Source: Pseudomonadota bacterium
GTDB taxonomy: Bacteria > Desulfobacterota > Syntrophorhabdia > Syntrophorhabdales > Syntrophorhabdaceae
Direction of reading: 5' to 3'
DNA: 64,000 nt
Assembly (NCBI GenBank): GCA_026388275.1
Contig: JAPLKB010000011.1
Span: 1 to 64,000, forward strand
A program made the position numbers and the translations under genes. Below the pieces are notes generated by a model. The model was not told the origin of the DNA, searched no databases, and was given only the letters and a program-made list of their open reading frames with translations. Shown here piece by piece: positions 1 to 64,000 of the stretch (position 1 is its first letter; every line of letters begins with the position of its first letter).

Positions 1-427
1 GTCCATCTGACCCACGAACTGGCCATCTGATAATGACCGTTCACGCCTTGACCGACCTGACCACCCACACAACCTACCTTTTAAGAAACCTATCAAATTG
101 TATTCCCTTTGTCTATTGGTGTCTTGTATAATAGTACGAGGTCTTGTTATTTGCACCAATGATGTTGTTCATAAAATAACGTTTCTTCCCGAAGTACTTT
201 CTTCTGGGAAACCACGCAGTGTGTGCATTTGTACCTGCAGTTAATAATTCTTCATAAAAAATCCTATTATTAAACAGTTGGTACAGGGAGTTTAAGGTAC
301 ATGCTTGCCCCATAGAAAAATCATAAAAATCTTGACACATTGTTTCTAAATTTCTACAATAAAAACAGCGTTAATGGGGACTCAAGACAGTGAATAGTTA
401 AAAAGCAGTGAATAGTGAATAGTATAT

Positions 428-464
428 AGTGTACGGTTTAATCCCGCTTAATGCGGGACATAGT
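428..464 (+). repeat. 37-bp palindromic element, copy 1
   Basis: The element begins agtgtacggtttaa, has a central hairpin cccgc-ttaat-gcggg, and ends gacatagt. It is nearly identical (one difference each) to copies at 622-658 (inverted) and 1712-1748 (direct). All three are embedded in agtgaatagt-rich DNA and bracket the ParB-like gene. Confidence 0.85.
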
Positions 465-621
465 TAAAAAGACAGAAAATATGAGAAGGCAGTGAATAGT
501 GGTAAAGGCGGTAAACGGGTTATGACTTTTGAGTATCCCAACTTTTTCTGTAAAGTTACTCCTTGATAAATCACCCCAGCAAGGGGGGGTGTTGCTACTC
601 ACTATTCACTGTTCACTAACG

Positions 622-658
622 ACTATGTCCCGCATTGAGCGGGATTAAACCGTACACT
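622..658 (-). repeat. 37-bp palindromic element, copy 2 (inverted)
   Basis: This is the reverse complement of the copy at 428-464 with one substitution in the hairpin loop. It lies about 40 bp upstream of the ParB-like start codon. Together, copies 1 and 2 form a large inverted repeat with a loop of about 157 nt. Confidence 0.85.
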
Positions 659-700
659 GCCTTTTAACTATTCACTGAATTTCAAAAAAGGGGGAATAAT

Positions 701-1630
701 ATGGCAACAAAAAAGATAAGCGTAAATCCTGAAGTTCTGTACATTCCCGTAGACAAGATTGTGGTAATGGAACAGGTGAGATCAAGCATCAGTATTGAAA
801 CGGACTCATTCAAATCACTTATGCAGTCCATCAAAGACAAAGGTATCTTAGAACCTCTTATTGTAACAGCTCAGGATGACGGGACATACCTCCTCATATG
901 CGGGGAGAGGCGACTTGTAGCTGCCAGACAATTAGGCCTTGAATCCGTACCAATAAGAATTATTGAAGCAGGCAAAGAATTAGGTGAAACCGTAGCTCTT
1001 CAGCTCACTGAGAACTTGCAGAGAGAAGACTTAAATCCCATAGATCAGGCTAAAGGGATATTATTATATATACAAGCTAAACACCCTGATAAAGGGTATG
1101 ATGTTGGTGGAGTGATGAGTGAATTGGTGAATGTCATGCGGACGCCAGATTATGCTTCAGAAGGATTTTCAGCAACTGTTGCTGAAACTCTTGAAATTGT
1201 CGGAAAGTCAATAAAGACGCTGTTTAACATAATTTCACTTTTAAAACTTTCTCCTGAAATTCAGGCCGAAATACGTACAGGAAATCTCCCTGTTTCCCAG
1301 GGTTATCTCTTCGCCGCAAACCTCGAATGCCCTGATCTTAAGAATATATTCGATGCTGTCATAAAGACACCGGTAACCAATGCTACATTGGAGCGGATGC
1401 TCACTGCATACAAAAAAGTCAAACCTGCTTCTGTTGATACAAAACCCATACCCGTAAAAAGACAGGTTAAAGATCTTGTATCCATAAAAACAAATTTTGA
1501 TAAAGGCATTGGAACTTATATACGGGAAGATGTTGAAAAATATCTCTATGAACTGCAGGTTTTCTGTAATCATGTGCAACAACAGATGTTTATAACCCCA
1601 TATGGAAAGAAAAGACCGCCGCAAGTATAA
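701..1630 (+). CDS. ParB/Spo0J-family partition-like DNA-binding protein
   Basis: A 309-residue protein of the ParB/RepB/Spo0J family, which binds DNA sites and, in ParB proper, uses CTP through the GERR box. The ParB N-terminal domain spans about residues 12-120, with GERR at 68-71 and ENLQRED at 104-110. A helix-turn-helix region follows at about 155-215, then a charged C-terminal part. The start ATG follows a GGGGG-A-rich Shine-Dalgarno. No parA lies next to it, and it stands alone between copies of a 37-bp palindromic element, so it may be an accessory or orphan ParB rather than the chromosomal segregation protein. The family is secure; the role is not. Confidence 0.85.
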   Translation: MATKKISVNPEVLYIPVDKIVVMEQVRSSISIETDSFKSLMQSIKDKGILEPLIVTAQDDGTYLLICGERRLVAARQLGLESVPIRIIEAGKELGETVALQLTENLQREDLNPIDQAKGILLYIQAKHPDKGYDVGGVMSELVNVMRTPDYASEGFSATVAETLEIVGKSIKTLFNIISLLKLSPEIQAEIRTGNLPVSQGYLFAANLECPDLKNIFDAVIKTPVTNATLERMLTAYKKVKPASVDTKPIPVKRQVKDLVSIKTNFDKGIGTYIREDVEKYLYELQVFCNHVQQQMFITPYGKKRPPQV

Positions 1631-1711
1631 AAACAGTGAATAGTAAATAGTGAACAGTGAATAGTTAAAAAGGCAGAAAATGTGAGAAAGCCAGTGAAGT
1701 GAATAGTAGAT

Positions 1712-1748
1712 AGTGTACGGTTTAATCCCGTTTAATGCGGGACATAGT
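1712..1748 (+). repeat. 37-bp palindromic element, copy 3
   Basis: Same orientation as copy 1, with a single C-to-T change in the hairpin stem. The upstream flank repeats the agtgaatagt words and a gcagaaaatgtgagaa segment that resembles the downstream flank of copy 1, so the duplicated unit is longer than 37 bp. Confidence 0.85.
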
Positions 1749-2050
1749 AGAAGAGATAAGAGGACTTGTGAAGCGTGAAAAAATCCCCGCCAAGCGAGGA
1801 CAGGCGCCTTTTCATTTTCCGGATTCACATAAGCGTATATGTGAATCCGGATTGAGTGGGCAGCGGCATGTCGGGGATTTTGCAGATGTGGATGGGCTGC
1901 AATATGTCAGTGACTTTGCAGATGTGGATGGGCTGGAAGCTTTGCAGGCCGCAGACGTACTGAACGCACGTCGGAGGATCGCAAGGCGAAGCAGACCGCC
2001 GCAGATCAATATCCCCGACATGCCGCTGCCCGACCAGGAGAAAAGAGCTA
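1749..2050. repeat. Nested inverted and direct repeats
   Basis: This stretch has three layers. A hairpin with perfect 13-bp arms lies at 1819-1831 and 1838-1850. A perfect 21-bp inverted repeat lies at 1858-1878 and 2011-2031. Inside the latter, a 21-bp direct repeat occurs at 1879-1899 and 1915-1935, 36 bp apart. A 109-codon plus-strand frame runs through it, but its composition is explained by the repeats and I do not call it a gene. The order of elements suggests a small palindromic repeat island rather than a coding region. Confidence 0.75.
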
Positions 2051-2087
2051 AAGATGCTCAATAAGAAATTAAAAAAGAGAGGAAATT

Positions 2088-3863
2088 ATGAGTAGACTGG
2101 AAAAGGAAAAATCTGCTTACCTGCAACATGCAGCACAACATAAAATAGATTGGTATCCCTGGTCTGAGGAGGCATTTGAACGCGCGAAAAAGGAAGACAA
2201 GCCTGTATTCCTGAGTTCAGGTGCTATCTGGTGTCATTGGTGCCATGTTATGGCAAAGGAGAGCTTTGAAGACGAAGAGGTGGCAGCTCTGCTGAATGAA
2301 TATTTTATTGCTGTCAAGATTGATCGGGACGAAAGACCGGACATTGACAGGAGGTATCAAAGGGCTCTTGCAGTAATGGGCTTAAGCGGCGGCTGGCCGC
2401 TGAGTATATTCCTGACTCCTGAAAAGAAACCTTTTTTCGGCGGTACATATTTTCCGCCTGTTGAGGGATTTGGAAGGCCCGGTTTTAAATCCCTCCTGAA
2501 GGCAATCGGAACTATGTATCAGCAGAAAAAAGAATCGGTGAATGAGAACAGCCAGGAAATTCTCCGTCATATGAAACAGGAGAAGCTTGAACCGGGTAAT
2601 CTGGATTTATCGATGCTTGACGAGGCGAAAAAAAGCATCCTTTCAGATTTTGATCCAATTCATGGAGGATTCGGAAAGGCACCTAAATTCTCAATGCCCG
2701 GGGCAATGGAATTTCTCATCAGGAGGTATTCAACCGATAAAAACAGTGATCTTGAAAATACGATTAAGAAGACCCTTATATCTATGGCAAGGGGTGGTAT
2801 TTATGACCAGCTTGCCGGCGGCTTTCACCGGTATTCGACGGATGAGGAATGGATTATCCCACATTTCGAGAAAATGGCCGATGATAATGCCTGGCTTTTA
2901 CGGAATTATGTCCACGCATATAACCTTTTCGGCGATGAATCCTTTAAGGAGGTTTCGGAAGGCATAGTTGGTTTTTTATTAAACGAGCTTTCAAGCCCGG
3001 ACGGAGGGTTTTTTTCGAGTCAGGATGCGGATATTACGCCTGATGATGAAGGCGGGTATTTTCTATGGAAAGATGACGATTTCAGGAGAATCCTGAATGA
3101 CGATGAATACAGGATTCTGTCCCCTTATCTGCTTCACGAAAAGGGTGCCATGCGCCATGATGTTTTAAAAAGGGTGCTTTATATTACAGAAGAAATGGAG
3201 GGAATTGCCCGGAAAGACGGTATAGATATTGAAAAGGTAAGTAAAATTATTGAGATAGGAAAAACAAAACTGCTTTTGGAGCGCGAAAGGAGGGAGAAGC
3301 CTTTTGTGGACAAAGCTTTATATACGTCGCTCAATGGTATGCTTATTTCAGCTTTTTTTGAAGCATACAAAGCCTTTAAAGACGAAGAAATAAAGGAGTT
3401 TGCATTAAAAAGCCTTGAAAAGATTCTGGCTGTTAATTTTACTGACAAAGGACTTTTCCATGCTGAGGGCATCCATGCTCTCCTTGACGATTATGTCAAT
3501 CTTATTGATGCATTCATAGGAGCGCATAAGGCCACCGGAAACATCGTATATCTCAATCAGGCAGATGAGTTCATGAAGGTATGCATCGCCAAATTCTGGG
3601 ATGACGAAACAGGGGGTTTTTTTGACACCGAAGAAGATGTGATCGGCACAAGGCTCAAAGTACTGGAAGATTCCCCGCATCCTTCAGCCAATTCTGTGGG
3701 CATTATAAATCTCATTGAACTTTCTAAAATGCCGGGAAACGAAGAATATCTTAACTATGCGGAGAAGGCTCTGAAATGTTTTTCCATGATTGCCCAACCC
3801 ATGGGAATTCATGGGGGTTATTACTACTGCGCGCTGGATATGTTCTTTCATGAAGGCAATTGA
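2088..3863 (+). CDS. DUF255 (YyaL/SPATA20-like) thioredoxin-domain protein
   Basis: A 591-residue member of the DUF255/YyaL family: an N-terminal thioredoxin-like domain followed by an alpha/alpha toroid resembling sugar epimerases. The thioredoxin-type motif is W48-C-H-W-C-H53, and PHFEKM and family-typical GG-rich segments follow in the toroid. There is no signal peptide, so it is probably cytoplasmic. The ATG at 2088 has a good GAGG Shine-Dalgarno. Length is close to the family norm, slightly short. It stands alone between a repeat island and the phoH promoter. Its biochemical role is not established, although the redox-like CxxC suggests thiol chemistry. Confidence 0.9.
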   Translation: MSRLEKEKSAYLQHAAQHKIDWYPWSEEAFERAKKEDKPVFLSSGAIWCHWCHVMAKESFEDEEVAALLNEYFIAVKIDRDERPDIDRRYQRALAVMGLSGGWPLSIFLTPEKKPFFGGTYFPPVEGFGRPGFKSLLKAIGTMYQQKKESVNENSQEILRHMKQEKLEPGNLDLSMLDEAKKSILSDFDPIHGGFGKAPKFSMPGAMEFLIRRYSTDKNSDLENTIKKTLISMARGGIYDQLAGGFHRYSTDEEWIIPHFEKMADDNAWLLRNYVHAYNLFGDESFKEVSEGIVGFLLNELSSPDGGFFSSQDADITPDDEGGYFLWKDDDFRRILNDDEYRILSPYLLHEKGAMRHDVLKRVLYITEEMEGIARKDGIDIEKVSKIIEIGKTKLLLERERREKPFVDKALYTSLNGMLISAFFEAYKAFKDEEIKEFALKSLEKILAVNFTDKGLFHAEGIHALLDDYVNLIDAFIGAHKATGNIVYLNQADEFMKVCIAKFWDDETGGFFDTEEDVIGTRLKVLEDSPHPSANSVGIINLIELSKMPGNEEYLNYAEKALKCFSMIAQPMGIHGGYYYCALDMFFHEGN

Positions 3864-3933
3864 AATATTTGCTAAATCAACGGGTATTCAGGGGTTCGAT
3901 TGCTGTATCAACTCTTCTAAAAACTTGCATATA

Positions 3934-3960
3934 TTGAAAAAAATATTTATATGTTATAAT
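3934..3960 (+). promoter_or_regulatory. Probable sigma70 promoter with extended -10 for phoH operon
   Basis: A perfect extended -10 (TGTTATAAT at 3952-3960) has a possible -35 TTGAAA at 3934-3939. The spacer is only 15 bp, but an extended -10 tolerates a weak -35. The predicted transcript would start near 3967, about 36 nt before the phoH start codon. Confidence 0.6.
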
Positions 3961-4002
3961 TAATGTTTGTAATTCCAATGTCAGGAGGTAAACAAGACTT
4001 TT

Positions 4003-5004
4003 TTGGAAGAAAACACTGAAGAAGAGTATTTAAGACTGTCATTTGAAAATATAAATATAGCCCGTAATTTGTTTGGCACAAGAGATGAAAACATAAAGCA
4101 CCTGAAAAAGTGTTTTAACATTAAAGTCAGCGTCAGAGGAAACCATCTTACTATCATCGGGAATAAAAGCGACCTCGAAAACGTTAACAAAGTTATAACA
4201 GAACTCCATGGCATAGCAAAGAGAGGTCATGCCGTAAAGCCTTCAGACATAGACCAGGCAGCGGGATATATTGCTAATAGGTATAGCGGCATCGATGAGC
4301 TCTACAAAGACCAGATTTATATATTTCCATCCAAAAAAACTATTGCTCCTAAGACAAAAAACCAGAAGACATATGTTGACGCCATAAAAAAACTTGACAT
4401 GGTCATAGGCATAGGTCCGGCCGGTACAGGAAAAACATATCTTGCCATGGCAATGGCGCTCTCTTCCTTTTTTAAAAAGGAAGTGTCGAGGATAATCCTT
4501 ACCAGACCAGCCATTGAAGCAGGAGAAAAACTCGGTTATCTTCCAGGGACCATGTATGAAAAGATAAATCCTTATCTAAGGCCGCTTTATGATGCGCTCT
4601 ATGACATGGTGGATATGGAAAGGGCAACCAGGCTTGTAGAAAAGGGTGTTATAGAAATAGCACCCCTTGCATTTATGCGCGGGAGGACATTAAACGATGC
4701 CTTTGTCATTCTTGACGAAGCGCAGAATACCGGATCGGAGCAAATGAAAATGTTTCTCACCAGACTGGGTTTTTCTTCTAAGACGGTTATTACCGGTGAT
4801 ATTACCCAGATTGACCTGCCCGATAAAAAAACAAGCGGCCTTGTGGAAATTCAAAGCATTCTTAAGGGGGTTAAAGGAATACAATTCGTATATTTCACTG
4901 AAAAAGATGTGGTAAGGCACCCCCTGGTCCAGAAGATTATAAGGGCTTACGAAAAGAAGAAAATAACGGCAGAGGGCATAGACAATGCAGAACGGAAAGG
5001 GTAA
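4003..5004 (+). CDS. phoH: PhoH-like ATPase
   Basis: A 333-residue PhoH-family P-loop ATPase, associated with RNA metabolism in bacteria. An N-terminal KH-like region (about 30-75) precedes the ATPase domain. Walker A is GPAGTGKT at 138-145, followed by the ILDEAQN Walker B. The start is TTG at 4003, preceded by AGGAGG at 3983-3988; the 14-nt gap is rather long. The gene overlaps the next one by 20 bp and leads the common phoH / 7TM-HD / ybeY cluster, which fits an RNA or ribosome maturation setting. Identification is firm. Confidence 0.93.
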   Translation: MEENTEEEYLRLSFENINIARNLFGTRDENIKHLKKCFNIKVSVRGNHLTIIGNKSDLENVNKVITELHGIAKRGHAVKPSDIDQAAGYIANRYSGIDELYKDQIYIFPSKKTIAPKTKNQKTYVDAIKKLDMVIGIGPAGTGKTYLAMAMALSSFFKKEVSRIILTRPAIEAGEKLGYLPGTMYEKINPYLRPLYDALYDMVDMERATRLVEKGVIEIAPLAFMRGRTLNDAFVILDEAQNTGSEQMKMFLTRLGFSSKTVITGDITQIDLPDKKTSGLVEIQSILKGVKGIQFVYFTEKDVVRHPLVQKIIRAYEKKKITAEGIDNAERKG

Positions 5005-6691
5005 ACCTTCTACTTATTTAAAATACGGTAAGTTTGCTATTTTTCTTGTCCTTTCAATAGTTTTATCGTTGATTATCAGCATAAAAAGCCAATATGGCAT
5101 AACCGAATACCAGTACGGCGATATAGCAAGAGAAAATATCAAATCCCCGGTTGATACTTATATACCAAAATTGGATATTACTATTAAAAAAGGGGAGATA
5201 ATTATAAGAGAAGGTGAAAGGGTAGGGGAAGATCATCTGAATAAACTCTATGCCTTTAAAAACCTTGAAAAAGAAAAGCCTTCAAACCTTGCAAAAATTT
5301 TTTATCTCTCTCTATTGCTTTTCCTTTTCATGGTAATAATATACGAATATGCAGACAGAAATATCAAAAAATTCGCACTTTCAGAAAAGGACCTCATTTT
5401 TGGCGCAGTCCTGCTAATTTTTACAACAGCAATGGTAAAATTACCTTTTTTTGTTTTCGAGTATTTTACCCAGAAATATGCCCCTGATATTTTTTATATT
5501 GTGCCCATATTCCTGTTCGGAATAATAATGCGTGTTGCCCTGTTCTCAGAAGCAGCAATTGTATTCTCCATCTTTTTTGCAATTATTATGGGTTTTGCCT
5601 TTGAAAACAGTATGCCTATTTTCCTTTACACATTCATTGGAAACGTCCTTGCATCATATTTTTCAGGCAAGTGTGAGAACAGAAACACAATACTCAAGGC
5701 AGGTCTTTATACTGCATTTATTATGAGTTTTATCATGCTCCTTTTCAATCTTATTACCGGCCATGCCCTCTCCAATCTCCCTGCGAGAATTGCATTTATA
5801 CTTCTCAGCGGCATCGGAAGCAGCTTCATTGCTCTGGGTCTTCTTCCAGTGATAGAGCATATATTCGATTATACTACAGACGTAAAATTATTAGAGCTTG
5901 CAAACCTTGAACACCCCCTTCTTGAAGATATGATGGTCAATGCTCCTGGAACATATCATCACAGCATAATTGTTGGTAATTTATCAAAGGCAGCAGCGGA
6001 AAGCATTGAAGCTCATCCCCTGCTTACAAGGGTTTCTTCCTATTACCATGATATCGGAAAGTTGAAAATGTCCCATTATTTTATCGAAAATCAGAAAGGC
6101 TTCGAAGATGCCCATAAAACATTGTCTCCGAATATGAGCGCTCTTATTATCCTTTCCCATGTGAAGGAAGGCGTGGAGCTTGCTGAAAAATACAGACTTG
6201 GAAAAAAAATAAAAGACATAATAAAGGAACATCACGGAACAAGCCTTGTAAGCTATTTCTATAACAGGGCAAAAGAAATGGAGGATCCGGAACTGCATAT
6301 AATTGAAAAACAGGATTTCAGATATGCGGGTCCAAAACCGCAGACAAAAGAGGCCGGTATTGTAATGCTGGCAGATTCAGTGGAAGCATCTTCCCGAATG
6401 CTGGCCGATCCGACACCAAAAAGGATAGAAAACCATGTCCAGAATGTGATAGAGAATATCTTTCTTGACGGTCAGCTTGACGATTGCGAGCTGACATTAA
6501 AAGATTTACATGCAATACAAAAAAGCTTTATAACAATACTTTTGGGTATATTCCATCACAGGATCGAATATCCGGAAAAGGCAGAACATGATGATACTCA
6601 TAAAAGACTCACAAAGGTCTCTGAAAACGGACAAAAGGCGCATAAAAAAGATCATGGAAGACCTGTTGATATCTTTAAAGCTGCAGGATAA
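4985..6691 (+). CDS. 7TM-HD membrane phosphohydrolase (PgpH/YqfF-like, short ectodomain)
   Basis: A 568-residue integral membrane HD-domain protein. One membrane segment (about 15-33) is followed by only about 60 extracytoplasmic residues, then a cluster of hydrophobic helices (about 100-295), then a cytoplasmic HD domain containing YHH (about 317) and YYHDIGK (about 350). The family includes PgpH, a cyclic di-AMP phosphodiesterase in Firmicutes. The large extracellular sensor domain of PgpH (roughly 250 residues) is mostly absent here. It overlaps phoH by 20 bp and ybeY by 104 bp, so translation is probably coupled. The substrate in this organism is unknown. Confidence 0.85.
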   Translation: MQNGKGKPSTYLKYGKFAIFLVLSIVLSLIISIKSQYGITEYQYGDIARENIKSPVDTYIPKLDITIKKGEIIIREGERVGEDHLNKLYAFKNLEKEKPSNLAKIFYLSLLLFLFMVIIYEYADRNIKKFALSEKDLIFGAVLLIFTTAMVKLPFFVFEYFTQKYAPDIFYIVPIFLFGIIMRVALFSEAAIVFSIFFAIIMGFAFENSMPIFLYTFIGNVLASYFSGKCENRNTILKAGLYTAFIMSFIMLLFNLITGHALSNLPARIAFILLSGIGSSFIALGLLPVIEHIFDYTTDVKLLELANLEHPLLEDMMVNAPGTYHHSIIVGNLSKAAAESIEAHPLLTRVSSYYHDIGKLKMSHYFIENQKGFEDAHKTLSPNMSALIILSHVKEGVELAEKYRLGKKIKDIIKEHHGTSLVSYFYNRAKEMEDPELHIIEKQDFRYAGPKPQTKEAGIVMLADSVEASSRMLADPTPKRIENHVQNVIENIFLDGQLDDCELTLKDLHAIQKSFITILLGIFHHRIEYPEKAEHDDTHKRLTKVSENGQKAHKKDHGRPVDIFKAAG

Positions 6692-7127
6692 ATCCTTAAG
6701 CATCCTTTTTATTAACAATACTGCTATTAAAAAGCTTAACAAAAATTACTTCAATAAAGATAAACCTACAAATGTTATATCTTTTTCGTATATAGACGAT
6801 CTCTCCTGTGGAATGAATCACCCCAATGCAAGCCTCAATATATCGACAAGGAATTTTGAACAGATTTGCTTTAATACCCAAGGAGCAATTATGGGGGATA
6901 TTGCCATATCACTGGAAAGGGCGAGAGAAGAAGCTGAAGATATAAACTGCCATTTTTATGAAAGGGTTTTTGCCCTCATAGTACATGGTCTTCTTCATGT
7001 TTTAGGGTTTGATCATGAAAACGGGAAGAATGAAGCCCGAAAGATGAGATACAGAGAAAATAAACTAATGGATTATATCCGGTCACACAAGCTGTATAAA
7101 GAGCTTGTTTTCCAGTACCAGCCTTGA
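6588..7127 (+). CDS. ybeY: Endoribonuclease YbeY
   Basis: A 179-residue YbeY/UPF0054 metal-dependent endoribonuclease needed for rRNA maturation and 70S quality control. The signature HGLLHVLGFDH supplies the three metal-binding histidines, and DKPTNVISFSY is the usual upstream block. The start at 6588 (or the ATG at 6591) lies 104 bp inside the preceding gene. It is kept because residues 1-45 align in style with YbeY N-termini (RRIKKIMEDLL preceding the ILFINN strand). A start at 6654 would remove the first helix. It is the last member of the phoH cluster and is followed 10 bp later by lnt. Confidence 0.92.
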   Translation: MMILIKDSQRSLKTDKRRIKKIMEDLLISLKLQDKSLSILFINNTAIKKLNKNYFNKDKPTNVISFSYIDDLSCGMNHPNASLNISTRNFEQICFNTQGAIMGDIAISLERAREEAEDINCHFYERVFALIVHGLLHVLGFDHENGKNEARKMRYRENKLMDYIRSHKLYKELVFQYQP

Positions 7128-7137
7128 ATAATAGATT

Positions 7138-8748
7138 ATGCCTGATGATTTAAAAAAACAGGATGCGGTGTTTAAAATAAATTCAACATTCAACATTCAA
7201 AATTCAACATTGCAAACTTATCGGTTCCTGCCGATATTTTCCGGTATTCTTATAATACTCTGTCATCCTCCCATCTCCCTTTCCTCCATCGCATATATTT
7301 CTCTTATACCGTTGCTCTGTTCATTGAAAAAAGACAATTTCCGTCAGAACTTCATTTCAGGTTTTATCACAGGCATCGTTTCCTATCTCGGACTTATTTA
7401 CTGGGTCGTTATTGCAATGAACAGTTATGGCGGGATAGATATATACACAAGCTTTTTAATACTGCTCCTTTTCGCTCTGTATCTGTCTTTTTACAATGCA
7501 ATTTTTGCCGTTTCATTGCCCTACCTTGAAAGTAGATTGTCAATCCCTCTTTTTGTGTCCGCACCTGTTATCTGGGTGATCCTGGAATACTTAAGGGGTA
7601 TTGTATTTAGCGGTTTCCCCTGGTATTTGTTGGCATATTCCCAGCATAAATTTCTTCCTTTTATACAGGTTGTGTCTGTTACGGGACCGTATTTTATATC
7701 GTTTCTGATAGTAGCTGTTAATTGTATTTTTTATCAAATTTTTGTCGGGAAGCAAGAAAAAGCTGAACAGATAAAAGGTCATGCTTTTTTTATATATATG
7801 CTTTTGATATCAGTACTATATACAGGAACGCTGGTCTATGGCTATGGAAGGATAAAATTTAACGATGAAGGGGATATGAAGGCTGCCATCATACAGGGCA
7901 ACATATTACAGAATGTTAAATGGGACGAAGCCTTTAAAGCAAAGATTATCAGAACGTATTGCCTGAAAACACTTGAAGCAGGAAAGGATGTCGACCTTGT
8001 TATCTGGCCTGAAACTGCAATGCCTTTCGTTTTTAACGACGAAATATATGTAAAGAGGATTATCGGGGAACTGTCTGCTACCCTGAAGACCAACATTCTA
8101 TTTGGAACAGTCTCAAGGAACAGTATGGGGAAATACTGTAATTCTGCATATGTTTACGACAAAACCGGTGGATTGACCGGAAGTTACAATAAGGTACATC
8201 TTGTACCTTACGGTGAATATACCCCTCTTTTGAAATATTTGCCTTTTCTTGCGAAGTTTACTGCAGCCGGTGGTGATTTTGTTTCGGGAGAAGCCCATAA
8301 ACCGATTGAAACTGCGGTTGGAAAAATAGGTGTACTTATATGTTATGAGGGCACATTCCCTTATATAACCAATGATACGGTAAGAAGGGGGGGGCAGGTA
8401 CTTATAAATATAACTAATGATGCATGGTTCGGGAAAACATCGGCCCCTTACCAGCACCTTGTTTTTTATGTATTCAGAGCCATTGAGACGGACAGGTATG
8501 TTCTGAGAGCTGCCAATACAGGAATAAGCGCAATTATAGATCCGAGAGGACATATAAAACAAAAGACGGACATATTTACTGAAGATGCTATAAGAGGTAA
8601 ATTTTCTTTACGCAACGGACAGACATTTTATGTGAGATACGGAGATTACTTTGTCCTGATGGCATTCCTGTTTCTTACAGCTTTGTGTATAATAAAGTAT
8701 TTAAAAAATAATAAAAAAGGAGCTAACGATTCATCATCTTTGCCATGA
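7138..8748 (+). CDS. lnt: Apolipoprotein N-acyltransferase
   Basis: A 536-residue inner-membrane enzyme that N-acylates the lipoprotein cysteine, the third step of lipoprotein maturation. Hydrophobic helices occupy about residues 30-240 and a nitrilase-fold domain about 245-500. The catalytic triad is visible as E292 (WPET), K352 (YNKV) and C402 (ICYEG). A C-terminal membrane helix ends the protein. The first 25 residues are encoded by low-complexity attcaacatt DNA that resembles intergenic repeats, and are not typical of Lnt. A TTG at 7210, just before TYRFLPIF, is an alternative start. The enzyme assignment is secure; the start is not. Confidence 0.93.
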   Translation: MPDDLKKQDAVFKINSTFNIQNSTLQTYRFLPIFSGILIILCHPPISLSSIAYISLIPLLCSLKKDNFRQNFISGFITGIVSYLGLIYWVVIAMNSYGGIDIYTSFLILLLFALYLSFYNAIFAVSLPYLESRLSIPLFVSAPVIWVILEYLRGIVFSGFPWYLLAYSQHKFLPFIQVVSVTGPYFISFLIVAVNCIFYQIFVGKQEKAEQIKGHAFFIYMLLISVLYTGTLVYGYGRIKFNDEGDMKAAIIQGNILQNVKWDEAFKAKIIRTYCLKTLEAGKDVDLVIWPETAMPFVFNDEIYVKRIIGELSATLKTNILFGTVSRNSMGKYCNSAYVYDKTGGLTGSYNKVHLVPYGEYTPLLKYLPFLAKFTAAGGDFVSGEAHKPIETAVGKIGVLICYEGTFPYITNDTVRRGGQVLINITNDAWFGKTSAPYQHLVFYVFRAIETDRYVLRAANTGISAIIDPRGHIKQKTDIFTEDAIRGKFSLRNGQTFYVRYGDYFVLMAFLFLTALCIIKYLKNNKKGANDSSSLP

Positions 8749-8776
8749 TATGTAAACAGAGAATCACGGATGGGCT

Positions 8777-9781
8777 ATGAACATATTCAGCCTTTTTTTA
8801 ATTGGATTTATACTTGGACTGACCGGCGCAATGGCGCCCGGCCCTCTTTTAACAATAACCATAGGTGAATCTGCAAAACGCGGCGGCATAGTTGGCCCCA
8901 TGGTTGTACTTGGCCATGGTATTCTTGAATTTTTTTTGCTTATTTTAATTATATTCGGCCTGGGGAGTATTCTCAATAATAAGATTATTTTTTCCATCAT
9001 AGCCTTTGCAGGCGGCATTATCCTTATATATATGGGTTACAGCACTATTAAAGAACTCAAGAATTATCAATTATCGGCAACATCATCATCTTCACAAAAG
9101 GGGCTGCATCCTGTTATTTCAGGTATTGTTGTGAGTCTTTCAAATCCATACTGGTTTATATGGTGGATTACAATCGGCATGGGTTATGTGATGTTTGCAA
9201 GAGGCCTTGGCATCAAAGGCGTTCTCGCTTTTTTTGTCGGCCACATACTTTCCGATCTTGTTTGGTACAGCTTTATCTCCTATGGTATCCAGTTTGGAGG
9301 CAGGTTCTTCAGCATAAAAGTAATCAAGACCATCCTGCTGGTATGCAGTATATTTTTGATATGCTTCGGGGGTTACTTTATTGTTAAGGGCTGCGGATTA
9401 CTATTACCTGGGCTTACGTCGCCCCCTCCGCCAGCCAAGCTGTCGGAGCCTCCCCTTCTCGCTCACCGTGTGAGCTATTTAGCACTTGGACGATTTGCTC
9501 ATTTACCTGGGCTTACGTCGCCCCCTCCACCAGCCAAGCTGTCGGAGCCACCCCCTCTCACTCACCTTGTGAGCTATTTAGCTCTCGGACGATTTGCACA
9601 TTTACCGGGACACCCACAAGCGGGTACCCGGTCGCCCCCTCTCTTTTCTGTATACACGAAGGATGTCCGCTCACTTATGTTCGCTTGGACGTCCGCTTGT
9701 GCTGGGACGCAAGTAAATGCATTTACGTCCTGCGTCCGAAGGAGTATAGCGACTGAACGTCCTTCGTCCGTCGGGTGGTAA
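8777..9781 (+). CDS. LysE/RhtB-type exporter with repeat-derived C-terminal extension
   Basis: Residues 1 to about 208 form a normal-length LysE/RhtB-family exporter: six hydrophobic segments and the family opening GAMAPGPLLT, with a conserved SNPYW motif in the middle. Members export amino acids or other small cationic solutes. After about residue 209 the frame enters a 99-bp direct repeat and other palindromic DNA, adding about 125 Pro/Leu-rich residues that contain two near-identical 33-residue copies opening with LPGLTSPPPPAKLSEPP. The natural stop seems to have been lost to repeat insertion. The transporter part is convincing. Whether the tail is made, tolerated or inactivates the protein cannot be seen. 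Confidence 0.75.
   Translation: MNIFSLFLIGFILGLTGAMAPGPLLTITIGESAKRGGIVGPMVVLGHGILEFFLLILIIFGLGSILNNKIIFSIIAFAGGIILIYMGYSTIKELKNYQLSATSSSSQKGLHPVISGIVVSLSNPYWFIWWITIGMGYVMFARGLGIKGVLAFFVGHILSDLVWYSFISYGIQFGGRFFSIKVIKTILLVCSIFLICFGGYFIVKGCGLLLPGLTSPPPPAKLSEPPLLAHRVSYLALGRFAHLPGLTSPPPPAKLSEPPPLTHLVSYLALGRFAHLPGHPQAGTRSPPLFSVYTKDVRSLMFAWTSACAGTQVNAFTSCVRRSIATERPSSVGW
9407..9604 (+). repeat. 99-bp tandem direct repeat, two copies
   Basis: Copies run 9407-9505 and 9506-9604, each beginning cctgggcttacgtcgcccc and ending at atttgctcattta or atttgcacattta. The period (99 bp, 33 codons) is a multiple of three, so the exporter frame stays open through both. The copies differ at about a dozen positions. 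Confidence 0.9.
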
Positions 9782-9979
9782 ATGGGAGCCTCCCGCACCC
9801 GCAAGCGGGTACCCGGCTCACCGTGTGAGCTGTGTAAATTCCGATGAGCAATTTAAGTAAGTACCTTGTTTAAAGTGTTTTTTGCTGGTTACCCGTTGGA
9901 ATGCAGGCAGGGATTAAATTTGGAAGAGTTTTTTGGAAACAAATTTAAGTTAATTGGTTTTTGAAAGGAGAAAGTATAA
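9605..9979. repeat. Cluster of hairpins and scattered repeats
   Basis: This continues the repeat island. The word caagcgggtacccgg occurs at about 9611 and 9802. The word ctcaccgtgtgagct occurs at about 9461 and 9816. A strong hairpin at 9705-9737 pairs ggacgca with tgcgtcc around the palindrome gtaaatgcatttac. Inverted copies of acgaagga/tccttcgt lie near 9657 and 9752. From about 9850 to 9979 I see only AT-rich spacer and the Shine-Dalgarno of the next gene. Confidence 0.75.
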
Positions 9980-10453
9980 ATGGAAGATCAAAAACAATAT
10001 TTTAAAGGAACTGTTCCGCCGCCGGTTATCTTTTTCGTATTTTTAATACTCGGTTATGCGGCAAACCGGATAATGCCTTTTGATTTCATATTTTCTGCAT
10101 GGATTGTACGCCTGCTTGTCGGGACGCCGATACTTATAATATCCGGCATCATTGCTTTTGCTGCTGCAATAGTTATGATAAAAAACAAAACATCCATCAA
10201 TTACAATAATCCCACAACAAAGTTCCTATCAAAAGGACCTTTCGGCTTTACAAGAAACCCTCTGTATCTGTCTCTCTTACTGCTTATGTGCGGAATTGCT
10301 GTCACCACAAATTCCTTATGGTATTTCATTTTTTTTATTATTATGTTTTTTATTTTTAATTTCGGCATAGTAGCACGCGAGGAACGTTATCTTACAAAAT
10401 GTTTCGGAGATGAATATATTCAATATAAAAATAATGTCAGACGCTGGATTTAA
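9980..10453 (+). CDS. Isoprenylcysteine carboxylmethyltransferase-family membrane protein
   Basis: A 157-residue, four-helix membrane protein of the ICMT/phospholipid methyltransferase superfamily. The SAM-binding C-terminal region is recognisable by the G-P-F-x-x-x-RNPLYL block (about residues 88-100) and the E-E-R-Y-L-T-x-x-F-G-D-E-Y-x-x-Y segment near the end. Bacterial members methylate lipids or remain uncharacterised, and the substrate here cannot be read. The start has an AAAGGAGAAAG Shine-Dalgarno. It is the first gene after the repeat island and is followed by the HDAC-like gene at 10490. Confidence 0.82.
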   Translation: MEDQKQYFKGTVPPPVIFFVFLILGYAANRIMPFDFIFSAWIVRLLVGTPILIISGIIAFAAAIVMIKNKTSINYNNPTTKFLSKGPFGFTRNPLYLSLLLLMCGIAVTTNSLWYFIFFIIMFFIFNFGIVAREERYLTKCFGDEYIQYKNNVRRWI

Positions 10454-10489
10454 AAAAACCTGAAGAAATGCTATATTTAGGTAGAGTTT

Positions 10490-11245
10490 ATGATACCGAC
10501 ATTATATAGCGATGATTTCCTTATAGACTATCCGACGGTAGATTGCGAAAACCCCGACAGAGTTGGTGTGGTTATCCCCCAGATCAGCGATATCGCCCAA
10601 ATTATTGAACCTGAACCATGCAGTGTCAATGATCTTCTCCTTTGTCACAGTGATTCCATAATAAAACTGGTGCAAAAAAACAGCAAAGTATACGATGTTG
10701 CCATAAAAGCTGTTGGAGGAGCGTTTCGTGCCGCTGAAATAGGTCTCGAAAAACCGGCATTTGCCCTCATCAGGCCGCCTGGTCACCACGCAGGATCTAA
10801 CTTCAACGGCGGATTCTGTTTCTTTAACAACATGGCAATAGCAATCAAAAAGCTCCTTTCTCAGGGATGTATTAAAAAAGCCCTTATTGTCGATATTGAT
10901 CTTCATTACGGAAACGGCACTGAAGATATCGTAAGAGAGGACAGCCGCATTACCTTCAGAAATATTGATTCCAACAGGAGGGAAGATTTCCTTGCCGATC
11001 TCGAAGAAGCTCTGAAAGATGCCGGGAATTTCGATATTGTAGGCTGTTCCGCAGGTTTTGATACTTATGTACACGATTGGGGCTCCATACTTCTTACGGA
11101 AGATTTTTTTAGTTCCGGCAAAATGTTCGTGAAAGCCAACCCCCGTTTTTTTGCCATACTCGAAGGAGGTTATTACATCACCGATCTCGGTAAAAATGTC
11201 CGGGCATTCTTCAGGGGTATGATGGAATCCTGTTCACCGGCTTAA
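10490..11245 (+). CDS. Short histone-deacetylase-family hydrolase
   Basis: A 251-residue member of the HDAC/acetoin utilisation/acetylpolyamine amidohydrolase superfamily. The active-site blocks are present: RPPGHHAG (His99, His100), DIDLHYGNGT (metal ligands D137 and H139), AGFDTY (third metal ligand) and EGGYY (transition-state tyrosine). The family is usually 300-370 residues; this one lacks much of the segment between the second and third blocks. Zn-dependent deacetylation of an acetylated amine or lysine is expected, with unknown substrate. Its position just upstream of a Fe-S aldo/keto reductase does not clarify the role. Confidence 0.85.
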   Translation: MIPTLYSDDFLIDYPTVDCENPDRVGVVIPQISDIAQIIEPEPCSVNDLLLCHSDSIIKLVQKNSKVYDVAIKAVGGAFRAAEIGLEKPAFALIRPPGHHAGSNFNGGFCFFNNMAIAIKKLLSQGCIKKALIVDIDLHYGNGTEDIVREDSRITFRNIDSNRREDFLADLEEALKDAGNFDIVGCSAGFDTYVHDWGSILLTEDFFSSGKMFVKANPRFFAILEGGYYITDLGKNVRAFFRGMMESCSPA

Positions 11246-11289
11246 GCCGGCGCAGGTTTTAAAAGCAACGATGAAGAGGAGGGATTTTT

Positions 11290-12459
11290 ATGAGCGACGC
11301 AAAAGATCATAATTCCATGAATCGAAGGGATTTTCTGAAAATTGGAGTTGTAGGAGCTGCTGCAACGGCAGGCTTGGGTGGATTAAGCAAAATTGTGGAA
11401 GGCGTTACTGCCTCAAAACACGACATAATGCCGGTTTACCGTACATTGGGGAGGACAGGCCTCAAAGTGACGATTGTGAGCTTTGGCGCTATGCTTACCC
11501 CGGACCATGAACCAATGGAAGCTGCCTTTGACCTTGGCGTAAACTATGTTGATACTGCCCGTAGGTATATGAACGGCAGAAATGAAGAGATCGTTGGAAA
11601 AGCGCTCAAGGGTCGCAGGGACAAGGTCTATGTTGCTACAAAAAGTCTTCCGTCATCAACAACAAAAAAGGATATTCTTAATGATGTGGAGACGAGCCTC
11701 TCCAAGCTCCGGACAGATTATATCGATGTAATACAACTCCACAGCCTTACGAGCGGCGACCGTGCATTTATGCCTGAAATACGGGAAGTGCTTATGGAAC
11801 TTCGTAAACAGGGCAAAGTCCGTTTTTTCGGCGTCACGACCCACACGAATCAAGCCGATGTTTTGAAGGCCATTGCAGATGACCCTGACAAGTTTTTTGA
11901 TACGGCACTGGTATCGTACAATTTCAAGAGCGAAATGTCGGTAAAGAATGCCATTGCTCTTGCTGCAAAGAGCGGCATTGGTATTGTTGCTATGAAAACT
12001 CAGGCTGGAGGATATAAAACAGATGCACTCGGTCCAATTAGCCCCCATCAGGCAGCGCTTAAGTGGGTTCTTCAGGATACCAACGTGGCATGTGCCATTC
12101 CAGGCATGAAAGATATGACCATGCTTCAGGAGGCAACGGCGGTTATGGGGATGAAGATGACCCGCAGGGATGAACGCATCCTCGAACGTTATGCCGAAGC
12201 CATCACCCCGTACTACTGCCATCTATGCGCTCAATGTGAGCCTACATGCCCGCAGAACATTGCCATAAGCACCATTAACCGCTCCATCATGTACGCTGAA
12301 GGGTATGAGGACATGGAACTGGCCAGAGCAACTTATGATGAAATACCCCCTCATAAATCAGTCTATGCGTGTTCCAATTGCACAGAGTGCGTAGCGCGTT
12401 GCGTAAACGGTCTGAATATTGCCGCTAAAATACAGAAAGCTAAAACGTTATTTGCGTAA
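11290..12459 (+). CDS. Tat-exported aldo/keto reductase with C-terminal ferredoxin domain
   Basis: A 389-residue protein with three parts. A twin-arginine signal (MNRRDFLK at about 12-19, then a hydrophobic stretch) comes first. The aldo/keto reductase barrel (about 48-310) has the tetrad in DTARRYMNG (Asp, Tyr), ATKS (Lys) and QLHS (His). A C-terminal domain has two 4Fe-4S motifs, CHLCAQCEPTCP and CSNCTECVARC. Such fusions are common in anaerobes and are annotated as Fe-S aldo/keto reductases with unknown substrate. A strong GAGGAGGG Shine-Dalgarno precedes the ATG. The next gene follows 3 bp later, so the exported DUF6599-like protein may be co-expressed. Confidence 0.9.
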   Translation: MSDAKDHNSMNRRDFLKIGVVGAAATAGLGGLSKIVEGVTASKHDIMPVYRTLGRTGLKVTIVSFGAMLTPDHEPMEAAFDLGVNYVDTARRYMNGRNEEIVGKALKGRRDKVYVATKSLPSSTTKKDILNDVETSLSKLRTDYIDVIQLHSLTSGDRAFMPEIREVLMELRKQGKVRFFGVTTHTNQADVLKAIADDPDKFFDTALVSYNFKSEMSVKNAIALAAKSGIGIVAMKTQAGGYKTDALGPISPHQAALKWVLQDTNVACAIPGMKDMTMLQEATAVMGMKMTRRDERILERYAEAITPYYCHLCAQCEPTCPQNIAISTINRSIMYAEGYEDMELARATYDEIPPHKSVYACSNCTECVARCVNGLNIAAKIQKAKTLFA

Positions 12460-12462
12460 AAA

Positions 12463-13377
12463 ATGAAGAGACATAATATGATCTTATGGTTTTTGGTTTT
12501 ACTCGCATTCTTTGCTGTGGACACACATGCCTTGCCTGTCGATATATTGCCGGAAAATGTATTACCAATAACAGGTTTTTCAGAAGGCTGGGTTGTTGAA
12601 GGCAAAGTAAAGACATTCAACCCGGATGACCTTTATAAACACATTAACGGTGAAGCCGAACTTTATCTACCATACGGTTTTGAAATTCTCACGGCAGCCA
12701 CCTATGTGAATAAAGATAATCCAAATAAGGCGCTTGCCGTGGATGTTTACAAGATGGGCTCGCCGCTCGACGCCTTTGGAATATTTTCACGTTACCGCGA
12801 TCCTGATGCAGCAGAGGCAAAGATGGGGAACGGGAGTTTTATAAACGATTCTCAATTGATGTTCTATAAAGGCCGTTTTTTTGTTCAATTAGCTGCTTCA
12901 GGTTCTATGACCCCGGAAAGGAATGTATACACAGATTGTGCAAGGGAAATTTTAAAAAATATTACAGGAGAGCTTTTACGTCCAAAGGAACTTGATTTCC
13001 TGAATATTCCAGCTCTTATTCCCCAAACAGAAATGTACATTTCACAGAGTGTCCTCGGGTATGCATTCTTTAAGAAAGGACTGACGGCAAGGGCAAACAT
13101 TGACGGCGAATCGGCGAGGATATTTGTTGTTTTTAATGAATCCGAAAAGGACGCACTGGATGCAATTGCCCGGTATATCGATTACCTGAAAAGGGCGGGT
13201 GTTGAGCCGCAATTTAGAAAAAATACAAAGGATATAAATCTCCTTGCTCTGGATCCGCTATATAAAGGTTTTGTCATTCGGCAATCCGGGCGTTATCTCA
13301 TAGGTGTTACAAACCTTGCAGACCCTGCCAGGGGTATTACTTTTATAGAACAGATACAGTTACGTATCACCGAATAG
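12463..13377 (+). CDS. Exported DUF6599-like protein
   Basis: A 304-residue protein beginning with a signal peptide (KRHNMILWFLVLLAFFAV, then a likely cut near HA-LP). The mature part carries a conserved-looking block, Y-K-H-I-N-G-E-A-E-L-Y-L-P-Y-G-F (about 53-68), that I associate with DUF6599, a family without known function. It directly follows the Fe-S aldo/keto reductase gene (3-bp gap), suggesting a shared transcript and a periplasmic or membrane-associated role. Family assignment is from memory of the motif and is moderate. Confidence 0.7.
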   Translation: MKRHNMILWFLVLLAFFAVDTHALPVDILPENVLPITGFSEGWVVEGKVKTFNPDDLYKHINGEAELYLPYGFEILTAATYVNKDNPNKALAVDVYKMGSPLDAFGIFSRYRDPDAAEAKMGNGSFINDSQLMFYKGRFFVQLAASGSMTPERNVYTDCAREILKNITGELLRPKELDFLNIPALIPQTEMYISQSVLGYAFFKKGLTARANIDGESARIFVVFNESEKDALDAIARYIDYLKRAGVEPQFRKNTKDINLLALDPLYKGFVIRQSGRYLIGVTNLADPARGITFIEQIQLRITE

Positions 13378-13486
13378 CAAAAAATAGACAAAACCATTTA
13401 AGACAGCACCCGCTTTCCCGTTGAGAGTTCTTCAGGACTGCAAGTCGATTTGACAAAGTATATCAGATTGTTGTAAAGTGTCCTTT

Positions 13487-14098
13487 ATGAAATTTAACCA
13501 TAAAATTAAACTATTATCGATCAGCCTTGTTGTAATGATGTTTATACTTGTGTACGGTAGGTTTAATCCTGATTCCATGTTCTCATGGAGTAAGTCTGCC
13601 GGTCAGGAAAGGATCGTAAAAAAAATAACCGAATATATGGAGAAAGAAGATGCCACTGTTAGCGATGATGAATTAAAAGACGTGGCGACTATGATATACA
13701 AAGAATCCGGTCAAAACAACTTAGATTACAGACTTATTCTTGCCATCATGAAGATTGAGAGCAATTTCAAACACAAAGCCGTGTCTTCCAAAGGGGCAAG
13801 AGGACTCCTTCAGGTTAAACCATCACATGCAAAGTTTATTGCCCGTGATATGGGAATCGCGTGGCATGGGGCAAAGACCCTTGATGAGCCGGACAAAAAC
13901 ATAAAAATAGGTATCCATTTCTTCTCAGAGCTTATGGAAGATTTCGAAAATATCAATATGGCACTTCATGCGTACAATATGGGACCGACAAGGCTGAAGG
14001 AAATTATGTCGGAAAAGAGCAAACAGGAAAAGGGTTTTTCAAAACTCGTTTTGAGAGAATACAGGAAGAATATGATAATTCTGCCTGATCCGCAATAA
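13487..14098 (+). CDS. Lytic transglycosylase (SLT domain)
   Basis: A 203-residue protein with an N-terminal membrane or signal segment (about 10-28) and an SLT lytic transglycosylase domain. Motifs are the catalytic glutamate in MKIESNF, the family GARGLLQV block, and HAYNMGP near the end. It cleaves murein glycan strands to 1,6-anhydro products in the periplasm. An in-frame GTG at 13478 is an equally possible start. A TTGACA at 13450 upstream lacks a good -10 partner. Murein turnover links it loosely to the recycling pair at 26613-28675. Confidence 0.88.
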   Translation: MKFNHKIKLLSISLVVMMFILVYGRFNPDSMFSWSKSAGQERIVKKITEYMEKEDATVSDDELKDVATMIYKESGQNNLDYRLILAIMKIESNFKHKAVSSKGARGLLQVKPSHAKFIARDMGIAWHGAKTLDEPDKNIKIGIHFFSELMEDFENINMALHAYNMGPTRLKEIMSEKSKQEKGFSKLVLREYRKNMIILPDPQ

Positions 14099-14162
14099 TC
14101 CGGCAAAACATATCCAGAATTTTATTTGATTAACCCGCAACATATAACTTATAACATTTACC

Positions 14163-17100
14163 ATGTATCATCTTGATAGAAATGGTTTTATCTATATAAC
14201 CGGCAAAATAGGTTCTTTTGTCTCTTTTCTCCTCTCGAACACCTGCAGAAAGACCTTACTGTTTTACGATACTGAGGATGAGGCGCTTTTAATAAAGGAA
14301 GAGATGGAATTTTTTACCAAAAAAGAAGTCCATCTTTTTCCTGTCTATACTGACAGGGTTTTTGAGAAAGAAGATGAAACAAAAAGGATCAGTTTTTTAT
14401 ATCATCTGGCTGCTGATGATACATTTACCGGTATATTCCCCTATAGTGCCATTACACGACCTTTGACAGCGCAGGGTTCCATACTTGCACATACAAAAGA
14501 TCTGAATTTCGGCGATACGGTTTTCCAGGAAGAACTTGTTTCATATCTTGACGAAAATGGTTACGAAATTACTTCGCTGGTACGGGAAGAAGGCGAGTAC
14601 GCAAAAAGGGGAAGCATTATTGACATCTTCCCTCCATCAAGCGATAAGCCTGTCAGAATTGAATTCCTCGGCGACCAGATATTTTCTCTGCGTATTTTCA
14701 ACCCTGCAACACAGAGGTCTCACGATGAGATAGAAAAAATCAGCATCACACCGGCAAAAATTTTGAAGGATGAGAAGATTACCCTTCTGAACTATCTTAA
14801 AGAGGAGATGATTTTTGTCCATAACGGGCTTGATTCAATCCTGCGGATAGTACTGGACGATGCCAGGACAGCCTGGAATATCGAAAAGCATAAGGCTATT
14901 TTCCATTCAAGCCTCAACATAGATATATCTGGCGTTCAGGGTAATGAGGAGGGGGAAATTATAGAAGCAGTTTCAAATGAGGATTTGAAACACCTTTTCG
15001 AGACGAAAAAAACAGGAATATTCAAAACCTTCTCCGATAAAATCAAAAGTGATTGGAAGGAATACAGATTTATCTATGTATTTGCAAATAGCCTGCATCA
15101 GGGAGAAAGAATGCAGGAAATCCTCAAAAACTACGATATATTGCTGCCGATAATTCACGAAATAGCTGTTTCCGGCAAAGAAAGAGAATGGGCTGTTGTC
15201 ATCGGGCCGTTAAGGCGTGGTTTCAGGACAGACAGCATTATTGTGCTTACTGAAGAAGATATAGTAGGACCCAAGAAAAGGATAGTAAAAAAAAGATGGG
15301 ACGGTCTTGATGATTTGCTCAATTCATTCAAAGACCTGAATGTGGGGGAATGGGTAGTACACATTGACCATGGGATCGGGGTATATAAAGGTATTGTAAA
15401 ATTGATGATAGACGGATCTGCCAAGGATTTTCTTCTCATCGAATACCAGGATGGAGACAAACTATATGTTCCGATCGACGACCTGCGACTTGTTCAAAAG
15501 TTTATGGGTGGCGAAAAACATAAGCCGAAAATAGACAAACTCGGTTCCCAATACTGGAAAAATACAAAAAGCAGGGTAAAAAAACATATTGAGGATATTG
15601 CAAAAGAGCTTATCGGGATATACGCGGAGAGGGAAATGGCTGAAGGCTATGCATATCCGCCTGAAGATGAAGCATTCAGAGAAATGGAGTCACGATTCGA
15701 GTACGAAGAAACAGACGGCCAATCCGAAGCAATCGAAAAGGTGCTTGATGATTTGAAGAGCACAAAGCCCATGGATAGGCTTGTCTGCGGAGATGTGGGT
15801 TTTGGAAAAACAGAGATTGCTATACGGGCGTCCTTTAAGGCGGTTATGGACAGTAAACAGGTTGTGCTCCTTGTTCCAACAACGATACTTGCACAACAGC
15901 ATTACAAAACTTTTATTGACCGATACAGGGATTATCCCGTAAACATTGAAATGTTAAGCAGGTTCAGGACAAAGGAAGAACAGAAGCGGATAGTTGAAGC
16001 AGTAAAAAAAGGCTCAATTGACCTTGTTATCGGCACACACAGGCTGCTCCAGAAAGACCTGGCATTTAAAGATCTGGGACTGCTTATTATTGACGAGGAG
16101 CACAGGTTTGGAGTCAAACACAAAGAGGCATTGAAGCAGATCAAGAAAAACATTGACGTCCTTACTCTCAGTGCAACCCCTATCCCGAGAACGTTGTATA
16201 TGGCAACAATGGGCATACGGGATTTGAGTGTTATAAATACACCCCCCCTTGATAGGCTTGCTGTAAAAACTTTTGTTGTTAAATCCAAAGATGAAACAAT
16301 AAAAAAAGGTATCGCGAATGAACTGAACAGAGGTGGACAGGTCTTTTTCGTGCACAACTATATTTACAATATCGGCATAATATATGAACACCTGGAGAGA
16401 CTCTTGCCTGATGCAAGGATAGCTGTTGCCCATGGAAGGATGGATGGAAAACAACTTGAAAAAATTATGCTCGATTTTATAGACAAAAAATATGACATCT
16501 TGCTTTCTACCAACATTATCGAATCAGGCCTTGATATTTCGAATGTCAATACTATATTTATCAATAACGCACACAGGATGGGCCTCGCCGATTTGTACCA
16601 GCTAAGGGGCAGGGTCGGCAGGAGCACAAAGCAAGCCTATGCTTATTTGCTTGTCCCGAGAGATGAAGCCCTTAATAAAGACGCAACCTTAAGATTAAAG
16701 ATTATAGAAGAACTTGCCGATCTCGGCTCAGGTTTCCATATTGCTAATTACGATCTTGAAATAAGAGGTGCAGGGAATCTTCTTGGCAAGGAACAATCGG
16801 GCAATATAAACCTTATCGGGTTCGAGCTTTACTGCAACATGCTTGAAAATGCGGTAAATGAATTGAAAAATCAAACAGAAATTAAAGAAGAAGAGGTCAT
16901 AACTGAAATAAATATTCCTATAGATGCATTCATCCCAGATGCTTACATCGAAGATCCTGCACAGAAGCTTCTTGTATACAAGAGACTTTCAAAAATAAAG
17001 GAAACATCGGAGCTCAATGAAATGGGAGAAGAGCTCAAAGACAGATATGGTGAGACACCGGAACCGTTAAATAATCTTCTTAAAATCATATCACTTAAAA

Positions 17101-17333
17101 TTTTCCTTACAGGCCTGAAAATCAGAAAGCTGGAATATTCGGCAAAACGTATTATTATTCAAACCACTAATGATACACCCTTTAATATGAAAAAAATGCT
17201 GAGACTTATACAAGAAGGCCGGTACGGATTAAAGCTTTTGCCTGACGGGAAGATCATAATGCCAACCGACAAAAAAACAGAAGATATTATAAGTTCAGCA
17301 AGAAATGTCTTGAAGGAAATAATTTCAATATGA
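14163..17333 (+). CDS. mfd: Transcription-repair coupling factor
   Basis: A 1056-residue Mfd, which removes stalled RNA polymerase and recruits UvrA to template-strand lesions. In order: a degenerate UvrB-like N-terminus (about 1-320), an RNA polymerase-interacting domain near DLNVGEWVVHIDHGIG (about 395), the RecG-like translocase with Walker A GDVGFGKTE (about 543) and DEEHRFGV, helicase motif VI as RGRVGRS, and a C-terminal TRCF domain. It is somewhat shorter than the usual 1100-1180 residues, mostly at the N-terminus. The start codon lacks an obvious Shine-Dalgarno, but no better start exists. Confidence 0.95.
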   Translation: MYHLDRNGFIYITGKIGSFVSFLLSNTCRKTLLFYDTEDEALLIKEEMEFFTKKEVHLFPVYTDRVFEKEDETKRISFLYHLAADDTFTGIFPYSAITRPLTAQGSILAHTKDLNFGDTVFQEELVSYLDENGYEITSLVREEGEYAKRGSIIDIFPPSSDKPVRIEFLGDQIFSLRIFNPATQRSHDEIEKISITPAKILKDEKITLLNYLKEEMIFVHNGLDSILRIVLDDARTAWNIEKHKAIFHSSLNIDISGVQGNEEGEIIEAVSNEDLKHLFETKKTGIFKTFSDKIKSDWKEYRFIYVFANSLHQGERMQEILKNYDILLPIIHEIAVSGKEREWAVVIGPLRRGFRTDSIIVLTEEDIVGPKKRIVKKRWDGLDDLLNSFKDLNVGEWVVHIDHGIGVYKGIVKLMIDGSAKDFLLIEYQDGDKLYVPIDDLRLVQKFMGGEKHKPKIDKLGSQYWKNTKSRVKKHIEDIAKELIGIYAEREMAEGYAYPPEDEAFREMESRFEYEETDGQSEAIEKVLDDLKSTKPMDRLVCGDVGFGKTEIAIRASFKAVMDSKQVVLLVPTTILAQQHYKTFIDRYRDYPVNIEMLSRFRTKEEQKRIVEAVKKGSIDLVIGTHRLLQKDLAFKDLGLLIIDEEHRFGVKHKEALKQIKKNIDVLTLSATPIPRTLYMATMGIRDLSVINTPPLDRLAVKTFVVKSKDETIKKGIANELNRGGQVFFVHNYIYNIGIIYEHLERLLPDARIAVAHGRMDGKQLEKIMLDFIDKKYDILLSTNIIESGLDISNVNTIFINNAHRMGLADLYQLRGRVGRSTKQAYAYLLVPRDEALNKDATLRLKIIEELADLGSGFHIANYDLEIRGAGNLLGKEQSGNINLIGFELYCNMLENAVNELKNQTEIKEEEVITEINIPIDAFIPDAYIEDPAQKLLVYKRLSKIKETSELNEMGEELKDRYGETPEPLNNLLKIISLKIFLTGLKIRKLEYSAKRIIIQTTNDTPFNMKKMLRLIQEGRYGLKLLPDGKIIMPTDKKTEDIISSARNVLKEIISI

Positions 17334-17463
17334 TATAAGAGAATCAATATCCGGTTATCAGCAATCAGCATGCATTTGATTCGTGTAAACTTTTCAGTTA
17401 TCTGATTAGGCACCGTATGCTGAAAACTGATCACTGAGAGTCTAAACCTAATGAGGTGATTTG

Positions 17464-18456
17464 ATGAAAAAAATTTTCATTTGTATTTGTTTGCTCTTTT
17501 TTATTTTTTCCTGTTCAAAAAAGGAAAATGGCACAACCCTTGTAACTATCGATAATGACAGCATAACCCTCGAGGAATTCAATAAGGAACTTGATAAAAT
17601 TCCAACAAATATGAAAATGCTTGTTGCCACCCAGACCGGCAAAAAAAATTATCTTGATAGATTAATCGTCAAAAAACTCCTTCTCAGGGAGGCAAAGAAA
17701 GAAAAGATTGACAGCGAAAAAGAGTTTCAAGACAGACTGATCGATATAAAAGATCAGCTTCTTATAGAATCTGTATTAAAAAAGAGATTAAATTCCGATA
17801 CAAGTATAACAGATGCGGATCTGAAAAAATATTACGATACCAACAAAGAAAACTTTAAAAGGGATAGGGAAATAAATACCCGCCACATTCTTGTTAAAAC
17901 GGAAGGAGAGGCAAATCAGATACAGGCAAAACTTCAAAAAGGTGAAGATTTTATAGAGCTTGCAAAGAAATATTCAATTGATCCTCAGGCCGGGGCAAAC
18001 GGGGGAGAATTGGGGTATCATCCGAAAGGAACACTTGTGCCTGAATATGAAACAGCAGCTATGAAGCTTGCAAAGGTTGGCCAGGTGAGCGGGATTGTCA
18101 AAACTAAATTTGGCTTCCATATCATAAAACTGGAAGGTATAAAACCGCCGGCTTATGTTTCATTTGAAGAAGTAAAAGATTTCATAAAGCAGAAAATGGC
18201 CCAGGAAAAACAGGCGGAGCTTTTGGAAAAATACATAAATGGTTTGAAAAAAGAATCTAAAATTACAATAAAAGAAGAGCTTCTAAAAGAGGAAAAATCA
18301 GATTCAGCCGCCAAACCGGAAGCTGGAGCCAAACCTGAGGCCAAACCGGAAGCTGGAGCCAAACCTGAGGCCAAAACGGAAGCTGGAGCCAAACCTGAGA
18401 CTCAGGAAAAAGTTGAAAAACAACAAACCAAAGAAATTGCACCAGCTAAAAAATGA
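17464..18456 (+). CDS. Parvulin-type peptidylprolyl isomerase lipoprotein (PrsA/SurA-like)
   Basis: A 330-residue periplasmic foldase. The signal MKKIFICICLLFFIFSC ends in a lipobox-like IFSC, indicating a lipoprotein. A SurA/PrsA-type N-terminal chaperone region (about 25-135) precedes one parvulin domain (about 140-230, with RHILVKTE, GGELGY and FGFHIIKL). The C-terminus carries three copies of a ten-residue Ala/Pro/Glu/Lys repeat. The start is ATG at 17464 with GAGGTGAT upstream; a TTG just before it is unlikely. It overlaps the next foldase gene by 4 bp, so the two are probably co-translated. Confidence 0.9.
   Translation: MKKIFICICLLFFIFSCSKKENGTTLVTIDNDSITLEEFNKELDKIPTNMKMLVATQTGKKNYLDRLIVKKLLLREAKKEKIDSEKEFQDRLIDIKDQLLIESVLKKRLNSDTSITDADLKKYYDTNKENFKRDREINTRHILVKTEGEANQIQAKLQKGEDFIELAKKYSIDPQAGANGGELGYHPKGTLVPEYETAAMKLAKVGQVSGIVKTKFGFHIIKLEGIKPPAYVSFEEVKDFIKQKMAQEKQAELLEKYINGLKKESKITIKEELLKEEKSDSAAKPEAGAKPEAKPEAGAKPEAKTEAGAKPETQEKVEKQQTKEIAPAKK
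18310..18399 (+). repeat. 30-bp tandem repeat, three copies
   Basis: Three consecutive 30-bp units encode AKPEAGAKPE, AKPEAGAKPE and AKTEAGAKPE. The first two are identical at DNA level and the third differs by one base. This is recent, slippage-type expansion of a flexible tail in the foldase lipoprotein. Confidence 0.92.
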
Positions 18457-19382
18457 ATCGTTTTATTGTAACAATCCTTGTTGTTCTGACAATTATCTTT
18501 CCGTGTATTTCTAACTGCGAAGTAGTCGACAGGGTTATTGCCATCGTTAACGATGATATAATAACCCTGATGGAGTTGGAAAAATATGTTCATGTTGAGA
18601 AACACGGTAAATTTGTATCTGTAAATGAATATTTCAGGAACATCAAGATGCTTGAAAAGATAGACACACTGATAGAGAACCTGCTGATGAAACAGCAGGC
18701 AAAAAAATTGAAAATTGATGTGTCTAATAAAGAAATTGATTCCATAATAAATAATATTAAAAAACAGTATCTAATTACCGAAGATGAATTAAAAGAACAG
18801 CTTAAAAAAGACAATGTCAACTTTAAAGATTTTGTTGAAGGCATAAGATCAAGCACGCTTAGGACCAAAGTGCTTTCGCAGGTTATTTCTCCGGAGGTTC
18901 TTGTTACAGACAATGATTTGATAGAGTTTTACAACAAACATATAGCTGATTACAAAGAAGAAACATACCGGTTGAGACAGATATTTATTTCCAATAATCA
19001 AAGTAATCCGCAAGATAAGGCAATGACTGCATACAACCAGTTGAATGAAGGAAAGCCCTTTGAGTTGATTGCCAAAGAATTTTCTGATGATCCTTCCAGC
19101 CCTGAAGGTGGTGATATAGGATTTGTTAAAAGCGAAGACCTTATACCTGAATTGAGGGTAGCCGTAAGGACTCTCACGCCTGGGTCATATACCAATGTTG
19201 TAAGAACTCCCTACGGGTTTCTTATCCTGAAGCTTATCGAAACAAAAAAGGGCGACACCATCGCCTTTGAGGCAGTAAAAGATAAAATTCATGAAAGGAT
19301 GATCCAGGAAGAAAGTGACAAAAGATACAAAGATTATATCAATAAACTACGAAAATCTTCTTATATTGAGGTTAAAATCTGA
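18453..19382 (+). CDS. surA: SurA-type periplasmic chaperone/isomerase
   Basis: A 309-residue SurA homologue, which escorts outer-membrane proteins across the periplasm. A signal peptide (about 1-22, ending near SNC-EV) is followed by the SurA N-terminal domain opening with VDRVIAIVNDDIIT, then a single parvulin domain (about 172-265, with LRQIFIS, GGDIGF and YGFLILKL). E. coli SurA has two parvulin domains; only one is present here, as in many Desulfobacterota. It overlaps the previous gene by 4 bp (ATGA) and its stop overlaps the proposed start of pdxA, so all three look translationally coupled. Confidence 0.9.
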   Translation: MNRFIVTILVVLTIIFPCISNCEVVDRVIAIVNDDIITLMELEKYVHVEKHGKFVSVNEYFRNIKMLEKIDTLIENLLMKQQAKKLKIDVSNKEIDSIINNIKKQYLITEDELKEQLKKDNVNFKDFVEGIRSSTLRTKVLSQVISPEVLVTDNDLIEFYNKHIADYKEETYRLRQIFISNNQSNPQDKAMTAYNQLNEGKPFELIAKEFSDDPSSPEGGDIGFVKSEDLIPELRVAVRTLTPGSYTNVVRTPYGFLILKLIETKKGDTIAFEAVKDKIHERMIQEESDKRYKDYINKLRKSSYIEVKI

Positions 19383-20329
19383 AAAGAATCGCAATAACCA
19401 TGGGCGACCCCGCAGGAATAGGCGGGGAAGTTGCTTTGAAATCTCTCCTTAGTATCTGCAAAAACAGTATTCCTGTCCTGATAGGCGATAAAAAACATAT
19501 TGACTATCTGTCAGAGCATTTTTTTGGCAACAGAGTTTTAAAATTTAAAAAGTTTAAGCAAGGTGTGTCCGGAGATATTGAACTTATTGACCTTGGCCTG
19601 ATAGACAATGTCCGGTTCGGCATTATTGATGCGACATATGGCCATGCATCTTATCAATATATCATAGAGGCATTAAAGCACATTTTTTCGGGGGATGTAT
19701 CGGCAATTGTTACGTGTCCGATTAATAAAATGTCTATCCGTTCCGCAGGTATTCCTTTTATAGGGCATACGGAACTCCTTGCTCATTTTGCAGGAGTTAA
19801 GGATTATGTTATGATGATGGCCAACAGGAAAATGCGTGTATCCCTTGCGACAATTCATATTCCTCTCAGGGATGTCCCCGGTTCTCTCAGCGTTGACAAA
19901 ATATTTAAGTGTATATCCATTACTTCCCGTTCCCTGAAGGCGTATTTCAACATAAAAAAACCACGCATTAAAGTATGCGGCCTCAACCCCCATGCTGGCG
20001 AGCACGGCATTATGGGTGACGAAGAGATTGTGATCCATGAAGCAATTTCTATGGCAAGGGCTTTAAGCATAGATGTAGATGGCCCGTTTCCTGCGGATAC
20101 ATTATTTCATAAAGTAAATTGTGATGCCTATATTGCCATGTACCACGACCAGGGGCTTATCCCGGTAAAAACAACCGGTTTCGAAAAGACAGTGAATATT
20201 ACGCTGGGATTGCCCTTTATTCGCACCTCGCCCGGACATGGGACAGGCTATGATATTGCCGGCAAAAGCGTTGCGGACCCATCAGGCTTAATCGAGGCAT
20301 ACAGGTTAGCCGAAGATATGATTAACTGA
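19379..20329 (+). CDS. pdxA: 4-hydroxythreonine-4-phosphate dehydrogenase, probable CTG start
   Basis: PdxA oxidises 4-phosphohydroxy-L-threonine in pyridoxal phosphate synthesis. Family blocks are MGDPAGIG, GHTELLA, CGLNPHAGE, MYHDQGL and the C-terminal ITLGLPFIRTSPGHGT. The first ATG is at 19400, but the conserved N-terminal strand (KRIAIT before MGDP) is encoded upstream in frame. Only a CTG at 19379 can start it, because a TAA lies two codons earlier. A GAGG at 19368-19371 sits 7 nt before the CTG and no Shine-Dalgarno precedes 19400. CTG overlaps the surA TGA. The enzyme is firm; the CTG start is inference. The protein would be 316 residues. Confidence 0.92.
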   Translation: MKRIAITMGDPAGIGGEVALKSLLSICKNSIPVLIGDKKHIDYLSEHFFGNRVLKFKKFKQGVSGDIELIDLGLIDNVRFGIIDATYGHASYQYIIEALKHIFSGDVSAIVTCPINKMSIRSAGIPFIGHTELLAHFAGVKDYVMMMANRKMRVSLATIHIPLRDVPGSLSVDKIFKCISITSRSLKAYFNIKKPRIKVCGLNPHAGEHGIMGDEEIVIHEAISMARALSIDVDGPFPADTLFHKVNCDAYIAMYHDQGLIPVKTTGFEKTVNITLGLPFIRTSPGHGTGYDIAGKSVADPSGLIEAYRLAEDMIN

Positions 20330-20385
20330 TATTTACCGCACTCAACGATATAAATTTATTTGTGTTTTAATTAATACAATATTGC

Positions 20386-20414
20386 TTGACAGAAAAAAGG
20401 TATTTTGTTAATAG
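20386..20414 (+). promoter_or_regulatory. Probable sigma70 promoter of the TRAP operon
   Basis: A consensus -35 TTGACA at 20386-20391 is followed by a 17-bp spacer and a partial -10 TAATAG at 20409-20414. It is the best promoter-like site between pdxA and dctP. Confidence 0.5.
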
Positions 20415-20502
20415 ATTACCGGCATTATGGAAAAAGATAATGATGTTTAAAATGGTTTTGGCGGTGGCGGTAAAAGAAGATATTGCTGTGAAGCCGTAAA
20501 CC

Positions 20503-20537
20503 AGGGCTATGTAAGGTTTTACACCATCCATAGCCCT
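20503..20537 (+). terminator. Hairpin in dct leader, terminator or attenuator
   Basis: Perfect 9-bp arms agggctatg and catagccct enclose a 17-nt loop. The downstream tract (ttattgttt) is only moderately T-rich, so it could end transcripts from pdxA or act as a leader structure. Confidence 0.4.
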
Positions 20538-20768
20538 TTATTGTTTATGTTGCTTTGCAAAGAGGTAATAATAATGCAGCTGGTTTATTGTATTATTTGC
20601 TGTAATTCCAGAAACTTCTTGACAAAAATCTGTCGATACAGTAGAAGTGCATTAAGGGGTAATATTTTTTTAGATACTATAGATAATGTATACAAAGTTG
20701 CTCTGGTCTGCCCACTCTTTAAGAGGGGTAATAAGACTGTTCAATCTTTATAGACAAGGGGGTATTTC

Positions 20769-21803
20769 ATGAAAGTAAAATATTTTTTATTAATTTGTGC
20801 CGCATTTGTTCTCCTATCCGGTTTTTATGTTGCAACACCTAAGGAAGCATACAGCCAGGCTGTAATAACGCTTAAATATGCGAACTTCCCGCCTGCTCCG
20901 ACTTTCCCTTGTGTCCAGATGGAAAGATGGGCGAAAGAAGTGGAAAAAAGGACTAACGGAAAGGTCAAGATACAAACCTTCCCCGGTGGAACATTGCTGC
21001 CTGCTAAAAACATATTTGACGGGGTTATTTCAGGAATGGCAGACATCGGGAACTTCGCGATGAGTTATCAGCCAGGCCGTTTCCCCATATCAGAGGCTAT
21101 TGACCTGCCGGTTGGATTTTCCAGTGCAAAAGCAGCAAGCCTTGCTCTTCTTGATCTTATCGAAAAATATAATGCCAAAGAATTTGAAAAAGTAAAAATC
21201 CTTACAATGTTTACGTGTCCACCTGCAAATATCATGACAAAACTACCTGTCAAATCATTAAAAGATTTGAAAGGATTGGAATTGAGAGTAGGAGGAACTC
21301 AGGCAGATATAATAAAAAATCTGGGCGGCATACCGGTTGCTATGCCGCAATCTGATACACCGGAAGCAATTCAAAAGGGTGTAGTTAAGGGGCATGTATC
21401 TTCAATGGAAGTCCTTAAAGATTTTAATTATGCTGCTTATACTCCCAATGCAACAATAGCAAATCTGTGGGTTGTTACATTTGCCGTTGTTATGAACAAA
21501 GATAAATGGAACTCACTTCCTGCGGACGTGAAGAAGCTTTTTGATGATATGAAACGTGAGCAGGCAGAATGGACAGGCAAATATGTGGACGACCATGTAC
21601 AGGAATCGCTTGCCTGGTCAAAAGAGAAATATAATCTTCAGATCTTTGAACTTCCGGCTGCTGATAAAGCACAGATTCCAAAGCTCCTGAATCCCATCAT
21701 AGATGCATATGTAAAGAAGGTAAATGCCCTGGGTCTGCCCGGTGAGCAAATAATCAAAGATGTTCTGGCATTAAAGGCAAAATACGAAAAACAATATAAG
21801 TAA
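20769..21803 (+). CDS. dctP: TRAP transporter solute receptor (DctP family)
   Basis: A 344-residue periplasmic binding protein of the DctP/TAXI-independent TRAP family. A signal peptide (about 1-30, ending near AYSQA) is followed by the DctP fold, with family-like segments F-P-G-G-T-L-L, the LKGLELRVGG block and EAIQKGVV. It delivers an organic acid-type ligand to DctQM. The arginine in the LR-V-G block is the usual carboxylate-binding position, favouring a carboxylate ligand, but the substrate is not readable. A strong terminator directly downstream separates it from dctQ and would raise receptor output over membrane subunits. Confidence 0.92.
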   Translation: MKVKYFLLICAAFVLLSGFYVATPKEAYSQAVITLKYANFPPAPTFPCVQMERWAKEVEKRTNGKVKIQTFPGGTLLPAKNIFDGVISGMADIGNFAMSYQPGRFPISEAIDLPVGFSSAKAASLALLDLIEKYNAKEFEKVKILTMFTCPPANIMTKLPVKSLKDLKGLELRVGGTQADIIKNLGGIPVAMPQSDTPEAIQKGVVKGHVSSMEVLKDFNYAAYTPNATIANLWVVTFAVVMNKDKWNSLPADVKKLFDDMKREQAEWTGKYVDDHVQESLAWSKEKYNLQIFELPAADKAQIPKLLNPIIDAYVKKVNALGLPGEQIIKDVLALKAKYEKQYK

Positions 21804-21809
21804 CAGAAA

Positions 21810-21848
21810 ACACAAAAAGGCGTCTGAACTTCGGGCGCCTTTTTGTGT
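21810..21848 (+). terminator. Strong intrinsic terminator between dctP and dctQ
   Basis: Arms of 13 bp (acacaaaaaggcg at 21810-21822 and its exact complement at 21836-21848) enclose a 13-nt loop. The A-tract and T-tract make it bidirectional in form. It lies inside the operon. Confidence 0.88.
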
Positions 21849-21894
21849 CCCATGAACAATTGTATACAACTATATCAATCAGCGGAGGAAAACA

Positions 21895-22380
21895 ATGAAA
21901 TATCTTGAAAAGATAGAACGCTACCTTAACAAGATCATGCTGATTTTAGGTGGTATAGCGGTAATTTTACTCATGTCTATCGCCACGATTAATGTGACTT
22001 TGAGAATGTTCCATATCCCCTTCAGGGGTGCATATGAACTCGTGTCGTTTTTGGGAGCAATTGTAATAGCCTTTGCCCTTGGTTACACCCAGAAGAGAAA
22101 GGACAATATCCTTGTGGATATATTGACAGAGCGGTTCCCGAAAAAAGTAAACAGGATACTTGACGGCGTGAACTATTTTATTACTATGATATTCTTTGCT
22201 GTCGTTTCCTGGCAAATATTGGTATGGGGCATGAAGATATGGGAATCTCATGAGGTCTCAGAAACTCTGAAAATTATTTACCATCCTTTTATTTTTTCTG
22301 TATCGTTGGGGTTTGCGGTTTTATCCCTTACCCTTATTGTTGATTTTCTCAAGACCCTACTAAATCCAAAGGAGCGCTGA
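21895..22380 (+). CDS. dctQ: TRAP transporter small permease
   Basis: A 161-residue DctQ-family membrane protein with four hydrophobic segments (about 15-35, 45-65, 88-110, 128-150). It pairs with DctM to form the Na+-driven permease and helps dock the loaded receptor. A GGAGG Shine-Dalgarno lies just before the ATG. It sits between the dctP terminator and dctM, with 2 bp between its stop and the dctM start. Identification rests on size, topology and context. Confidence 0.9.
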   Translation: MKYLEKIERYLNKIMLILGGIAVILLMSIATINVTLRMFHIPFRGAYELVSFLGAIVIAFALGYTQKRKDNILVDILTERFPKKVNRILDGVNYFITMIFFAVVSWQILVWGMKIWESHEVSETLKIIYHPFIFSVSLGFAVLSLTLIVDFLKTLLNPKER

Positions 22381-22382
22381 GC

Positions 22383-23690
22383 ATGGAAGGTCCTATTGTC
22401 GGAGTATATGGCATTGTTATCATGTTTGCTGTTCTGTTTCTACTCAAGATACCCGCGGCCTTTACCATGGCGCTGATAGGTTTTCTTGGGGTGGCGTATG
22501 TGACATCCATGGAGGCTGCCCTTGGAATGATAGGCATAGACCTGTGGAATATTTTCTCGAGTTATGGGCTTACAGTTATCCCGATGTTTATCCTGGTCGG
22601 TGAATTTGCCCATTATGGCGGGTACAATACGAGCCTGTACAGTGCCACGCACAAGTGGTTCGGTCATTACAAGGGCGGTCTTGCAATAACAACAATCATG
22701 GCGTGCGCCATCTTTTCGGCCATAAGCGGTTCGAATACAGCAACAGCCGCAACTATGAGCACTGTCGCAATACCGGAGATGAAAAAGTATAACTACCACC
22801 CTCAACTAAGTGCCGGCTCTGTTGCTGCCGGCGCAACTTTGGGTGTTCTTATACCTCCAAGTATAGTGCTTGTTGTGTATGGAATTTACACGGGTCAGTC
22901 TATAGGCAAGCTCTTTTTTGGAAATGTGATACCAAGTGCTATACTTACTGTTTTAATAGCGGCAACGGTTATTTATATTTGCTGGCGACATCCTGATTGG
23001 GGCCCAAAAGGACCTAAGAGCACATGGCTTCAAAGAATAAAAGCTATTCCTGATCTGCTCGACATTTTTATTCTTTTTGCCCTCATCATGTATGCCCTCT
23101 TTACGGGCGTTGTTACTGCCACAGAAGCAGCAGCTGCAAGCTGTGCAGTTGCCCTGGTTTTGTGCCTTATAAGGAGAAAGCTCTCCTGGAAAGGCTTTCT
23201 TGCATCTATAGTAGATACGTTGCGTATCTCGTGTCTCGTATTTATGATAGTTGCCGGCGCTGTGGTGTTCAGTCGTTTCCTTGCTGTCACAAGACTGCCC
23301 TTTGAGGCAGCAAACCTGATTAGCTCTTTGGCGTTACCAAACTGGGTTCTCTTCTGGATAATTATGCTGTGCTATATCATAGGTGGATGCGTAATGGATG
23401 CACTTGCTTTTCTACTCGTATCCCTTCCCATATTCTATCCGATTGTTATGGCAATGGGTTATGACCCAATATGGTTTGGACAGGTCATCTGTATTGTAAC
23501 GACAATGGGCTCGATCATGCCGCCTATCGGCATCTGTTGTTATGTTGTGGCAGGCATGGCAAAGGACATCCCTCTTGGAACAGTTTTTAGAGGAAGTTTG
23601 TACTATTTACCTTCATATATCATTTCAATAATAATCCTGATGCTTTTCCCTTACGCAACTGTGCTGATTCTGTCAAACCTTGTGAAGTGA
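22383..23690 (+). CDS. dctM: TRAP transporter large permease
   Basis: A 435-residue DctM-family permease with about 12 hydrophobic segments. Family-typical sequences include the AIFSAISGSNTATAATMSTV stretch (about 110-130) and a second inverted repeat with GCVMDALAF and TMGSIMPPIGI. It carries the transport pathway for the ligand captured by DctP, driven by a sodium gradient. Co-translated with dctQ and followed by a terminator-like hairpin. Length is normal. Confidence 0.94.
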   Translation: MEGPIVGVYGIVIMFAVLFLLKIPAAFTMALIGFLGVAYVTSMEAALGMIGIDLWNIFSSYGLTVIPMFILVGEFAHYGGYNTSLYSATHKWFGHYKGGLAITTIMACAIFSAISGSNTATAATMSTVAIPEMKKYNYHPQLSAGSVAAGATLGVLIPPSIVLVVYGIYTGQSIGKLFFGNVIPSAILTVLIAATVIYICWRHPDWGPKGPKSTWLQRIKAIPDLLDIFILFALIMYALFTGVVTATEAAAASCAVALVLCLIRRKLSWKGFLASIVDTLRISCLVFMIVAGAVVFSRFLAVTRLPFEAANLISSLALPNWVLFWIIMLCYIIGGCVMDALAFLLVSLPIFYPIVMAMGYDPIWFGQVICIVTTMGSIMPPIGICCYVVAGMAKDIPLGTVFRGSLYYLPSYIISIIILMLFPYATVLILSNLVK

Positions 23691-23730
23691 AAAATAGTTA
23701 GCCACAAAAAGTTTGCAAGTCTGTATCGGG

Positions 23731-23759
23731 AAAGGGGATTAATTGTAATCCTCTTTTTC
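23731..23759 (+). terminator. Terminator after dctM
   Basis: Arms aaaggggatta (23731-23741) and taatcctcttt (23746-23756) pair with one G-T wobble around a 4-nt loop, followed by Ts. It ends the TRAP operon about 40 bp after dctM. Confidence 0.75.
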
Positions 23760-23800
23760 TGCTTTATTTTACCGGTGTTTTCCTATAGAATTATAAGATT

Positions 23801-24376
23801 ATGTTATCTTTAAGAAAATATTTTAATAAGTTACTTCTGGTTTATTTCATTATAATGATAGTTTGCTTAGCTGTCTTATACACCACTGGTTTTCTTTTTG
23901 CGCAGGAAAATCCGATAGGGATTTTTGTGGAAAAACTGGCAATTGATAAAGAAACAAGGAAAATTGATAAATGCAAGTATTGCGGCAAGTTTATAAAGTT
24001 TGGAAAGATACACACAGATGCAAATATAGTTGTAGGCAACCAGATAGGAGAAGAACTGGATTACAGGAAAATACAATATGAATGGGGCAGGGGAAAAAAT
24101 AAATATCTTCATGTTTATATATACAGATTTGAGGAAAGAAAGGGCGGCAATTTTGCTGTTGAGAAACCTGCCGGTGTTGGTTTCCATATGCATGTTATAG
24201 AAAATGGCATTATAAAACGCATTTTTGTTTTTGATGAGGATCAGCGTTCGTTAAGCGAAAACGTTCTTGATGTAGGAAAGTTTTTAAAGAGGGGTGGAAA
24301 GTGGATTACCGTGGATGTACTGTCCCGGGAAGGAATAGAAAAAGGTTTGAATTTTCTTGCAGACGATCTGAAATGA
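23801..24376 (+). CDS. Hypothetical exported or membrane-anchored protein
   Basis: A 191-residue protein I do not recognise. A hydrophobic stretch at about 12-33 followed by FAQE suggests a signal peptide or anchor. The exterior part carries a CKYCGK pair (about 59-64), then a mixed alpha/beta region rich in Lys and Gly. No Shine-Dalgarno is obvious before the ATG. It stands alone between the dctM terminator and hisA and has no informative neighbour. It looks real: codon use matches the surroundings and the frame is long and uninterrupted. Confidence 0.65.
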   Translation: MLSLRKYFNKLLLVYFIIMIVCLAVLYTTGFLFAQENPIGIFVEKLAIDKETRKIDKCKYCGKFIKFGKIHTDANIVVGNQIGEELDYRKIQYEWGRGKNKYLHVYIYRFEERKGGNFAVEKPAGVGFHMHVIENGIIKRIFVFDEDQRSLSENVLDVGKFLKRGGKWITVDVLSREGIEKGLNFLADDLK

Positions 24377-24378
24377 AG

Positions 24379-24480
24379 TACCCCGCGGTATGCTACGGGG
24401 CATCAAAGGCAGGACAAAACAGTACAAACCTTCCCGGAGCAAGCTCTGTGGTATTGATCCGCGGGGCAATGAAAATGCTC
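24379..24480. repeat. CCCCG/CGGGG palindromic element before hisA
   Basis: Bases 24380-24401 form an imperfect palindrome with ccccg and cgggg arms. A related ccgcgggg word recurs at about 24460 and a cggagc/gctctg hairpin lies between them. It resembles dispersed intergenic repeat DNA. A frame upstream of hisA runs through it but starts too early. Confidence 0.4.
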
Positions 24481-24497
24481 ACTACCCGGAGTCTTTT

Positions 24498-25205
24498 ATG
24501 AAAGCACTTTTTGCAATGGATTTAATAGACAGCAAAGCTGTAAGACTGATAAAGGGGGACTTTACAAAGGTAACTGTTTACAGCGAAGACCCTGTAGCTA
24601 AGATCGAAGAAATGGTTGAGAAAGGAGCGCGTGATTTCCATATCATTGATCTTGATGGTGCAAGGACAGGAAAACGTGTCCACCATGAGATAATTAAGAA
24701 GATCCGGTCTAAGGTGGGCGGCTATATGGAAACAGGCGGGGGGATTAGAACTGAAGATGATATTAAGTATTATTCCGAGCTGGGTTTAAATGGTATAATT
24801 GTAGGTACTCAGGCACTTGAGGATGAAAGTTTTTTTCAGAAGTTGTCCGGATTGGAAAATATTATCCTCGGCCTTGACCTCCTTGAAGGCAAGCCTATGT
24901 CGCGTGGATGGAAAACCGCAGTCGATAAGAATGTGGCAGAGATTCTCAAAGAATCTGAACGCATCGGTATTATGGCTGTTCTGTGTACGAGCATAGCAAG
25001 GGACGGCATGTTATCAGGTCCTGACTACGAAGGTATGGAAATGCTCCTGAAGATGACAAAGCTCCCCGTTATTGCAAGCGGAGGCGTGACAAACATTGAC
25101 GATGTAAAACGATTAAAAGATATGGGCGTATGGGCTACTATTCTGGGAAAGGCAGTATATGAAGGATTAATCAAGATTGAAGAGGCAGTAAAATATGCTG
25201 ACTAA
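24498..25205 (+). CDS. hisA: Phosphoribosylformimino-5-aminoimidazole carboxamide ribotide isomerase
   Basis: HisA catalyses the ProFAR-to-PRFAR isomerisation in histidine synthesis. It is a 235-residue (beta/alpha)8 barrel with the catalytic aspartate in FAMDLID and the second in GLDLLEGK. Phosphate-binding loops are GGGIRTEDD and ASGGVTN. The start at 24498 is chosen because the family begins right at this strand and GGAG lies 6 nt upstream; an in-frame ATG 108 bp earlier would encode repeat DNA. It overlaps hisF by 11 bp. Confidence 0.94.
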
Positions 25206-25950
25206 AAGAATTATTCCCTGTCTTGATGTAAAGGAAGGCAGGGTGGTTAAAGGAATAAACTTCTTAGGGCTTAAGGATGCGGGAGATCCTGTTGACAACG
25301 CAAAGATGTACGAAGAAGAAATGGCAGACGAACTCTGTTTTCTTGATATAACTGCTTCACACGAGAGGAGAAAGACGATTATAAAAGTTGTTGAAAAGGT
25401 TGCCAACGAAGTATTTATGCCCCTTACTGTAGGTGGAGGAATACGGACGATTAAGGATATCAGGGAAATACTCCTTGCTGGTGCGGACAAGATTACGGTA
25501 AATACAACCGCCATCGAATCCCCTGACTTTATAAAAGAAGCGAGCGATACATTCGGGAGCCAGTGTATTTGTCTTGCCATTGATGCAAAGAGAAGCGGTG
25601 ACGGTTTTGAGGTTTTTACATATGGAGGACGCAAACCAACCGGTGTTGACGCTGTTCAGTGGGCAAAAGATGCGGAAAAACTCGGTGCCGGCGAAATTCT
25701 GCTAACAAGTATGGATAGAGATGGGACAAGAATAGGATACGATATAGAACTTACAAAGGCAATTTCTGAAGCTGTGAATATTCCGGTAATTGCTTCAGGA
25801 GGGGTTGGCACTCTGGAACACTTATACGAAGGTCTTGTTGATGCAAAAGCCGATGCAGTGCTCGCTGCATCAATATTTCACTACAGGGAGCATACGATTA
25901 TCGACGCCAAACAGTACCTGAGAAACAGGGGCGTGGCAGTAAGACTTTGA
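25195..25950 (+). CDS. hisF: Imidazole glycerol phosphate synthase cyclase subunit
   Basis: HisF joins ammonia from HisH with PRFAR to give IGP and AICAR. It is a 251-residue barrel opening with [16 protein letters not shown], which contains catalytic Asp11. The second catalytic Asp is in LAIDAKRSG (about 130), and phosphate-binding glycine loops are GGGIRTIKD and ASGGVGT. It is translationally coupled to hisA. HisH, the glutaminase partner, is not in the window. Confidence 0.96.
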
Positions 25951-26062
25951 ACAAAATCAGCTTAATCCACATAGAGGAAAGGTTTTTGGACCCCCGGATT
26001 AAAATATGATATTGCAGCTTAAAAATTGTGTACTGTAAAAATTAATATTTCAGGAGAGAATT

Positions 26063-26443
26063 ATGGAAGGTATAAAATGGAATGAAAAAGGGCTTATACC
26101 CGTTGTTGTCCAGGATGAAAAGACAAAAGATGTATTGATGGTTGCCTATATGAACAATGAGTCCTTTGAGCTAACCTTAAAAACAGGCAAAGCGCATTAT
26201 TTTTCGAGATCAAGGCAGAAACTATGGCTCAAAGGAGAATCGTCTGGTCATACGCAGGAGGTAAAATCCGTACGCATTGATTGCGATAATGATACGATTC
26301 TTATCACTGTTGACCAGAAGGTTGCTGCTTGCCATACAGGCTATTGGAGCTGTTTCTACAGAGTATGGGAAAACGGATGGAATATATCAGGCACAAAGGT
26401 TTTTGATGAAAAAGAGGTGTATAGCGATAAAGACAACAAATAG
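26063..26443 (+). CDS. hisI: Phosphoribosyl-AMP cyclohydrolase
   Basis: HisI opens the adenine ring of PR-AMP, the third step of histidine synthesis. It is a 126-residue stand-alone cyclohydrolase without a fused HisE domain. The motifs are TGKAHYFSRSR, the LWLKGE-SSGH loop, a DCDNDT Mg2+ site and the zinc cysteines in VAACHTGYWSCFYR. A GGAGAG Shine-Dalgarno precedes the ATG. It follows hisF by 112 bp, with a hairpin downstream. Confidence 0.95.
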   Translation: MEGIKWNEKGLIPVVVQDEKTKDVLMVAYMNNESFELTLKTGKAHYFSRSRQKLWLKGESSGHTQEVKSVRIDCDNDTILITVDQKVAACHTGYWSCFYRVWENGWNISGTKVFDEKEVYSDKDNK

Positions 26444-26448
26444 TGGAA

Positions 26449-26480
26449 AGACAAAGGAGGCGCCCCTGCCCCCTTTGTCT
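26449..26480 (+). terminator. Hairpin after hisI
   Basis: Arms agacaaagg (26449-26457) and cctttgtct (26472-26480) enclose a GC-rich loop. There is no following T-run, so termination is possible but unproven. Confidence 0.4.
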
Positions 26481-26612
26481 GATTGCAATGTTTTCGAAGA
26501 CATAATATACTATTGAGAAACCCTGCTATGCAATTGTGTCCTTTCCCGCCGAAATCCCATTACGCAAAACGTTTTACTATGATACCAGGTGAAGAATGTT
26601 TGAGCGTTGGAT

Positions 26613-27623
26613 ATGCCAATAACGGATAAATTATTAATAGTTACAGTGCCAGTTGCAGATCTCAGGTGTAAACCTGTTGATACAAAACCTGTATATATTC
26701 ATGATGATTTGCAGGAAACACAGGTCCTTTACAATGAGATGCTGTTGTATCTTGATGAAATTGATGACTGGTATTATGTAGAAGCAATAGAACAACAACA
26801 ATATACACGCAGAAACATCTGGCAGGGTTATACAGGATGGATCAGAAAACACAGTGTTGCCTTGATTGATGCACCATTACAATATAATGTGGTCGTAAGG
26901 TATAAGACGGTCCATGTTCTGAAAAACCGATCCGAAAAGTCAGGTACATTACTGATAGTCTCAATTGGGACAAGGTTGCAGGTTAAAAAAACAGCCGATG
27001 AAGAATATTACACTGTAGTAATGCTTGCCGGTAATCAAACAGGGTATATAAGCAAAAATGACGTAGCATGTACTACAGAGCATTCAGATGAGAACATGTT
27101 GAGAAAGGCAATTGTCAGTACGGGCAGACTTTTTATCGATGTACCCTATTTGTGGGGAGGCAGAAGTACGTGTATGGTTGAGCCTCCGGGAACAAAGAAA
27201 AAAACAAAAGACAAGAGGCAAATAGCTGACAATTCAATATTCAGCATCCAGCAACCGATACCTCGTACCCCTGTTATTGGCGTAGATTGTTCGGGTCTCA
27301 CAAACCTTGTATACCGGGCAAACAATATCGACATTCCCCGTGATGCCCACGAACAATGGATGGCGGCACAGAAAGTTGAATATAAAAAACTTAAACCCGG
27401 TGATCTTATTTTTGTATCAACAGAAGACAGACCGGATTCTATTGTCCACGTAATGCTCAACATGGGCAGAGAGAGATTCCTTGAAGCGGCAGAGACGGGT
27501 GGTAAGGCAAAGATAAGCACCTTTAGGGATAGGTTCGGAGAAAGCCTTGCCCGGCTTGCAGAACATAATTTTTTCATCAATAACAAGCAGATACACTTCG
27601 GCAGGTTTATATCGAGACAATGA
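26613..27623 (+). CDS. NlpC/P60 peptidase, YkfC-like, with SH3 domains
   Basis: A 336-residue cysteine peptidase predicted to cleave the D-Glu to diamino-acid bond of murein peptides, as B. subtilis YkfC does. Two SH3-like regions (about 5-90 and 93-155) precede the NlpC/P60 domain. Its catalytic Cys is in GVDCSGL, its His in SIVHVML. Between the WGGR strand and the catalytic Cys there is an extra stretch of about 40 residues, rich in Lys and then NSIFSIQQP. A TTG at 26607 is an alternative start. No signal peptide is seen. It overlaps the epimerase gene by 4 bp, supporting peptide recycling. Confidence 0.88.
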   Translation: MPITDKLLIVTVPVADLRCKPVDTKPVYIHDDLQETQVLYNEMLLYLDEIDDWYYVEAIEQQQYTRRNIWQGYTGWIRKHSVALIDAPLQYNVVVRYKTVHVLKNRSEKSGTLLIVSIGTRLQVKKTADEEYYTVVMLAGNQTGYISKNDVACTTEHSDENMLRKAIVSTGRLFIDVPYLWGGRSTCMVEPPGTKKKTKDKRQIADNSIFSIQQPIPRTPVIGVDCSGLTNLVYRANNIDIPRDAHEQWMAAQKVEYKKLKPGDLIFVSTEDRPDSIVHVMLNMGRERFLEAAETGGKAKISTFRDRFGESLARLAEHNFFINNKQIHFGRFISRQ

Positions 27624-28675
27624 ACGGTATTAAGCATATACGCTTTTATGAAATTATAAAACCACTCAGAACAACCTTTTCTACCTCCATGGGGAGGAAA
27701 GACACAATAAAAAGCGTTATTGTCAAAGTATCACTTAAAGACGGTTCACGCGGGACAGGTGAATGTCCTACAAGTTTTACCTTAGAAAATGAGACAATAT
27801 CGGCAATCAAAGGGATAATAAGGGAGGTTTCTCCGGAACTTCTTGACATGCCTATAGATGATTACGCCGATAAGATCAGGCAACTCCGGAAAAAATACCC
27901 CGATAATCCCATGACGGTTTCAGGATTGGAAGTAGCGCTATTCAGGGCCTGGCTTCAAGAAAAACATATTTTGGAACTCGATTATCTGGGAGGCAAAGCG
28001 ACACACATAGAGACGGATATTACAATACCGTACAGCACAGACAGTACCGCTCTTAAAAAGTGGCTGAAATACACAGTCAGAAAAGGCTTTTCCACCTATA
28101 AGCTGAAGGTAAGTGGTAATATTAAAGATGATATAAATCTCATATCCATTGTGCACCAAACCTTGAATGATAAGAGAGAAGACTTTATTCTGCGTCTTGA
28201 CTGCAATCAAGGGTATACCGAAAAAACTTTTCTGAAAATGGTTCATCTCATCGAGCACAGGGGCTATAATATTCAGCTTTTTGAACAACCTCTGCCTAAA
28301 AACGACTTCAAAGGCCTGAAGGAGATAAAGAAATACTCAACCACCCCCATTATCCTTGATGAAACAATATTTACCAGTGAAGACATGAGTAGAGCCATTG
28401 CAGAAAATCTATGCGACGGTGTCAACATCAAAATTGCAAAAAGCGGTATTATTGAATCAGGAAAAATATATGAAATCGCAAAGAAACACGGACTCAAACT
28501 GATGATCGGATGCATGACGGAAACGATGATTGGATTGTCGGCAGGTATCTTTTTTGCCTCTGCCGCAGGTGGGTTTGACTATATAGACCTCGATTCAATC
28601 TATTTCCTGCATCACAAAAACCGTTATAGTGGAATCACTATAAATGGTCCGGTATTTATAACCTCTCAAGATTAA
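27620..28675 (+). CDS. L-Ala-D/L-Glu dipeptide epimerase (enolase superfamily)
   Basis: A 351-residue enolase-superfamily protein of the muconate-lactonising subgroup, closest in layout to dipeptide epimerases (YkfB/YcjG). The acid/base lysines lie in YKLKVSG and NIKIAKSG. Metal ligands are in LDCNQG, FEQPL and ILDETIF. It would convert L-Ala-D-Glu from murein into L-Ala-L-Glu for use as nutrient. The coupling (ATGA overlap) to a YkfC-like peptidase is the known pairing and strengthens the assignment. Exact dipeptide specificity is inference. Confidence 0.88.
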   Translation: MNGIKHIRFYEIIKPLRTTFSTSMGRKDTIKSVIVKVSLKDGSRGTGECPTSFTLENETISAIKGIIREVSPELLDMPIDDYADKIRQLRKKYPDNPMTVSGLEVALFRAWLQEKHILELDYLGGKATHIETDITIPYSTDSTALKKWLKYTVRKGFSTYKLKVSGNIKDDINLISIVHQTLNDKREDFILRLDCNQGYTEKTFLKMVHLIEHRGYNIQLFEQPLPKNDFKGLKEIKKYSTTPIILDETIFTSEDMSRAIAENLCDGVNIKIAKSGIIESGKIYEIAKKHGLKLMIGCMTETMIGLSAGIFFASAAGGFDYIDLDSIYFLHHKNRYSGITINGPVFITSQD

Positions 28676-29125
28676 TCCTGATGAGATTTTTTCTCAGTAG
28701 CATTCAAGTCTGTCATGTGTTATACTTCATTATATTCTCATAAACAATTAACTAACCTCAGAATAGTTTTAGGATCTTAAGAACAGCAGCAAAAAGTAAT
28801 ATTAAAGAAAAAGCATTAATGTGTATGTACTAATTTTGCGAACCAGCTTATGATTAAGCAGCATCAAATGTTGGCCAATGAACTGGAGCAGTGTTATTAA
28901 AGCAAAGAAACATTTATTGACATAGATTTCGGCGGCACAGATAAGGAATCAATAAAATTAATATGTTCGTTGTTCCATGAAATATCAATTGACAGAATTG
29001 TGAGTGAAACATATTTTTTTGATCATCTCAAAAAGGCCGTCTTTTAGTAAACAACGAGGGAAATGTATGGACATATTGTTAAAAAACTTTGTTTTTTAAA
29101 TAAATAAGCAATTATAGGAGGATTG
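28676..29125. other. Gap after the epimerase gene
   Basis: This 450-bp AT-rich stretch contains a small broken reading frame (28850-29047) and the AGGAGG ribosome binding site of the next gene at 29116-29121. A short tgaga/tctca hairpin with a T-rich loop lies just after the epimerase stop. I see no other gene. Confidence 0.5.
28850..29047 (+). pseudogene. Short broken ORF interrupted by TAA
   Basis: A 66-codon frame starts at ATG 28850 and stops at TAG 29045, but is interrupted by TAA at 28898 (codon 17). The two halves stay in one frame and read like ordinary protein: MIKQHQMLANELEQCY, then SKETFIDIDFGGTDKES and onward to FFDHLKKAVF. I do not recognise the family. It is probably a remnant of a small gene, but chance openness at this length cannot be excluded. 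Confidence 0.4.
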
Positions 29126-29341
29126 GTGTTAATAGGAAAAATTACAAGGAATGGAAAACAAAGGCTACTGGTTACAACAGAGGATCATAAAGGGGCCAAA
29201 GTTATTGATTTGCGAGCCTACCAGATTATTAATGATGGAGAGTTAGTACCTACTCCGGAGGGTATCTTTCTGGCGCCTGAAACAATAGAAACCCTTATAG
29301 GGCTTTTAAGAGAAGCGCAAAAGAATCTGTTAAAGGTATAA
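29126..29341 (+). CDS. Transcriptional coactivator p15/PC4-family protein
   Basis: A 71-residue protein with the bacterial PC4/p15 layout. It has a GKITRNGKQRL strand, then K-G-A-K-V-I-D-L-R-A-Y, the acidic D-G-E-L-V-P-T-P-E-G turn, then a C-terminal helix ETIETLIGLLREA. The family binds single-stranded nucleic acid as a dimer. GTG at 29126 is preferred; AGGAGG at 29116-29121 is too close to the TTG at 29123. It is transcribed towards the purF-like gene and has no operon partner. Confidence 0.8.
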   Translation: MLIGKITRNGKQRLLVTTEDHKGAKVIDLRAYQIINDGELVPTPEGIFLAPETIETLIGLLREAQKNLLKV

Positions 29342-29398
29342 AAGCAAGACCTTTGCTTATGCAACGGTTTAATCGCGAGAGAAGTGTTGAGAGATAAA

Positions 29399-30784
29399 TC
29401 AGCCTGTCCAGCAGTGTAGACAAAGCTTCTCGCGGGGAAGACCGATTGCTTGGATCATGTCGCTAATCCGCTGATATCTTAATGTTGTAACACCAAGCTC
29501 CCTTGCAATCCAGTCAATCATTTTCCGGTACTTTTCTGAACTGTCATCAAGATAATCCAAGATATTTTCCGAATCATGTCCTTCCATTGCCCATATTGCC
29601 CGGCGGGCAATCAGTTCGTTAATAGACCGGGTAGACAGTGCATATTTGCACGGGAACATAAGAGGTGGACAGGCCGGACGGACATGTATTTCCTTGGCAC
29701 CGGATTCCCATAATTTTTTCAGTGTATAATTCTTAAGCTGTGTTCCACGGACTATTGAGTCCTCACAGAGAACAATGCGGTTGCCGGCAATTACGTCCTT
29801 AATCGGGATAAGTTTCATTTTTGCCACAAGATCCCTAATTTCCTGGGCAGGAGGTGTATAGCTCCTTCCGTATCCCGGTGTATATTTTACAAGTGGTCTC
29901 CGCAGGGGAAGTCCGGACTCCATGGAATACCCGGTGGCATGTCCAACGCCGGAATCGGGGACTCCTGCAACGAGATCTGCTTCAACATTATCTCTTTTAG
30001 CAAGAAAACTCCCGGAGCGTTCGCGGACAATTTCAACGTTAATTCCTTCATAACTGGAAGCCGGGTATCCGGTGTAGATCCACAGGAACGCACATATCCT
30101 GTTTTCTTTATTTCCTGGAAATTGTTCTTTCAATCCGTTTTTTCCTACAAGGATGATCTCACCAGGTTCAAGATATCGGTTGATTTTATACCCCAGATTC
30201 AGAAAAGAGCATGTTTCGGTGGCGACGACATAATCTCCGCCCCTTTCTCCAACAACAAGTGGCATCCGGCCAAGACGGTCACGGACTGCGTAAATTCCTT
30301 CTTCTTTCATGATAAGGATGGATGCAGATCCCTTGATTCGGTCATAGAGCCCAAGAATTCCATCAATCAGAGTCTCCCCTGAATTGATCAGCTTTGCAAG
30401 CAACTCAACTGAATTAACACCTCCGACCTGCATTTCACCAAAGGTTGCTCCTTGTCCAAGAAGCTCTGCAGCCAGTTCACTGGCATTTTCCACAAGTCCT
30501 GTAAACACAATAGCAAAGGTTCCGAATTTTGATCCTATAATCAGAGGCTGGGCATCCCGGTCACTGATCACTCCAATGCCCAGGTTGCCTTCCATATCCT
30601 TATATTCCTCGAAGAATTTGGATTTAAACTGGGATTTGCTTATATCATGAATTGAACGATAAAATTTATCTCCTAAAACGGCCATCCCGCCATATTCTGT
30701 TCCCATGTGTGAATGATAATCCGTCCCATAGAGTAAGCTACTTGCGCAGTTCTCCTTGGATACAATTCCAAAAATTCCGCTCAT
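29399..30784 (-). CDS. PurF-family amidophosphoribosyltransferase homologue lacking the catalytic Cys
   Basis: A 461-residue PurF homologue. PurF normally makes phosphoribosylamine from PRPP and glutamine. It has an N-terminal Ntn glutaminase domain (about 1-230) and a phosphoribosyltransferase domain with the PRPP loop EDSIVRGTQ (about 348). The nucleophile expected directly after Met is Ser here (MSGIFGIV instead of MCGI). A TAA lies four codons upstream, so no longer start can supply the Cys. Fe-S ligand cysteines of the B. subtilis type seem kept (RICAF, FPCKY, CLHC). AAGGAGG precedes the ATG. It may use ammonia or do another job. Confidence 0.85.
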   Translation of the reverse strand: MSGIFGIVSKENCASSLLYGTDYHSHMGTEYGGMAVLGDKFYRSIHDISKSQFKSKFFEEYKDMEGNLGIGVISDRDAQPLIIGSKFGTFAIVFTGLVENASELAAELLGQGATFGEMQVGGVNSVELLAKLINSGETLIDGILGLYDRIKGSASILIMKEEGIYAVRDRLGRMPLVVGERGGDYVVATETCSFLNLGYKINRYLEPGEIILVGKNGLKEQFPGNKENRICAFLWIYTGYPASSYEGINVEIVRERSGSFLAKRDNVEADLVAGVPDSGVGHATGYSMESGLPLRRPLVKYTPGYGRSYTPPAQEIRDLVAKMKLIPIKDVIAGNRIVLCEDSIVRGTQLKNYTLKKLWESGAKEIHVRPACPPLMFPCKYALSTRSINELIARRAIWAMEGHDSENILDYLDDSSEKYRKMIDWIARELGVTTLRYQRISDMIQAIGLPREKLCLHCWTG

Positions 30785-31023
30785 AAATCCTCCTTAAACG
30801 CTTGACCTGGATATATTACAACCTCCATGACATTTTCTCCACTATTAAAACTATGCTTCAAACAGGTTTTTTAAAGTAAAAAATAAGGAATTTTCTGACC
30901 GGTGTCCATTAAAAATACGTTTTATGGACAACTATAAGGAAATGAATATTTTTTTGCTTGCCACGCATTTTTTTATATTTAACGATGTGTTTGTGCAGTG
31001 TTTATGTTTATATGGTTGTCAGT

Positions 31024-32973
31024 TCAATTTGAAAGTATATCGAAAATCGTGCGTATTACATCTTTATCTCTATAGGGTTTATCAAGGAAGGCATCTACGC
31101 TGTATTCTTTCAGGTTGTTTTTCTGTTCCTCGCTCATAAAGCCACTTGATACAATAACCTTGATATCCGGCCTCATTGCTCTGATCTCTCTTAAAACTTC
31201 GTCTCCCTTTATCCCCGGCATAATCATATCAAGTATTACAAGGTCTATTTTATGTTGGTGTTCTTTGAATATTTCAATAGCTTCTTTGCCGTTACTTGCT
31301 TCAATAACTTGAGCACCTTCGTCCAAAAGGATGCCCTTAACAAATTCCCTGATAATATCCTCATCATCTACGATAAGCACCCTTCGTTTTCGGTTGATGT
31401 TTTCTTTAGTAATTTCCTCGGCAGGAGTATTTATCCATGTTTCATCAACTGCAGCAGGTATGTAGATGCTGAATTTTGTTCCATGACCAGGTTTGCTGTC
31501 AAGTTCTATAAACCCTCCGTGGTCACGGATAACTTTACTTACAATATATAAACCCATACCGAGATTCTTACCGTTTTCCTTGGTAGAAAAATAAGGCTCA
31601 AATATCCTTGTTTTTATTCCATCGTCTATACCCTTACCGCTATCTTCTACCTCTATCAATACAAGCGCTTTTTCGCCGACTTGTTGTCTCCGCTCAGTTC
31701 TTACCTTGAGCAACCCAATGCCGTTCATCGCATCTTTTGCATTTATGCAAAGATTTAGAAACACATTCTGCAACTCTGCTTCATCACCTTTTATCAAAGG
31801 AAGATACTCATAAAATGATTTTTCTATTTCAACATCTCTGAAGCTTTCTTTCAGAAGAAACAGAACATCTTCAAGCAGTGCATTGACATCTATAATACCT
31901 GTTGTCTTGTTTTGTCTCCTTGAGAAATTCAAAAGATGCTGAGTCAGCTTTGAAGCTCTCTGTGCCGAATGTTCGATTGCCTCGGCATACCGGAAAAGTT
32001 TTTCATCTTTCGGCAAAAAGTTTTTCATTAAAGATGCATAACCTAGTATACCGGTTAGAAGGTTGTTAAAATCGTGGGCTATTCCACCTGCGAGCAATCC
32101 AATGCTACCCATCTTTTCTTTCAGAAGGTTTTCCTCATTTTTGAACTTCTCTTCAGCGACATCAGTGAGCACTACAGCCTTCCAATTTGCTTTACTCTGT
32201 TTTTCAATAACAGGGAAACAGTTCATCTTGAAGATTTTAAATTTATCTCCCGATTTATATGAGACATCGCCCTGAAATATGTAATCTTTCTTGTAAAAAT
32301 CTTCGTCAATCCCAATGATCAGGTTATCCAACCTTTCGCCCACAAAGAGATTTTTTCTGTTTTCAAACTCTTCTCTTGCCCTTTTATTGGCAAAATGAAC
32401 AGAGCCACCCCTATCAATTAAGAACATGGCATTAGGGAATTCATTCATAACTAATTCGAAAATATTTTTATCATGCCCATTTTCTTTGTGGTTGTTAAAA
32501 TTCGAGCTTAAAAGCAATGCCTTATTATAAATATTGCATACTATTTCAATCTCTCTAAAAATGGATTTATCAAGATTTAATTGAGATTTTTTCCCTAACA
32601 CCATAAAACCTATGATATTTAAATCCTCTTTCAGTGGGTGTATATAAAGAGCGCTGTAACCATATACATTATATTGCATTAACGGCGACATTATGCCCGT
32701 GTTAAGCGATTTGATGGTTTCTATATTCAGATTATCCGGGGAATTATCAAGGCTGAAAAAGCCCTCTTGAACAGTGTTATTTCCTAACTTTAAGATTTTA
32801 CATGTTTCAAAAGGTGATTCTCCGACAAATATTCTTGGTACATCTTTTATAAAACCGTCTTTGTTTTCAAGACAGTTTAATATTCTCATAATAATTGAAT
32901 AGTTATTAACTGACCTTTCGTATAAGTTCCATTGAATGCCAAGAGATTCTAATTTTAGATCATCTTGTGTCAT
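31024..32973 (-). CDS. Hybrid sensor histidine kinase with receiver domain
   Basis: A 649-residue soluble two-component protein. In order: a GAF-like region (about 40-165), a PAS domain (about 175-290), HisKA with the phospho-accepting His in GGIAHDFNNLL (about 303), HATPase_c (N box with CINAKDAM, G boxes DSGKGID and GMGLYI), and a C-terminal receiver with acidic pair VDDED and phosphoacceptor Asp in LDMIMPG (about 583). No membrane segments are seen. It follows the HDOD gene with a 3-bp gap on the same strand, so they form one operon. The signal and output are unknown. Confidence 0.92.
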   Translation of the reverse strand: MTQDDLKLESLGIQWNLYERSVNNYSIIMRILNCLENKDGFIKDVPRIFVGESPFETCKILKLGNNTVQEGFFSLDNSPDNLNIETIKSLNTGIMSPLMQYNVYGYSALYIHPLKEDLNIIGFMVLGKKSQLNLDKSIFREIEIVCNIYNKALLLSSNFNNHKENGHDKNIFELVMNEFPNAMFLIDRGGSVHFANKRAREEFENRKNLFVGERLDNLIIGIDEDFYKKDYIFQGDVSYKSGDKFKIFKMNCFPVIEKQSKANWKAVVLTDVAEEKFKNEENLLKEKMGSIGLLAGGIAHDFNNLLTGILGYASLMKNFLPKDEKLFRYAEAIEHSAQRASKLTQHLLNFSRRQNKTTGIIDVNALLEDVLFLLKESFRDVEIEKSFYEYLPLIKGDEAELQNVFLNLCINAKDAMNGIGLLKVRTERRQQVGEKALVLIEVEDSGKGIDDGIKTRIFEPYFSTKENGKNLGMGLYIVSKVIRDHGGFIELDSKPGHGTKFSIYIPAAVDETWINTPAEEITKENINRKRRVLIVDDEDIIREFVKGILLDEGAQVIEASNGKEAIEIFKEHQHKIDLVILDMIMPGIKGDEVLREIRAMRPDIKVIVSSGFMSEEQKNNLKEYSVDAFLDKPYRDKDVIRTIFDILSN

Positions 32974-32976
32974 AAT

Positions 32977-33789
32977 TTATGCCAGCCGTACAATATCCAT
33001 TATATTATTCAATTCTTTTGTAATATTATCCTTTTCCTTGGTAAGTATGCAGCCCTCTGTGCCGGAAACGCTGGTCGGCGATACAGAATATCTATCTGCA
33101 GCACTTATCAGTTTTAGCAAAGATTCATACTTAGTATTATATGTATTTTCATGATGATACTGTATAATATCTGAAAATTCAAGAGGTAATTTCCATTTCA
33201 TTGATATGGCATAGCCGATTTCCTGATGGTCTATACCAAAGTGTTCTTTTTCCATTTGGATAATGGATTTTCCTTCAGTGCCGTCCTCTCTAACAATTTC
33301 ACCATATTTATTCGAACTCATATAAAAAACAATCTTCCCGATATCATGCAACAGTGCTATTGTGTAGACTTTTCCAGGGTCTTCAGTAAGTGTCTTTTCT
33401 GAAAGTATTTTTGAAGCGCAGGCAACATACATAGAGTGTTTCCATAGAGAAAGCAAGTCTTCTTCCTTGAGCTTTAATTGTTTCAAAATGCTCTCCATAA
33501 ACAAAAGACACGTGATAATCCCTCTTACTTCCTCATATCCAATGTTTATCATTGCCCGCTGGAGAGTGTATATCTCTAACCCTCTGCTGTAATATGCCGA
33601 ATTTGCAATGCTAATAATCTTTGAGGAGATAGCCTGATCGTATTTTATAATATCACTCAAATCTGAAAAAGACGCATTTCTATCGCCCAAAATGGTAAAG
33701 ACTTTGTCAATTAGCGTACTCAGTGTAGGGATGACCTTTAAATCTGCTGCCCTGCTTAGAAGGTTACCCCGTAATGCATAATTTTCCAT
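32977..33789 (-). CDS. HDOD-domain signalling protein
   Basis: A 270-residue HDOD protein, a catalytically uncertain relative of HD phosphohydrolases often tied to two-component and cyclic dinucleotide signalling. The domain covers most of the chain (about 15-215). Notable segments are IANSAYY, the L-L-H-D-I-G-K box (about 148-154) and YHHE near 217; HD-type residues are better kept than in many HDOD proteins. It is first in an operon with the hybrid kinase. Upstream lies AT-rich DNA with two matching palindromes. Confidence 0.88.
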   Translation of the reverse strand: MENYALRGNLLSRAADLKVIPTLSTLIDKVFTILGDRNASFSDLSDIIKYDQAISSKIISIANSAYYSRGLEIYTLQRAMINIGYEEVRGIITCLLFMESILKQLKLKEEDLLSLWKHSMYVACASKILSEKTLTEDPGKVYTIALLHDIGKIVFYMSSNKYGEIVREDGTEGKSIIQMEKEHFGIDHQEIGYAISMKWKLPLEFSDIIQYHHENTYNTKYESLLKLISAADRYSVSPTSVSGTEGCILTKEKDNITKELNNIMDIVRLA

Positions 33790-33820
33790 AGGTCACTCTC
33801 TATCTTTTCGGACAAAATCA

Positions 33821-33911
33821 AAAAAAATTAATTTTTTTATTATTTATGTAAGAACTTAGCATCTTGATATTATGTAATCAACATAATTTTATTCAAAAAA
33901 TTAATTTTTTT
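33821..33911. promoter_or_regulatory. Paired AT palindromes upstream of HDOD operon
   Basis: Two near-identical palindromes, aaaaaaattaattttttt at 33821-33838 and aaaaaattaatttttt at 33895-33910, have centres 73 bp apart, close to seven helical turns. They sit in the region between the divergent HDOD and queA genes. They may be bent A-tract DNA or a regulator site. Confidence 0.4.
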
Positions 33912-33992
33912 AAAATATTTTCAAACTTTTTTCGGTTTTAATCAAAGTCTAATAGCGCGGTTCATTGATAACGGGTTGTAATTTAAATTGAA

Positions 33993-34021
33993 TTGCTTAT
34001 ATTTTCACAATCTGTTATAAA
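33993..34021 (+). promoter_or_regulatory. Probable queA promoter
   Basis: A -35 TTGCTT (33993-33998), a 17-bp spacer and an extended -10 TGTTATAAA (34013-34021) form a good sigma70-type promoter. The predicted transcript start, near 34028, leaves a leader of only 10-20 nt. Confidence 0.55.
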
Positions 34022-34045
34022 TTTAACCATATTTTATTGAGGATT

Positions 34046-35062
34046 ATGGATTCCGGATTATTTGATTATATACTGCCAAAGGAAATGATTGCCCAGCACC
34101 CCGCCGAGGATAGATCATCCTCACGTCTTCTTGTTTTTAACAGGAATGGGGGAACGACAGAACATTGTTCATTCAGGGATATCACCCGTTATTTTCATAA
34201 AGGGGATGTTCTTGTATTAAACGACAGCAGGGTTTTTCCGGCGAGACTCAGGGCGATAAAAGATAGCGGCGGCAGCATAGATATTCTCCTTGTTGAAAAA
34301 ATAGGGGAAAAAAGATGGCATTGTCTTGCCAATGGGATAAAGAAAGGTGTTGCTGAAATAATCGTCTCTGTCGGCAATGCTAAAGCAAAACTGACACGGC
34401 ATCCTGATTTCTGGATGATCGAATTTTCATGTCCTGGCGACGAATTTGATATCATACGACAGTACGGACAAATGCCGCTCCCGCCCTATATAAAAAGAAA
34501 AGAAAAAAACAGCATTGATTTTGAGAGGTATCAAACTGTTTATGCCAGAGAAGAAGGTTCAATTGCAGCACCGACAGCAGGCTTTCATTTCACAAAGGAA
34601 TTGATTGAAAATATTGAAAATATCGGTGTAAATATAGTAAAAATTACCCTTCACATTGGCATCGGAACGTTTTATTTGATAAAAAAACAATGTGTAGAAG
34701 AACACAAAATGTACAGGGAATATTATCAAATTACCAGGGATGTAAAAGAATATATTCAATATGCAAAAAATGAAGGGAGAAGGATTATAGCTTGTGGCAC
34801 AAGTGTAGTAAGAACACTGGAGACGGCATATTCAGCAAATGGGAGTACCCCGCTAAACGCTTATACGGAACTTTTTATATATCCAGGGTACAAATTCAAA
34901 ATGGTGGATGCCCTGATTACTAATTTCCACTTGCCAAAATCGACCCCGCTCTTGCTTGCCTCCGCTTTTGCCGGCAGGGATGGTCTTTTGAAGTGTTACA
35001 TGGAGGCGATGGAGCGTGACTATAGATTTTACAGCTATGGAGATTCGATGTTTATCACATGA
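34046..35062 (+). CDS. queA: S-adenosylmethionine:tRNA ribosyltransferase-isomerase
   Basis: QueA transfers and isomerises the ribosyl part of SAM onto preQ1-tRNA, giving epoxyqueuosine. It is 338 residues long; family blocks include F-D-Y-x-L-P-K-E-M-I-A-Q-H-P at the start, VLNDSRVFPARL, the conserved PTAGFHF (about 178) and the C-terminal NFHLPKSTPLLL. ATG at 34046 is chosen since the family starts near here, but a TTG at 34037 would also fit QueA N-termini. It overlaps tgt by 4 bp, a classic queuosine pairing. Confidence 0.95.
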   Translation: MDSGLFDYILPKEMIAQHPAEDRSSSRLLVFNRNGGTTEHCSFRDITRYFHKGDVLVLNDSRVFPARLRAIKDSGGSIDILLVEKIGEKRWHCLANGIKKGVAEIIVSVGNAKAKLTRHPDFWMIEFSCPGDEFDIIRQYGQMPLPPYIKRKEKNSIDFERYQTVYAREEGSIAAPTAGFHFTKELIENIENIGVNIVKITLHIGIGTFYLIKKQCVEEHKMYREYYQITRDVKEYIQYAKNEGRRIIACGTSVVRTLETAYSANGSTPLNAYTELFIYPGYKFKMVDALITNFHLPKSTPLLLASAFAGRDGLLKCYMEAMERDYRFYSYGDSMFIT

Positions 35063-36195
35063 AAACCATAGAACTTTTGAAAGAAAACAACCATGCAAGA
35101 CTTGGTGTTATCAGGACAAAGCATGGAGATATAGAAACGCCGGTATTTATGCCGGTAGGAACTCAGGGTACTGTTAAAGCTATTACCAATAAGGACCTGA
35201 AAGAAACAGGGGTTAAGATGATACTTGCAAACGCATATCATCTGTACTTAAGGCCCGGCGATGGCCTCATAAAAGAGATGGGCGGTATTCAAAAATTTGC
35301 AGGATGGGATGGACCGGTTCTCACGGACAGCGGGGGATATCAGATATTCAGCCTGGGTGTATTGCGTGAGATAAAAGAAGACGGTGTTTTGTTCCAGTCC
35401 CACATTGACGGATCTAAACATTTTCTTTCCCCTGAAAAGGTTGTGGATATACAGGAGAACATCGGTGCAGATGTATGCATGTGTCTTGATGAGTGTGTTC
35501 CCTATCCTTCATCGTACGAATACACCAGTGCTTCTGTCGGGTTAACCTCCCGATGGGCAAAAAGATGCATGAATGCAAAAAGAGATGATGGACTTTTGCT
35601 GTTCGGGATTATACAGGGCGGTTTTTATAAGGAATTAAGGCTGCAGTCGGCTCGCGAACTGGTTGATATGGGTTTTGACGGTTATGCCCTGGGTGGTTTA
35701 AGCGTTGGGGAGCCAAAGAGCATTATGTGGGATATGGTAGATACTGTTATAGACCTGTTGCCGCATGATAAGCCGAGGTATCTTATGGGTATTGGTTTTC
35801 CCGAGGATATTGTGGAAGGGGTAAAAAGGGGTATAGATATGTTTGACTGTGTTATTCCGACGAGACTTGCAAGAAATGGGAACTTATTTACTTGGAATGG
35901 GAGGATAAATATTAAAAATGCAAAATATGCAAGGGATGGAAGCCCTGTTGATGAGAAATGCAACTGTTACACGTGCAGGACATATTCCAAAGCATATCTC
36001 AGACATCTTCTTGTTTCCCATGAATTGACGAGTTTTTATCTGAATACGCTTCACAATATCTATTTTTATTCAATGTTTTTAAAAAAGATACGAGAGGCTA
36101 TCAGTGAAGGCACCTTTGATAATTTCTATGAAGAGTTTAAAATGAGATGGAAGGGAGGTGAATTACAAGATGAATGCAGCGCATGCAATGGGTAA
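35059..36195 (+). CDS. tgt: tRNA-guanine transglycosylase
   Basis: Tgt exchanges guanine-34 for preQ1 in GUN-anticodon tRNAs. The 378-residue barrel has the general base Asp in TDSGGYQ, the nucleophile Asp in FDCVIPTRLARNG, and the zinc site formed by CNCYTC plus a His in YLRHLL. It is translationally coupled to queA and overlaps yajC by 26 bp. Confidence 0.97.
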   Translation: MKTIELLKENNHARLGVIRTKHGDIETPVFMPVGTQGTVKAITNKDLKETGVKMILANAYHLYLRPGDGLIKEMGGIQKFAGWDGPVLTDSGGYQIFSLGVLREIKEDGVLFQSHIDGSKHFLSPEKVVDIQENIGADVCMCLDECVPYPSSYEYTSASVGLTSRWAKRCMNAKRDDGLLLFGIIQGGFYKELRLQSARELVDMGFDGYALGGLSVGEPKSIMWDMVDTVIDLLPHDKPRYLMGIGFPEDIVEGVKRGIDMFDCVIPTRLARNGNLFTWNGRINIKNAKYARDGSPVDEKCNCYTCRTYSKAYLRHLLVSHELTSFYLNTLHNIYFYSMFLKKIREAISEGTFDNFYEEFKMRWKGGELQDECSACNG

Positions 36196-36484
36196 TCTGG
36201 CAGGGTCCGGACAGGGAGGAACATCGCAGTTGATGGGTTTATTGCCTCTTGTTCTTTTGTTTGTTGTTTTTTATTTTTTGTTGATCAGGCCGCAACAGAA
36301 ACGGGCAAAGCAGCAAAAGATGTTTATTGAAAACTTGAAAAAAGGTGATAAAGTTGTAACTTCAGGTGGTCTATATGGTACAATAACAGGTATTACAGAT
36401 GACGCAGTTACACTGGAAATTGCAGACAAGATTAGAGTAAAAGTATTAAAAGGTGCAATCGCAAATACAGCGAAAGGAGAATAA
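36170..36484 (+). CDS. yajC: Preprotein translocase auxiliary subunit YajC
   Basis: A 104-residue single-pass membrane protein that associates with SecDF. The membrane helix (about 20-40) ends in F-L-L-I-R-P-Q-Q-K-R, the YajC signature, followed by GDKVVTSGGLYGTI. ATG at 36170 has GGAGG 11 nt upstream; a GTG at 36158 is embedded in that Shine-Dalgarno. yajC usually precedes secD. Here it is followed by rpsF, so secDF must lie elsewhere. Confidence 0.94.
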   Translation: MNAAHAMGNLAGSGQGGTSQLMGLLPLVLLFVVFYFLLIRPQQKRAKQQKMFIENLKKGDKVVTSGGLYGTITGITDDAVTLEIADKIRVKVLKGAIANTAKGE

Positions 36485-36485
36485 A

Positions 36486-36842
36486 GTGGGAAGGTATGAA
36501 AATATTATTGTGATAAGCCCGGACTGTACAAAGGAAGAGGAAGAGGAATTACTCAAAAGAATACGGGCTAATCTGGAAAAATTCGGTAGTACAATGCTGA
36601 GGATGGATGATTGGGGAGTAAGGAAACTTGCCTATCCGATTAAGAAGAAGGAAAAAGGCCATTATTTCTTTTTACTTCTTGATGCAGATGAAGCAAATAT
36701 GGCAAATATCAATAAGTTTTATAAAACGCTGGATGCTGTTTTAAGGCATATGCTTGTAAGGGTTGACGACAAAGAAAAAGGTCTGGAAAAAGCACCGGAT
36801 CATGTTGTTTTTGACGAATTGGAGGGCGAATTTTCCAATTGA
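36486..36842 (+). CDS. rpsF: 30S ribosomal protein S6
   Basis: S6 (118 residues) binds 16S rRNA with S18 in the platform of the small subunit. The MGRYENIIVI opening and the D-D-W-G-V-R-K-L-A-Y-P-I-K block are diagnostic. The start is GTG at 36486, with AAGGAG 5 nt upstream; an in-frame ATG 33 bp earlier lies in yajC and adds an untypical N-terminus. It begins the rpsF-rpsR-rplI-dnaB-pgsA run. Confidence 0.96.
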   Translation: MGRYENIIVISPDCTKEEEEELLKRIRANLEKFGSTMLRMDDWGVRKLAYPIKKKEKGHYFFLLLDADEANMANINKFYKTLDAVLRHMLVRVDDKEKGLEKAPDHVVFDELEGEFSN

Positions 36843-36912
36843 CAAAGCTTCCTTAAATGTACAACTTGTTTCAAGATAAATGAAAATCAAATAATATGGA
36901 TGGAGGATATAG

Positions 36913-37179
36913 ATGCCAAGACCAACAAGACCTGCAAGAGGACAGGACGGGAAAAAAAGGGTTTACATGCGGACGAGAGTTTGCAAAATCTGCCAGGACC
37001 CAAATATACCGAATGATTACAAGAACCCAAAACTCTTGAAATATTTTATTTCGGAACGTGGAAAGGTGATGCCGCGAAGAATGACAGGAACCTGCGCCAA
37101 TCATCAGAGGAAGCTTAAAGAGGCAATAAATATGGCAAGACATATTGCCTTCCTCCCTTTTACAACACTTACAAAATGA
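36913..37179 (+). CDS. rpsR: 30S ribosomal protein S18
   Basis: S18, 88 residues, partner of S6. It contains a CKIC pair and a C-A-N-H motif, indicating the zinc-binding (C+) form. The central [16 protein letters not shown] and the terminal [10 protein letters not shown] are typical. A GGAGG Shine-Dalgarno precedes the ATG. S18 paralogues without the cysteines exist in some genomes; that form is not in this window. Confidence 0.96.
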
Positions 37180-37191
37180 CGGGGGCACTGT

Positions 37192-37641
37192 ATGAAGGTT
37201 ATTCTTACGGAAGATTTACGAGGTACAGGTAAAAAAGGTGAAGTAGTAGATGTTAAGGAAGGATATGGAAGGAATTATTTGATCCCGGGAGGCCTTGCGC
37301 TCCCCGCGACTGAAAGCAATCAGAAGAGATTTGAGAATATCATAAAGAACCTCCTGAATAAAAAAGGAAGGGTTCTAAAAGCTGCTGCAGATATTAAAGA
37401 AAAATTGGAAGAGATTACGCTTGTCATAAAGAAAAAAGCCGGCGCAGATGGAAAACTTTTTGGTTCTGTAACGCATAAAGATGTGGCTGATTCGATAAAG
37501 GAGATCCTTGGTGTTGAGATAGATAAAAAGAGTGTGAGGATAGATGAGCCAATCAAATCAATAGGCGCACATACCCTGGAAATCCATTTAGAACAAAATA
37601 TCACTGCCACCGTGAAGGTTGAAGTGGAAAAAAAGGACTAA
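37192..37641 (+). CDS. rplI: 50S ribosomal protein L9
   Basis: L9, 149 residues, binds domain V of 23S rRNA and has the usual two-domain dumbbell form. The N-terminal lobe contains GKKGEVVDVKEGYGRNYL, followed by the long connecting helix and the C-terminal lobe with G-K-L-F-G-S-V-T. Its stop codon directly abuts the dnaB start, so translation is probably coupled. Confidence 0.97.
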   Translation: MKVILTEDLRGTGKKGEVVDVKEGYGRNYLIPGGLALPATESNQKRFENIIKNLLNKKGRVLKAAADIKEKLEEITLVIKKKAGADGKLFGSVTHKDVADSIKEILGVEIDKKSVRIDEPIKSIGAHTLEIHLEQNITATVKVEVEKKD

Positions 37642-39012
37642 ATGACAAGGGCTCTGCAGAATCTTTCAGAGAAGAAAAAGCCACCAGCAATTCGTATCCC
37701 GCCGCAAAACCTGGAAGCAGAAGAGTCACTTCTCGGCGGCATCCTTATAGACCCTGATGCTATAAACAAGGTAGTAGATATGGTCAGCCCTGAGGATTTT
37801 TATAAAGATGTCCATGGCAGGATATATGATATCATGGTAAGTCTCTACGAAAAAAACGAGCCGATAGATATTGTTACAGTCGGCAGTGCCGCCAGGGATA
37901 AAAGGGTTATAGACAAAATAGGGGGCGTGACATACCTGAACACGCTTGTAGACCATATGCCGAGTGCGGCGAATATTGTACAGTATGCAAAAATGGTTAG
38001 GGAGAAAGGCCTTTTAAGGAATCTCATGAATGCTGCTACGGAGATTATCGAAAATGGGTACGAATCGGATGCAGTAGAAGACTATATAGACAATGCAGAA
38101 AGGATGATCTTTCAGGTTTCTGAGAAAAAATTCAAGCCCTCATTTTTTCCTGTTAAAGATATTGTTATGGATAGTGTAAAAACTATCGAGAGGCTCTATG
38201 AGAAAAAACAGTCTGTTACCGGCGTGCCTACAGGTTTTTCAGAACTTGACAGGCTAACGAGTGGCCTGCAGCCCTCTGATTTAATCGTTGTTGCAGGCAG
38301 ACCAAGCATGGGGAAGACTGCCTTTGCTATGAATATTGCCCAGTATGCTGCTATGTTGAAGGAATCGGCTATCCCTGTAGGTATATTTTCGATGGAAATG
38401 TCAAAGGAGCAGCTTGTTACAAGGCTGTTGAGTTCCGAGTCGGAAGTGGAGCACTCGAAATTGAGGACAGGCACACTGTCAAGCACAGAATGGCCAAAAC
38501 TTGCCTATGCTGCAGGAAAGCTTTCTGAAGCGCTTTTTTTTATCGATGATTCTCCGTCCATGAGTGTTCTCGAACTCCGGGCCCGTGCGAGAAGATTAAA
38601 AAAAGAGCATGGTCTTGGACTGCTTGTAGTCGATTATTTACAGTTAATGAGAGGCGGGCGAACCGCTGTTGAGCGGAGAGAGCAGGAAATATCTGAAATA
38701 TCAAGATTTTTAAAAGCACTTGCAAAAGAATTGTATATACCCGTAATTGCCATATCGCAGTTGAACAGAATGGTTGAGCAAAGAGAAGATAAAAGACCGA
38801 GGCTTTCTGATCTCCGGGAATCAGGAGCCATAGAACAGGATGCAGATGTAATTATGTTTATATACAGAGATGAAGTTTATAATAAAGACAAGGAGAATAA
38901 TAAGGGTATTGCAGAGATCATCATTGGAAAACAAAGGAATGGCCCGATAGATACAGTTGAGCTTGCCTTTCTGGACAAATTTGCAACCTTTAAAAATCTT
39001 TACAGAGAATGA
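37642..39012 (+). CDS. dnaB: Replicative DNA helicase
   Basis: DnaB, 456 residues, the hexameric 5'-3' helicase of the replication fork. The N-terminal DnaB_N domain contains P-P-Q-N-L-E-A-E-E-S-L-L-G. The RecA-like domain has Walker A GRPSMGKT (about 219) and the VVDYLQLM Walker B region. No intein is present; the sequence runs through the Walker A and the DLRESG motif without interruption. It overlaps pgsA by 4 bp. Confidence 0.97.
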   Translation: MTRALQNLSEKKKPPAIRIPPQNLEAEESLLGGILIDPDAINKVVDMVSPEDFYKDVHGRIYDIMVSLYEKNEPIDIVTVGSAARDKRVIDKIGGVTYLNTLVDHMPSAANIVQYAKMVREKGLLRNLMNAATEIIENGYESDAVEDYIDNAERMIFQVSEKKFKPSFFPVKDIVMDSVKTIERLYEKKQSVTGVPTGFSELDRLTSGLQPSDLIVVAGRPSMGKTAFAMNIAQYAAMLKESAIPVGIFSMEMSKEQLVTRLLSSESEVEHSKLRTGTLSSTEWPKLAYAAGKLSEALFFIDDSPSMSVLELRARARRLKKEHGLGLLVVDYLQLMRGGRTAVERREQEISEISRFLKALAKELYIPVIAISQLNRMVEQREDKRPRLSDLRESGAIEQDADVIMFIYRDEVYNKDKENNKGIAEIIIGKQRNGPIDTVELAFLDKFATFKNLYRE

Positions 39013-39533
39013 ACCTGCCTAATCTACTATCAGTATTTCGTCTTTTTGTTACAATCTTTTTCATCATTGCAATCAATCACGGCAGGCATGACATCGCGCT
39101 TATACTGTTTATTATACAGGCATTAAGTGATGTACTTGATGGATTTCTTGCAAGAATCATGAAGGCAAAAACGCATCTTGGTGCTTTTCTCGACCCGGTT
39201 GCCGATAAGGTGATGATTGTATCCTCTTACATTGTTCTATCTGTTTATAGCATAATCCCTTTTTGGCTGACATACATTGTGATTATCAGGGATGTAGTTA
39301 TTTCCACAGGTTTTTTTATTCTTTATAAGCTTTCATATAAGGGAAAACCCACCCCGATTATTTTGAGTAAAATTACAACCTTATCGCAGATGTGTACTGT
39401 TATTTATATTCTGTGGCCAGGCGACAGAATGTATTCGAAGCACTTTTTCTATGCCACAGCAGTCCTTTCTGTATTTTCCGGTTTTCAGTATGTTGTTGAT
39501 GGAATGAGAATTTATCTTAAAAAAGAATCCTAA
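39009..39533 (+). CDS. pgsA: CDP-alcohol phosphatidyltransferase (PgsA-like)
   Basis: A 174-residue membrane enzyme that most likely makes phosphatidylglycerophosphate from CDP-diacylglycerol and glycerol-3-phosphate. The class signature D-G-x2-A-R-x8-G-x3-D-x3-D is complete in DGFLAR and GAFLDPVADK, and four to five hydrophobic helices follow. Sequence alone does not exclude another CDP-alcohol specificity; the NLPNLLSVFRL opening favours PgsA. The gene ends the ribosomal-protein/dnaB run. Confidence 0.87.
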   Translation: MNLPNLLSVFRLFVTIFFIIAINHGRHDIALILFIIQALSDVLDGFLARIMKAKTHLGAFLDPVADKVMIVSSYIVLSVYSIIPFWLTYIVIIRDVVISTGFFILYKLSYKGKPTPIILSKITTLSQMCTVIYILWPGDRMYSKHFFYATAVLSVFSGFQYVVDGMRIYLKKES

Positions 39534-39891
39534 CATATCTTCCGAACCAACTGCACAGAGCAAGAAAATGATTATATTGTCCCATATTTGCCAATTTAGC
39601 CTCCTATCATATACCCGCTTGTAGTATCAGGTGGTATCATGAGGTAGTACATTTTCAGTCTCGTGTATGCATATATCCATAACGGGGTATGAGAGCACCT
39701 GCAAGCCCTTCCTGGAGGAAAAAAGCTTCGCAGATGCGGTAATCTCTGATCGAACCTCTCAATCGTTTTATTGCTTTAGTCATTTTCTTGTGATAAATTA
39801 GGAATCTGAAAAGATAAGCTAAATTCTTGTTTTCGAATTCTATTGAAGATAATCCTGTATGGCTGGATTTGGTCTTGCGGGTTTTAAAGAA
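39534..39891. other. Gap between pgsA and dgt
   Basis: About 360 bp without a secure gene. A possible small minus-strand frame lies at 39628-39783. I see no convincing promoter or terminator, only a weak purine-rich site before the dgt start. Confidence 0.4.
39628..39783 (-). CDS. Possible small ORF or gene remnant
   Basis: A 51-residue frame opens at ATG 39783 on the minus strand and reads MTKAIKRLRGSIRDYRICEA, then FFLQEGL and IPRYGYMHTR. The first 41 residues look protein-like, with basic and aromatic content. No good Shine-Dalgarno precedes it and I recognise no family. It could be the start of a decayed gene. Low confidence. Confidence 0.22.
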
Positions 39892-40935
39892 ATGAATATC
39901 AGAAATAAATTAGAACAAAAGGAAGAAATAACTCTGTCGCCCTTTGCACAGAAAAGCAGCAAAACAAAGGGAAGGCTGAAAGAAGAAGCTGAATGCGATA
40001 TAAGACCGGCATTCCAGCATGACAGAGATCGTATTATACACAGTAAATCATTCAGGAGGCTCAAGCACAAAACGCAGGTTTTTCTTTCGCCCGCAGGAGA
40101 CCATTATAGGACAAGGCTTACCCATACACTCGAGGTCTCGCAGATCGCCAGAACAATAGCAAAAGCCCTTTTCCTTAACGAAGACCTGGTAGAGGCCATT
40201 GCCCTTGGTCATGATCTGGGACATACACCTTTCGGTCATGCAGGAGAAGCTGCTCTGAATGAGATACATGGAGGCGGGTTCAAACATTACGAACAGAGTC
40301 TCAGGGTTGTGGATCTGCTTGAAAAAGAAGGTGAGGGTTTGAATCTTACCTTTGAAGTAAGAGAAGGCATACTTAAGCATTCAAAAGGTAAGGGAGAGAT
40401 TATCTCAAGGGTTGAAACAGATAGACCTACCACCAGAGAGGCCGAAGCTGTGAGGGTTTCAGATATTATTGCCTATATAAACCATGATATTGATGACGCC
40501 ATAAGAGGCAATATCATAACAGAAGAAGATTTACCAATTGACAGCAGGAATTTTTTGGGCAATACAACCTCCGACAGGATTGACAGCATGGTTAGGGGAG
40601 TAATTCTCGAAACATTAAAACAGGATGATTTAAACATAAGTCTCAGTAAAGACCTTGAATACCAAATGGTAAAACTCAGGACATTTCTATATGAGATGGT
40701 TTATGATAGTCACATTGTTCATGATGATTTTATAAAATGCTCAAGGATAATAAAAGATCTCTATTTTTATTTTCTGAATAACCCAGATGCACTCCTTGCA
40801 GAAACCGGCAAACATGATTTTTACGATGAACAGGCAGCATGTGTGTGCGACTTTGTTTCAGGCATGTCTGACAGGTATGCCTTTAACCTTTTTGAAAAGT
40901 TTTTTCTTCCACTGCCATGGAATATACCAGGATGA
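39892..40935 (+). CDS. dgt: Deoxyguanosinetriphosphate triphosphohydrolase-like protein
   Basis: A 347-residue dGTPase-family HD hydrolase that releases triphosphate from dNTPs. The HD signature is spread over [27 protein letters not shown] and the later Asp in [14 protein letters not shown]. The family opening [11 protein letters not shown] favours ATG 39892 over an ATG at 39859, though neither has a strong Shine-Dalgarno. Specificity may be broader than dGTP. Confidence 0.92.
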
Positions 40936-41010
40936 AGCCGGGGAAGTGCAATGTTTAATCCAGCTAAAGGCTGGGCAATTGAAAATCTGAATATGAAAGG
41001 GAGTTAATAT

Positions 41011-43695
41011 ATGATGGATAAGGTTTATGATCCGCACAGAATAGAAGAAACATGGTATGCATATTGGATTAAGAAAGGTTTTTTCACAGCAGACAGCCAT
41101 GCTTCGAAACCGCCTTTTTCAATTGTTATACCGCCGCCGAATGTGACCGGAATGTTGCATATGGGCCATGCATTGAACAATACTTTGCAGGATATTATGG
41201 TAAGGTTTAAAAGGATGTCAGGTTTTAATACGCTCTGGGTGCCGGGCACGGACCATGCGGGTATTGCGACCCAGAATGTTGTGGAAAGAGAACTTGTAAA
41301 GGAAGGACTTAGCCGTGAAGCCCTCGGCAGGGAAAAGTTTGTTGAAAGAGTCTGGGATTGGAAGGAACATTCCGGAGGGGTAATCATCAGTCAATTGAAA
41401 AGACTCGGTTCGTCATGCGACTGGTCCAGAGAACGCTTTACCATGGACGATGGTTTATCAAAAGCCGTCCGTGAAGTCTTTGTAAGGCTCTTTAACGAAG
41501 GCCTCATATATCAGGGCGATTATATTATAAACTGGTGTCCGAGATGCAAAACCGCACTTTCCGACCTTGAAGCAGAACATGAAGAGACAAAGGGTTATCT
41601 ATACCATATCAAATATCCCCTCGCAGAAGGCAACGGACATTTGATTGTTGCTACCACAAGACCGGAAACGATGTTCGGGGATACGGCCGTTGCCGTTAAC
41701 CCGGACGACGTAAGGTACAAACAGTATATTGGTAAGTTTGTGGTACTTCCTATTGCAGGGAAAAAGATCCCGGTTATCGGCGATAGTTATGTTGATGTTT
41801 CATTCGGTACAGGTGTTCTGAAAGTCACTCCTGCTCATGACATAAACGATTTCGAAATAGGAAAGAGACACAACCTTTCCATAGTAAAGGTGATGGATGA
41901 TGGCGGAAAGATGAACGAAAATGCCGTCCATTATGTTGGTATGGACAGGTTCGAGTGCCGGGAAAAGGTTGTTGAGGAACTGGAAAAGGAGGGTCTTTTT
42001 GAAAAGATTGAACCTTACGCCATGGGTGTGGGAAAATGCTACCGGTGTAAAACGGTTGTAGAGCCTACATTGTCGAAACAGTGGTTCCTGAAAATGAAAC
42101 CACTTGCAGAACCTGCGATCGAGGCGGTAAGAGCGCACAACGTCAGGATTATCCCGGAAATGTGGGAAAAGGTCTATTTTGAATGGATGGAAAATATACG
42201 GGACTGGTGTATATCCCGGCAGATATGGTGGGGGCATAGAATACCCGTCTGGTACTGTGACAACTGCGGGAAGATTTACGTCAGTGTGGATGACCCTCAT
42301 GTGTGCAGCGAATGTAAGGGCGAACTGAGACAGGAATCCGATGTGCTCGATACATGGTTTTCTTCAGGGTTGTGGCCTTTTACCACACTTGGCTGGCCTG
42401 AAAAAACAGACGATCTGAAAACATTTTATCCGACAGCACTCCTTATAACAGGATTTGACATTCTGTTTTTCTGGGTGGCGCGTATGATTATGATGGGAAT
42501 CAAATTTATGGGTGATGTGCCCTTTAGAGAAGTATATATCCATGCCCTTGTGAGGGATGCCGAGGGTAAAAAGATGAGTAAATCAAAGGGCAATGTTATT
42601 GATCCTTTGATCGTGATAGATGAATACGGAACAGACGCATTCAGATTTTCACTGGCCATGCTTGCAGCTCAGGGCAGGGACATACTCCTTTCCGAGGAAA
42701 GGATCGAAGGGGTGAGAAACTTTGCAAACAAGGTATGGAATGCCTCCAGATTTGCGCTGACATTTCTTGAAGATATGCCGGCAACATCTGAAAAGTCTGA
42801 GGCGGGTTCATTTTCATTCCTTCCTGATAAATGGATACGCTCAAGAGTGCAAAAGGTTATCCGTGAAGTAACGGAAAGCCTTGATACCTATAAGTTTAAT
42901 GAGGTTGCAAGTACACTGTATAACTTTATCTGGCATGAGTTCTGTGACTGGTATCTTGAGCTTATTAAACCGAACCTCTACGGAAAGGTGACCAGATATG
43001 ATAATAATATCACAAAGAATGTGCTCAATAATACGCTGACAGATATATTGAAACTCCTGCACCCGATTATGCCCTTTATTACTGAGGAAATATATCAGAA
43101 ACTGCCGCATCATTCCTTCACAGATTCCTCTTTAGATGGAGATAAGGAAGGATTATACGAAAGTATTATGGTCTCGACTTTTCCAATATACGATGAAGCA
43201 CAGGTGGATGAAAAAAGCGAATCCGGTATGGACATGATCATGGGAGTTGTTGATGTAATAAGAAATATCAGGGGTGAAACAGGGATTGCACCGAACACAA
43301 AAGTTGAAGTCATGATCCGCGCAAACGACAACCGCGGCCTTCTTGAAGAATATGAATATTATATCAAGGAGTTGGCAAAGGTCGGAGAACTTGTTTTTAT
43401 AACCTGTGAAGCGCCTGAAAAAGCTGCTGTTGGTATTTATAGAGAGGTGGAGATTTTTGTTCCCATAAAAGACCTTATAGACGCACCTAAAGAAATTGCA
43501 CGGATAGAGAAGGAACTGGCAAAGATAGAGGAAGATATGGGAAGAATCTTTAATAAGATAAACAATGCCTCTTTCAGGGAGAAAGCCCCGCCTGAAGTAA
43601 TAAGTAAAAATGAGCTTAATTATAATATATTACAGGAAAAAAAGGATAAATTGACAGGAAGCAGGAAAATTCTTGAAGGACTTACAGGCAAATAA
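41011..43695 (+). CDS. valS: Valyl-tRNA synthetase
   Basis: ValRS, 894 residues, charges tRNA-Val. The class I motifs are PPPNVTGMLHMGHA (HIGH-type) and KKMSKSKGN (KMSKS). The editing domain contains the TTRPETMFGDTAVAV block. A zinc-type cluster C-D-N-C and C-S-E-C is present before the KMSKS region, and the anticodon-binding domain is followed by the C-terminal coiled-coil arm. A GGGAG Shine-Dalgarno precedes the ATG. Length is normal for the bacterial family. Confidence 0.97.
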   Translation: MMDKVYDPHRIEETWYAYWIKKGFFTADSHASKPPFSIVIPPPNVTGMLHMGHALNNTLQDIMVRFKRMSGFNTLWVPGTDHAGIATQNVVERELVKEGLSREALGREKFVERVWDWKEHSGGVIISQLKRLGSSCDWSRERFTMDDGLSKAVREVFVRLFNEGLIYQGDYIINWCPRCKTALSDLEAEHEETKGYLYHIKYPLAEGNGHLIVATTRPETMFGDTAVAVNPDDVRYKQYIGKFVVLPIAGKKIPVIGDSYVDVSFGTGVLKVTPAHDINDFEIGKRHNLSIVKVMDDGGKMNENAVHYVGMDRFECREKVVEELEKEGLFEKIEPYAMGVGKCYRCKTVVEPTLSKQWFLKMKPLAEPAIEAVRAHNVRIIPEMWEKVYFEWMENIRDWCISRQIWWGHRIPVWYCDNCGKIYVSVDDPHVCSECKGELRQESDVLDTWFSSGLWPFTTLGWPEKTDDLKTFYPTALLITGFDILFFWVARMIMMGIKFMGDVPFREVYIHALVRDAEGKKMSKSKGNVIDPLIVIDEYGTDAFRFSLAMLAAQGRDILLSEERIEGVRNFANKVWNASRFALTFLEDMPATSEKSEAGSFSFLPDKWIRSRVQKVIREVTESLDTYKFNEVASTLYNFIWHEFCDWYLELIKPNLYGKVTRYDNNITKNVLNNTLTDILKLLHPIMPFITEEIYQKLPHHSFTDSSLDGDKEGLYESIMVSTFPIYDEAQVDEKSESGMDMIMGVVDVIRNIRGETGIAPNTKVEVMIRANDNRGLLEEYEYYIKELAKVGELVFITCEAPEKAAVGIYREVEIFVPIKDLIDAPKEIARIEKELAKIEEDMGRIFNKINNASFREKAPPEVISKNELNYNILQEKKDKLTGSRKILEGLTGK

Positions 43696-43730
43696 CTGCA
43701 TGCCTCCTATGAACGTTGTCAGGAGAGTAA

Positions 43731-44969
43731 ATGCTGCTTGATTTTTCAGTTATAGAAAAATTTATATCCGATAATCAGGAGGTCCTGAAGGATAAGCTTT
43801 TGCTCAGGAGCGAGCGGTATAGCATACTTGCCATGCTGCGGGATAAACTCCAGACTCTGTTGGAAAATTACGACATTTTTGAAAAAAATATTTCATCACG
43901 TCTGTTCAATAAAATTGGAAAGGCGGCAACTTATGAAAAACTCAGGAAATACCATATAAAGTCGGTTGAAGGAGTCAAGGAATTTTATTTGAGCAATCAG
44001 ACAGTTCCGGATGTTCATGATCTGTTCCGTATAATCAGGGACGCAATAACAGTGAGAGTATTGCAGTTAGTAGAAGAAGAAATGAAAAGCGACGGATTTG
44101 AATCACCCCCGACGGAATACGTCTGGATAGGACTCGGCAGCGAAGGCCGTGATGAGCAGACACTGCTGACAGATCAGGACAATATGATTGTCTACGATAC
44201 AGGCAGCGGCCAATATGGATCGGATATTGTAGATCAGTATTATGAAGCATTTTCAAATAAGGCTATGGAAAGACTTAATGATGTGGGCTTTGAAAAGTGC
44301 AAGGGTGGGGTCATGCCATCCAACGAAAAATGGAGAGGGTCAATTGAGGCGTGGAAGAAGCGGCTGGAAGACAGACTGATCTTTGAAAGGGGCGCCTTCG
44401 AAGATCTTGATATTATAATCCTTACAGATGCCCGTCCCATGAAGGGTAACAGAAAACTCCTTGACGAGGTTATGGCATTCTTTTTCAATTCTCTCAGCCA
44501 TAATAGCAATATTATGAAAGAATTCATCCGTTCGGCGGTTCTCATGCCCACTGCAATTACCTTCTTCGGCAACTTCAAAGTTGAAAAAAGCGGCGATTAC
44601 AAAGATATGCTTAATATTAAACTTCTTGGCTGGGCGCCCCTGATATTGTCCGTAAGGATGCTTGCCCTGTCAAACGGCATATATGAAACAAACACATTGA
44701 AAAGAATACGGTTAATGAAAGAAAAAGGCGTGATAACAACAGAGATGGAAAAGAATCTGATAGATGCGTACCTTACATTTGTAACCTTCAGAATTATGAA
44801 CCAGATTGAAAAAAGCAAGGATAACAACAATAACATTTCCGATGCTAATCATATAAAACCGGATATGCTTGGTCAGAAAGCACGGGAAGAGATGCGCAGG
44901 GCTATGAAGTCAGTCGAGGCTTTGCAAAAATATATTGAAGAAGTTTTATTATTTGGGCAGCCAATATAA
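43731..44969 (+). CDS. DUF294 putative nucleotidyltransferase
   Basis: A 412-residue member of the DUF294 group, a nucleotidyltransferase-fold domain with a substrate-binding helical C-terminus. The signature G-L-G-S-E-G-R-D-E-Q-T-L-L-T-D-Q-D-N (about 132-149) is intact, including the Asp pair, and LDIIILTD follows. Family proteins usually also carry cyclic-nucleotide and CBS domains in the same chain. Here those are missing and a separate CBS protein lies 11 bp downstream, so the two probably act together. The reaction is not established. Confidence 0.85.
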   Translation: MLLDFSVIEKFISDNQEVLKDKLLLRSERYSILAMLRDKLQTLLENYDIFEKNISSRLFNKIGKAATYEKLRKYHIKSVEGVKEFYLSNQTVPDVHDLFRIIRDAITVRVLQLVEEEMKSDGFESPPTEYVWIGLGSEGRDEQTLLTDQDNMIVYDTGSGQYGSDIVDQYYEAFSNKAMERLNDVGFEKCKGGVMPSNEKWRGSIEAWKKRLEDRLIFERGAFEDLDIIILTDARPMKGNRKLLDEVMAFFFNSLSHNSNIMKEFIRSAVLMPTAITFFGNFKVEKSGDYKDMLNIKLLGWAPLILSVRMLALSNGIYETNTLKRIRLMKEKGVITTEMEKNLIDAYLTFVTFRIMNQIEKSKDNNNNISDANHIKPDMLGQKAREEMRRAMKSVEALQKYIEEVLLFGQPI

Positions 44970-44980
44970 AGGAGGAAGCA

Positions 44981-45358
44981 ATGAAGGTTGTAGAGCTTAT
45001 GAACAATAATGTGGTTACCTGCCGTCCTTCAGAATCGCTTACCGTTATTGTGAACAAATTTGAGCTTTTTAATATTGCAGGAATGCCTGTTGTAGAAAAA
45101 GGAAAATTGGCCGGCATGATCTGCCAAAGCGATATTTTGAAGAACTTGAGAGAAGAGGGCGTAAGCCTTAAAGACCTCACAGTTAAAGATGTTATGGTAG
45201 AGGAGGTTATCACGGTTTCTCCAACCGAGTCGGTTGTAGAGGTTGCAAAAATAATGATTGATAAACAAATAAACAGGATACCCGTTGTAGAGAATAACGT
45301 TGTTATTGGCATTGTAACAAGAACCGATATTGTACGGGCTGTGGCAGAGTGCGGATAA
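44981..45358 (+). CDS. Two-CBS-domain protein
   Basis: A 125-residue protein made of two CBS repeats (about 3-58 and 64-122), each with the GMPVV/RIPVV strand and an ending like QSDIL or RTDIV. Paired CBS domains bind adenosine nucleotides and regulate partner enzymes. Located 11 bp after the DUF294 gene with an AGGAGG Shine-Dalgarno, it probably supplies in trans the CBS module often fused to DUF294 proteins. Confidence 0.92.
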   Translation: MKVVELMNNNVVTCRPSESLTVIVNKFELFNIAGMPVVEKGKLAGMICQSDILKNLREEGVSLKDLTVKDVMVEEVITVSPTESVVEVAKIMIDKQINRIPVVENNVVIGIVTRTDIVRAVAECG

Positions 45359-45444
45359 AAACAATTTTGAGTTATGAATTATGAATTTTGAGTTAAACTT
45401 GAACCGTAAACAATAAGCACCATATAAAGAAGTGAGGGGTATTT

Positions 45445-45741
45445 ATGAAAATTACAAAAGAAGATGTCAAGTATATAGCCCATCTGGCAAGACTTGAAAT
45501 TGACCTTGGAGAAATTGATGCTTATACGCTGCAATTAGACAATATACTCCAGTATATGGATAAGCTCAATTCTCTCAATACGGAAGGCATTGAACCGACA
45601 AGTCATGCCATGCCGGTCATGTGCGTGCTCAGAGAAGACAGGGCAGGAAGTTCTTTCAGTGCTGACGAGTCAACCCTAAATGCACCTGAAAAGAAAGGCG
45701 GTTTTTTCAAGGTCCCGCCGATTATTGAAGTGGAAGAATAA
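45445..45741 (+). CDS. gatC: Asp/Glu-tRNA amidotransferase subunit C
   Basis: GatC, 98 residues, stabilises the GatA-GatB complex that converts Glu-tRNA-Gln and Asp-tRNA-Asn to amidated forms. The family blocks are [12 protein letters not shown], the central helix with [11 protein letters not shown] and [13 protein letters not shown] precedes the ATG. The gap before it (45361-45410) holds tgaattatgaa-type low-complexity DNA. gatA follows 19 bp later. Confidence 0.95.
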
Positions 45742-45760
45742 AAAGCGAGGAGAGATTGCC

Positions 45761-47224
45761 GTGGAATATTTACTTGATTTGGACATTAAAACATTAAGGG
45801 AAATGCTCAGAAAAAAAGAAATTTCTTCTGTTGAACTTACCGGTTTCTATCTGGACAGGATTAAAAGATATGATGGGGAACTGCTCTCCTATATTAAAGT
45901 TACAGAAGATACGGCCATGGATATGGCAAGGCAGGCCGATGCAAAGATAGCAAAGGGTGAGGAGGGAAGGCTTCTTGGCATCCCGCTGGGTATGAAAGAT
46001 ATTCTGTGTACGCAGGGTATGGAAACTACCTGCGCATCTCAGATATTAAAAGGTTTTGTACCTCCCTATGATGCAACCGTTATAAAGAAATTGAAAGAAG
46101 AAGGGTTTGTTCTTCTTGGAAAATTGAATATGGATGAGTTTGCAATGGGTTCATCTACAGAGAACTCATCTGTTCAAATCACAAAAAATCCTTGGGACCT
46201 TACGCGTATTCCCGGTGGATCAAGCGGGGGTTCGACCTCTGCAACTGCTGCAGGGCTTTGTGCAGCTTCCCTTGGAACAGATACAGGCGGCTCTATAAGA
46301 CAGCCTGCAGGGCTATGTGGTGTTGTCGGTTTAAAACCCACGTATGGAAGAGTATCCAGATATGGACTTATTGCTTTTGCCTCTTCTCTTGACCAGATAG
46401 GGCCTGTTACACGAAGTGTGACAGACTGTGCTGAAATAATGAATATTATTGCAGGATATGATCCAATGGATTCTACCTCTATTCCCGAACCTGTGCCGGA
46501 CTATACGGAACATCTGGGCAAGGACGTTAAAGGCATGAGGATAGGCATACCGAAAGAATATTTCATGGAAGGTATAGAACAGGATGTAAGGTCTGCCGTT
46601 GAAAATGCTGTCTCCTTTTTTGTAAGGAATGGTGCCTCTGTGGTGGATATAACGCTTCCCCATACCGAATATGCCGTTGCCGTATATTATATTGTTTGTA
46701 CCGCTGAGGCTTCTTCAAACCTTGCACGGTATGACGGGGTTAAATACGGATTAAGGGTTGACGGTAAGGACATTATTGATATGTATAAAAAAACAAGACT
46801 CAAAGGATTCGGCAAAGAAGTTGTAAGGAGAATTATTCTTGGCACATATGTACTGTCTTCGGGGTATTACGATGCATACTACCGTAAGGCAGGGCAGGTA
46901 AGGACACTTATCAGAAAGGATTTTGATGAGGCATTTAATGTCTGTGATATTATTGTGACCCCTGTTTCACCGACTACAGCCTTTAAAATAGGCGAAAAGA
47001 TGGAAGATCCTTTGACGATGTATTTTTCCGATATATTTACCATTCCCGTAAATCTTGCAGGCTTGCCGGCCATGTCGGTGCCCTGCGGTTTTGATAATGC
47101 CGGTCTGCCAATAGGGCTGCATATTATCGGAAAGCCCCTTGGTGAAGCCGGAATAATGCAGGCGGCCTATGCACTTGAAGCAGAACTGAAGCCAAAGAAG
47201 ATACCGGACAGTTTCAGAAAATGA
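45761..47224 (+). CDS. gatA: Asp/Glu-tRNA amidotransferase subunit A
   Basis: GatA, 487 residues, is the amidase subunit that liberates ammonia from glutamine for tRNA transamidation. The Ser-cisSer-Lys triad sits in LGMKDI (Lys), GGSSGGS (cis-Ser) and [11 protein letters not shown] (nucleophile). The start is GTG at 45761, with GAGGAGAG about 8 nt upstream; an upstream in-frame ATG inside gatC would add an untypical basic tail. gatB is not in this window. Confidence 0.97.
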
Positions 47225-47250
47225 CAGCATAGGGATTATTCTTATCTAAA

Positions 47251-47880
47251 ATGACTGAACTTAATGTAAAAAGATTCCTAACTGCCATGAAAAACATGGG
47301 AATTGATTCCTATGTTTCCGGCAGGGAGAATATGCTCACGCTCCCTCTTCTCCATAAAACAGTAAAAGGGTGCAGAAAATGTTCCCTTGCTGATACCCGA
47401 CAGAAAGTGGTATTCGGAGAAGGTAACAGTAAATCAAGGATTGTATTCATCGGAGAAGCTCCGGGTGAAGAAGAAGATATCAAGGGAAGGCCCTTTGTAG
47501 GAAGAGCAGGAAAACTTCTTGACAAGATGATCGAAGGGATCGGATTAAGGCGCGAAGAGGTATACATTTGTAATGTTCTGAAATGCAGGCCGCCAAACAA
47601 CAGAGACCCCAAACCGGATGAGGCTGAAGTCTGCAAACATTACCTTATATCCCAGCTTGAGATTATAAGCCCTAAAATTATATGTACGCTTGGTAAACAT
47701 GCCTATAATACATTGCTTGGTGTCGATGAAAGCATAATCAGGATAAGAGGAACACTTACCAGATACAAGGGGATAAAACTGCTTCCCACCTACCACCCCT
47801 CCTTTCTGCTTCGTAACGCAGGCAGGATGCAGGAAGCTATCGGAGATATGGAGACGCTGAAGCATCTCCTCAGGGAGTAA
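47251..47880 (+). CDS. Family 4 uracil-DNA glycosylase (Fe-S)
   Basis: A 209-residue family 4 UDG that removes uracil from DNA. Motif 1 is GEAPGEEED and the HPS-type motif is TYHPSFLLR. Four cysteines for a 4Fe-4S cluster are visible: CRKC near residue 40, one in CNVLKC and one in IICTLG. The short leader (about 1-35) is absent from minimal members. Part of its 3' coding sequence is duplicated at 49754-49787, 1.9 kb downstream. Confidence 0.92.
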   Translation: MTELNVKRFLTAMKNMGIDSYVSGRENMLTLPLLHKTVKGCRKCSLADTRQKVVFGEGNSKSRIVFIGEAPGEEEDIKGRPFVGRAGKLLDKMIEGIGLRREEVYICNVLKCRPPNNRDPKPDEAEVCKHYLISQLEIISPKIICTLGKHAYNTLLGVDESIIRIRGTLTRYKGIKLLPTYHPSFLLRNAGRMQEAIGDMETLKHLLRE

Positions 47881-47914
47881 TTCCATGCAGCCCTTTTCCC
47901 ATTAGAAGTCATTT

Positions 47915-48034
47915 CAATTCTAAATCAAGGATGAAATCAAGGCGGCAAGGAAGAGGCGACGTAGGCGTACGGTAATAGTACGTCGTAGGAGCAGATGACG
48001 AAGCCAACGATGATAGCGCCTTGATGTAGAATTG
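47915..48034. repeat. 120-bp palindromic (MITE/REP-like) element
   Basis: Outer 16-bp arms (caattctaaatcaagg at 47915-47930 and its complement with one mismatch at 48019-48034) flank inner inverted segments, including cgacgta...gtac facing gtacgtcg. No coding is visible. The form is that of a small non-autonomous palindromic element. It lies just after the UDG gene. Confidence 0.7.
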
Positions 48035-48097
48035 GAATAAGAAGGTTGGAAGTTGGGAACTGAGAACCGCATAAAACTCCAAAGCGTGGAGACATTC

Positions 48098-48718
48098 TCA
48101 GGCAGCCTTTAAATACGCCAGGGGAGTTCTGTCTTGATTGACTGACGTAAGGACTGCCACTAACCGTAGGCAATTCTCTATGGAATGATCCATTCTCGCG
48201 GCCGGAAATATTCCGAATGATATAATCCATGGTGATCTGACAAAGACCGCGTTGCTGCGGTTAAAACCACCCTTGCGAGCACGAGAGTTTGGAGCCGCTA
48301 CTGTTTTGTATAATGGAATGTTCACTGTAAGAGCTCCCGATGTAATCCATGATGATTTCACAAAGATCCTTGGAGCCTTAGCTGTTTTGTATAATGGCAT
48401 ATTCACCTTAAGAGCTCCCGTTTTAATCCACGGTGATCTCACAAAGACCTTTGGAGCCGCTACCTGTCTGTAACCAAGCATGTTCACTGTAAGAACTCCT
48501 GATGTAATCCATGGCGATCTCACAAAGACCTCGTTGCTGCCGTCTGATCTTTTTGTCTTTTCCGGCAATGCGACCTCCGTATGTATCGCTTTTTGGCCCA
48601 GTCTGCTATAAAAGTCAGCCAAATAGTCGATGTTTTGGATGTGTGCCATATGACCGTTTCCATTGCCTCCGATCTTTATCTCTGTGGTTTCGTTTAATGC
48701 TCTGATTTGTGTTCTCAT
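48098..48718 (-). CDS. Unknown protein with tandem 27-residue repeats
   Basis: A 206-residue protein I do not recognise. Residues 1-60 form a unique leader-like part without a signal peptide. From about 64 come three contiguous 27-residue repeats, then a 12-residue insert and a truncated fourth. Each opens (V/I)FV(R/K)S(P/S)WI, passes through (T/K)-(S/T)-G-x-L-x-V-N and ends x-A-P. Differences between copies are often third-base (tcg/tca, cca/ccg, aac/aat), suggesting selection on protein. The ATG has a strong AAGGAGG, 6 nt away. It is divergent from a LysR regulator at 48841. A multi-core peptide precursor or a repeat scaffold are both possible; no modifying enzyme is adjacent. Confidence 0.7.
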   Translation of the reverse strand: MRTQIRALNETTEIKIGGNGNGHMAHIQNIDYLADFYSRLGQKAIHTEVALPEKTKRSDGSNEVFVRSPWITSGVLTVNMLGYRQVAAPKVFVRSPWIKTGALKVNMPLYKTAKAPRIFVKSSWITSGALTVNIPLYKTVAAPNSRARKGGFNRSNAVFVRSPWIISFGIFPAARMDHSIENCLRLVAVLTSVNQDRTPLAYLKAA

Positions 48719-48792
48719 GATATCCTCCTTCTTTGTTCTATCTTTCTATTATGAAGTATAGAAGATAAAACTTGACCGTGCAAGGCAATTAG

Positions 48793-48810
48793 TGTTAAAA
48801 GCTATTAACA
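48793..48810. promoter_or_regulatory. Candidate LysR operator
   Basis: TGTTAA-N6-TTAACA is a perfect 6-bp dyad in the 122-bp gap between the repeat-protein gene and the lysR gene. Its AT-rich T...A layout is typical of LysR-type sites. A second imperfect dyad (atctttctat / atagaagat) lies near 48745-48772. Confidence 0.45.
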
Positions 48811-48840
48811 TAATATTAATACCTAACCTGGAGGTCAGTT

Positions 48841-49737
48841 ATGATTGTGAACATGAATCAGCTTCGTTCCTTCTATACGGCAGCTAAACTAAACAGCATT
48901 ACGAAAGCTGCTCAGGCCCTTATGGTGACGCCACCGGCGATTACCATGCATATCAAAAGGTTCGAAGAGAACATCGGGGTTCGGCTGATTGTCCGGGATG
49001 GGAACTCCATTCGGCTGACCGGCACCGGAGAGGGCGTGATGGAAAGAGCAGATCTGATTTTTCAAGAGATCCATGAAATGGAGGGCTATCTGGAGGACGT
49101 GTCCTCCGGCAGGTCAGGAGATCTGCACGTGGGATGCCCTGAAGCCCCCTTGAGAAATCTCATGCCCCTTATTGAGACTTTTAAGAAAACCTATCCAGGC
49201 GTAAGGATAATCCTTGACCAGGGTTCTAATGCGGAGATGATTAAAAGCATAATTGATCACCGGAACGAACTTGCAGTTATCCGGTACAGCCCCAACAACA
49301 GCAGGCTTAAGACCAAGGTCTTGTGGCAGCATGATATTGTCCTCATTGCCTCACCGAAGAGCGTCCATTGGCCGGGTTCTGAAATCTCTGTCATGCAATT
49401 ATCGCAGATTCCGTTGGTTATCAAACGTGAAGGATCTGCAGCAAGAGAGGTGGTTCTTGAGTATCTCCGGAAATTCAAAGTGACTCCGTTGATTGCGGCG
49501 GAATCGGCAAGTACTGCCCTTCTCAAGGAATTAGTACAACAGGACAACGGTATAGGGTTCATACAACGAGGCGCTGTAGAGGAGGAACTGGAAAACGGAA
49601 CTCTGAGATTGATCCGGATTATTGAAGGATTTCCCGTCATCGAAGATGGGATTGCCTATGCAAACCGCAGGGAACTTTCACCCGCGGCTTGGGCCTTTCT
49701 CAGGCTCATTGATACATCATGGCCATTTAAGTCATAG
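48841..49737 (+). CDS. LysR-family transcriptional regulator
   Basis: A 298-residue LysR-type regulator. The N-terminal winged helix contains NQLRSFYTAAKLNSITKAAQ, then VTPPAITMHIKRFE, followed by the linker helix and a periplasmic-binding-like effector domain (about 95-290). GGAGG is just before the ATG; an internal ATG at 48853 is the other candidate. It is divergent from the repeat-protein gene, its likely target by the usual LysR rule, and sits between that gene and a duplicated UDG fragment. Confidence 0.92.
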   Translation: MIVNMNQLRSFYTAAKLNSITKAAQALMVTPPAITMHIKRFEENIGVRLIVRDGNSIRLTGTGEGVMERADLIFQEIHEMEGYLEDVSSGRSGDLHVGCPEAPLRNLMPLIETFKKTYPGVRIILDQGSNAEMIKSIIDHRNELAVIRYSPNNSRLKTKVLWQHDIVLIASPKSVHWPGSEISVMQLSQIPLVIKREGSAAREVVLEYLRKFKVTPLIAAESASTALLKELVQQDNGIGFIQRGAVEEELENGTLRLIRIIEGFPVIEDGIAYANRRELSPAAWAFLRLIDTSWPFKS

Positions 49738-49753
49738 TTGAATTTACCCCATT

Positions 49754-49787
49754 TACCATCCCTCCTTTCTGGCAGGATGCAGGAAGC
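49754..49787 (+). repeat. Duplicated fragment of the UDG 3' coding end
   Basis: This matches 47791-47837 inside the UDG gene apart from a 13-base deletion and one or two substitutions: tacca-ccctcctttctg, then gcaggatgcaggaagc. It follows the LysR stop by 16 bp, so the palindromic element, repeat-protein gene and lysR lie between the two copies. Confidence 0.75.
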
Positions 49788-49934
49788 AAAAGGAATGCGG
49801 ATTACGGAAAGAAATGTAACTAACTGTATTGCCTTGTTCTCTGCCTCTACTTAGATATTCAGGTCTTCGAACATAATCTATACAGATGACATCACATTTT
49901 AATATTCCATAGTATGAGTATAAAGTCTCGAATT

Positions 49935-50897
49935 TCACTCTTTAATGATTTCTATCTCGTTTGATAAAGTTATAGTTGGCATTTGTTCAAATGGTCTTCT
50001 GCAGAAACCAAATCGAATCCTGTATCGACCCGATTCCAATCCTGCGGGTAGCGTTGCATATATTGATCGCGACGCATTCCTATCGTTGATTAGAATGCAC
50101 TCTTCTTCGTCCTGGGCTTGAATTATTAGCGCTGTCGCATCATTTTTTCCTTCAATATCCTTGAATAATGTAGCTATCTTGTGGATTCCGAATTGAAAAT
50201 CACTTAATGATGTGAGGAAGAAACGAATCTTTTCCCCTGGTCTGTAACGATCATATTCAGTTGACAGATAGACCTTGCGGTTGAATTCACTTTCCCTGGT
50301 GCCGATCTTTGATGTTGCTGCCTCCCAAAAGCGAGGCTTCCCGGAATCGATGTGGATGCTTTTGCCTCCATAATGGCCAACTCCGCAGCAATTCTCTTTG
50401 CGAACAGCCTCCCACAGGACCTTGCCGTTAATCCCCTCTATGTAAAAATCTATTGCCATACCGTCCATATGTGTACTTGTACTGGCCACGTTACCACCGG
50501 ATTTCTTCAGCTTTTGGTTATAAGCAGGGCTTCTATAGCCTGAAATGAGATGGATCATTTTACCGGGGGCAATCATGTCAGAAAAATAGTCTAATAAAAA
50601 AATAAGCCTTAGAGAGATATGCTCTCCTTTCAGATTATCAGGAAAATTGAATACCGTATCGATTTCATTAAGAGCTTTTTCGTTCAATGTTCCACCGGGA
50701 TCAAAGAGATTTACCTTTGCTTCTCGTCCATTATGTTCGTTCCGTATGTTTATCTCGCCGTCACCCAATCGAAAAAAACGGACAGGATCCGAGGATGACA
50801 TGCTCAGACAAGGAAAAAATATTATTAGTGAAATAGCGATTAACAAAGATCGGTATATAAGCAGAAAGCGCGAGTCCGGTATTTTGGAAGGATTCAT
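49935..50897 (-). CDS. DUF882/M15-type murein peptidase with C-terminal beta domain
   Basis: A 320-residue exported protein. A signal segment (about 10-32) is followed by a DUF882 (YcbK-like) peptidase domain of the M15 fold: SGYRSPAYN, the metal-binding H and D in THMDGMAIDFY, and GHYGGKSIHID (third ligand). It likely hydrolyses murein peptides in the periplasm. Residues about 210-320 form an extra all-beta-looking region ending in a strand-rich tail, absent from short YcbK proteins. It has no close operon partner on this strand. Confidence 0.85.
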   Translation of the reverse strand: MNPSKIPDSRFLLIYRSLLIAISLIIFFPCLSMSSSDPVRFFRLGDGEINIRNEHNGREAKVNLFDPGGTLNEKALNEIDTVFNFPDNLKGEHISLRLIFLLDYFSDMIAPGKMIHLISGYRSPAYNQKLKKSGGNVASTSTHMDGMAIDFYIEGINGKVLWEAVRKENCCGVGHYGGKSIHIDSGKPRFWEAATSKIGTRESEFNRKVYLSTEYDRYRPGEKIRFFLTSLSDFQFGIHKIATLFKDIEGKNDATALIIQAQDEEECILINDRNASRSIYATLPAGLESGRYRIRFGFCRRPFEQMPTITLSNEIEIIKE

Positions 50898-51214
50898 AAA
50901 GTATTATAATAAGCCACTAAAGGATATGCAACCCAAATAAATGGTGCGAGGCGTTCGCTTGCAAGTCCGGTAATGGGCCTCCCAGGCGCACCGAATCGGG
51001 TGGCTGCGGCGGGTCGGGTTCTGCCATTGTTGCGGAATGATGAGATTGAATTGGGTAAAAACTGGATAAGGAAAAATATGATGTAACTAACTAAACCACC
51101 ACTGGCTAAAGCTGGCGGTGGTTTAGCATCAACAGGCTTTTCTTGTGTACGCAAGAACCTGATGAACCACAAATACACTTAGTCTGACAATAATTATGAT
51201 GAAGGTTTATCTTT
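50898..51214. other. Gap with hairpin remnant
   Basis: About 317 bp without a supported gene. A 94-codon minus-strand frame across it shows no domain. At 51091-51126 a hairpin with perfect 10-bp arms (ctaaaccacc and ggtggtttag) looks like the kind found at ends of IS200/IS605 elements or as a terminator. A 12-bp word atgtaactaact at 51081 recurs at 49814, on the other side of the M15 gene. Confidence 0.45.
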
Positions 51215-52615
51215 TTATTTTTCAATTTCCTGATCATGCCGTACTTTCCCTCGCGATAGGGAGGCAAAGATGCCTGCTATACAGAGCACTCCAAAAAAAA
51301 TAAAAGCAGCACGGACACTTTTTAAAAAGTACGGATAATGGGCAGGAAGAATCTCGACTTTCCCGATATATAATAAAAAAATCAACATGACGATGCTCAT
51401 GCTGAACGTTTGTCCCAGAAGCCGCATTGTAGAAAGTACAGAAGATGCTATCCCGTAAAATCTGCGCTCCACAGAGCTCATGATCGCATTAACATTAGGA
51501 GATGAAAAAAAGGCAAAACCAAAACCCAATATTACCAGGCTCATAATGATAAACCACAGGGGTGTTGTATCGGTTATAAAAACAAACAGGAAAAGTCCAA
51601 GAGCCGATAGCGCCATGCCCACAGACGCAACAATCCTCGGCTCCACTTTGTCGGAAACCCTTCCGGCAAGGGGTGAAAAAGCTGCCATAACAATCGGTTG
51701 AGATACAAGCACAAAACCTGCAGCTTGCGGGCTGAGGCCCTTTATATATTGAAGATAAAGGCTTAAAAGAAAACCTACTGCAAAGGTGGCGCTGTAGTTT
51801 ATAAGGGCTGCTATGTTCGAAAGCGCAAAAGCTCTATTGGACTTGAAAAGGTCTATATCCAGAATAGGGGTTGTTATTTTTCCTTCCCTGTAGACAAAAA
51901 AAACTGCCCCGGCAAAGCCGGCAACAATAATTACAATGCCTGAAGCAGAGGTAAGGTGGGAAAAACCGTACATGATAGCAAAGATCATAGCGGAATATAT
52001 ACATGATCCGATAAAATCAAACTTCTCCCCCCTTGAATCTGCCCAGTCTCCTTTAAGCTTCCACAGAGTGGAGACAATGATCATTATTCCCAGCGGTACA
52101 TTCAGAAAAAATATACTCCTCCAGCCAAGATGCTGCGTCAGTATACCGCCGATAAAAGGACCGAAAGACAATCCCAGATAGACTGATGCCACATTGATCC
52201 CGAGAACCCTGCCGCGTTCCTCTAAGGGAAACACATGGCTGAGTATGGCCACTCCCGTACCGAAGAGCATTGCTGCGCCGATTCCCTGGACAACCCTGAA
52301 GATGATAAGCATGAGGGGCGTACCGGTAATGCCCATAAAAAACGAGCTAAGAGTAAAAATGCATGTACCTATTAAAAAAACCCTCTTCATCCCGTATATA
52401 TCCGCCAGTCTCCCGAAGGGCACAAGAAAGATTGCAGCAGCCACGATGTATGCCATTGCTACCCAACTTAAAGAAATTGCATTCATGGAAAATTCTTTGC
52501 CGATAGATGGCAGGGCTACATTTACTGTAGCAAGAGAAAGCGGTGTAAGAAAGGCTGACATTGCGGTGATTATCAGGGCAGTTGTTCTACCGGCGGTATT
52601 ATCGGGTTTATCCAT
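51215..52615 (-). CDS. MFS drug-efflux-type transporter (DHA2-like)
   Basis: A 466-residue major facilitator with about 14 hydrophobic segments, in the style of the DHA2 (EmrB/QacA) family. Motif A-like GRLADIYGMKRVF lies after helix 2 and motif C-like GLSFGPFIGG in helix 5. The start MDKPDN at 52615 is preferred because it overlaps the Nudix stop by 8 bp and begins at the first helix; a longer frame to 52738 adds 41 untypical residues. Third in a minus-strand operon after methyltransferase and Nudix genes. Substrate unknown. Confidence 0.88.
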   Translation of the reverse strand: MDKPDNTAGRTTALIITAMSAFLTPLSLATVNVALPSIGKEFSMNAISLSWVAMAYIVAAAIFLVPFGRLADIYGMKRVFLIGTCIFTLSSFFMGITGTPLMLIIFRVVQGIGAAMLFGTGVAILSHVFPLEERGRVLGINVASVYLGLSFGPFIGGILTQHLGWRSIFFLNVPLGIMIIVSTLWKLKGDWADSRGEKFDFIGSCIYSAMIFAIMYGFSHLTSASGIVIIVAGFAGAVFFVYREGKITTPILDIDLFKSNRAFALSNIAALINYSATFAVGFLLSLYLQYIKGLSPQAAGFVLVSQPIVMAAFSPLAGRVSDKVEPRIVASVGMALSALGLFLFVFITDTTPLWFIIMSLVILGFGFAFFSSPNVNAIMSSVERRFYGIASSVLSTMRLLGQTFSMSIVMLIFLLYIGKVEILPAHYPYFLKSVRAAFIFFGVLCIAGIFASLSRGKVRHDQEIEK

Positions 52616-53627
52616 CCTCCCGGTCCTTCCGGTTGTAGCCCATAACAGTATAAAATGCTGCTTTATCAAAAAAATAGACGAGTCGCTCGCCAAGCTCAAA
52701 CATACGGTAGATATCAACCATTTTATCCCATATCCCAAAAGAATAGGTGAACATCCATATGTGTTTCTTGAGCAGACTCAAAGAACTTATGAGGTCTTCA
52801 AGGGGGATGCCGTCTTTTTGTCTTTCAAACCCGAGATCCTGATAGAATGCCTTATATTCGCTTTCGCTTTTTGTCCCCTTTAACCATGCCTCGAATTGGC
52901 CAATTATGAACATGGCCCTTGAAAACAGCTCATTTTTATCAAAACCACGGTATGCCTTTGTAGACGGATTCGACGATATTTCGTCAAACCAGAGTTCGAT
53001 AATCTTTTTCGAATTGTTTTGAACAATATTCACAAGCTCATCGGACAGGAGGTTCCCGGGGTAGACGATTTTGTCATGTATCGTGCCCTCGATAAAAGTA
53101 TCGAAGGAGTCGCGCATGCTCCAGAGGTCTCTTTTGAGTTCAATAAACTTCTGGATCGCCTTTTCCTGAGAATCAAAGGCAAGCTTAGGGAGGTTCATGA
53201 TCGGGAAATACCGGCAATCCATCGCATCATCGCCTGCTGTCTCTTCCCCGCCTGTTTTGTCTACTTCAAATATCACTACAAGGACATCGCCGTAAAAGGA
53301 ATTATATTCTGACCCTACATGTACAAGCTGGACAATCTTTCCCTCTACACCGGCCTCCTCCTCGAGTTCCCTGAGCGCGGCGTCTTCTATGCTTTCACCG
53401 ATTTCAGCAAACCCTATGGGCAGGCACCACATGCCTTTGGATGGCTCCCTTTCCCTCTTTACAAGGAGTATTTCCCGGTTATGGTTCAGAAGAATAACGG
53501 CTGCAGCAGGCAAGGGGTTTTCATAAAATATCTCCCCGCATTTTCTGCATAACTGTCGTTCCTTCCCTTCAAGCACATCTTTGCCAAGAGGACTCGCACA
53601 TATGCTGCAAAACAGTTTAGCCTTCAT
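52608..53627 (-). CDS. Zinc-ribbon Nudix hydrolase fused to RsbRD-like helical domain
   Basis: A 339-residue two-part protein. A zinc ribbon (C-S-I-C and C-R-K-C, about 8-35) leads into a Nudix domain (about 38-165) with the complete box G-x5-E-x7-R-E-L-x-E-E-x-G in GFAEIGESIEDAALRELEEE. The C-terminal part (about 185-330) is an all-helical region with the spacing of RsbRD-type N-terminal sensor domains. Substrate is probably a nucleoside-diphosphate derivative such as NADH or ADP-ribose, but is unread. It overlaps the methyltransferase gene by 4 bp. Confidence 0.82.
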   Translation of the reverse strand: MKAKLFCSICASPLGKDVLEGKERQLCRKCGEIFYENPLPAAAVILLNHNREILLVKREREPSKGMWCLPIGFAEIGESIEDAALRELEEEAGVEGKIVQLVHVGSEYNSFYGDVLVVIFEVDKTGGEETAGDDAMDCRYFPIMNLPKLAFDSQEKAIQKFIELKRDLWSMRDSFDTFIEGTIHDKIVYPGNLLSDELVNIVQNNSKKIIELWFDEISSNPSTKAYRGFDKNELFSRAMFIIGQFEAWLKGTKSESEYKAFYQDLGFERQKDGIPLEDLISSLSLLKKHIWMFTYSFGIWDKMVDIYRMFELGERLVYFFDKAAFYTVMGYNRKDREDG

Positions 53628-54463
53628 TTTTTCGCTATAAAGATCCTGTCGTCCTTATTAAATTTCACATTGCCTCTTTCTTTCAACTCTGCCAGCATTT
53701 TTTCCCTGACAACCTCAGGGTTGACATCCTTCGATATAAATTCTTTCTTAAAATCGATGTATTGTGCAAGATGGCTACTATCATTTTTTGTGAACATCAA
53801 AGCGTTCGGGTAATCAATTGATTTTATTCTGCTGAAATATTTTTTTAGAATGGTCTCTCCGTTCTCTGCGGAAAAATGCCTGATAACCTCTCTTAAATTG
53901 CTGAAATTAAAGAAATCTTCTCCTTCTATAAGCATGGATTCGCTATGAGTTATGACAAGAAATACCCCTTCGGGGCAAAGAAGCCTCTTTGCTTCGGATA
54001 GTGCTCCTGGAAAAAAATAGAGCGAGTATGCCGACACAATCAGATCAAAGGAGTCCGGGGGCATTTCGATTGGTGAAGGCAGTTGTATCCTTTCAAAAAT
54101 TGCTTTCTTTGCAATTTTATCGGCTGCTTTTAAAAAACCTGCTTTGTTTTCATCAAGACAGTCGATACCGAAAGCAAGGTCAAGTCCTTCCTCGAGTCCT
54201 TCCTCAAACCAGCCGTAACCGCATCCGAGGTCGAGCATGGTGTGGGTTTTGTCCCATTTAATCTCATTTTTTGCAATATTTCTTATATCTTCCTTATTTT
54301 CGGAATGTTCCTTGATAAGATCGCTGATTTTCCTGTGGAACGCCAAATTTGCATAGCTTTTTATCGTCTCGTTCATCCTTGGATTTATAACGCAGCGGTC
54401 TGCTTTTGTAAATAAAAAGTTGCTCACAGTAAAGCAATGCGTGAACGGGGTATCAGTTTTCAT
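53624..54463 (-). CDS. Class I SAM-dependent methyltransferase
   Basis: A 279-residue methyltransferase with motif I MLDLGCGYGWF (about 76-86), the acidic end of strand 2 in FGIDCLD, motif IV FDLIVSAYSLY and the LLCPEGVFLV strand. Substrate unknown. The start at 54463 is uncertain; an ATG at 54376 (MNETIKSYANL) is an alternative and gives a more typical N-terminus. First in an operon with the Nudix and MFS genes (4-bp and 8-bp overlaps). Confidence 0.85.
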   Translation of the reverse strand: MKTDTPFTHCFTVSNFLFTKADRCVINPRMNETIKSYANLAFHRKISDLIKEHSENKEDIRNIAKNEIKWDKTHTMLDLGCGYGWFEEGLEEGLDLAFGIDCLDENKAGFLKAADKIAKKAIFERIQLPSPIEMPPDSFDLIVSAYSLYFFPGALSEAKRLLCPEGVFLVITHSESMLIEGEDFFNFSNLREVIRHFSAENGETILKKYFSRIKSIDYPNALMFTKNDSSHLAQYIDFKKEFISKDVNPEVVREKMLAELKERGNVKFNKDDRIFIAKK

Positions 54464-54615
54464 TGAAAAAGTTATTTCTTTTCTTAAGAATGTTTCTGCC
54501 CCTAACGTGTCCGAAAGGAATGTAAAGCTGTATCTTATTTTTTAATGATATCTACTTGGTCTTCCTAACAATAAAAACAGTTTAAGAAATAAGCATATGC
54601 ATGTTATTTGAAAAT

Positions 54616-55311
54616 TTATCGAATGAGCTGCCCCTTCCGGTTATAGAGCCGCAAATCCAAAATGGATCCTTTACTGTCGAGATAGGTTACGGCTTTTGCT
54701 AAATCTTTCTCCCTGTTATAACCTTCAATAAAGTAACGCTCCACTTTTATTCTCTTACCATTAGCGTCATAGTAGGTGATTTGCTTTTCTATACCATTCT
54801 TTCTAACAGGCTTTTCAGGGTAATGGACCTCTACCTTTTCCTTCTTACCATGGCCGTCGTAGTAAACAACCTGCTTGGTTATCCCCTTTTTTTCGATATA
54901 ATTGTGGTCATAGTGAGTTTCTTCCTTAACTTCTTTTCCATCGCTGTCATAGTAAAGAATGTTTTTTACTATCCCATTATCTTTGCTGTAAATATCGTTG
55001 TAATAAGTCTCTGATTTTACCTCCCTCTCATCACTGTCGTAATAACCAACAGATTTTGCTATCCCCTTATCTTTGCTGTAAATGTCGTTGTAATATACCT
55101 CTGAGCTTATCCTCTTGTCTTTATCGTTGTAATAAATGATAAACTTGGCCAATCCATTCTTGTAAGTTTCATCATTTACATTCAAAACAATTTCTATTGT
55201 TTTTCCTCCATGCTCATTTCGCGTGTCTATAGTCCTTGTAGTCTCTGCCGCTGCATGGCTTGACATGGTAAGAAGCAACGCCGCAAATGCTAATGTAATA
55301 TTTTTCATCAT
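54616..55311 (-). CDS. Secreted repeat protein with YYD-x-G motifs
   Basis: A 231-residue exported protein I cannot name. The signal peptide (about 1-22, ending SHAAAE) is followed by about six imperfect repeats of 29-31 residues of the form G-I-x-K-x-x-x-Y-Y-D-x-x-G-K-x-x-K-x-E-x-x-Y. The second and third are almost identical (YYNDIYSKD), a recent duplication. The pattern recalls MORN-like or other beta-hairpin repeats, suggesting a surface or periplasmic scaffold. A tandem ATGATG start; no strong Shine-Dalgarno. It is not clearly in an operon. Confidence 0.72.
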   Translation of the reverse strand: MMKNITLAFAALLLTMSSHAAAETTRTIDTRNEHGGKTIEIVLNVNDETYKNGLAKFIIYYNDKDKRISSEVYYNDIYSKDKGIAKSVGYYDSDEREVKSETYYNDIYSKDNGIVKNILYYDSDGKEVKEETHYDHNYIEKKGITKQVVYYDGHGKKEKVEVHYPEKPVRKNGIEKQITYYDANGKRIKVERYFIEGYNREKDLAKAVTYLDSKGSILDLRLYNRKGQLIR

Positions 55312-55666
55312 TTCTGTTTTTTAAATTTAGATAAATGTTATCACACATTATCTTTCAGATAATCAAGCTCAAGATTTTTCTGAACGTGTCTTTGCTAATT
55401 TTAACAGGCGGCAGACAAATTATTTGAGAATGTGATTAAGGGTAGAATTGAGTGGAAGAATGTTGGAAACGTCTTAACAAATTAAGAAATTCCAATCCTA
55501 CCTGCTGTGTTTTTTAAACGTTATTTACTTTTTTACGAGTGCCCCAAAGATCCCCCCTGATGTCCTGTTTCAATCATTGTAAAGTTCTGCTCTTTGAGGC
55601 CCTCTCCTAAAACCAGGGTGTTACATATAAAGTTGACTTTTTATTTTCTTGCCGTTAATATAACGT
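55312..55666. other. Gap before ftsB
   Basis: About 355 bp between divergent genes. Apart from a promoter-like site close to ftsB (55633-55661), I see no gene, repeat or strong hairpin. The sequence is AT-rich near the ends. Confidence 0.5.
55633..55661 (+). promoter_or_regulatory. Possible ftsB promoter, leaderless arrangement
   Basis: TTGACT (55633-55638), a 17-bp spacer and TAATAT (55656-55661) are followed 5 bp later by the ATG at 55667. No Shine-Dalgarno is present, so a transcript could start at or next to the start codon. Confidence 0.45.
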
Positions 55667-55951
55667 ATGCTTGACGAAACAATAAAAAAGTATGGTCTTG
55701 CCATACTTATGATTGCATTGATGTTTTCACTGCTTTTTGCTGACGGTGGTATTATTGGATATATTAAAACGAAAATGGAAATAAGAAAGGTAAATGGCGA
55801 AATACAAAAGTTTGAAAAAGAGAATATTGTCCTGATGCGTGAGATGGAAAGACTCCAGAAGGACGACAAATATCTTGAAGATGTGGTAAGAACGAAATAC
55901 GGTTTTTTGCGTGAAGGCGAAAAACTTTACATGGTTGAGAAAGAAAAATAG
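55667..55951 (+). CDS. ftsB: Septum formation initiator (FtsB/DivIC-like)
   Basis: A 94-residue single-pass membrane protein of the FtsB/DivIC family, which bridges FtsQ/FtsL in the divisome. One N-terminal helix (about 10-28) is followed by a periplasmic coiled coil (about 35-70, VNGEIQKFEKENIVLMREM) and the family ending DVVRTKYGFLREGEKLY. The stop is 1 bp before the radical SAM start. No ribosome binding site is apparent. Confidence 0.88.
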   Translation: MLDETIKKYGLAILMIALMFSLLFADGGIIGYIKTKMEIRKVNGEIQKFEKENIVLMREMERLQKDDKYLEDVVRTKYGFLREGEKLYMVEKEK

Positions 55952-55952
55952 T

Positions 55953-56828
55953 ATGAGGTACGAAGGTGCAATATACAGACCGCCCAGCGAGGCAGACAGT
56001 CTAATCCTGCAGGTAACTATAGGATGTTCTCATAATAAATGTACATTCTGCGGGTCTTTTAAAGATAAAAAATTCAGAGTAAGAAGCTTTGATGAAGTTA
56101 AAGAAGATGTTGATGAAGCCAAAGTATATGCAAGGTATATCAAAAGAGTCTTTATTGCTGACGGGGATGCCCTTATAATACCGCAGAAAAGGCTTATTCC
56201 CATAGTAGAGCTTATAAATGATGCTTTCCCGAAGCTTGAGAGAATAGGTGTTTACGGCAACACAAAATCCATTTTAAAAAAATCAGTGGAAGATCTGAAG
56301 GCACTGAAAGAACTCGGGGTAGGAATCATCTACCTTGGTGTGGAATCAGGGGATCAGGTCACACTTGACAGGGTATGTAAGGGGACTGTTCTGGACAAAA
56401 CTGCTGAGGCAGCAAAAAGGGTAAAAGACGCGGGCATTATACTTTCGGTGACTGTGCTGCTGGGCCTTGCCGGGGTTGAACGAAGCAGGATACACGCTGA
56501 GGAGACAGGAAAATTCTTAAGCAGGATTGACCCTGATTATGCAGGCGCCCTGAGCATTATTCTGGTGCCGGGGACCCCGCTGGCAGAAGAAGTGAGAAAG
56601 GGCACATTCAAAGCCCCTGATCCTTATCAATTGCTTGAAGAACTGGCCATTATGATTGAAAATATCGATGCAACACATATGTTTTTTGCCTCCAACCATG
56701 CCTCAAATTACCTCCCTGTTAAGGCATGGCTTCCCGAAGAAAAAGAAAGGACTTTAAATGCAATCAGGCATGTCCTGAAACAAAAAGACCCCTCCATGCT
56801 GAGACCCGAATCCATGAGGGCTCTCTAA
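55953..56828 (+). CDS. Radical SAM protein with CX4CX2C cluster motif
   Basis: A 291-residue radical SAM enzyme. The cluster cysteines are C25, C30 and C33 in G-C-S-H-N-K-C-T-F-C, giving CX4CX2C rather than the canonical CX3CX2C; I associate this spacing with a subfamily whose function is undefined. Later radical SAM segments include GVYGNTKSIL, YLGVESGD and VTVLLGLAG. No B12 or SPASM domain is seen. ATG at 55953 is preferred over an in-frame ATG inside ftsB. It overlaps the YbgC gene by 1 bp. Confidence 0.83.
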   Translation: MRYEGAIYRPPSEADSLILQVTIGCSHNKCTFCGSFKDKKFRVRSFDEVKEDVDEAKVYARYIKRVFIADGDALIIPQKRLIPIVELINDAFPKLERIGVYGNTKSILKKSVEDLKALKELGVGIIYLGVESGDQVTLDRVCKGTVLDKTAEAAKRVKDAGIILSVTVLLGLAGVERSRIHAEETGKFLSRIDPDYAGALSIILVPGTPLAEEVRKGTFKAPDPYQLLEELAIMIENIDATHMFFASNHASNYLPVKAWLPEEKERTLNAIRHVLKQKDPSMLRPESMRAL

Positions 56829-57268
56829 TGAATAACCCGAAAAAATCGGAAAAGGTCAAGGATTTTGAAACTATTGACATGACTGTTCGCGTAAGGTATG
56901 CGGATACGGACAAGATGGGAATCGTATATCACGGAACATACCCCGTATATTTTGAGGTTGGAAGAAGCGAGTATATAAGAAAAAAAGGTTTTACATACAG
57001 AGATTTTGAAGAAATGGGCTATCAACTTGTAGTTGTCGAACTGGAGGCAAGATACTATGGTTCCGCAACCTACGACGACCTGATTACTGTTAGAACCGGC
57101 ATATCCGAGCTAAAATCAAGAGGGCTTACATTCCATTATGAGATATACAAAAACGGCAACATGATAGTGGAAGGAAGGACAAAGCACATCTGTTTAAACG
57201 CAGGTAAAAAGCCTGTATTAATACCCTCGCCCCTTGTTGAAATCCTGAAGGATGTCAAACCCCGATAA
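56828..57268 (+). CDS. YbgC-type acyl-CoA thioesterase
   Basis: A 146-residue hot-dog-fold thioesterase of the YbgC/4-hydroxybenzoyl-CoA thioesterase family. The signature is R-Y-A-D-T-D-K-M-G-I-V-Y-H-G-T-Y, with the catalytic Asp, followed by F-E-V-G-R-S-E-Y-I. Members hydrolyse short-chain or aromatic acyl-CoA thioesters. It overlaps the radical SAM gene by 1 bp (TAATG) and the following heptosyltransferase gene by 17 bp. It may belong to the same operon for transcriptional reasons only. Confidence 0.9.
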   Translation: MNNPKKSEKVKDFETIDMTVRVRYADTDKMGIVYHGTYPVYFEVGRSEYIRKKGFTYRDFEEMGYQLVVVELEARYYGSATYDDLITVRTGISELKSRGLTFHYEIYKNGNMIVEGRTKHICLNAGKKPVLIPSPLVEILKDVKPR

Positions 57269-58319
57269 TATTCTGGTGATCCGATTAAGCTCCCTGGGCG
57301 ATGTACTTATGAGCATCCCCGCTGTTATGGCTATCAGAAAAACATATAATGATGCCCGTATTTTATGGCTTGTTGAGGGTTCTGTCAGCAAGTTTCTTTC
57401 ATATCAGAGCTTTATCGACGGTGTGATAGAATTTCCAAGGCAGAGTATTGTTAAAGCCATTAAAAAAAGAGATCCTCTTCGGGCAGTGAAAGAGATGAAT
57501 GCCTTTTTAGAGAGGCTGAGACAGGTAAACTATGATATTATTGCCGATTTTCACGGAATAATCAAAAGTGCAATATTTTCGGTTCTTGCCCGTGGAAACA
57601 GAAGGATTGGTTTTGGAAAGATATATGCAAAGGAAAAAAGCCACCTTTTTTACGGTGAAAAGGTTACTGCCGGCAATAACAGGATTCATAAAGTTGAAAA
57701 AAATATGCTGATTGCACAATACCTTGGTGCCGGCAAAGAAGCTCCAGAGGTGAATCTTTTTGTCCCCTCTGAAGTGGAAAGCTATGTAGACAGTTTTTTT
57801 TCAGAGGCAGGTATTTCCGGGCCTGTTTTTGCAGTAAACCCTTTCTCCAGCAGTGGAAGCTCATATAAAAGATGGGATATCAGGCATTATGGAGAATTAA
57901 ATAAAAAGATAAATAATGAAATAGGCGGCCATGTGTTGATATTGTGGGGCCCCGGCGAAAAAGAAGAAGCGGAATATTTAAGGCAGATTTCAGGTAATCG
58001 GTCATTATTATCCTGCCCGACAGATGTGCCGCAGCTTTTTGCACTTTTGAAGAAGGCTGATATGTATATCGGCGGCGATACCGGTGTTATGCACCTTGCA
58101 GTATTTGCAGACACGCCTGTTGTTGCAATATTCGGCCCTACGGATGTCAGCATTAACGCCCCTTATGGTCAGAATAACATAATAATAAGAAAGGAACTGC
58201 CCTGCAGCCCCTGTAAAAACAAGAAGTGCCAAAACAGAAAGTGCGTTGAAGATATTACGGTAGATGAGGTTTTTGAGGCAGTCGTAAAGATGTACAGGAA
58301 AAGCATCAGCAATAACTGA
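57252..58319 (+). CDS. GT9-family heptosyltransferase
   Basis: A 355-residue glycosyltransferase of family 9 (ADP-heptose:LPS heptosyltransferase). Opening NILVIRLSSLGDVLMSIPA is the family signature. GGDTGVMHLA is the donor-binding motif, and the C-terminal cysteine-rich end (CSPCKNKKC) is common in GT9. It probably adds a heptose to the inner LPS core; whether it is WaaC or another step is not readable. The ATG overlaps the thioesterase gene. The nearby waaF and hld genes support LPS synthesis. Confidence 0.88.
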   Translation: MSNPDNILVIRLSSLGDVLMSIPAVMAIRKTYNDARILWLVEGSVSKFLSYQSFIDGVIEFPRQSIVKAIKKRDPLRAVKEMNAFLERLRQVNYDIIADFHGIIKSAIFSVLARGNRRIGFGKIYAKEKSHLFYGEKVTAGNNRIHKVEKNMLIAQYLGAGKEAPEVNLFVPSEVESYVDSFFSEAGISGPVFAVNPFSSSGSSYKRWDIRHYGELNKKINNEIGGHVLILWGPGEKEEAEYLRQISGNRSLLSCPTDVPQLFALLKKADMYIGGDTGVMHLAVFADTPVVAIFGPTDVSINAPYGQNNIIIRKELPCSPCKNKKCQNRKCVEDITVDEVFEAVVKMYRKSISNN

Positions 58320-58345
58320 TCGCTGGAAACCGGAAAGGGGAATTT

Positions 58346-59848
58346 ATGAAGGTACTGTTTATATATCCCAACTTATATGCTCAGATAGGATTCAGTTACG
58401 GAATTTCATATATATCGGGTCTTTTAAAAGCAAAGGGCATAGAGACCTATCTGCTTAATGTAAATGAAAAACTCGGTTATCCTCTCGATTTCGACAGGAT
58501 TAAAAAGGATGTCCTTTCTATTAGACCTGATTTTATAGGATTCTCTGTACTTACCAACCAGTACAAATATGCCATTGATATTGCCCGGAGTATTAAGGGG
58601 TACTATGATGCCCCTATAGTTTTTGGAGGAATCCACCCGACCATGGACCCGCACGATACAATCGCCGAAGCATCTGTAGATTATCTATGCATCGGAGAAG
58701 GTGAAGAGGCATTTCTCGAACTTATTCAAAGAGGCGATCCTAAAGGCGTAAGGAATATCGGCTATAAAGATGGGGGTGCCGTAATTCTTGAGCCCCTGCG
58801 TCCATTTACGGACATAACAAAGCTGCCCTTCAAGGACTACGATATTTTTGATTTTCAACAGATGATAGATGCAAAAGACGGATGGGTGGGGCTTCTCGCT
58901 TCGAGAGGGTGCCCCTTCCGGTGTACCTATTGCCTGAATCATAAGATAATGAAACTGTACAAAGACAACGGCCACCTGCCGAAGGAATATTTGAGGAGAC
59001 ACAAGGTAGATGACGTAATAGGCGAGATCGGATATATACTTTCCAGATATAAACGGATAAAAATGTTTATATTCGATGATGATGTGTTTACCTTTGACAA
59101 AGCGTGGCTCAAGGAATTTTCAGAAAAATACAGGGAAATAACCGACATCGGCTTTGTATGTAATGCGCATGCACGTATATTTGACGAAGATATGGCTCTA
59201 TACCTTAAAAACGCAGGATGTAAAATAGTCAAATTCGGACTGGAAAGCGGCAGCGATAGAATACGAAGAAACGTGCTGAACAGGTATATGACAAATAAGG
59301 ATATTGAACGGGCGTTTAAAGTATCACATAAATTTGGACTTCATACATCTGCATTTGTTATGATAGGATTGCCTCACGAAGAAAAAATTGATATGGTGGA
59401 AACAATGGACCTTCTTGGAAGGATACAGCCTGGAAGAATACGCTGGTCATTATTCTTTCCTTTTATTGGCACAAAGGCGTATGATATTGCAAAAAAGGCC
59501 GGTCAGATCGATTTTAACAAAATGGGTCTCCTCGATAATTTTACTGATGAGACCTGTATGATGCTCGGGGAAGATGCAGACCTTTTTGTAAATAAATTAA
59601 AGGCCATGTTCTGTCTGTTTTTGAACGGTTATGCAGATATGGACGGAAAGCAGAAATACATGCAGCTTGTCAGGGAGGTTGAGTCGGCGACAGCGGAAAG
59701 CTGGCATGAAAACAAAGAACTTTTTATACAGCGGATGAATATGCTGGATAAAGAGATGGAAGAACAAGAAAGGTGTTTCTACACAATAAAATACAATGCT
59801 TTTATGGGTGTGAGAAGTGACTGGAAAGACGATAGTTTATCTGCCTAA
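58346..59848 (+). CDS. B12-binding radical SAM protein
   Basis: A 500-residue class B radical SAM enzyme. An N-terminal cobalamin-binding domain (about 1-140, with D-F-I-G-F-S, GGIHPT and IGEGE) precedes the radical SAM domain, with cluster motif C189-P-F-R-C-T-Y-C196. A helical C-terminal region follows. Family members methylate or rearrange unactivated carbon, often in lipids, hopanoids or sugars. It lies between two heptosyltransferase genes (27-bp gap before; 32-bp overlap after), which suggests, but does not prove, modification of the LPS core or lipid A. Confidence 0.9.
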   Translation: MKVLFIYPNLYAQIGFSYGISYISGLLKAKGIETYLLNVNEKLGYPLDFDRIKKDVLSIRPDFIGFSVLTNQYKYAIDIARSIKGYYDAPIVFGGIHPTMDPHDTIAEASVDYLCIGEGEEAFLELIQRGDPKGVRNIGYKDGGAVILEPLRPFTDITKLPFKDYDIFDFQQMIDAKDGWVGLLASRGCPFRCTYCLNHKIMKLYKDNGHLPKEYLRRHKVDDVIGEIGYILSRYKRIKMFIFDDDVFTFDKAWLKEFSEKYREITDIGFVCNAHARIFDEDMALYLKNAGCKIVKFGLESGSDRIRRNVLNRYMTNKDIERAFKVSHKFGLHTSAFVMIGLPHEEKIDMVETMDLLGRIQPGRIRWSLFFPFIGTKAYDIAKKAGQIDFNKMGLLDNFTDETCMMLGEDADLFVNKLKAMFCLFLNGYADMDGKQKYMQLVREVESATAESWHENKELFIQRMNMLDKEMEEQERCFYTIKYNAFMGVRSDWKDDSLSA

Positions 59849-60848
59849 CTGGCTGGGTGATATGGTGATGGCAATCCCTTTTCTTAATTCCCTGAGGGCA
59901 TCCCTCAACGGTGATCTGTGGGGGATTGGAAAAGCAAACGCCATACATATTTACAACGGTCTCGGCATTTTTGACAGGTTTATGCCCTTGGAAAGCAGAG
60001 GGCCTATCCCGTTGCTTGATATGATAACCCTTGTGAAAGATCTTGATTTTGAGAGAGGCATTGCATTGCCCCATTCTTTCCGTTCTGCTCTTCTCTTCTA
60101 TTTGGCCCGTATCAACGAAAGAATCGGATACCCCAGAAATAAGAGAGGTTTTATGCTCACGCAGCATGTGGCAGAAGGCAATATACTTGAACCCACCGTA
60201 GAGCATTACCTGAAGATTATTGATGCTCTGGGCGGTAAAAGGCTGTCTGATACACCTGCTCTTTGCGTTACGGAAGATGAGGAGCATAAATTTGACCAGA
60301 GCAATATGGATATTAATAAACCCTATGTGGCCTTTATTGTCGGTGCTCAATACGGTCCGTCAAAATGCTGGCCCCCCGGTCATTTCTCGAAACTTGCTGA
60401 TATGATCGCAGAGAATTATGGTATGAAAGTATATGTATTACCGGGTAAAGGCGAGGAAGATCTTGCCCGTGAGATTTATAACGAAACTGAACGGAAAGAA
60501 TTTATAGTAATAAAACCTATGGGCATAAGAGAGTTGAAGGTTTGCCTTTCAAGGGCATCGGTTGTTGTGAGCAATGATACGGGTCCAAGACATATTTCGG
60601 CAGCGCTTTCTGTACCCACTATTGTGCTTTTGGGACCTATGGATGAAAGGTATACCCAATATCCGAATAATTATACATATCAGATCAGCGAAAATATACC
60701 GTGCAGGCCCTGTAATAACAAAAAATGCAATAAAAACCACGAATGCCTGAAAGACATAAGCCCGAAAGAGGTATTTTTGAAGCTGGGAGAAATTATTGAA
60801 AAGAGGCAACAAAGTGAAGAAACTAAAGCCGGAAGGGAAAACAGGTGA
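59817..60848 (+). CDS. waaF: ADP-heptose:LPS heptosyltransferase II
   Basis: A 343-residue GT9 enzyme, most like WaaF. The family opening YLPNWLGDMVMAIPFL is the WaaF type, and later blocks are GAQYGPSKCWP and SNDTGPRHISAAL, with a cysteine-rich end (CRPCNNKKC). It adds the second heptose to the inner LPS core. The start is GTG at 59817, inside the upstream gene; a ribosome binding site is weak (tgagaag). It overlaps hldA by 4 bp. Confidence 0.92.
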   Translation: MTGKTIVYLPNWLGDMVMAIPFLNSLRASLNGDLWGIGKANAIHIYNGLGIFDRFMPLESRGPIPLLDMITLVKDLDFERGIALPHSFRSALLFYLARINERIGYPRNKRGFMLTQHVAEGNILEPTVEHYLKIIDALGGKRLSDTPALCVTEDEEHKFDQSNMDINKPYVAFIVGAQYGPSKCWPPGHFSKLADMIAENYGMKVYVLPGKGEEDLAREIYNETERKEFIVIKPMGIRELKVCLSRASVVVSNDTGPRHISAALSVPTIVLLGPMDERYTQYPNNYTYQISENIPCRPCNNKKCNKNHECLKDISPKEVFLKLGEIIEKRQQSEETKAGRENR

Positions 60849-61864
60849 AGGTGAAAAAAGAGAAGCATAAGGAAGAAGGGGTAGAACAGGGATTCAGCAT
60901 AGAAAAAATCATCGGCCGGTTTAAAGGGAAAAAGATTTGTGTTATCGGGGATATCATCGCTGATGTCTATATCTTCGGAAAACCATACAGGCTTTCAAGA
61001 GAAGCACCCGTTGTTGTTGTAAAGCATGAAGAAGAAAGGATATATCCTGGCAGTGCAGGGAACACGATAAACAACCTTCTGACACTTGGAGCGCAGGTAT
61101 TTCCCATTGGTTTTATCGGTGAGGACAATGCAGGGGACAGGCTGATGGAATATTTTTCCCGCTGCAAAAACGTAGTAATTGACGGACTTGTAAGACACAA
61201 AGGGGAAACGGTTACAAAGACAAGAATAATGGCAGGAGATACCCATACATCAAAGCAACAGGTAATACGGATAGACAAGGACAGCAATAAACCTGTCCCG
61301 CAGAAGGCGAGAGAGCTTTTTACAAAAAAACTGGCGGATATTGCTCATGACATGGATGCGTTTATTCTTTCCGACTATGGACATGGTACAGTTGATGCCG
61401 GGACTATTGAAACCATGAAAGGGGTAGCGAAAAACAGAATAGTTGTCGGTGATTCACGGTACAACCTCAACGCCTTTAAGGGATTTACAATCATTGCGCC
61501 TAACGAGTCGGAGGCTTATGCGCTCAGCTCTATGGATGAAGGACATGATATTGAAGCAGCGGGCAGAAAGATTATGGACTTTATGGATATTGGAGCACTG
61601 CTCATTACAAGGGGAAATAAAGGTATGAGCCTTTTCCAGAAAGATGGAAAGGTTCATCATATACCTATCTCAGGGACTGATGATGTGACAGATGTAACGG
61701 GTGCCGGTGATACTGTGTGTTCTGCGCTGGCGCTTTCACTCGCAGCCGGCGCTGACTTCTACACAGCTTCACGGATTGCCAATTATGCAGCCGGTATAGT
61801 TGTAATGAAAAGAGGCACTGCAACGGTTAATATGCAGGAACTGAAAGCAGTATTGAATATTTAA
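60845..61864 (+). CDS. hldA: D-glycero-beta-D-manno-heptose-7-phosphate kinase
   Basis: A 339-residue PfkB-family kinase equal to the N-terminal half of E. coli HldE (RfaE1). It phosphorylates heptose-7-phosphate at C1. Markers are the GDIIADVYIFG opening, S-R-E-A-P-V, GSAGNTINN and the DVTGAGDTV catalytic motif. The first 25 residues are lysine-rich and not conserved. Start is GTG at 60845 (or 60851). The adenylyltransferase half is a separate gene, hldC, 23 bp downstream. Confidence 0.94.
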   Translation: MKVKKEKHKEEGVEQGFSIEKIIGRFKGKKICVIGDIIADVYIFGKPYRLSREAPVVVVKHEEERIYPGSAGNTINNLLTLGAQVFPIGFIGEDNAGDRLMEYFSRCKNVVIDGLVRHKGETVTKTRIMAGDTHTSKQQVIRIDKDSNKPVPQKARELFTKKLADIAHDMDAFILSDYGHGTVDAGTIETMKGVAKNRIVVGDSRYNLNAFKGFTIIAPNESEAYALSSMDEGHDIEAAGRKIMDFMDIGALLITRGNKGMSLFQKDGKVHHIPISGTDDVTDVTGAGDTVCSALALSLAAGADFYTASRIANYAAGIVVMKRGTATVNMQELKAVLNI

Positions 61865-61887
61865 TAAAAAAACTTGAGACTGAAACC

Positions 61888-62361
61888 ATGGGACAGATAA
61901 TAAAAGAACTTGCTCAATTAAAAGACATTCTCGAAATAGAAAAGAAAAAAGGGAAAAAGATAGTCTTCGGGAACGGTTGTTTTGACATTCTTCATGTTGG
62001 CCATATAAGGTATTTGAAAGGCGCAAAGGAACTTGGCGACATCCTTATTATTGCAATAAACGATGATGTTTCTGTAGCGGAGCTGGGGAAGAGGAAGAAG
62101 GTCGTAACACCGGCAACGGAGAGGGTCGAGATCATTTCATCCCTGGAGTGTGTTGATTACGTGACAACATTCAGCGAGCCCACCGTAGAGCATCTGTTGC
62201 TTGAACTAAAACCACATATACACGCAAAGGGTACGGATTATACTGAGGATAACGTCCCGGAAAGGAATATTGTCCTGTCTTACGGAGGAAAAGTGGCCAT
62301 TGTGGGCGACCCCAAGGACCATTCCACACGGGATATAATCACATTAATCAAGCAGTCCTGA
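61888..62361 (+). CDS. hldC: D-glycero-beta-D-manno-heptose 1-phosphate adenylyltransferase
   Basis: A 157-residue nucleotidyltransferase equal to the C-terminal half of E. coli HldE (RfaE2). It makes ADP-D-glycero-beta-D-manno-heptose. The HIGH-type motif is GCFDILHVGHIRYL; I-A-I-N-D-D and the GTDYTEDNVPER block follow. It pairs with hldA to give a split form of the fused enzyme. gmhA and gmhB, needed for the same pathway, are not in the window. Confidence 0.95.
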   Translation: MGQIIKELAQLKDILEIEKKKGKKIVFGNGCFDILHVGHIRYLKGAKELGDILIIAINDDVSVAELGKRKKVVTPATERVEIISSLECVDYVTTFSEPTVEHLLLELKPHIHAKGTDYTEDNVPERNIVLSYGGKVAIVGDPKDHSTRDIITLIKQS

Positions 62362-62495
62362 TAAAGCAGTAAAAACAACATTCCCCGGTATCGGGCCAGG
62401 CCTGTTCGAGCTTTACGGGCCGTGACTTTGCTGGTGGAGGGGATAACCGGGTAAGAGCTTGCGGTTGTCCCGGTAATCACATTAAGGAGACTGAG
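62362..62495. other. Short GC-rich leader of metF
   Basis: This 134-bp gap contains short GC hairpins (cccg-gtat-cggg near 62384; ccggg/cccgg at 62447-62451 and 62469-62473) and the AAGGAGA ribosome binding site at 62484-62490. I recognise no riboswitch class, though a structured leader is possible. Confidence 0.35.
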
Positions 62496-64000
62496 ATGGC
62501 GGTCAATCGTTTTAAAGAGACCCTGTTGAGGCGCGACCAATTCATATACACCGTTGAACTGGTCCCTGGAAGAGGGGCGCACGGAAAGGTTCAGGATGAT
62601 ATCCTTGCGCTTGCCGATAAGGCCGTCCATGGAGGACTCGTTCATGCCCTCTCTATTACGGATAATCCCGGTGGACACCCGACTCTTGCCCCCGAAGTAA
62701 TCGGAGTCGAGATCAGACGGATGGGTATTGACCCCATCATTCATTTTACATGCAAGGACAAAAACAGAAATCAGATCGAATCAATTCTTTATGCGTTTGA
62801 CCGTGTGGGTATCCGAAATCTGCTTGCCATGACCGGAGATTTTCCTCTATACGGGTTTGAAGGAAAAGCAAAACCGGTTTTTGACCTTGATTCGGTTCAG
62901 CTTTTACATCTTATGAGCATGATGAACCAGGGGCTGGAAATTAACAGCATGGCCCCGGGAGGAGGCGCCAGACTTCCCCCTACTCATTTAATCAAGGGCT
63001 GTGCGGTTTCACCTTTTAAGAAGCTCGAATCCGAAACCATGGCTCAGTATTTCAAACTATGGAAGAAGGTACAAGCCGGAGCAGACTTTATCGTAACACA
63101 GGTGGGTTTTGATGCCCGCAAGTTTGATGAGTTTCTCCGCTACATGCGTTACTGCGAAATCAGAATTCCCGTCATCGGTAACGTATATGTCCTCAACTTC
63201 CCGGTGGCAAGGGTAATGAACCAAAAGGGTGTTCCCGGATGCATGGTAACAGATGATCTCTTCCGCACCTGTGAGGAGGAATCCCGCTCCCCTGATAAGG
63301 GGAAAGCCGCCCGTCTCGAAAGGGCGGCAAAGCAGATTGCACTTCTCCGCGGGATCGGCTATGACGGCGTCCATATCGGCGGATTTAACCTGAAGTATGA
63401 AGACGTTGAATGGGTAATAGGCAGATCAATAGAAATATCCGGCAACTGGACATCCTTTATCCGCGAATTTGATTATCCGCAGCCCGGAGGATTTTATCTG
63501 TACAAGAAAGACCCTGATACAGGACTTAACAGCGATATTTTTTCCAATGAAACAAGCCATCCGGATAAAAGCCCGGGTTATGCTCTCATGCGCCTTTTTC
63601 ACAGTGCAGTATTTGCTCAGGATACTCCCCTTTACAAGGCAGCCTGCTCATTCTTCAGGACTGTTGAAGGCACAATGCTGAAGGGACCTTTTACAGAAAT
63701 GGAACACATAATAAAGTACATCAGTTCACGTTGCCGCCGTTGCGGAGACTGCACACTGGCAGAAATAGCCTTTTTATGCCCTCAGTCGCAGTGCCCCAAG
63801 TCCCTTTTTAATGGTCCATGCGGAGGGTCAATGGAAGGGTGGTGCGAGGTTTTTCCAGGCAAACGTCGATGTATCTTTGTCCGCGCCTATGACCGGCTCA
63901 AATCCTACAATGAAGAATCGTCCCTGAAAGGGGAATATATATGCCCCCGCAATTGGGAACTGGACCAGACATCCTCCTGGACCAATTATTTTCTTGGCCG
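62496..64000 (+). CDS. metF: Methylenetetrahydrofolate reductase fused to MetV-like Cys-rich domain (partial)
   Basis: The gene starts at ATG 62496 and is cut by the window end; about 500 residues are visible. The N-terminal MetF barrel (about 1-300) has ELVPGRG, SITDNPGGHP, HFTCKDKNR and LAMTGDFP. The C-terminal part from about 405 has closely spaced cysteines (CRRCGDC, CPQSQCPK, GPCGG, WCEV, RC), like the MetV/MTHFR C-terminal zinc or Fe-S domain. In acetogens and sulfate reducers such MetF-MetV pairs join the methyl branch of the Wood-Ljungdahl pathway; here the two are one chain. AAGGAGA lies 5 nt before the start. Confidence 0.92.
   Translation, partial: MAVNRFKETLLRRDQFIYTVELVPGRGAHGKVQDDILALADKAVHGGLVHALSITDNPGGHPTLAPEVIGVEIRRMGIDPIIHFTCKDKNRNQIESILYAFDRVGIRNLLAMTGDFPLYGFEGKAKPVFDLDSVQLLHLMSMMNQGLEINSMAPGGGARLPPTHLIKGCAVSPFKKLESETMAQYFKLWKKVQAGADFIVTQVGFDARKFDEFLRYMRYCEIRIPVIGNVYVLNFPVARVMNQKGVPGCMVTDDLFRTCEEESRSPDKGKAARLERAAKQIALLRGIGYDGVHIGGFNLKYEDVEWVIGRSIEISGNWTSFIREFDYPQPGGFYLYKKDPDTGLNSDIFSNETSHPDKSPGYALMRLFHSAVFAQDTPLYKAACSFFRTVEGTMLKGPFTEMEHIIKYISSRCRRCGDCTLAEIAFLCPQSQCPKSLFNGPCGGSMEGWCEVFPGKRRCIFVRAYDRLKSYNEESSLKGEYICPRNWELDQTSSWTNYFLG

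Follow-up and report, generated by a model that had tools for sequence, protein, structure and literature searches.

The question raised by this locus is what kind of gene is represented by an open reading frame built largely of tandem 27-residue units and divergently oriented from a LysR-type regulator gene in the window, the whole 64,000-nt stretch of DNA analyzed here. An earlier note on this DNA had described a minus-strand gene with an AAGGAGG site and a unique leader preceding 27-residue units, and both descriptions are confirmed by the 206-codon ORF, its ribosome-binding site, and its anatomy of a 63-residue N-part, three full units, and a terminal half-unit (Table 1). A unique C-tail follows the half-unit up to residue 206, and a conserved tail of 60 residues stands C-terminal to the unit array. 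No signal peptide is seen in the protein upon inspection by eye, so it is not an obvious surface protein. As to expression signals, a sigma-70 promoter for the gene at a TATACT hexamer spotted by eye was not called by the scan, and terminator-like sites such as the one listed occur about equally often by chance.

Table 1. Features of the repeat gene, the divergent LysR-type regulator gene, and the region between them, in window coordinates.
Feature	Position	Strand	Basis or remark
Repeat gene	48098..48718	minus	ORF of 206 aa, ATG start, TGA stop; orthologue in G001; G001 homology ends at stop codon
Ribosome-binding site AAGGAGG	48724..48730	minus	Same sequence in G001
Unique N-part, residues 1-63	48530..48718	minus	Includes 55-nt stretch identical in G001 (48591-48645)
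Unit 1, VFVRSPWITSGVLTVNMLGYRQVAAPK	48449..48529	minus	Residues 64-90
Unit 2, VFVRSPWIKTGALKVNMPLYKTAKAPR	48368..48448	minus	Residues 91-117
Unit 3, IFVKSSWITSGALTVNIPLYKTVAAPN	48287..48367	minus	Residues 118-144
13-residue spacer SRARKGGFNRSNA, residues 145-157	48248..48286	minus	G001 counterpart is LFARRGGFDGSNA
Terminal half-unit VFVRSPWIISFGIFPAARM, residues 158-176	48191..48247	minus	Repeat detection
PfkB-kinase-like C-terminal end without GRGDT motif, residues 168-195	48134..48217	minus	Profile comparison
Weak terminator-like stem-loop and T-run	48077..48091	minus	Scan; directly past repeat-gene stop codon
Divergent intergenic region	48719..48840		122 nt, 88% identical to G001, no indels
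Probable LysR operator CAATTAGTGTTAAAAGCTATTAAC	48786..48809		Motif read by eye, upstream regions side by side
LysR-type regulator, 298 aa (PF00126 + PF03466)	48841..49737	plus	Domain search

A single true orthologue, G001:C88, was found among 99 related genomes searched, of which G001 is the only other genome of the same genus. Its product of 152 aa is 71% identical and shorter by exactly two units (54 aa = 2 × 27), such that the full units number three in the window gene and one in the G001 gene; both species have an open ORF, and the difference between their arrays amounts to complete 27-residue units. The G001 gene is also divergent from an orthologous LysR gene, the sequence of which includes a run of Ns, and it is the one homologue that provides the varying repeat number beside LysR expected of a family. 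Homology between the two genomes at the DNA level extends from position 48100, in the repeat-gene stop codon, to 49742, 5 nt beyond the LysR stop codon, and there is no likeness just outside these limits, where the window carries a uracil-DNA glycosylase gene and an M15-type peptidase gene and G001 carries other genes. Because the homology is bounded by both stop codons and the flanks are unrelated, the repeat gene and LysR belong together, and the DNA comparison shows them to be conserved as a pair, a two-gene cassette delimited at either end by a stop codon. No further orthologue was returned when profiles were run against the order and the class, represented by the same 46 genomes, or against 395 genomes from the phylum. 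Relatives of the protein were likewise found neither in two scans of GTDB contigs and two of viral contigs, in which short exact peptide patterns leave little tolerance for divergence, nor by tblastn in phages and plasmids, nor in Pfam, NCBIfam, PHROGs, or PDB, a match to PDB 8bad (E 0.018, 31 residues) being taken as chance. A phage or plasmid origin of the gene was rejected, given the lack of a match in the phage and plasmid searches.

The array itself is described by TRF as 3.0 copies of period 81 (score 274), and a DNA repeat search returns three copies of 81 nt, which share 79-81% identity with the reference copy, and a terminal partial copy of 44 nt with 89% identity to it. The ORF frame is the only one that is stop-free in all three full units, which none of 2000 base shuffles achieves, and no further copies of the 27-residue unit, in-frame or broken, were found elsewhere in the window genome; for these two reasons a non-coding repeat is rejected. 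The finding that only this frame is open in every unit, and that units are gained or lost in-frame, makes the gene look to be coding. Within the window, unit-versus-unit differences pool to 17 synonymous and 39 non-synonymous changes (dN/dS 0.71 pooled; 0.45, 0.94, and 0.97 for individual pairs), distributed 12/22/22 over the codon positions. The earlier claim that many of the differences between copies are synonymous is therefore only partly right, synonymous changes being outnumbered by non-synonymous ones. Between units 2 and 3, dS is 0.24, below the divergence of the two species, and this suggests, without proving it, that expansion of the array postdates the split of the two species.

Comparison of the orthologues yields a dN/dS of 0.49 overall, 1.1 for the N-part, and 0.33 for the C-part, relative to 0.10 for LysR in the same two genomes, and the repeat gene accordingly looks to be under weak constraint. 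The expectation of a dN/dS below 1 holds only weakly, for the units, the orthologue pair, and the C-part, but fails in the N-part. Permutation tests of constraint give P values of 0.06 for the C-part and 0.34 for the whole gene, neither significant, so that protein-level constraint is suggestive rather than proven. Synonymous divergence in the N-part is 0.11, below the 0.32-0.38 of LysR (Fisher P 0.02-0.04), and the coding N-part includes a run of 55 nt (48591-48645) identical in the two species, for which the LysR synonymous divergence is about 0.35; together, these observations indicate that the N-part may be constrained at the level of the DNA itself. The conserved 5′ part has no Rfam match, and a structured RNA in it was rejected upon fold z-scores of −1.7, −1.2, and 0.6, which are not convincing. 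The codon-usage score of the repeat gene is 0.046, like that of spurious ORFs and the lowest among the 51 window ORFs of at least 150 codons, relative to a real-gene mean of 0.27; the N-part alone scores 0.21.

Divergence from the LysR gene and a conserved shared intergenic region, two features expected of a LysR target, are both present at this locus, and synteny and conservation lend good support to the putative link between repeat gene and LysR. By-eye reading of related LysR loci finds a similar AATTA..TTAA..AATTAAG motif at the position of CAATTAGTGTTAAAAGCTATTAAC, which is probably the LysR operator. Three LysR relatives have a divergent gene for a PfkB-family kinase, namely G041:C10 (75% identity, the best LysR match outside the orthologues), G000:C26 (70%), and G041:C69, and in other relatives the divergent slot holds a PEP-utilizer mobile-domain protein or UPF0261 rather than PfkB. 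Across the LysR subfamily (L017, L041, L018-L023, L043), of which there are several copies per genome, the divergent neighbor alternates among PfkB kinase, UPF0261, and the small PEP-utilizer mobile-domain protein. The locus also points to an uncharacterized LysR subfamily tied to PfkB, UPF0261, and PEP-mobile-domain genes, apparently constituting an uncharacterized pathway; nothing was found in the literature on a UPF0261-PfkB pathway.

Several weak genome-search matches of the repeat gene converge on the C-terminus of PfkB-family kinases. A profile built from 12 such kinases, chosen after these matches had been seen, scores 15.2 bits against the window C-part (P 5e-7) and 12.2 bits against that of G001 (P 4e-6), relative to a best score of 6.5 bits among 9000 shuffles, and profile-profile comparison of the C-part with PfkB by hhalign gives a P of 1.9e-6. 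At the DNA level the C-part is 70-72% identical to several PfkB genes over 55-65 nt, with E values of 0.04-0.15 that alone are not significant. The match spans only 28 residues with 36% identity, and a Pfam search at E up to 10 finds no match to PF00294 in either orthologue or in pieces of them. The alignment starts immediately past the kinase GRGDT motif; the catalytic G(R/A)GDT motif itself is absent, the position reading SPWIIS in the window gene and SPWITS in its G001 orthologue, so the repeat protein is not a kinase. Neither this kinase-like tail nor the partners of the LysR subfamily at other loci figure in the earlier note. The position divergent from LysR that the repeat gene shares with the PfkB genes named above is independent support for a relation, and residues 168-195 appear to be related to the C-terminal helices of PfkB-type kinases on statistics that are fair but not decisive. 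The repeat protein differs from those kinases in lacking the motif and most of the kinase and in having a unique N-part and units. An origin of the N-part in the N-terminal end of PfkB was rejected (hhalign P 0.23), as was a relation to the PEP-mobile-domain protein that occupies the same slot in other LysR relatives (P 0.55). Weak matches outside PfkB (G009:C174, G017:C35, G006:C200), which lie mostly within other genes or are interrupted by stops, were dropped.

A possible intermediate is found at G041:C69, where DNA homologous to the promoter-to-start region of the repeat gene (74% over 78 nt; E 8e-9, from a small comparison of two loci) continues into a short frameshifted ORF between LysR and PfkB (L068, about 2400-2812, minus strand). 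This ORF begins with MRTQ, as does the window gene, and encodes a stretch containing W and a tail that looks helical; it differs in being frameshifted and in having at most one unit, and its protein similarity beyond MRTQ is not significant (shuffle P 0.03-0.32). A weak match to it, G045:C269, was dropped alongside the other weak non-PfkB matches. More broadly, the L068 region at about 2400-2950, comprising a LysR gene without its first ~52 codons, the short ORF with its frameshift, and a PfkB gene that is intact, looks to be in decay. One hypothesis drawn from these alignments is that a short ORF upstream of PfkB became fused to the kinase tail. The same materials could also yield a decaying remnant, in which deletion joined a short ORF upstream of PfkB to the 3′ end of the kinase gene, tandem slippage inflated the product, and the frame stays open mostly by inertia, selection keeping only LysR, the operator, and the 5′ region. 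The codon usage resembling that of spurious ORFs, the dN/dS of the N-part and the units, the frameshift in the related-looking G041:C69 ORF, and the loss of the kinase motif would fit such decay, but the low dN/dS of the C-part, the lack of any stop or frameshift in two species, the strictly in-frame change in unit number, and the end of homology at the stop codon do not, and we consider this alternative doubtful, with an appreciable chance of being correct.

A single-sequence AlphaFold model of the repeat protein is strand-rich, with strands over the units, but has a pLDDT of only 49, and Foldseek with this low-confidence model finds nothing significant (best E 0.64). The beta-repeat scaffold proposed in the earlier note is compatible with this model. 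A stand-alone scaffold of this kind, unconnected with sugar metabolism and acquired together with LysR as a mobile cassette, is favored by the strand-rich model, the cassette-like boundaries, and the degenerate copy of the glycosylase 3′ end on the far side; the kinase-like tail, the low model confidence, and the lack of a visible signal peptide or obvious surface-protein character argue against it, and we regard it as quite unlikely. The other idea put forward at the outset, a multi-core ribosomal peptide precursor whose N-part would be a leader and whose units would be cores excised and modified, finds no support. Multi-core RiPP precursors share with the repeat gene the layout of a unique N-part and then repeats, but the repeat gene differs from them in having no maturation genes and in the conserved 60-residue tail after its units. 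Because the flanking genes are wholly different in the window genome and G001, beside it there is no conserved gene for a modifying enzyme, protease, or exporter, LysR being the only conserved neighbor; the closest radical-SAM genes within the window are 7-10 kb away; and no known precursor-family signature is matched in Pfam, NCBIfam, or PHROGs. We consider such a precursor very improbable.

The reading that we prefer, at about even confidence, is a young, fast-evolving protein gene occupying a LysR target slot, switched by LysR and encoding a beta-module repeat protein with a kinase-related tail. Acting at the intergenic operator common to both genes, LysR and its metabolite would turn on its expression. 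As to molecular function, we infer a non-secreted, non-enzymatic repeat protein in which (V/I)FV(R/K)SPWI...VN modules would form beta strands, and which might take part in the same sugar- or PEP-related pathway as a binding or tuning partner, for example via its kinase-like tail. The young LysR-regulon gene would have captured or inherited this tail and expanded the probable beta-strand module, the number of units shifting by recombination between the 81-bp copies. Counting against this reading are the shortness of the PfkB match and the choice of its profile after the fact, the poor codon usage, the N-part dN/dS of about 1 together with the non-significant permutation tests, the low-confidence structure model, and the LysR relatives whose divergent gene is not PfkB. 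The fuller scenario, in which the gene was born in the LysR regulon from a short upstream ORF and a PfkB tail, acquired its 27-residue modules, and tunes the pathway of its kinase parent, seems to us unlikely as a whole.

Taxonomically restricted (orphan) bacterial genes have been described, for example, for Bacillus (PMC10003748). The repeat gene is similar to these in being confined to one genus in the searched genomes, in being short, and in having atypical codon usage, and differs in its internal 27-residue array and dedicated divergent regulator. It is a real gene, ordinary in kind as a lineage-restricted repeat gene and interesting in its possible origin. If the kinase-tail origin is true, the locus provides a compact example of how a new bacterial gene arises within a regulon that already exists, and it offers three states for comparison, namely the decayed-looking cousin in G041, the short form in G001, and the expanded form in the window; if it is false, this is one more lineage-restricted repeat gene.

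Further observations concern the surroundings of the cassette. Beyond the cassette, the uracil-DNA glycosylase gene has a degenerate copy of its 3′ end (47785-47844 and 49748-49794; two 24-nt pieces, 88% identity), as if this gene end had been duplicated by cassette insertion. Downstream of the repeat gene, a dispersed repeat of ~130 nt (47911-48040) has 36 matches in the window genome and 19 in G001 and looks like a MITE- or REP-like family. At 9407-9580 a 75-nt sequence occurs twice, 99 nt apart, and shares 89-91% identity with DNA that lies downstream of the G001 repeat gene; it is another dispersed element.
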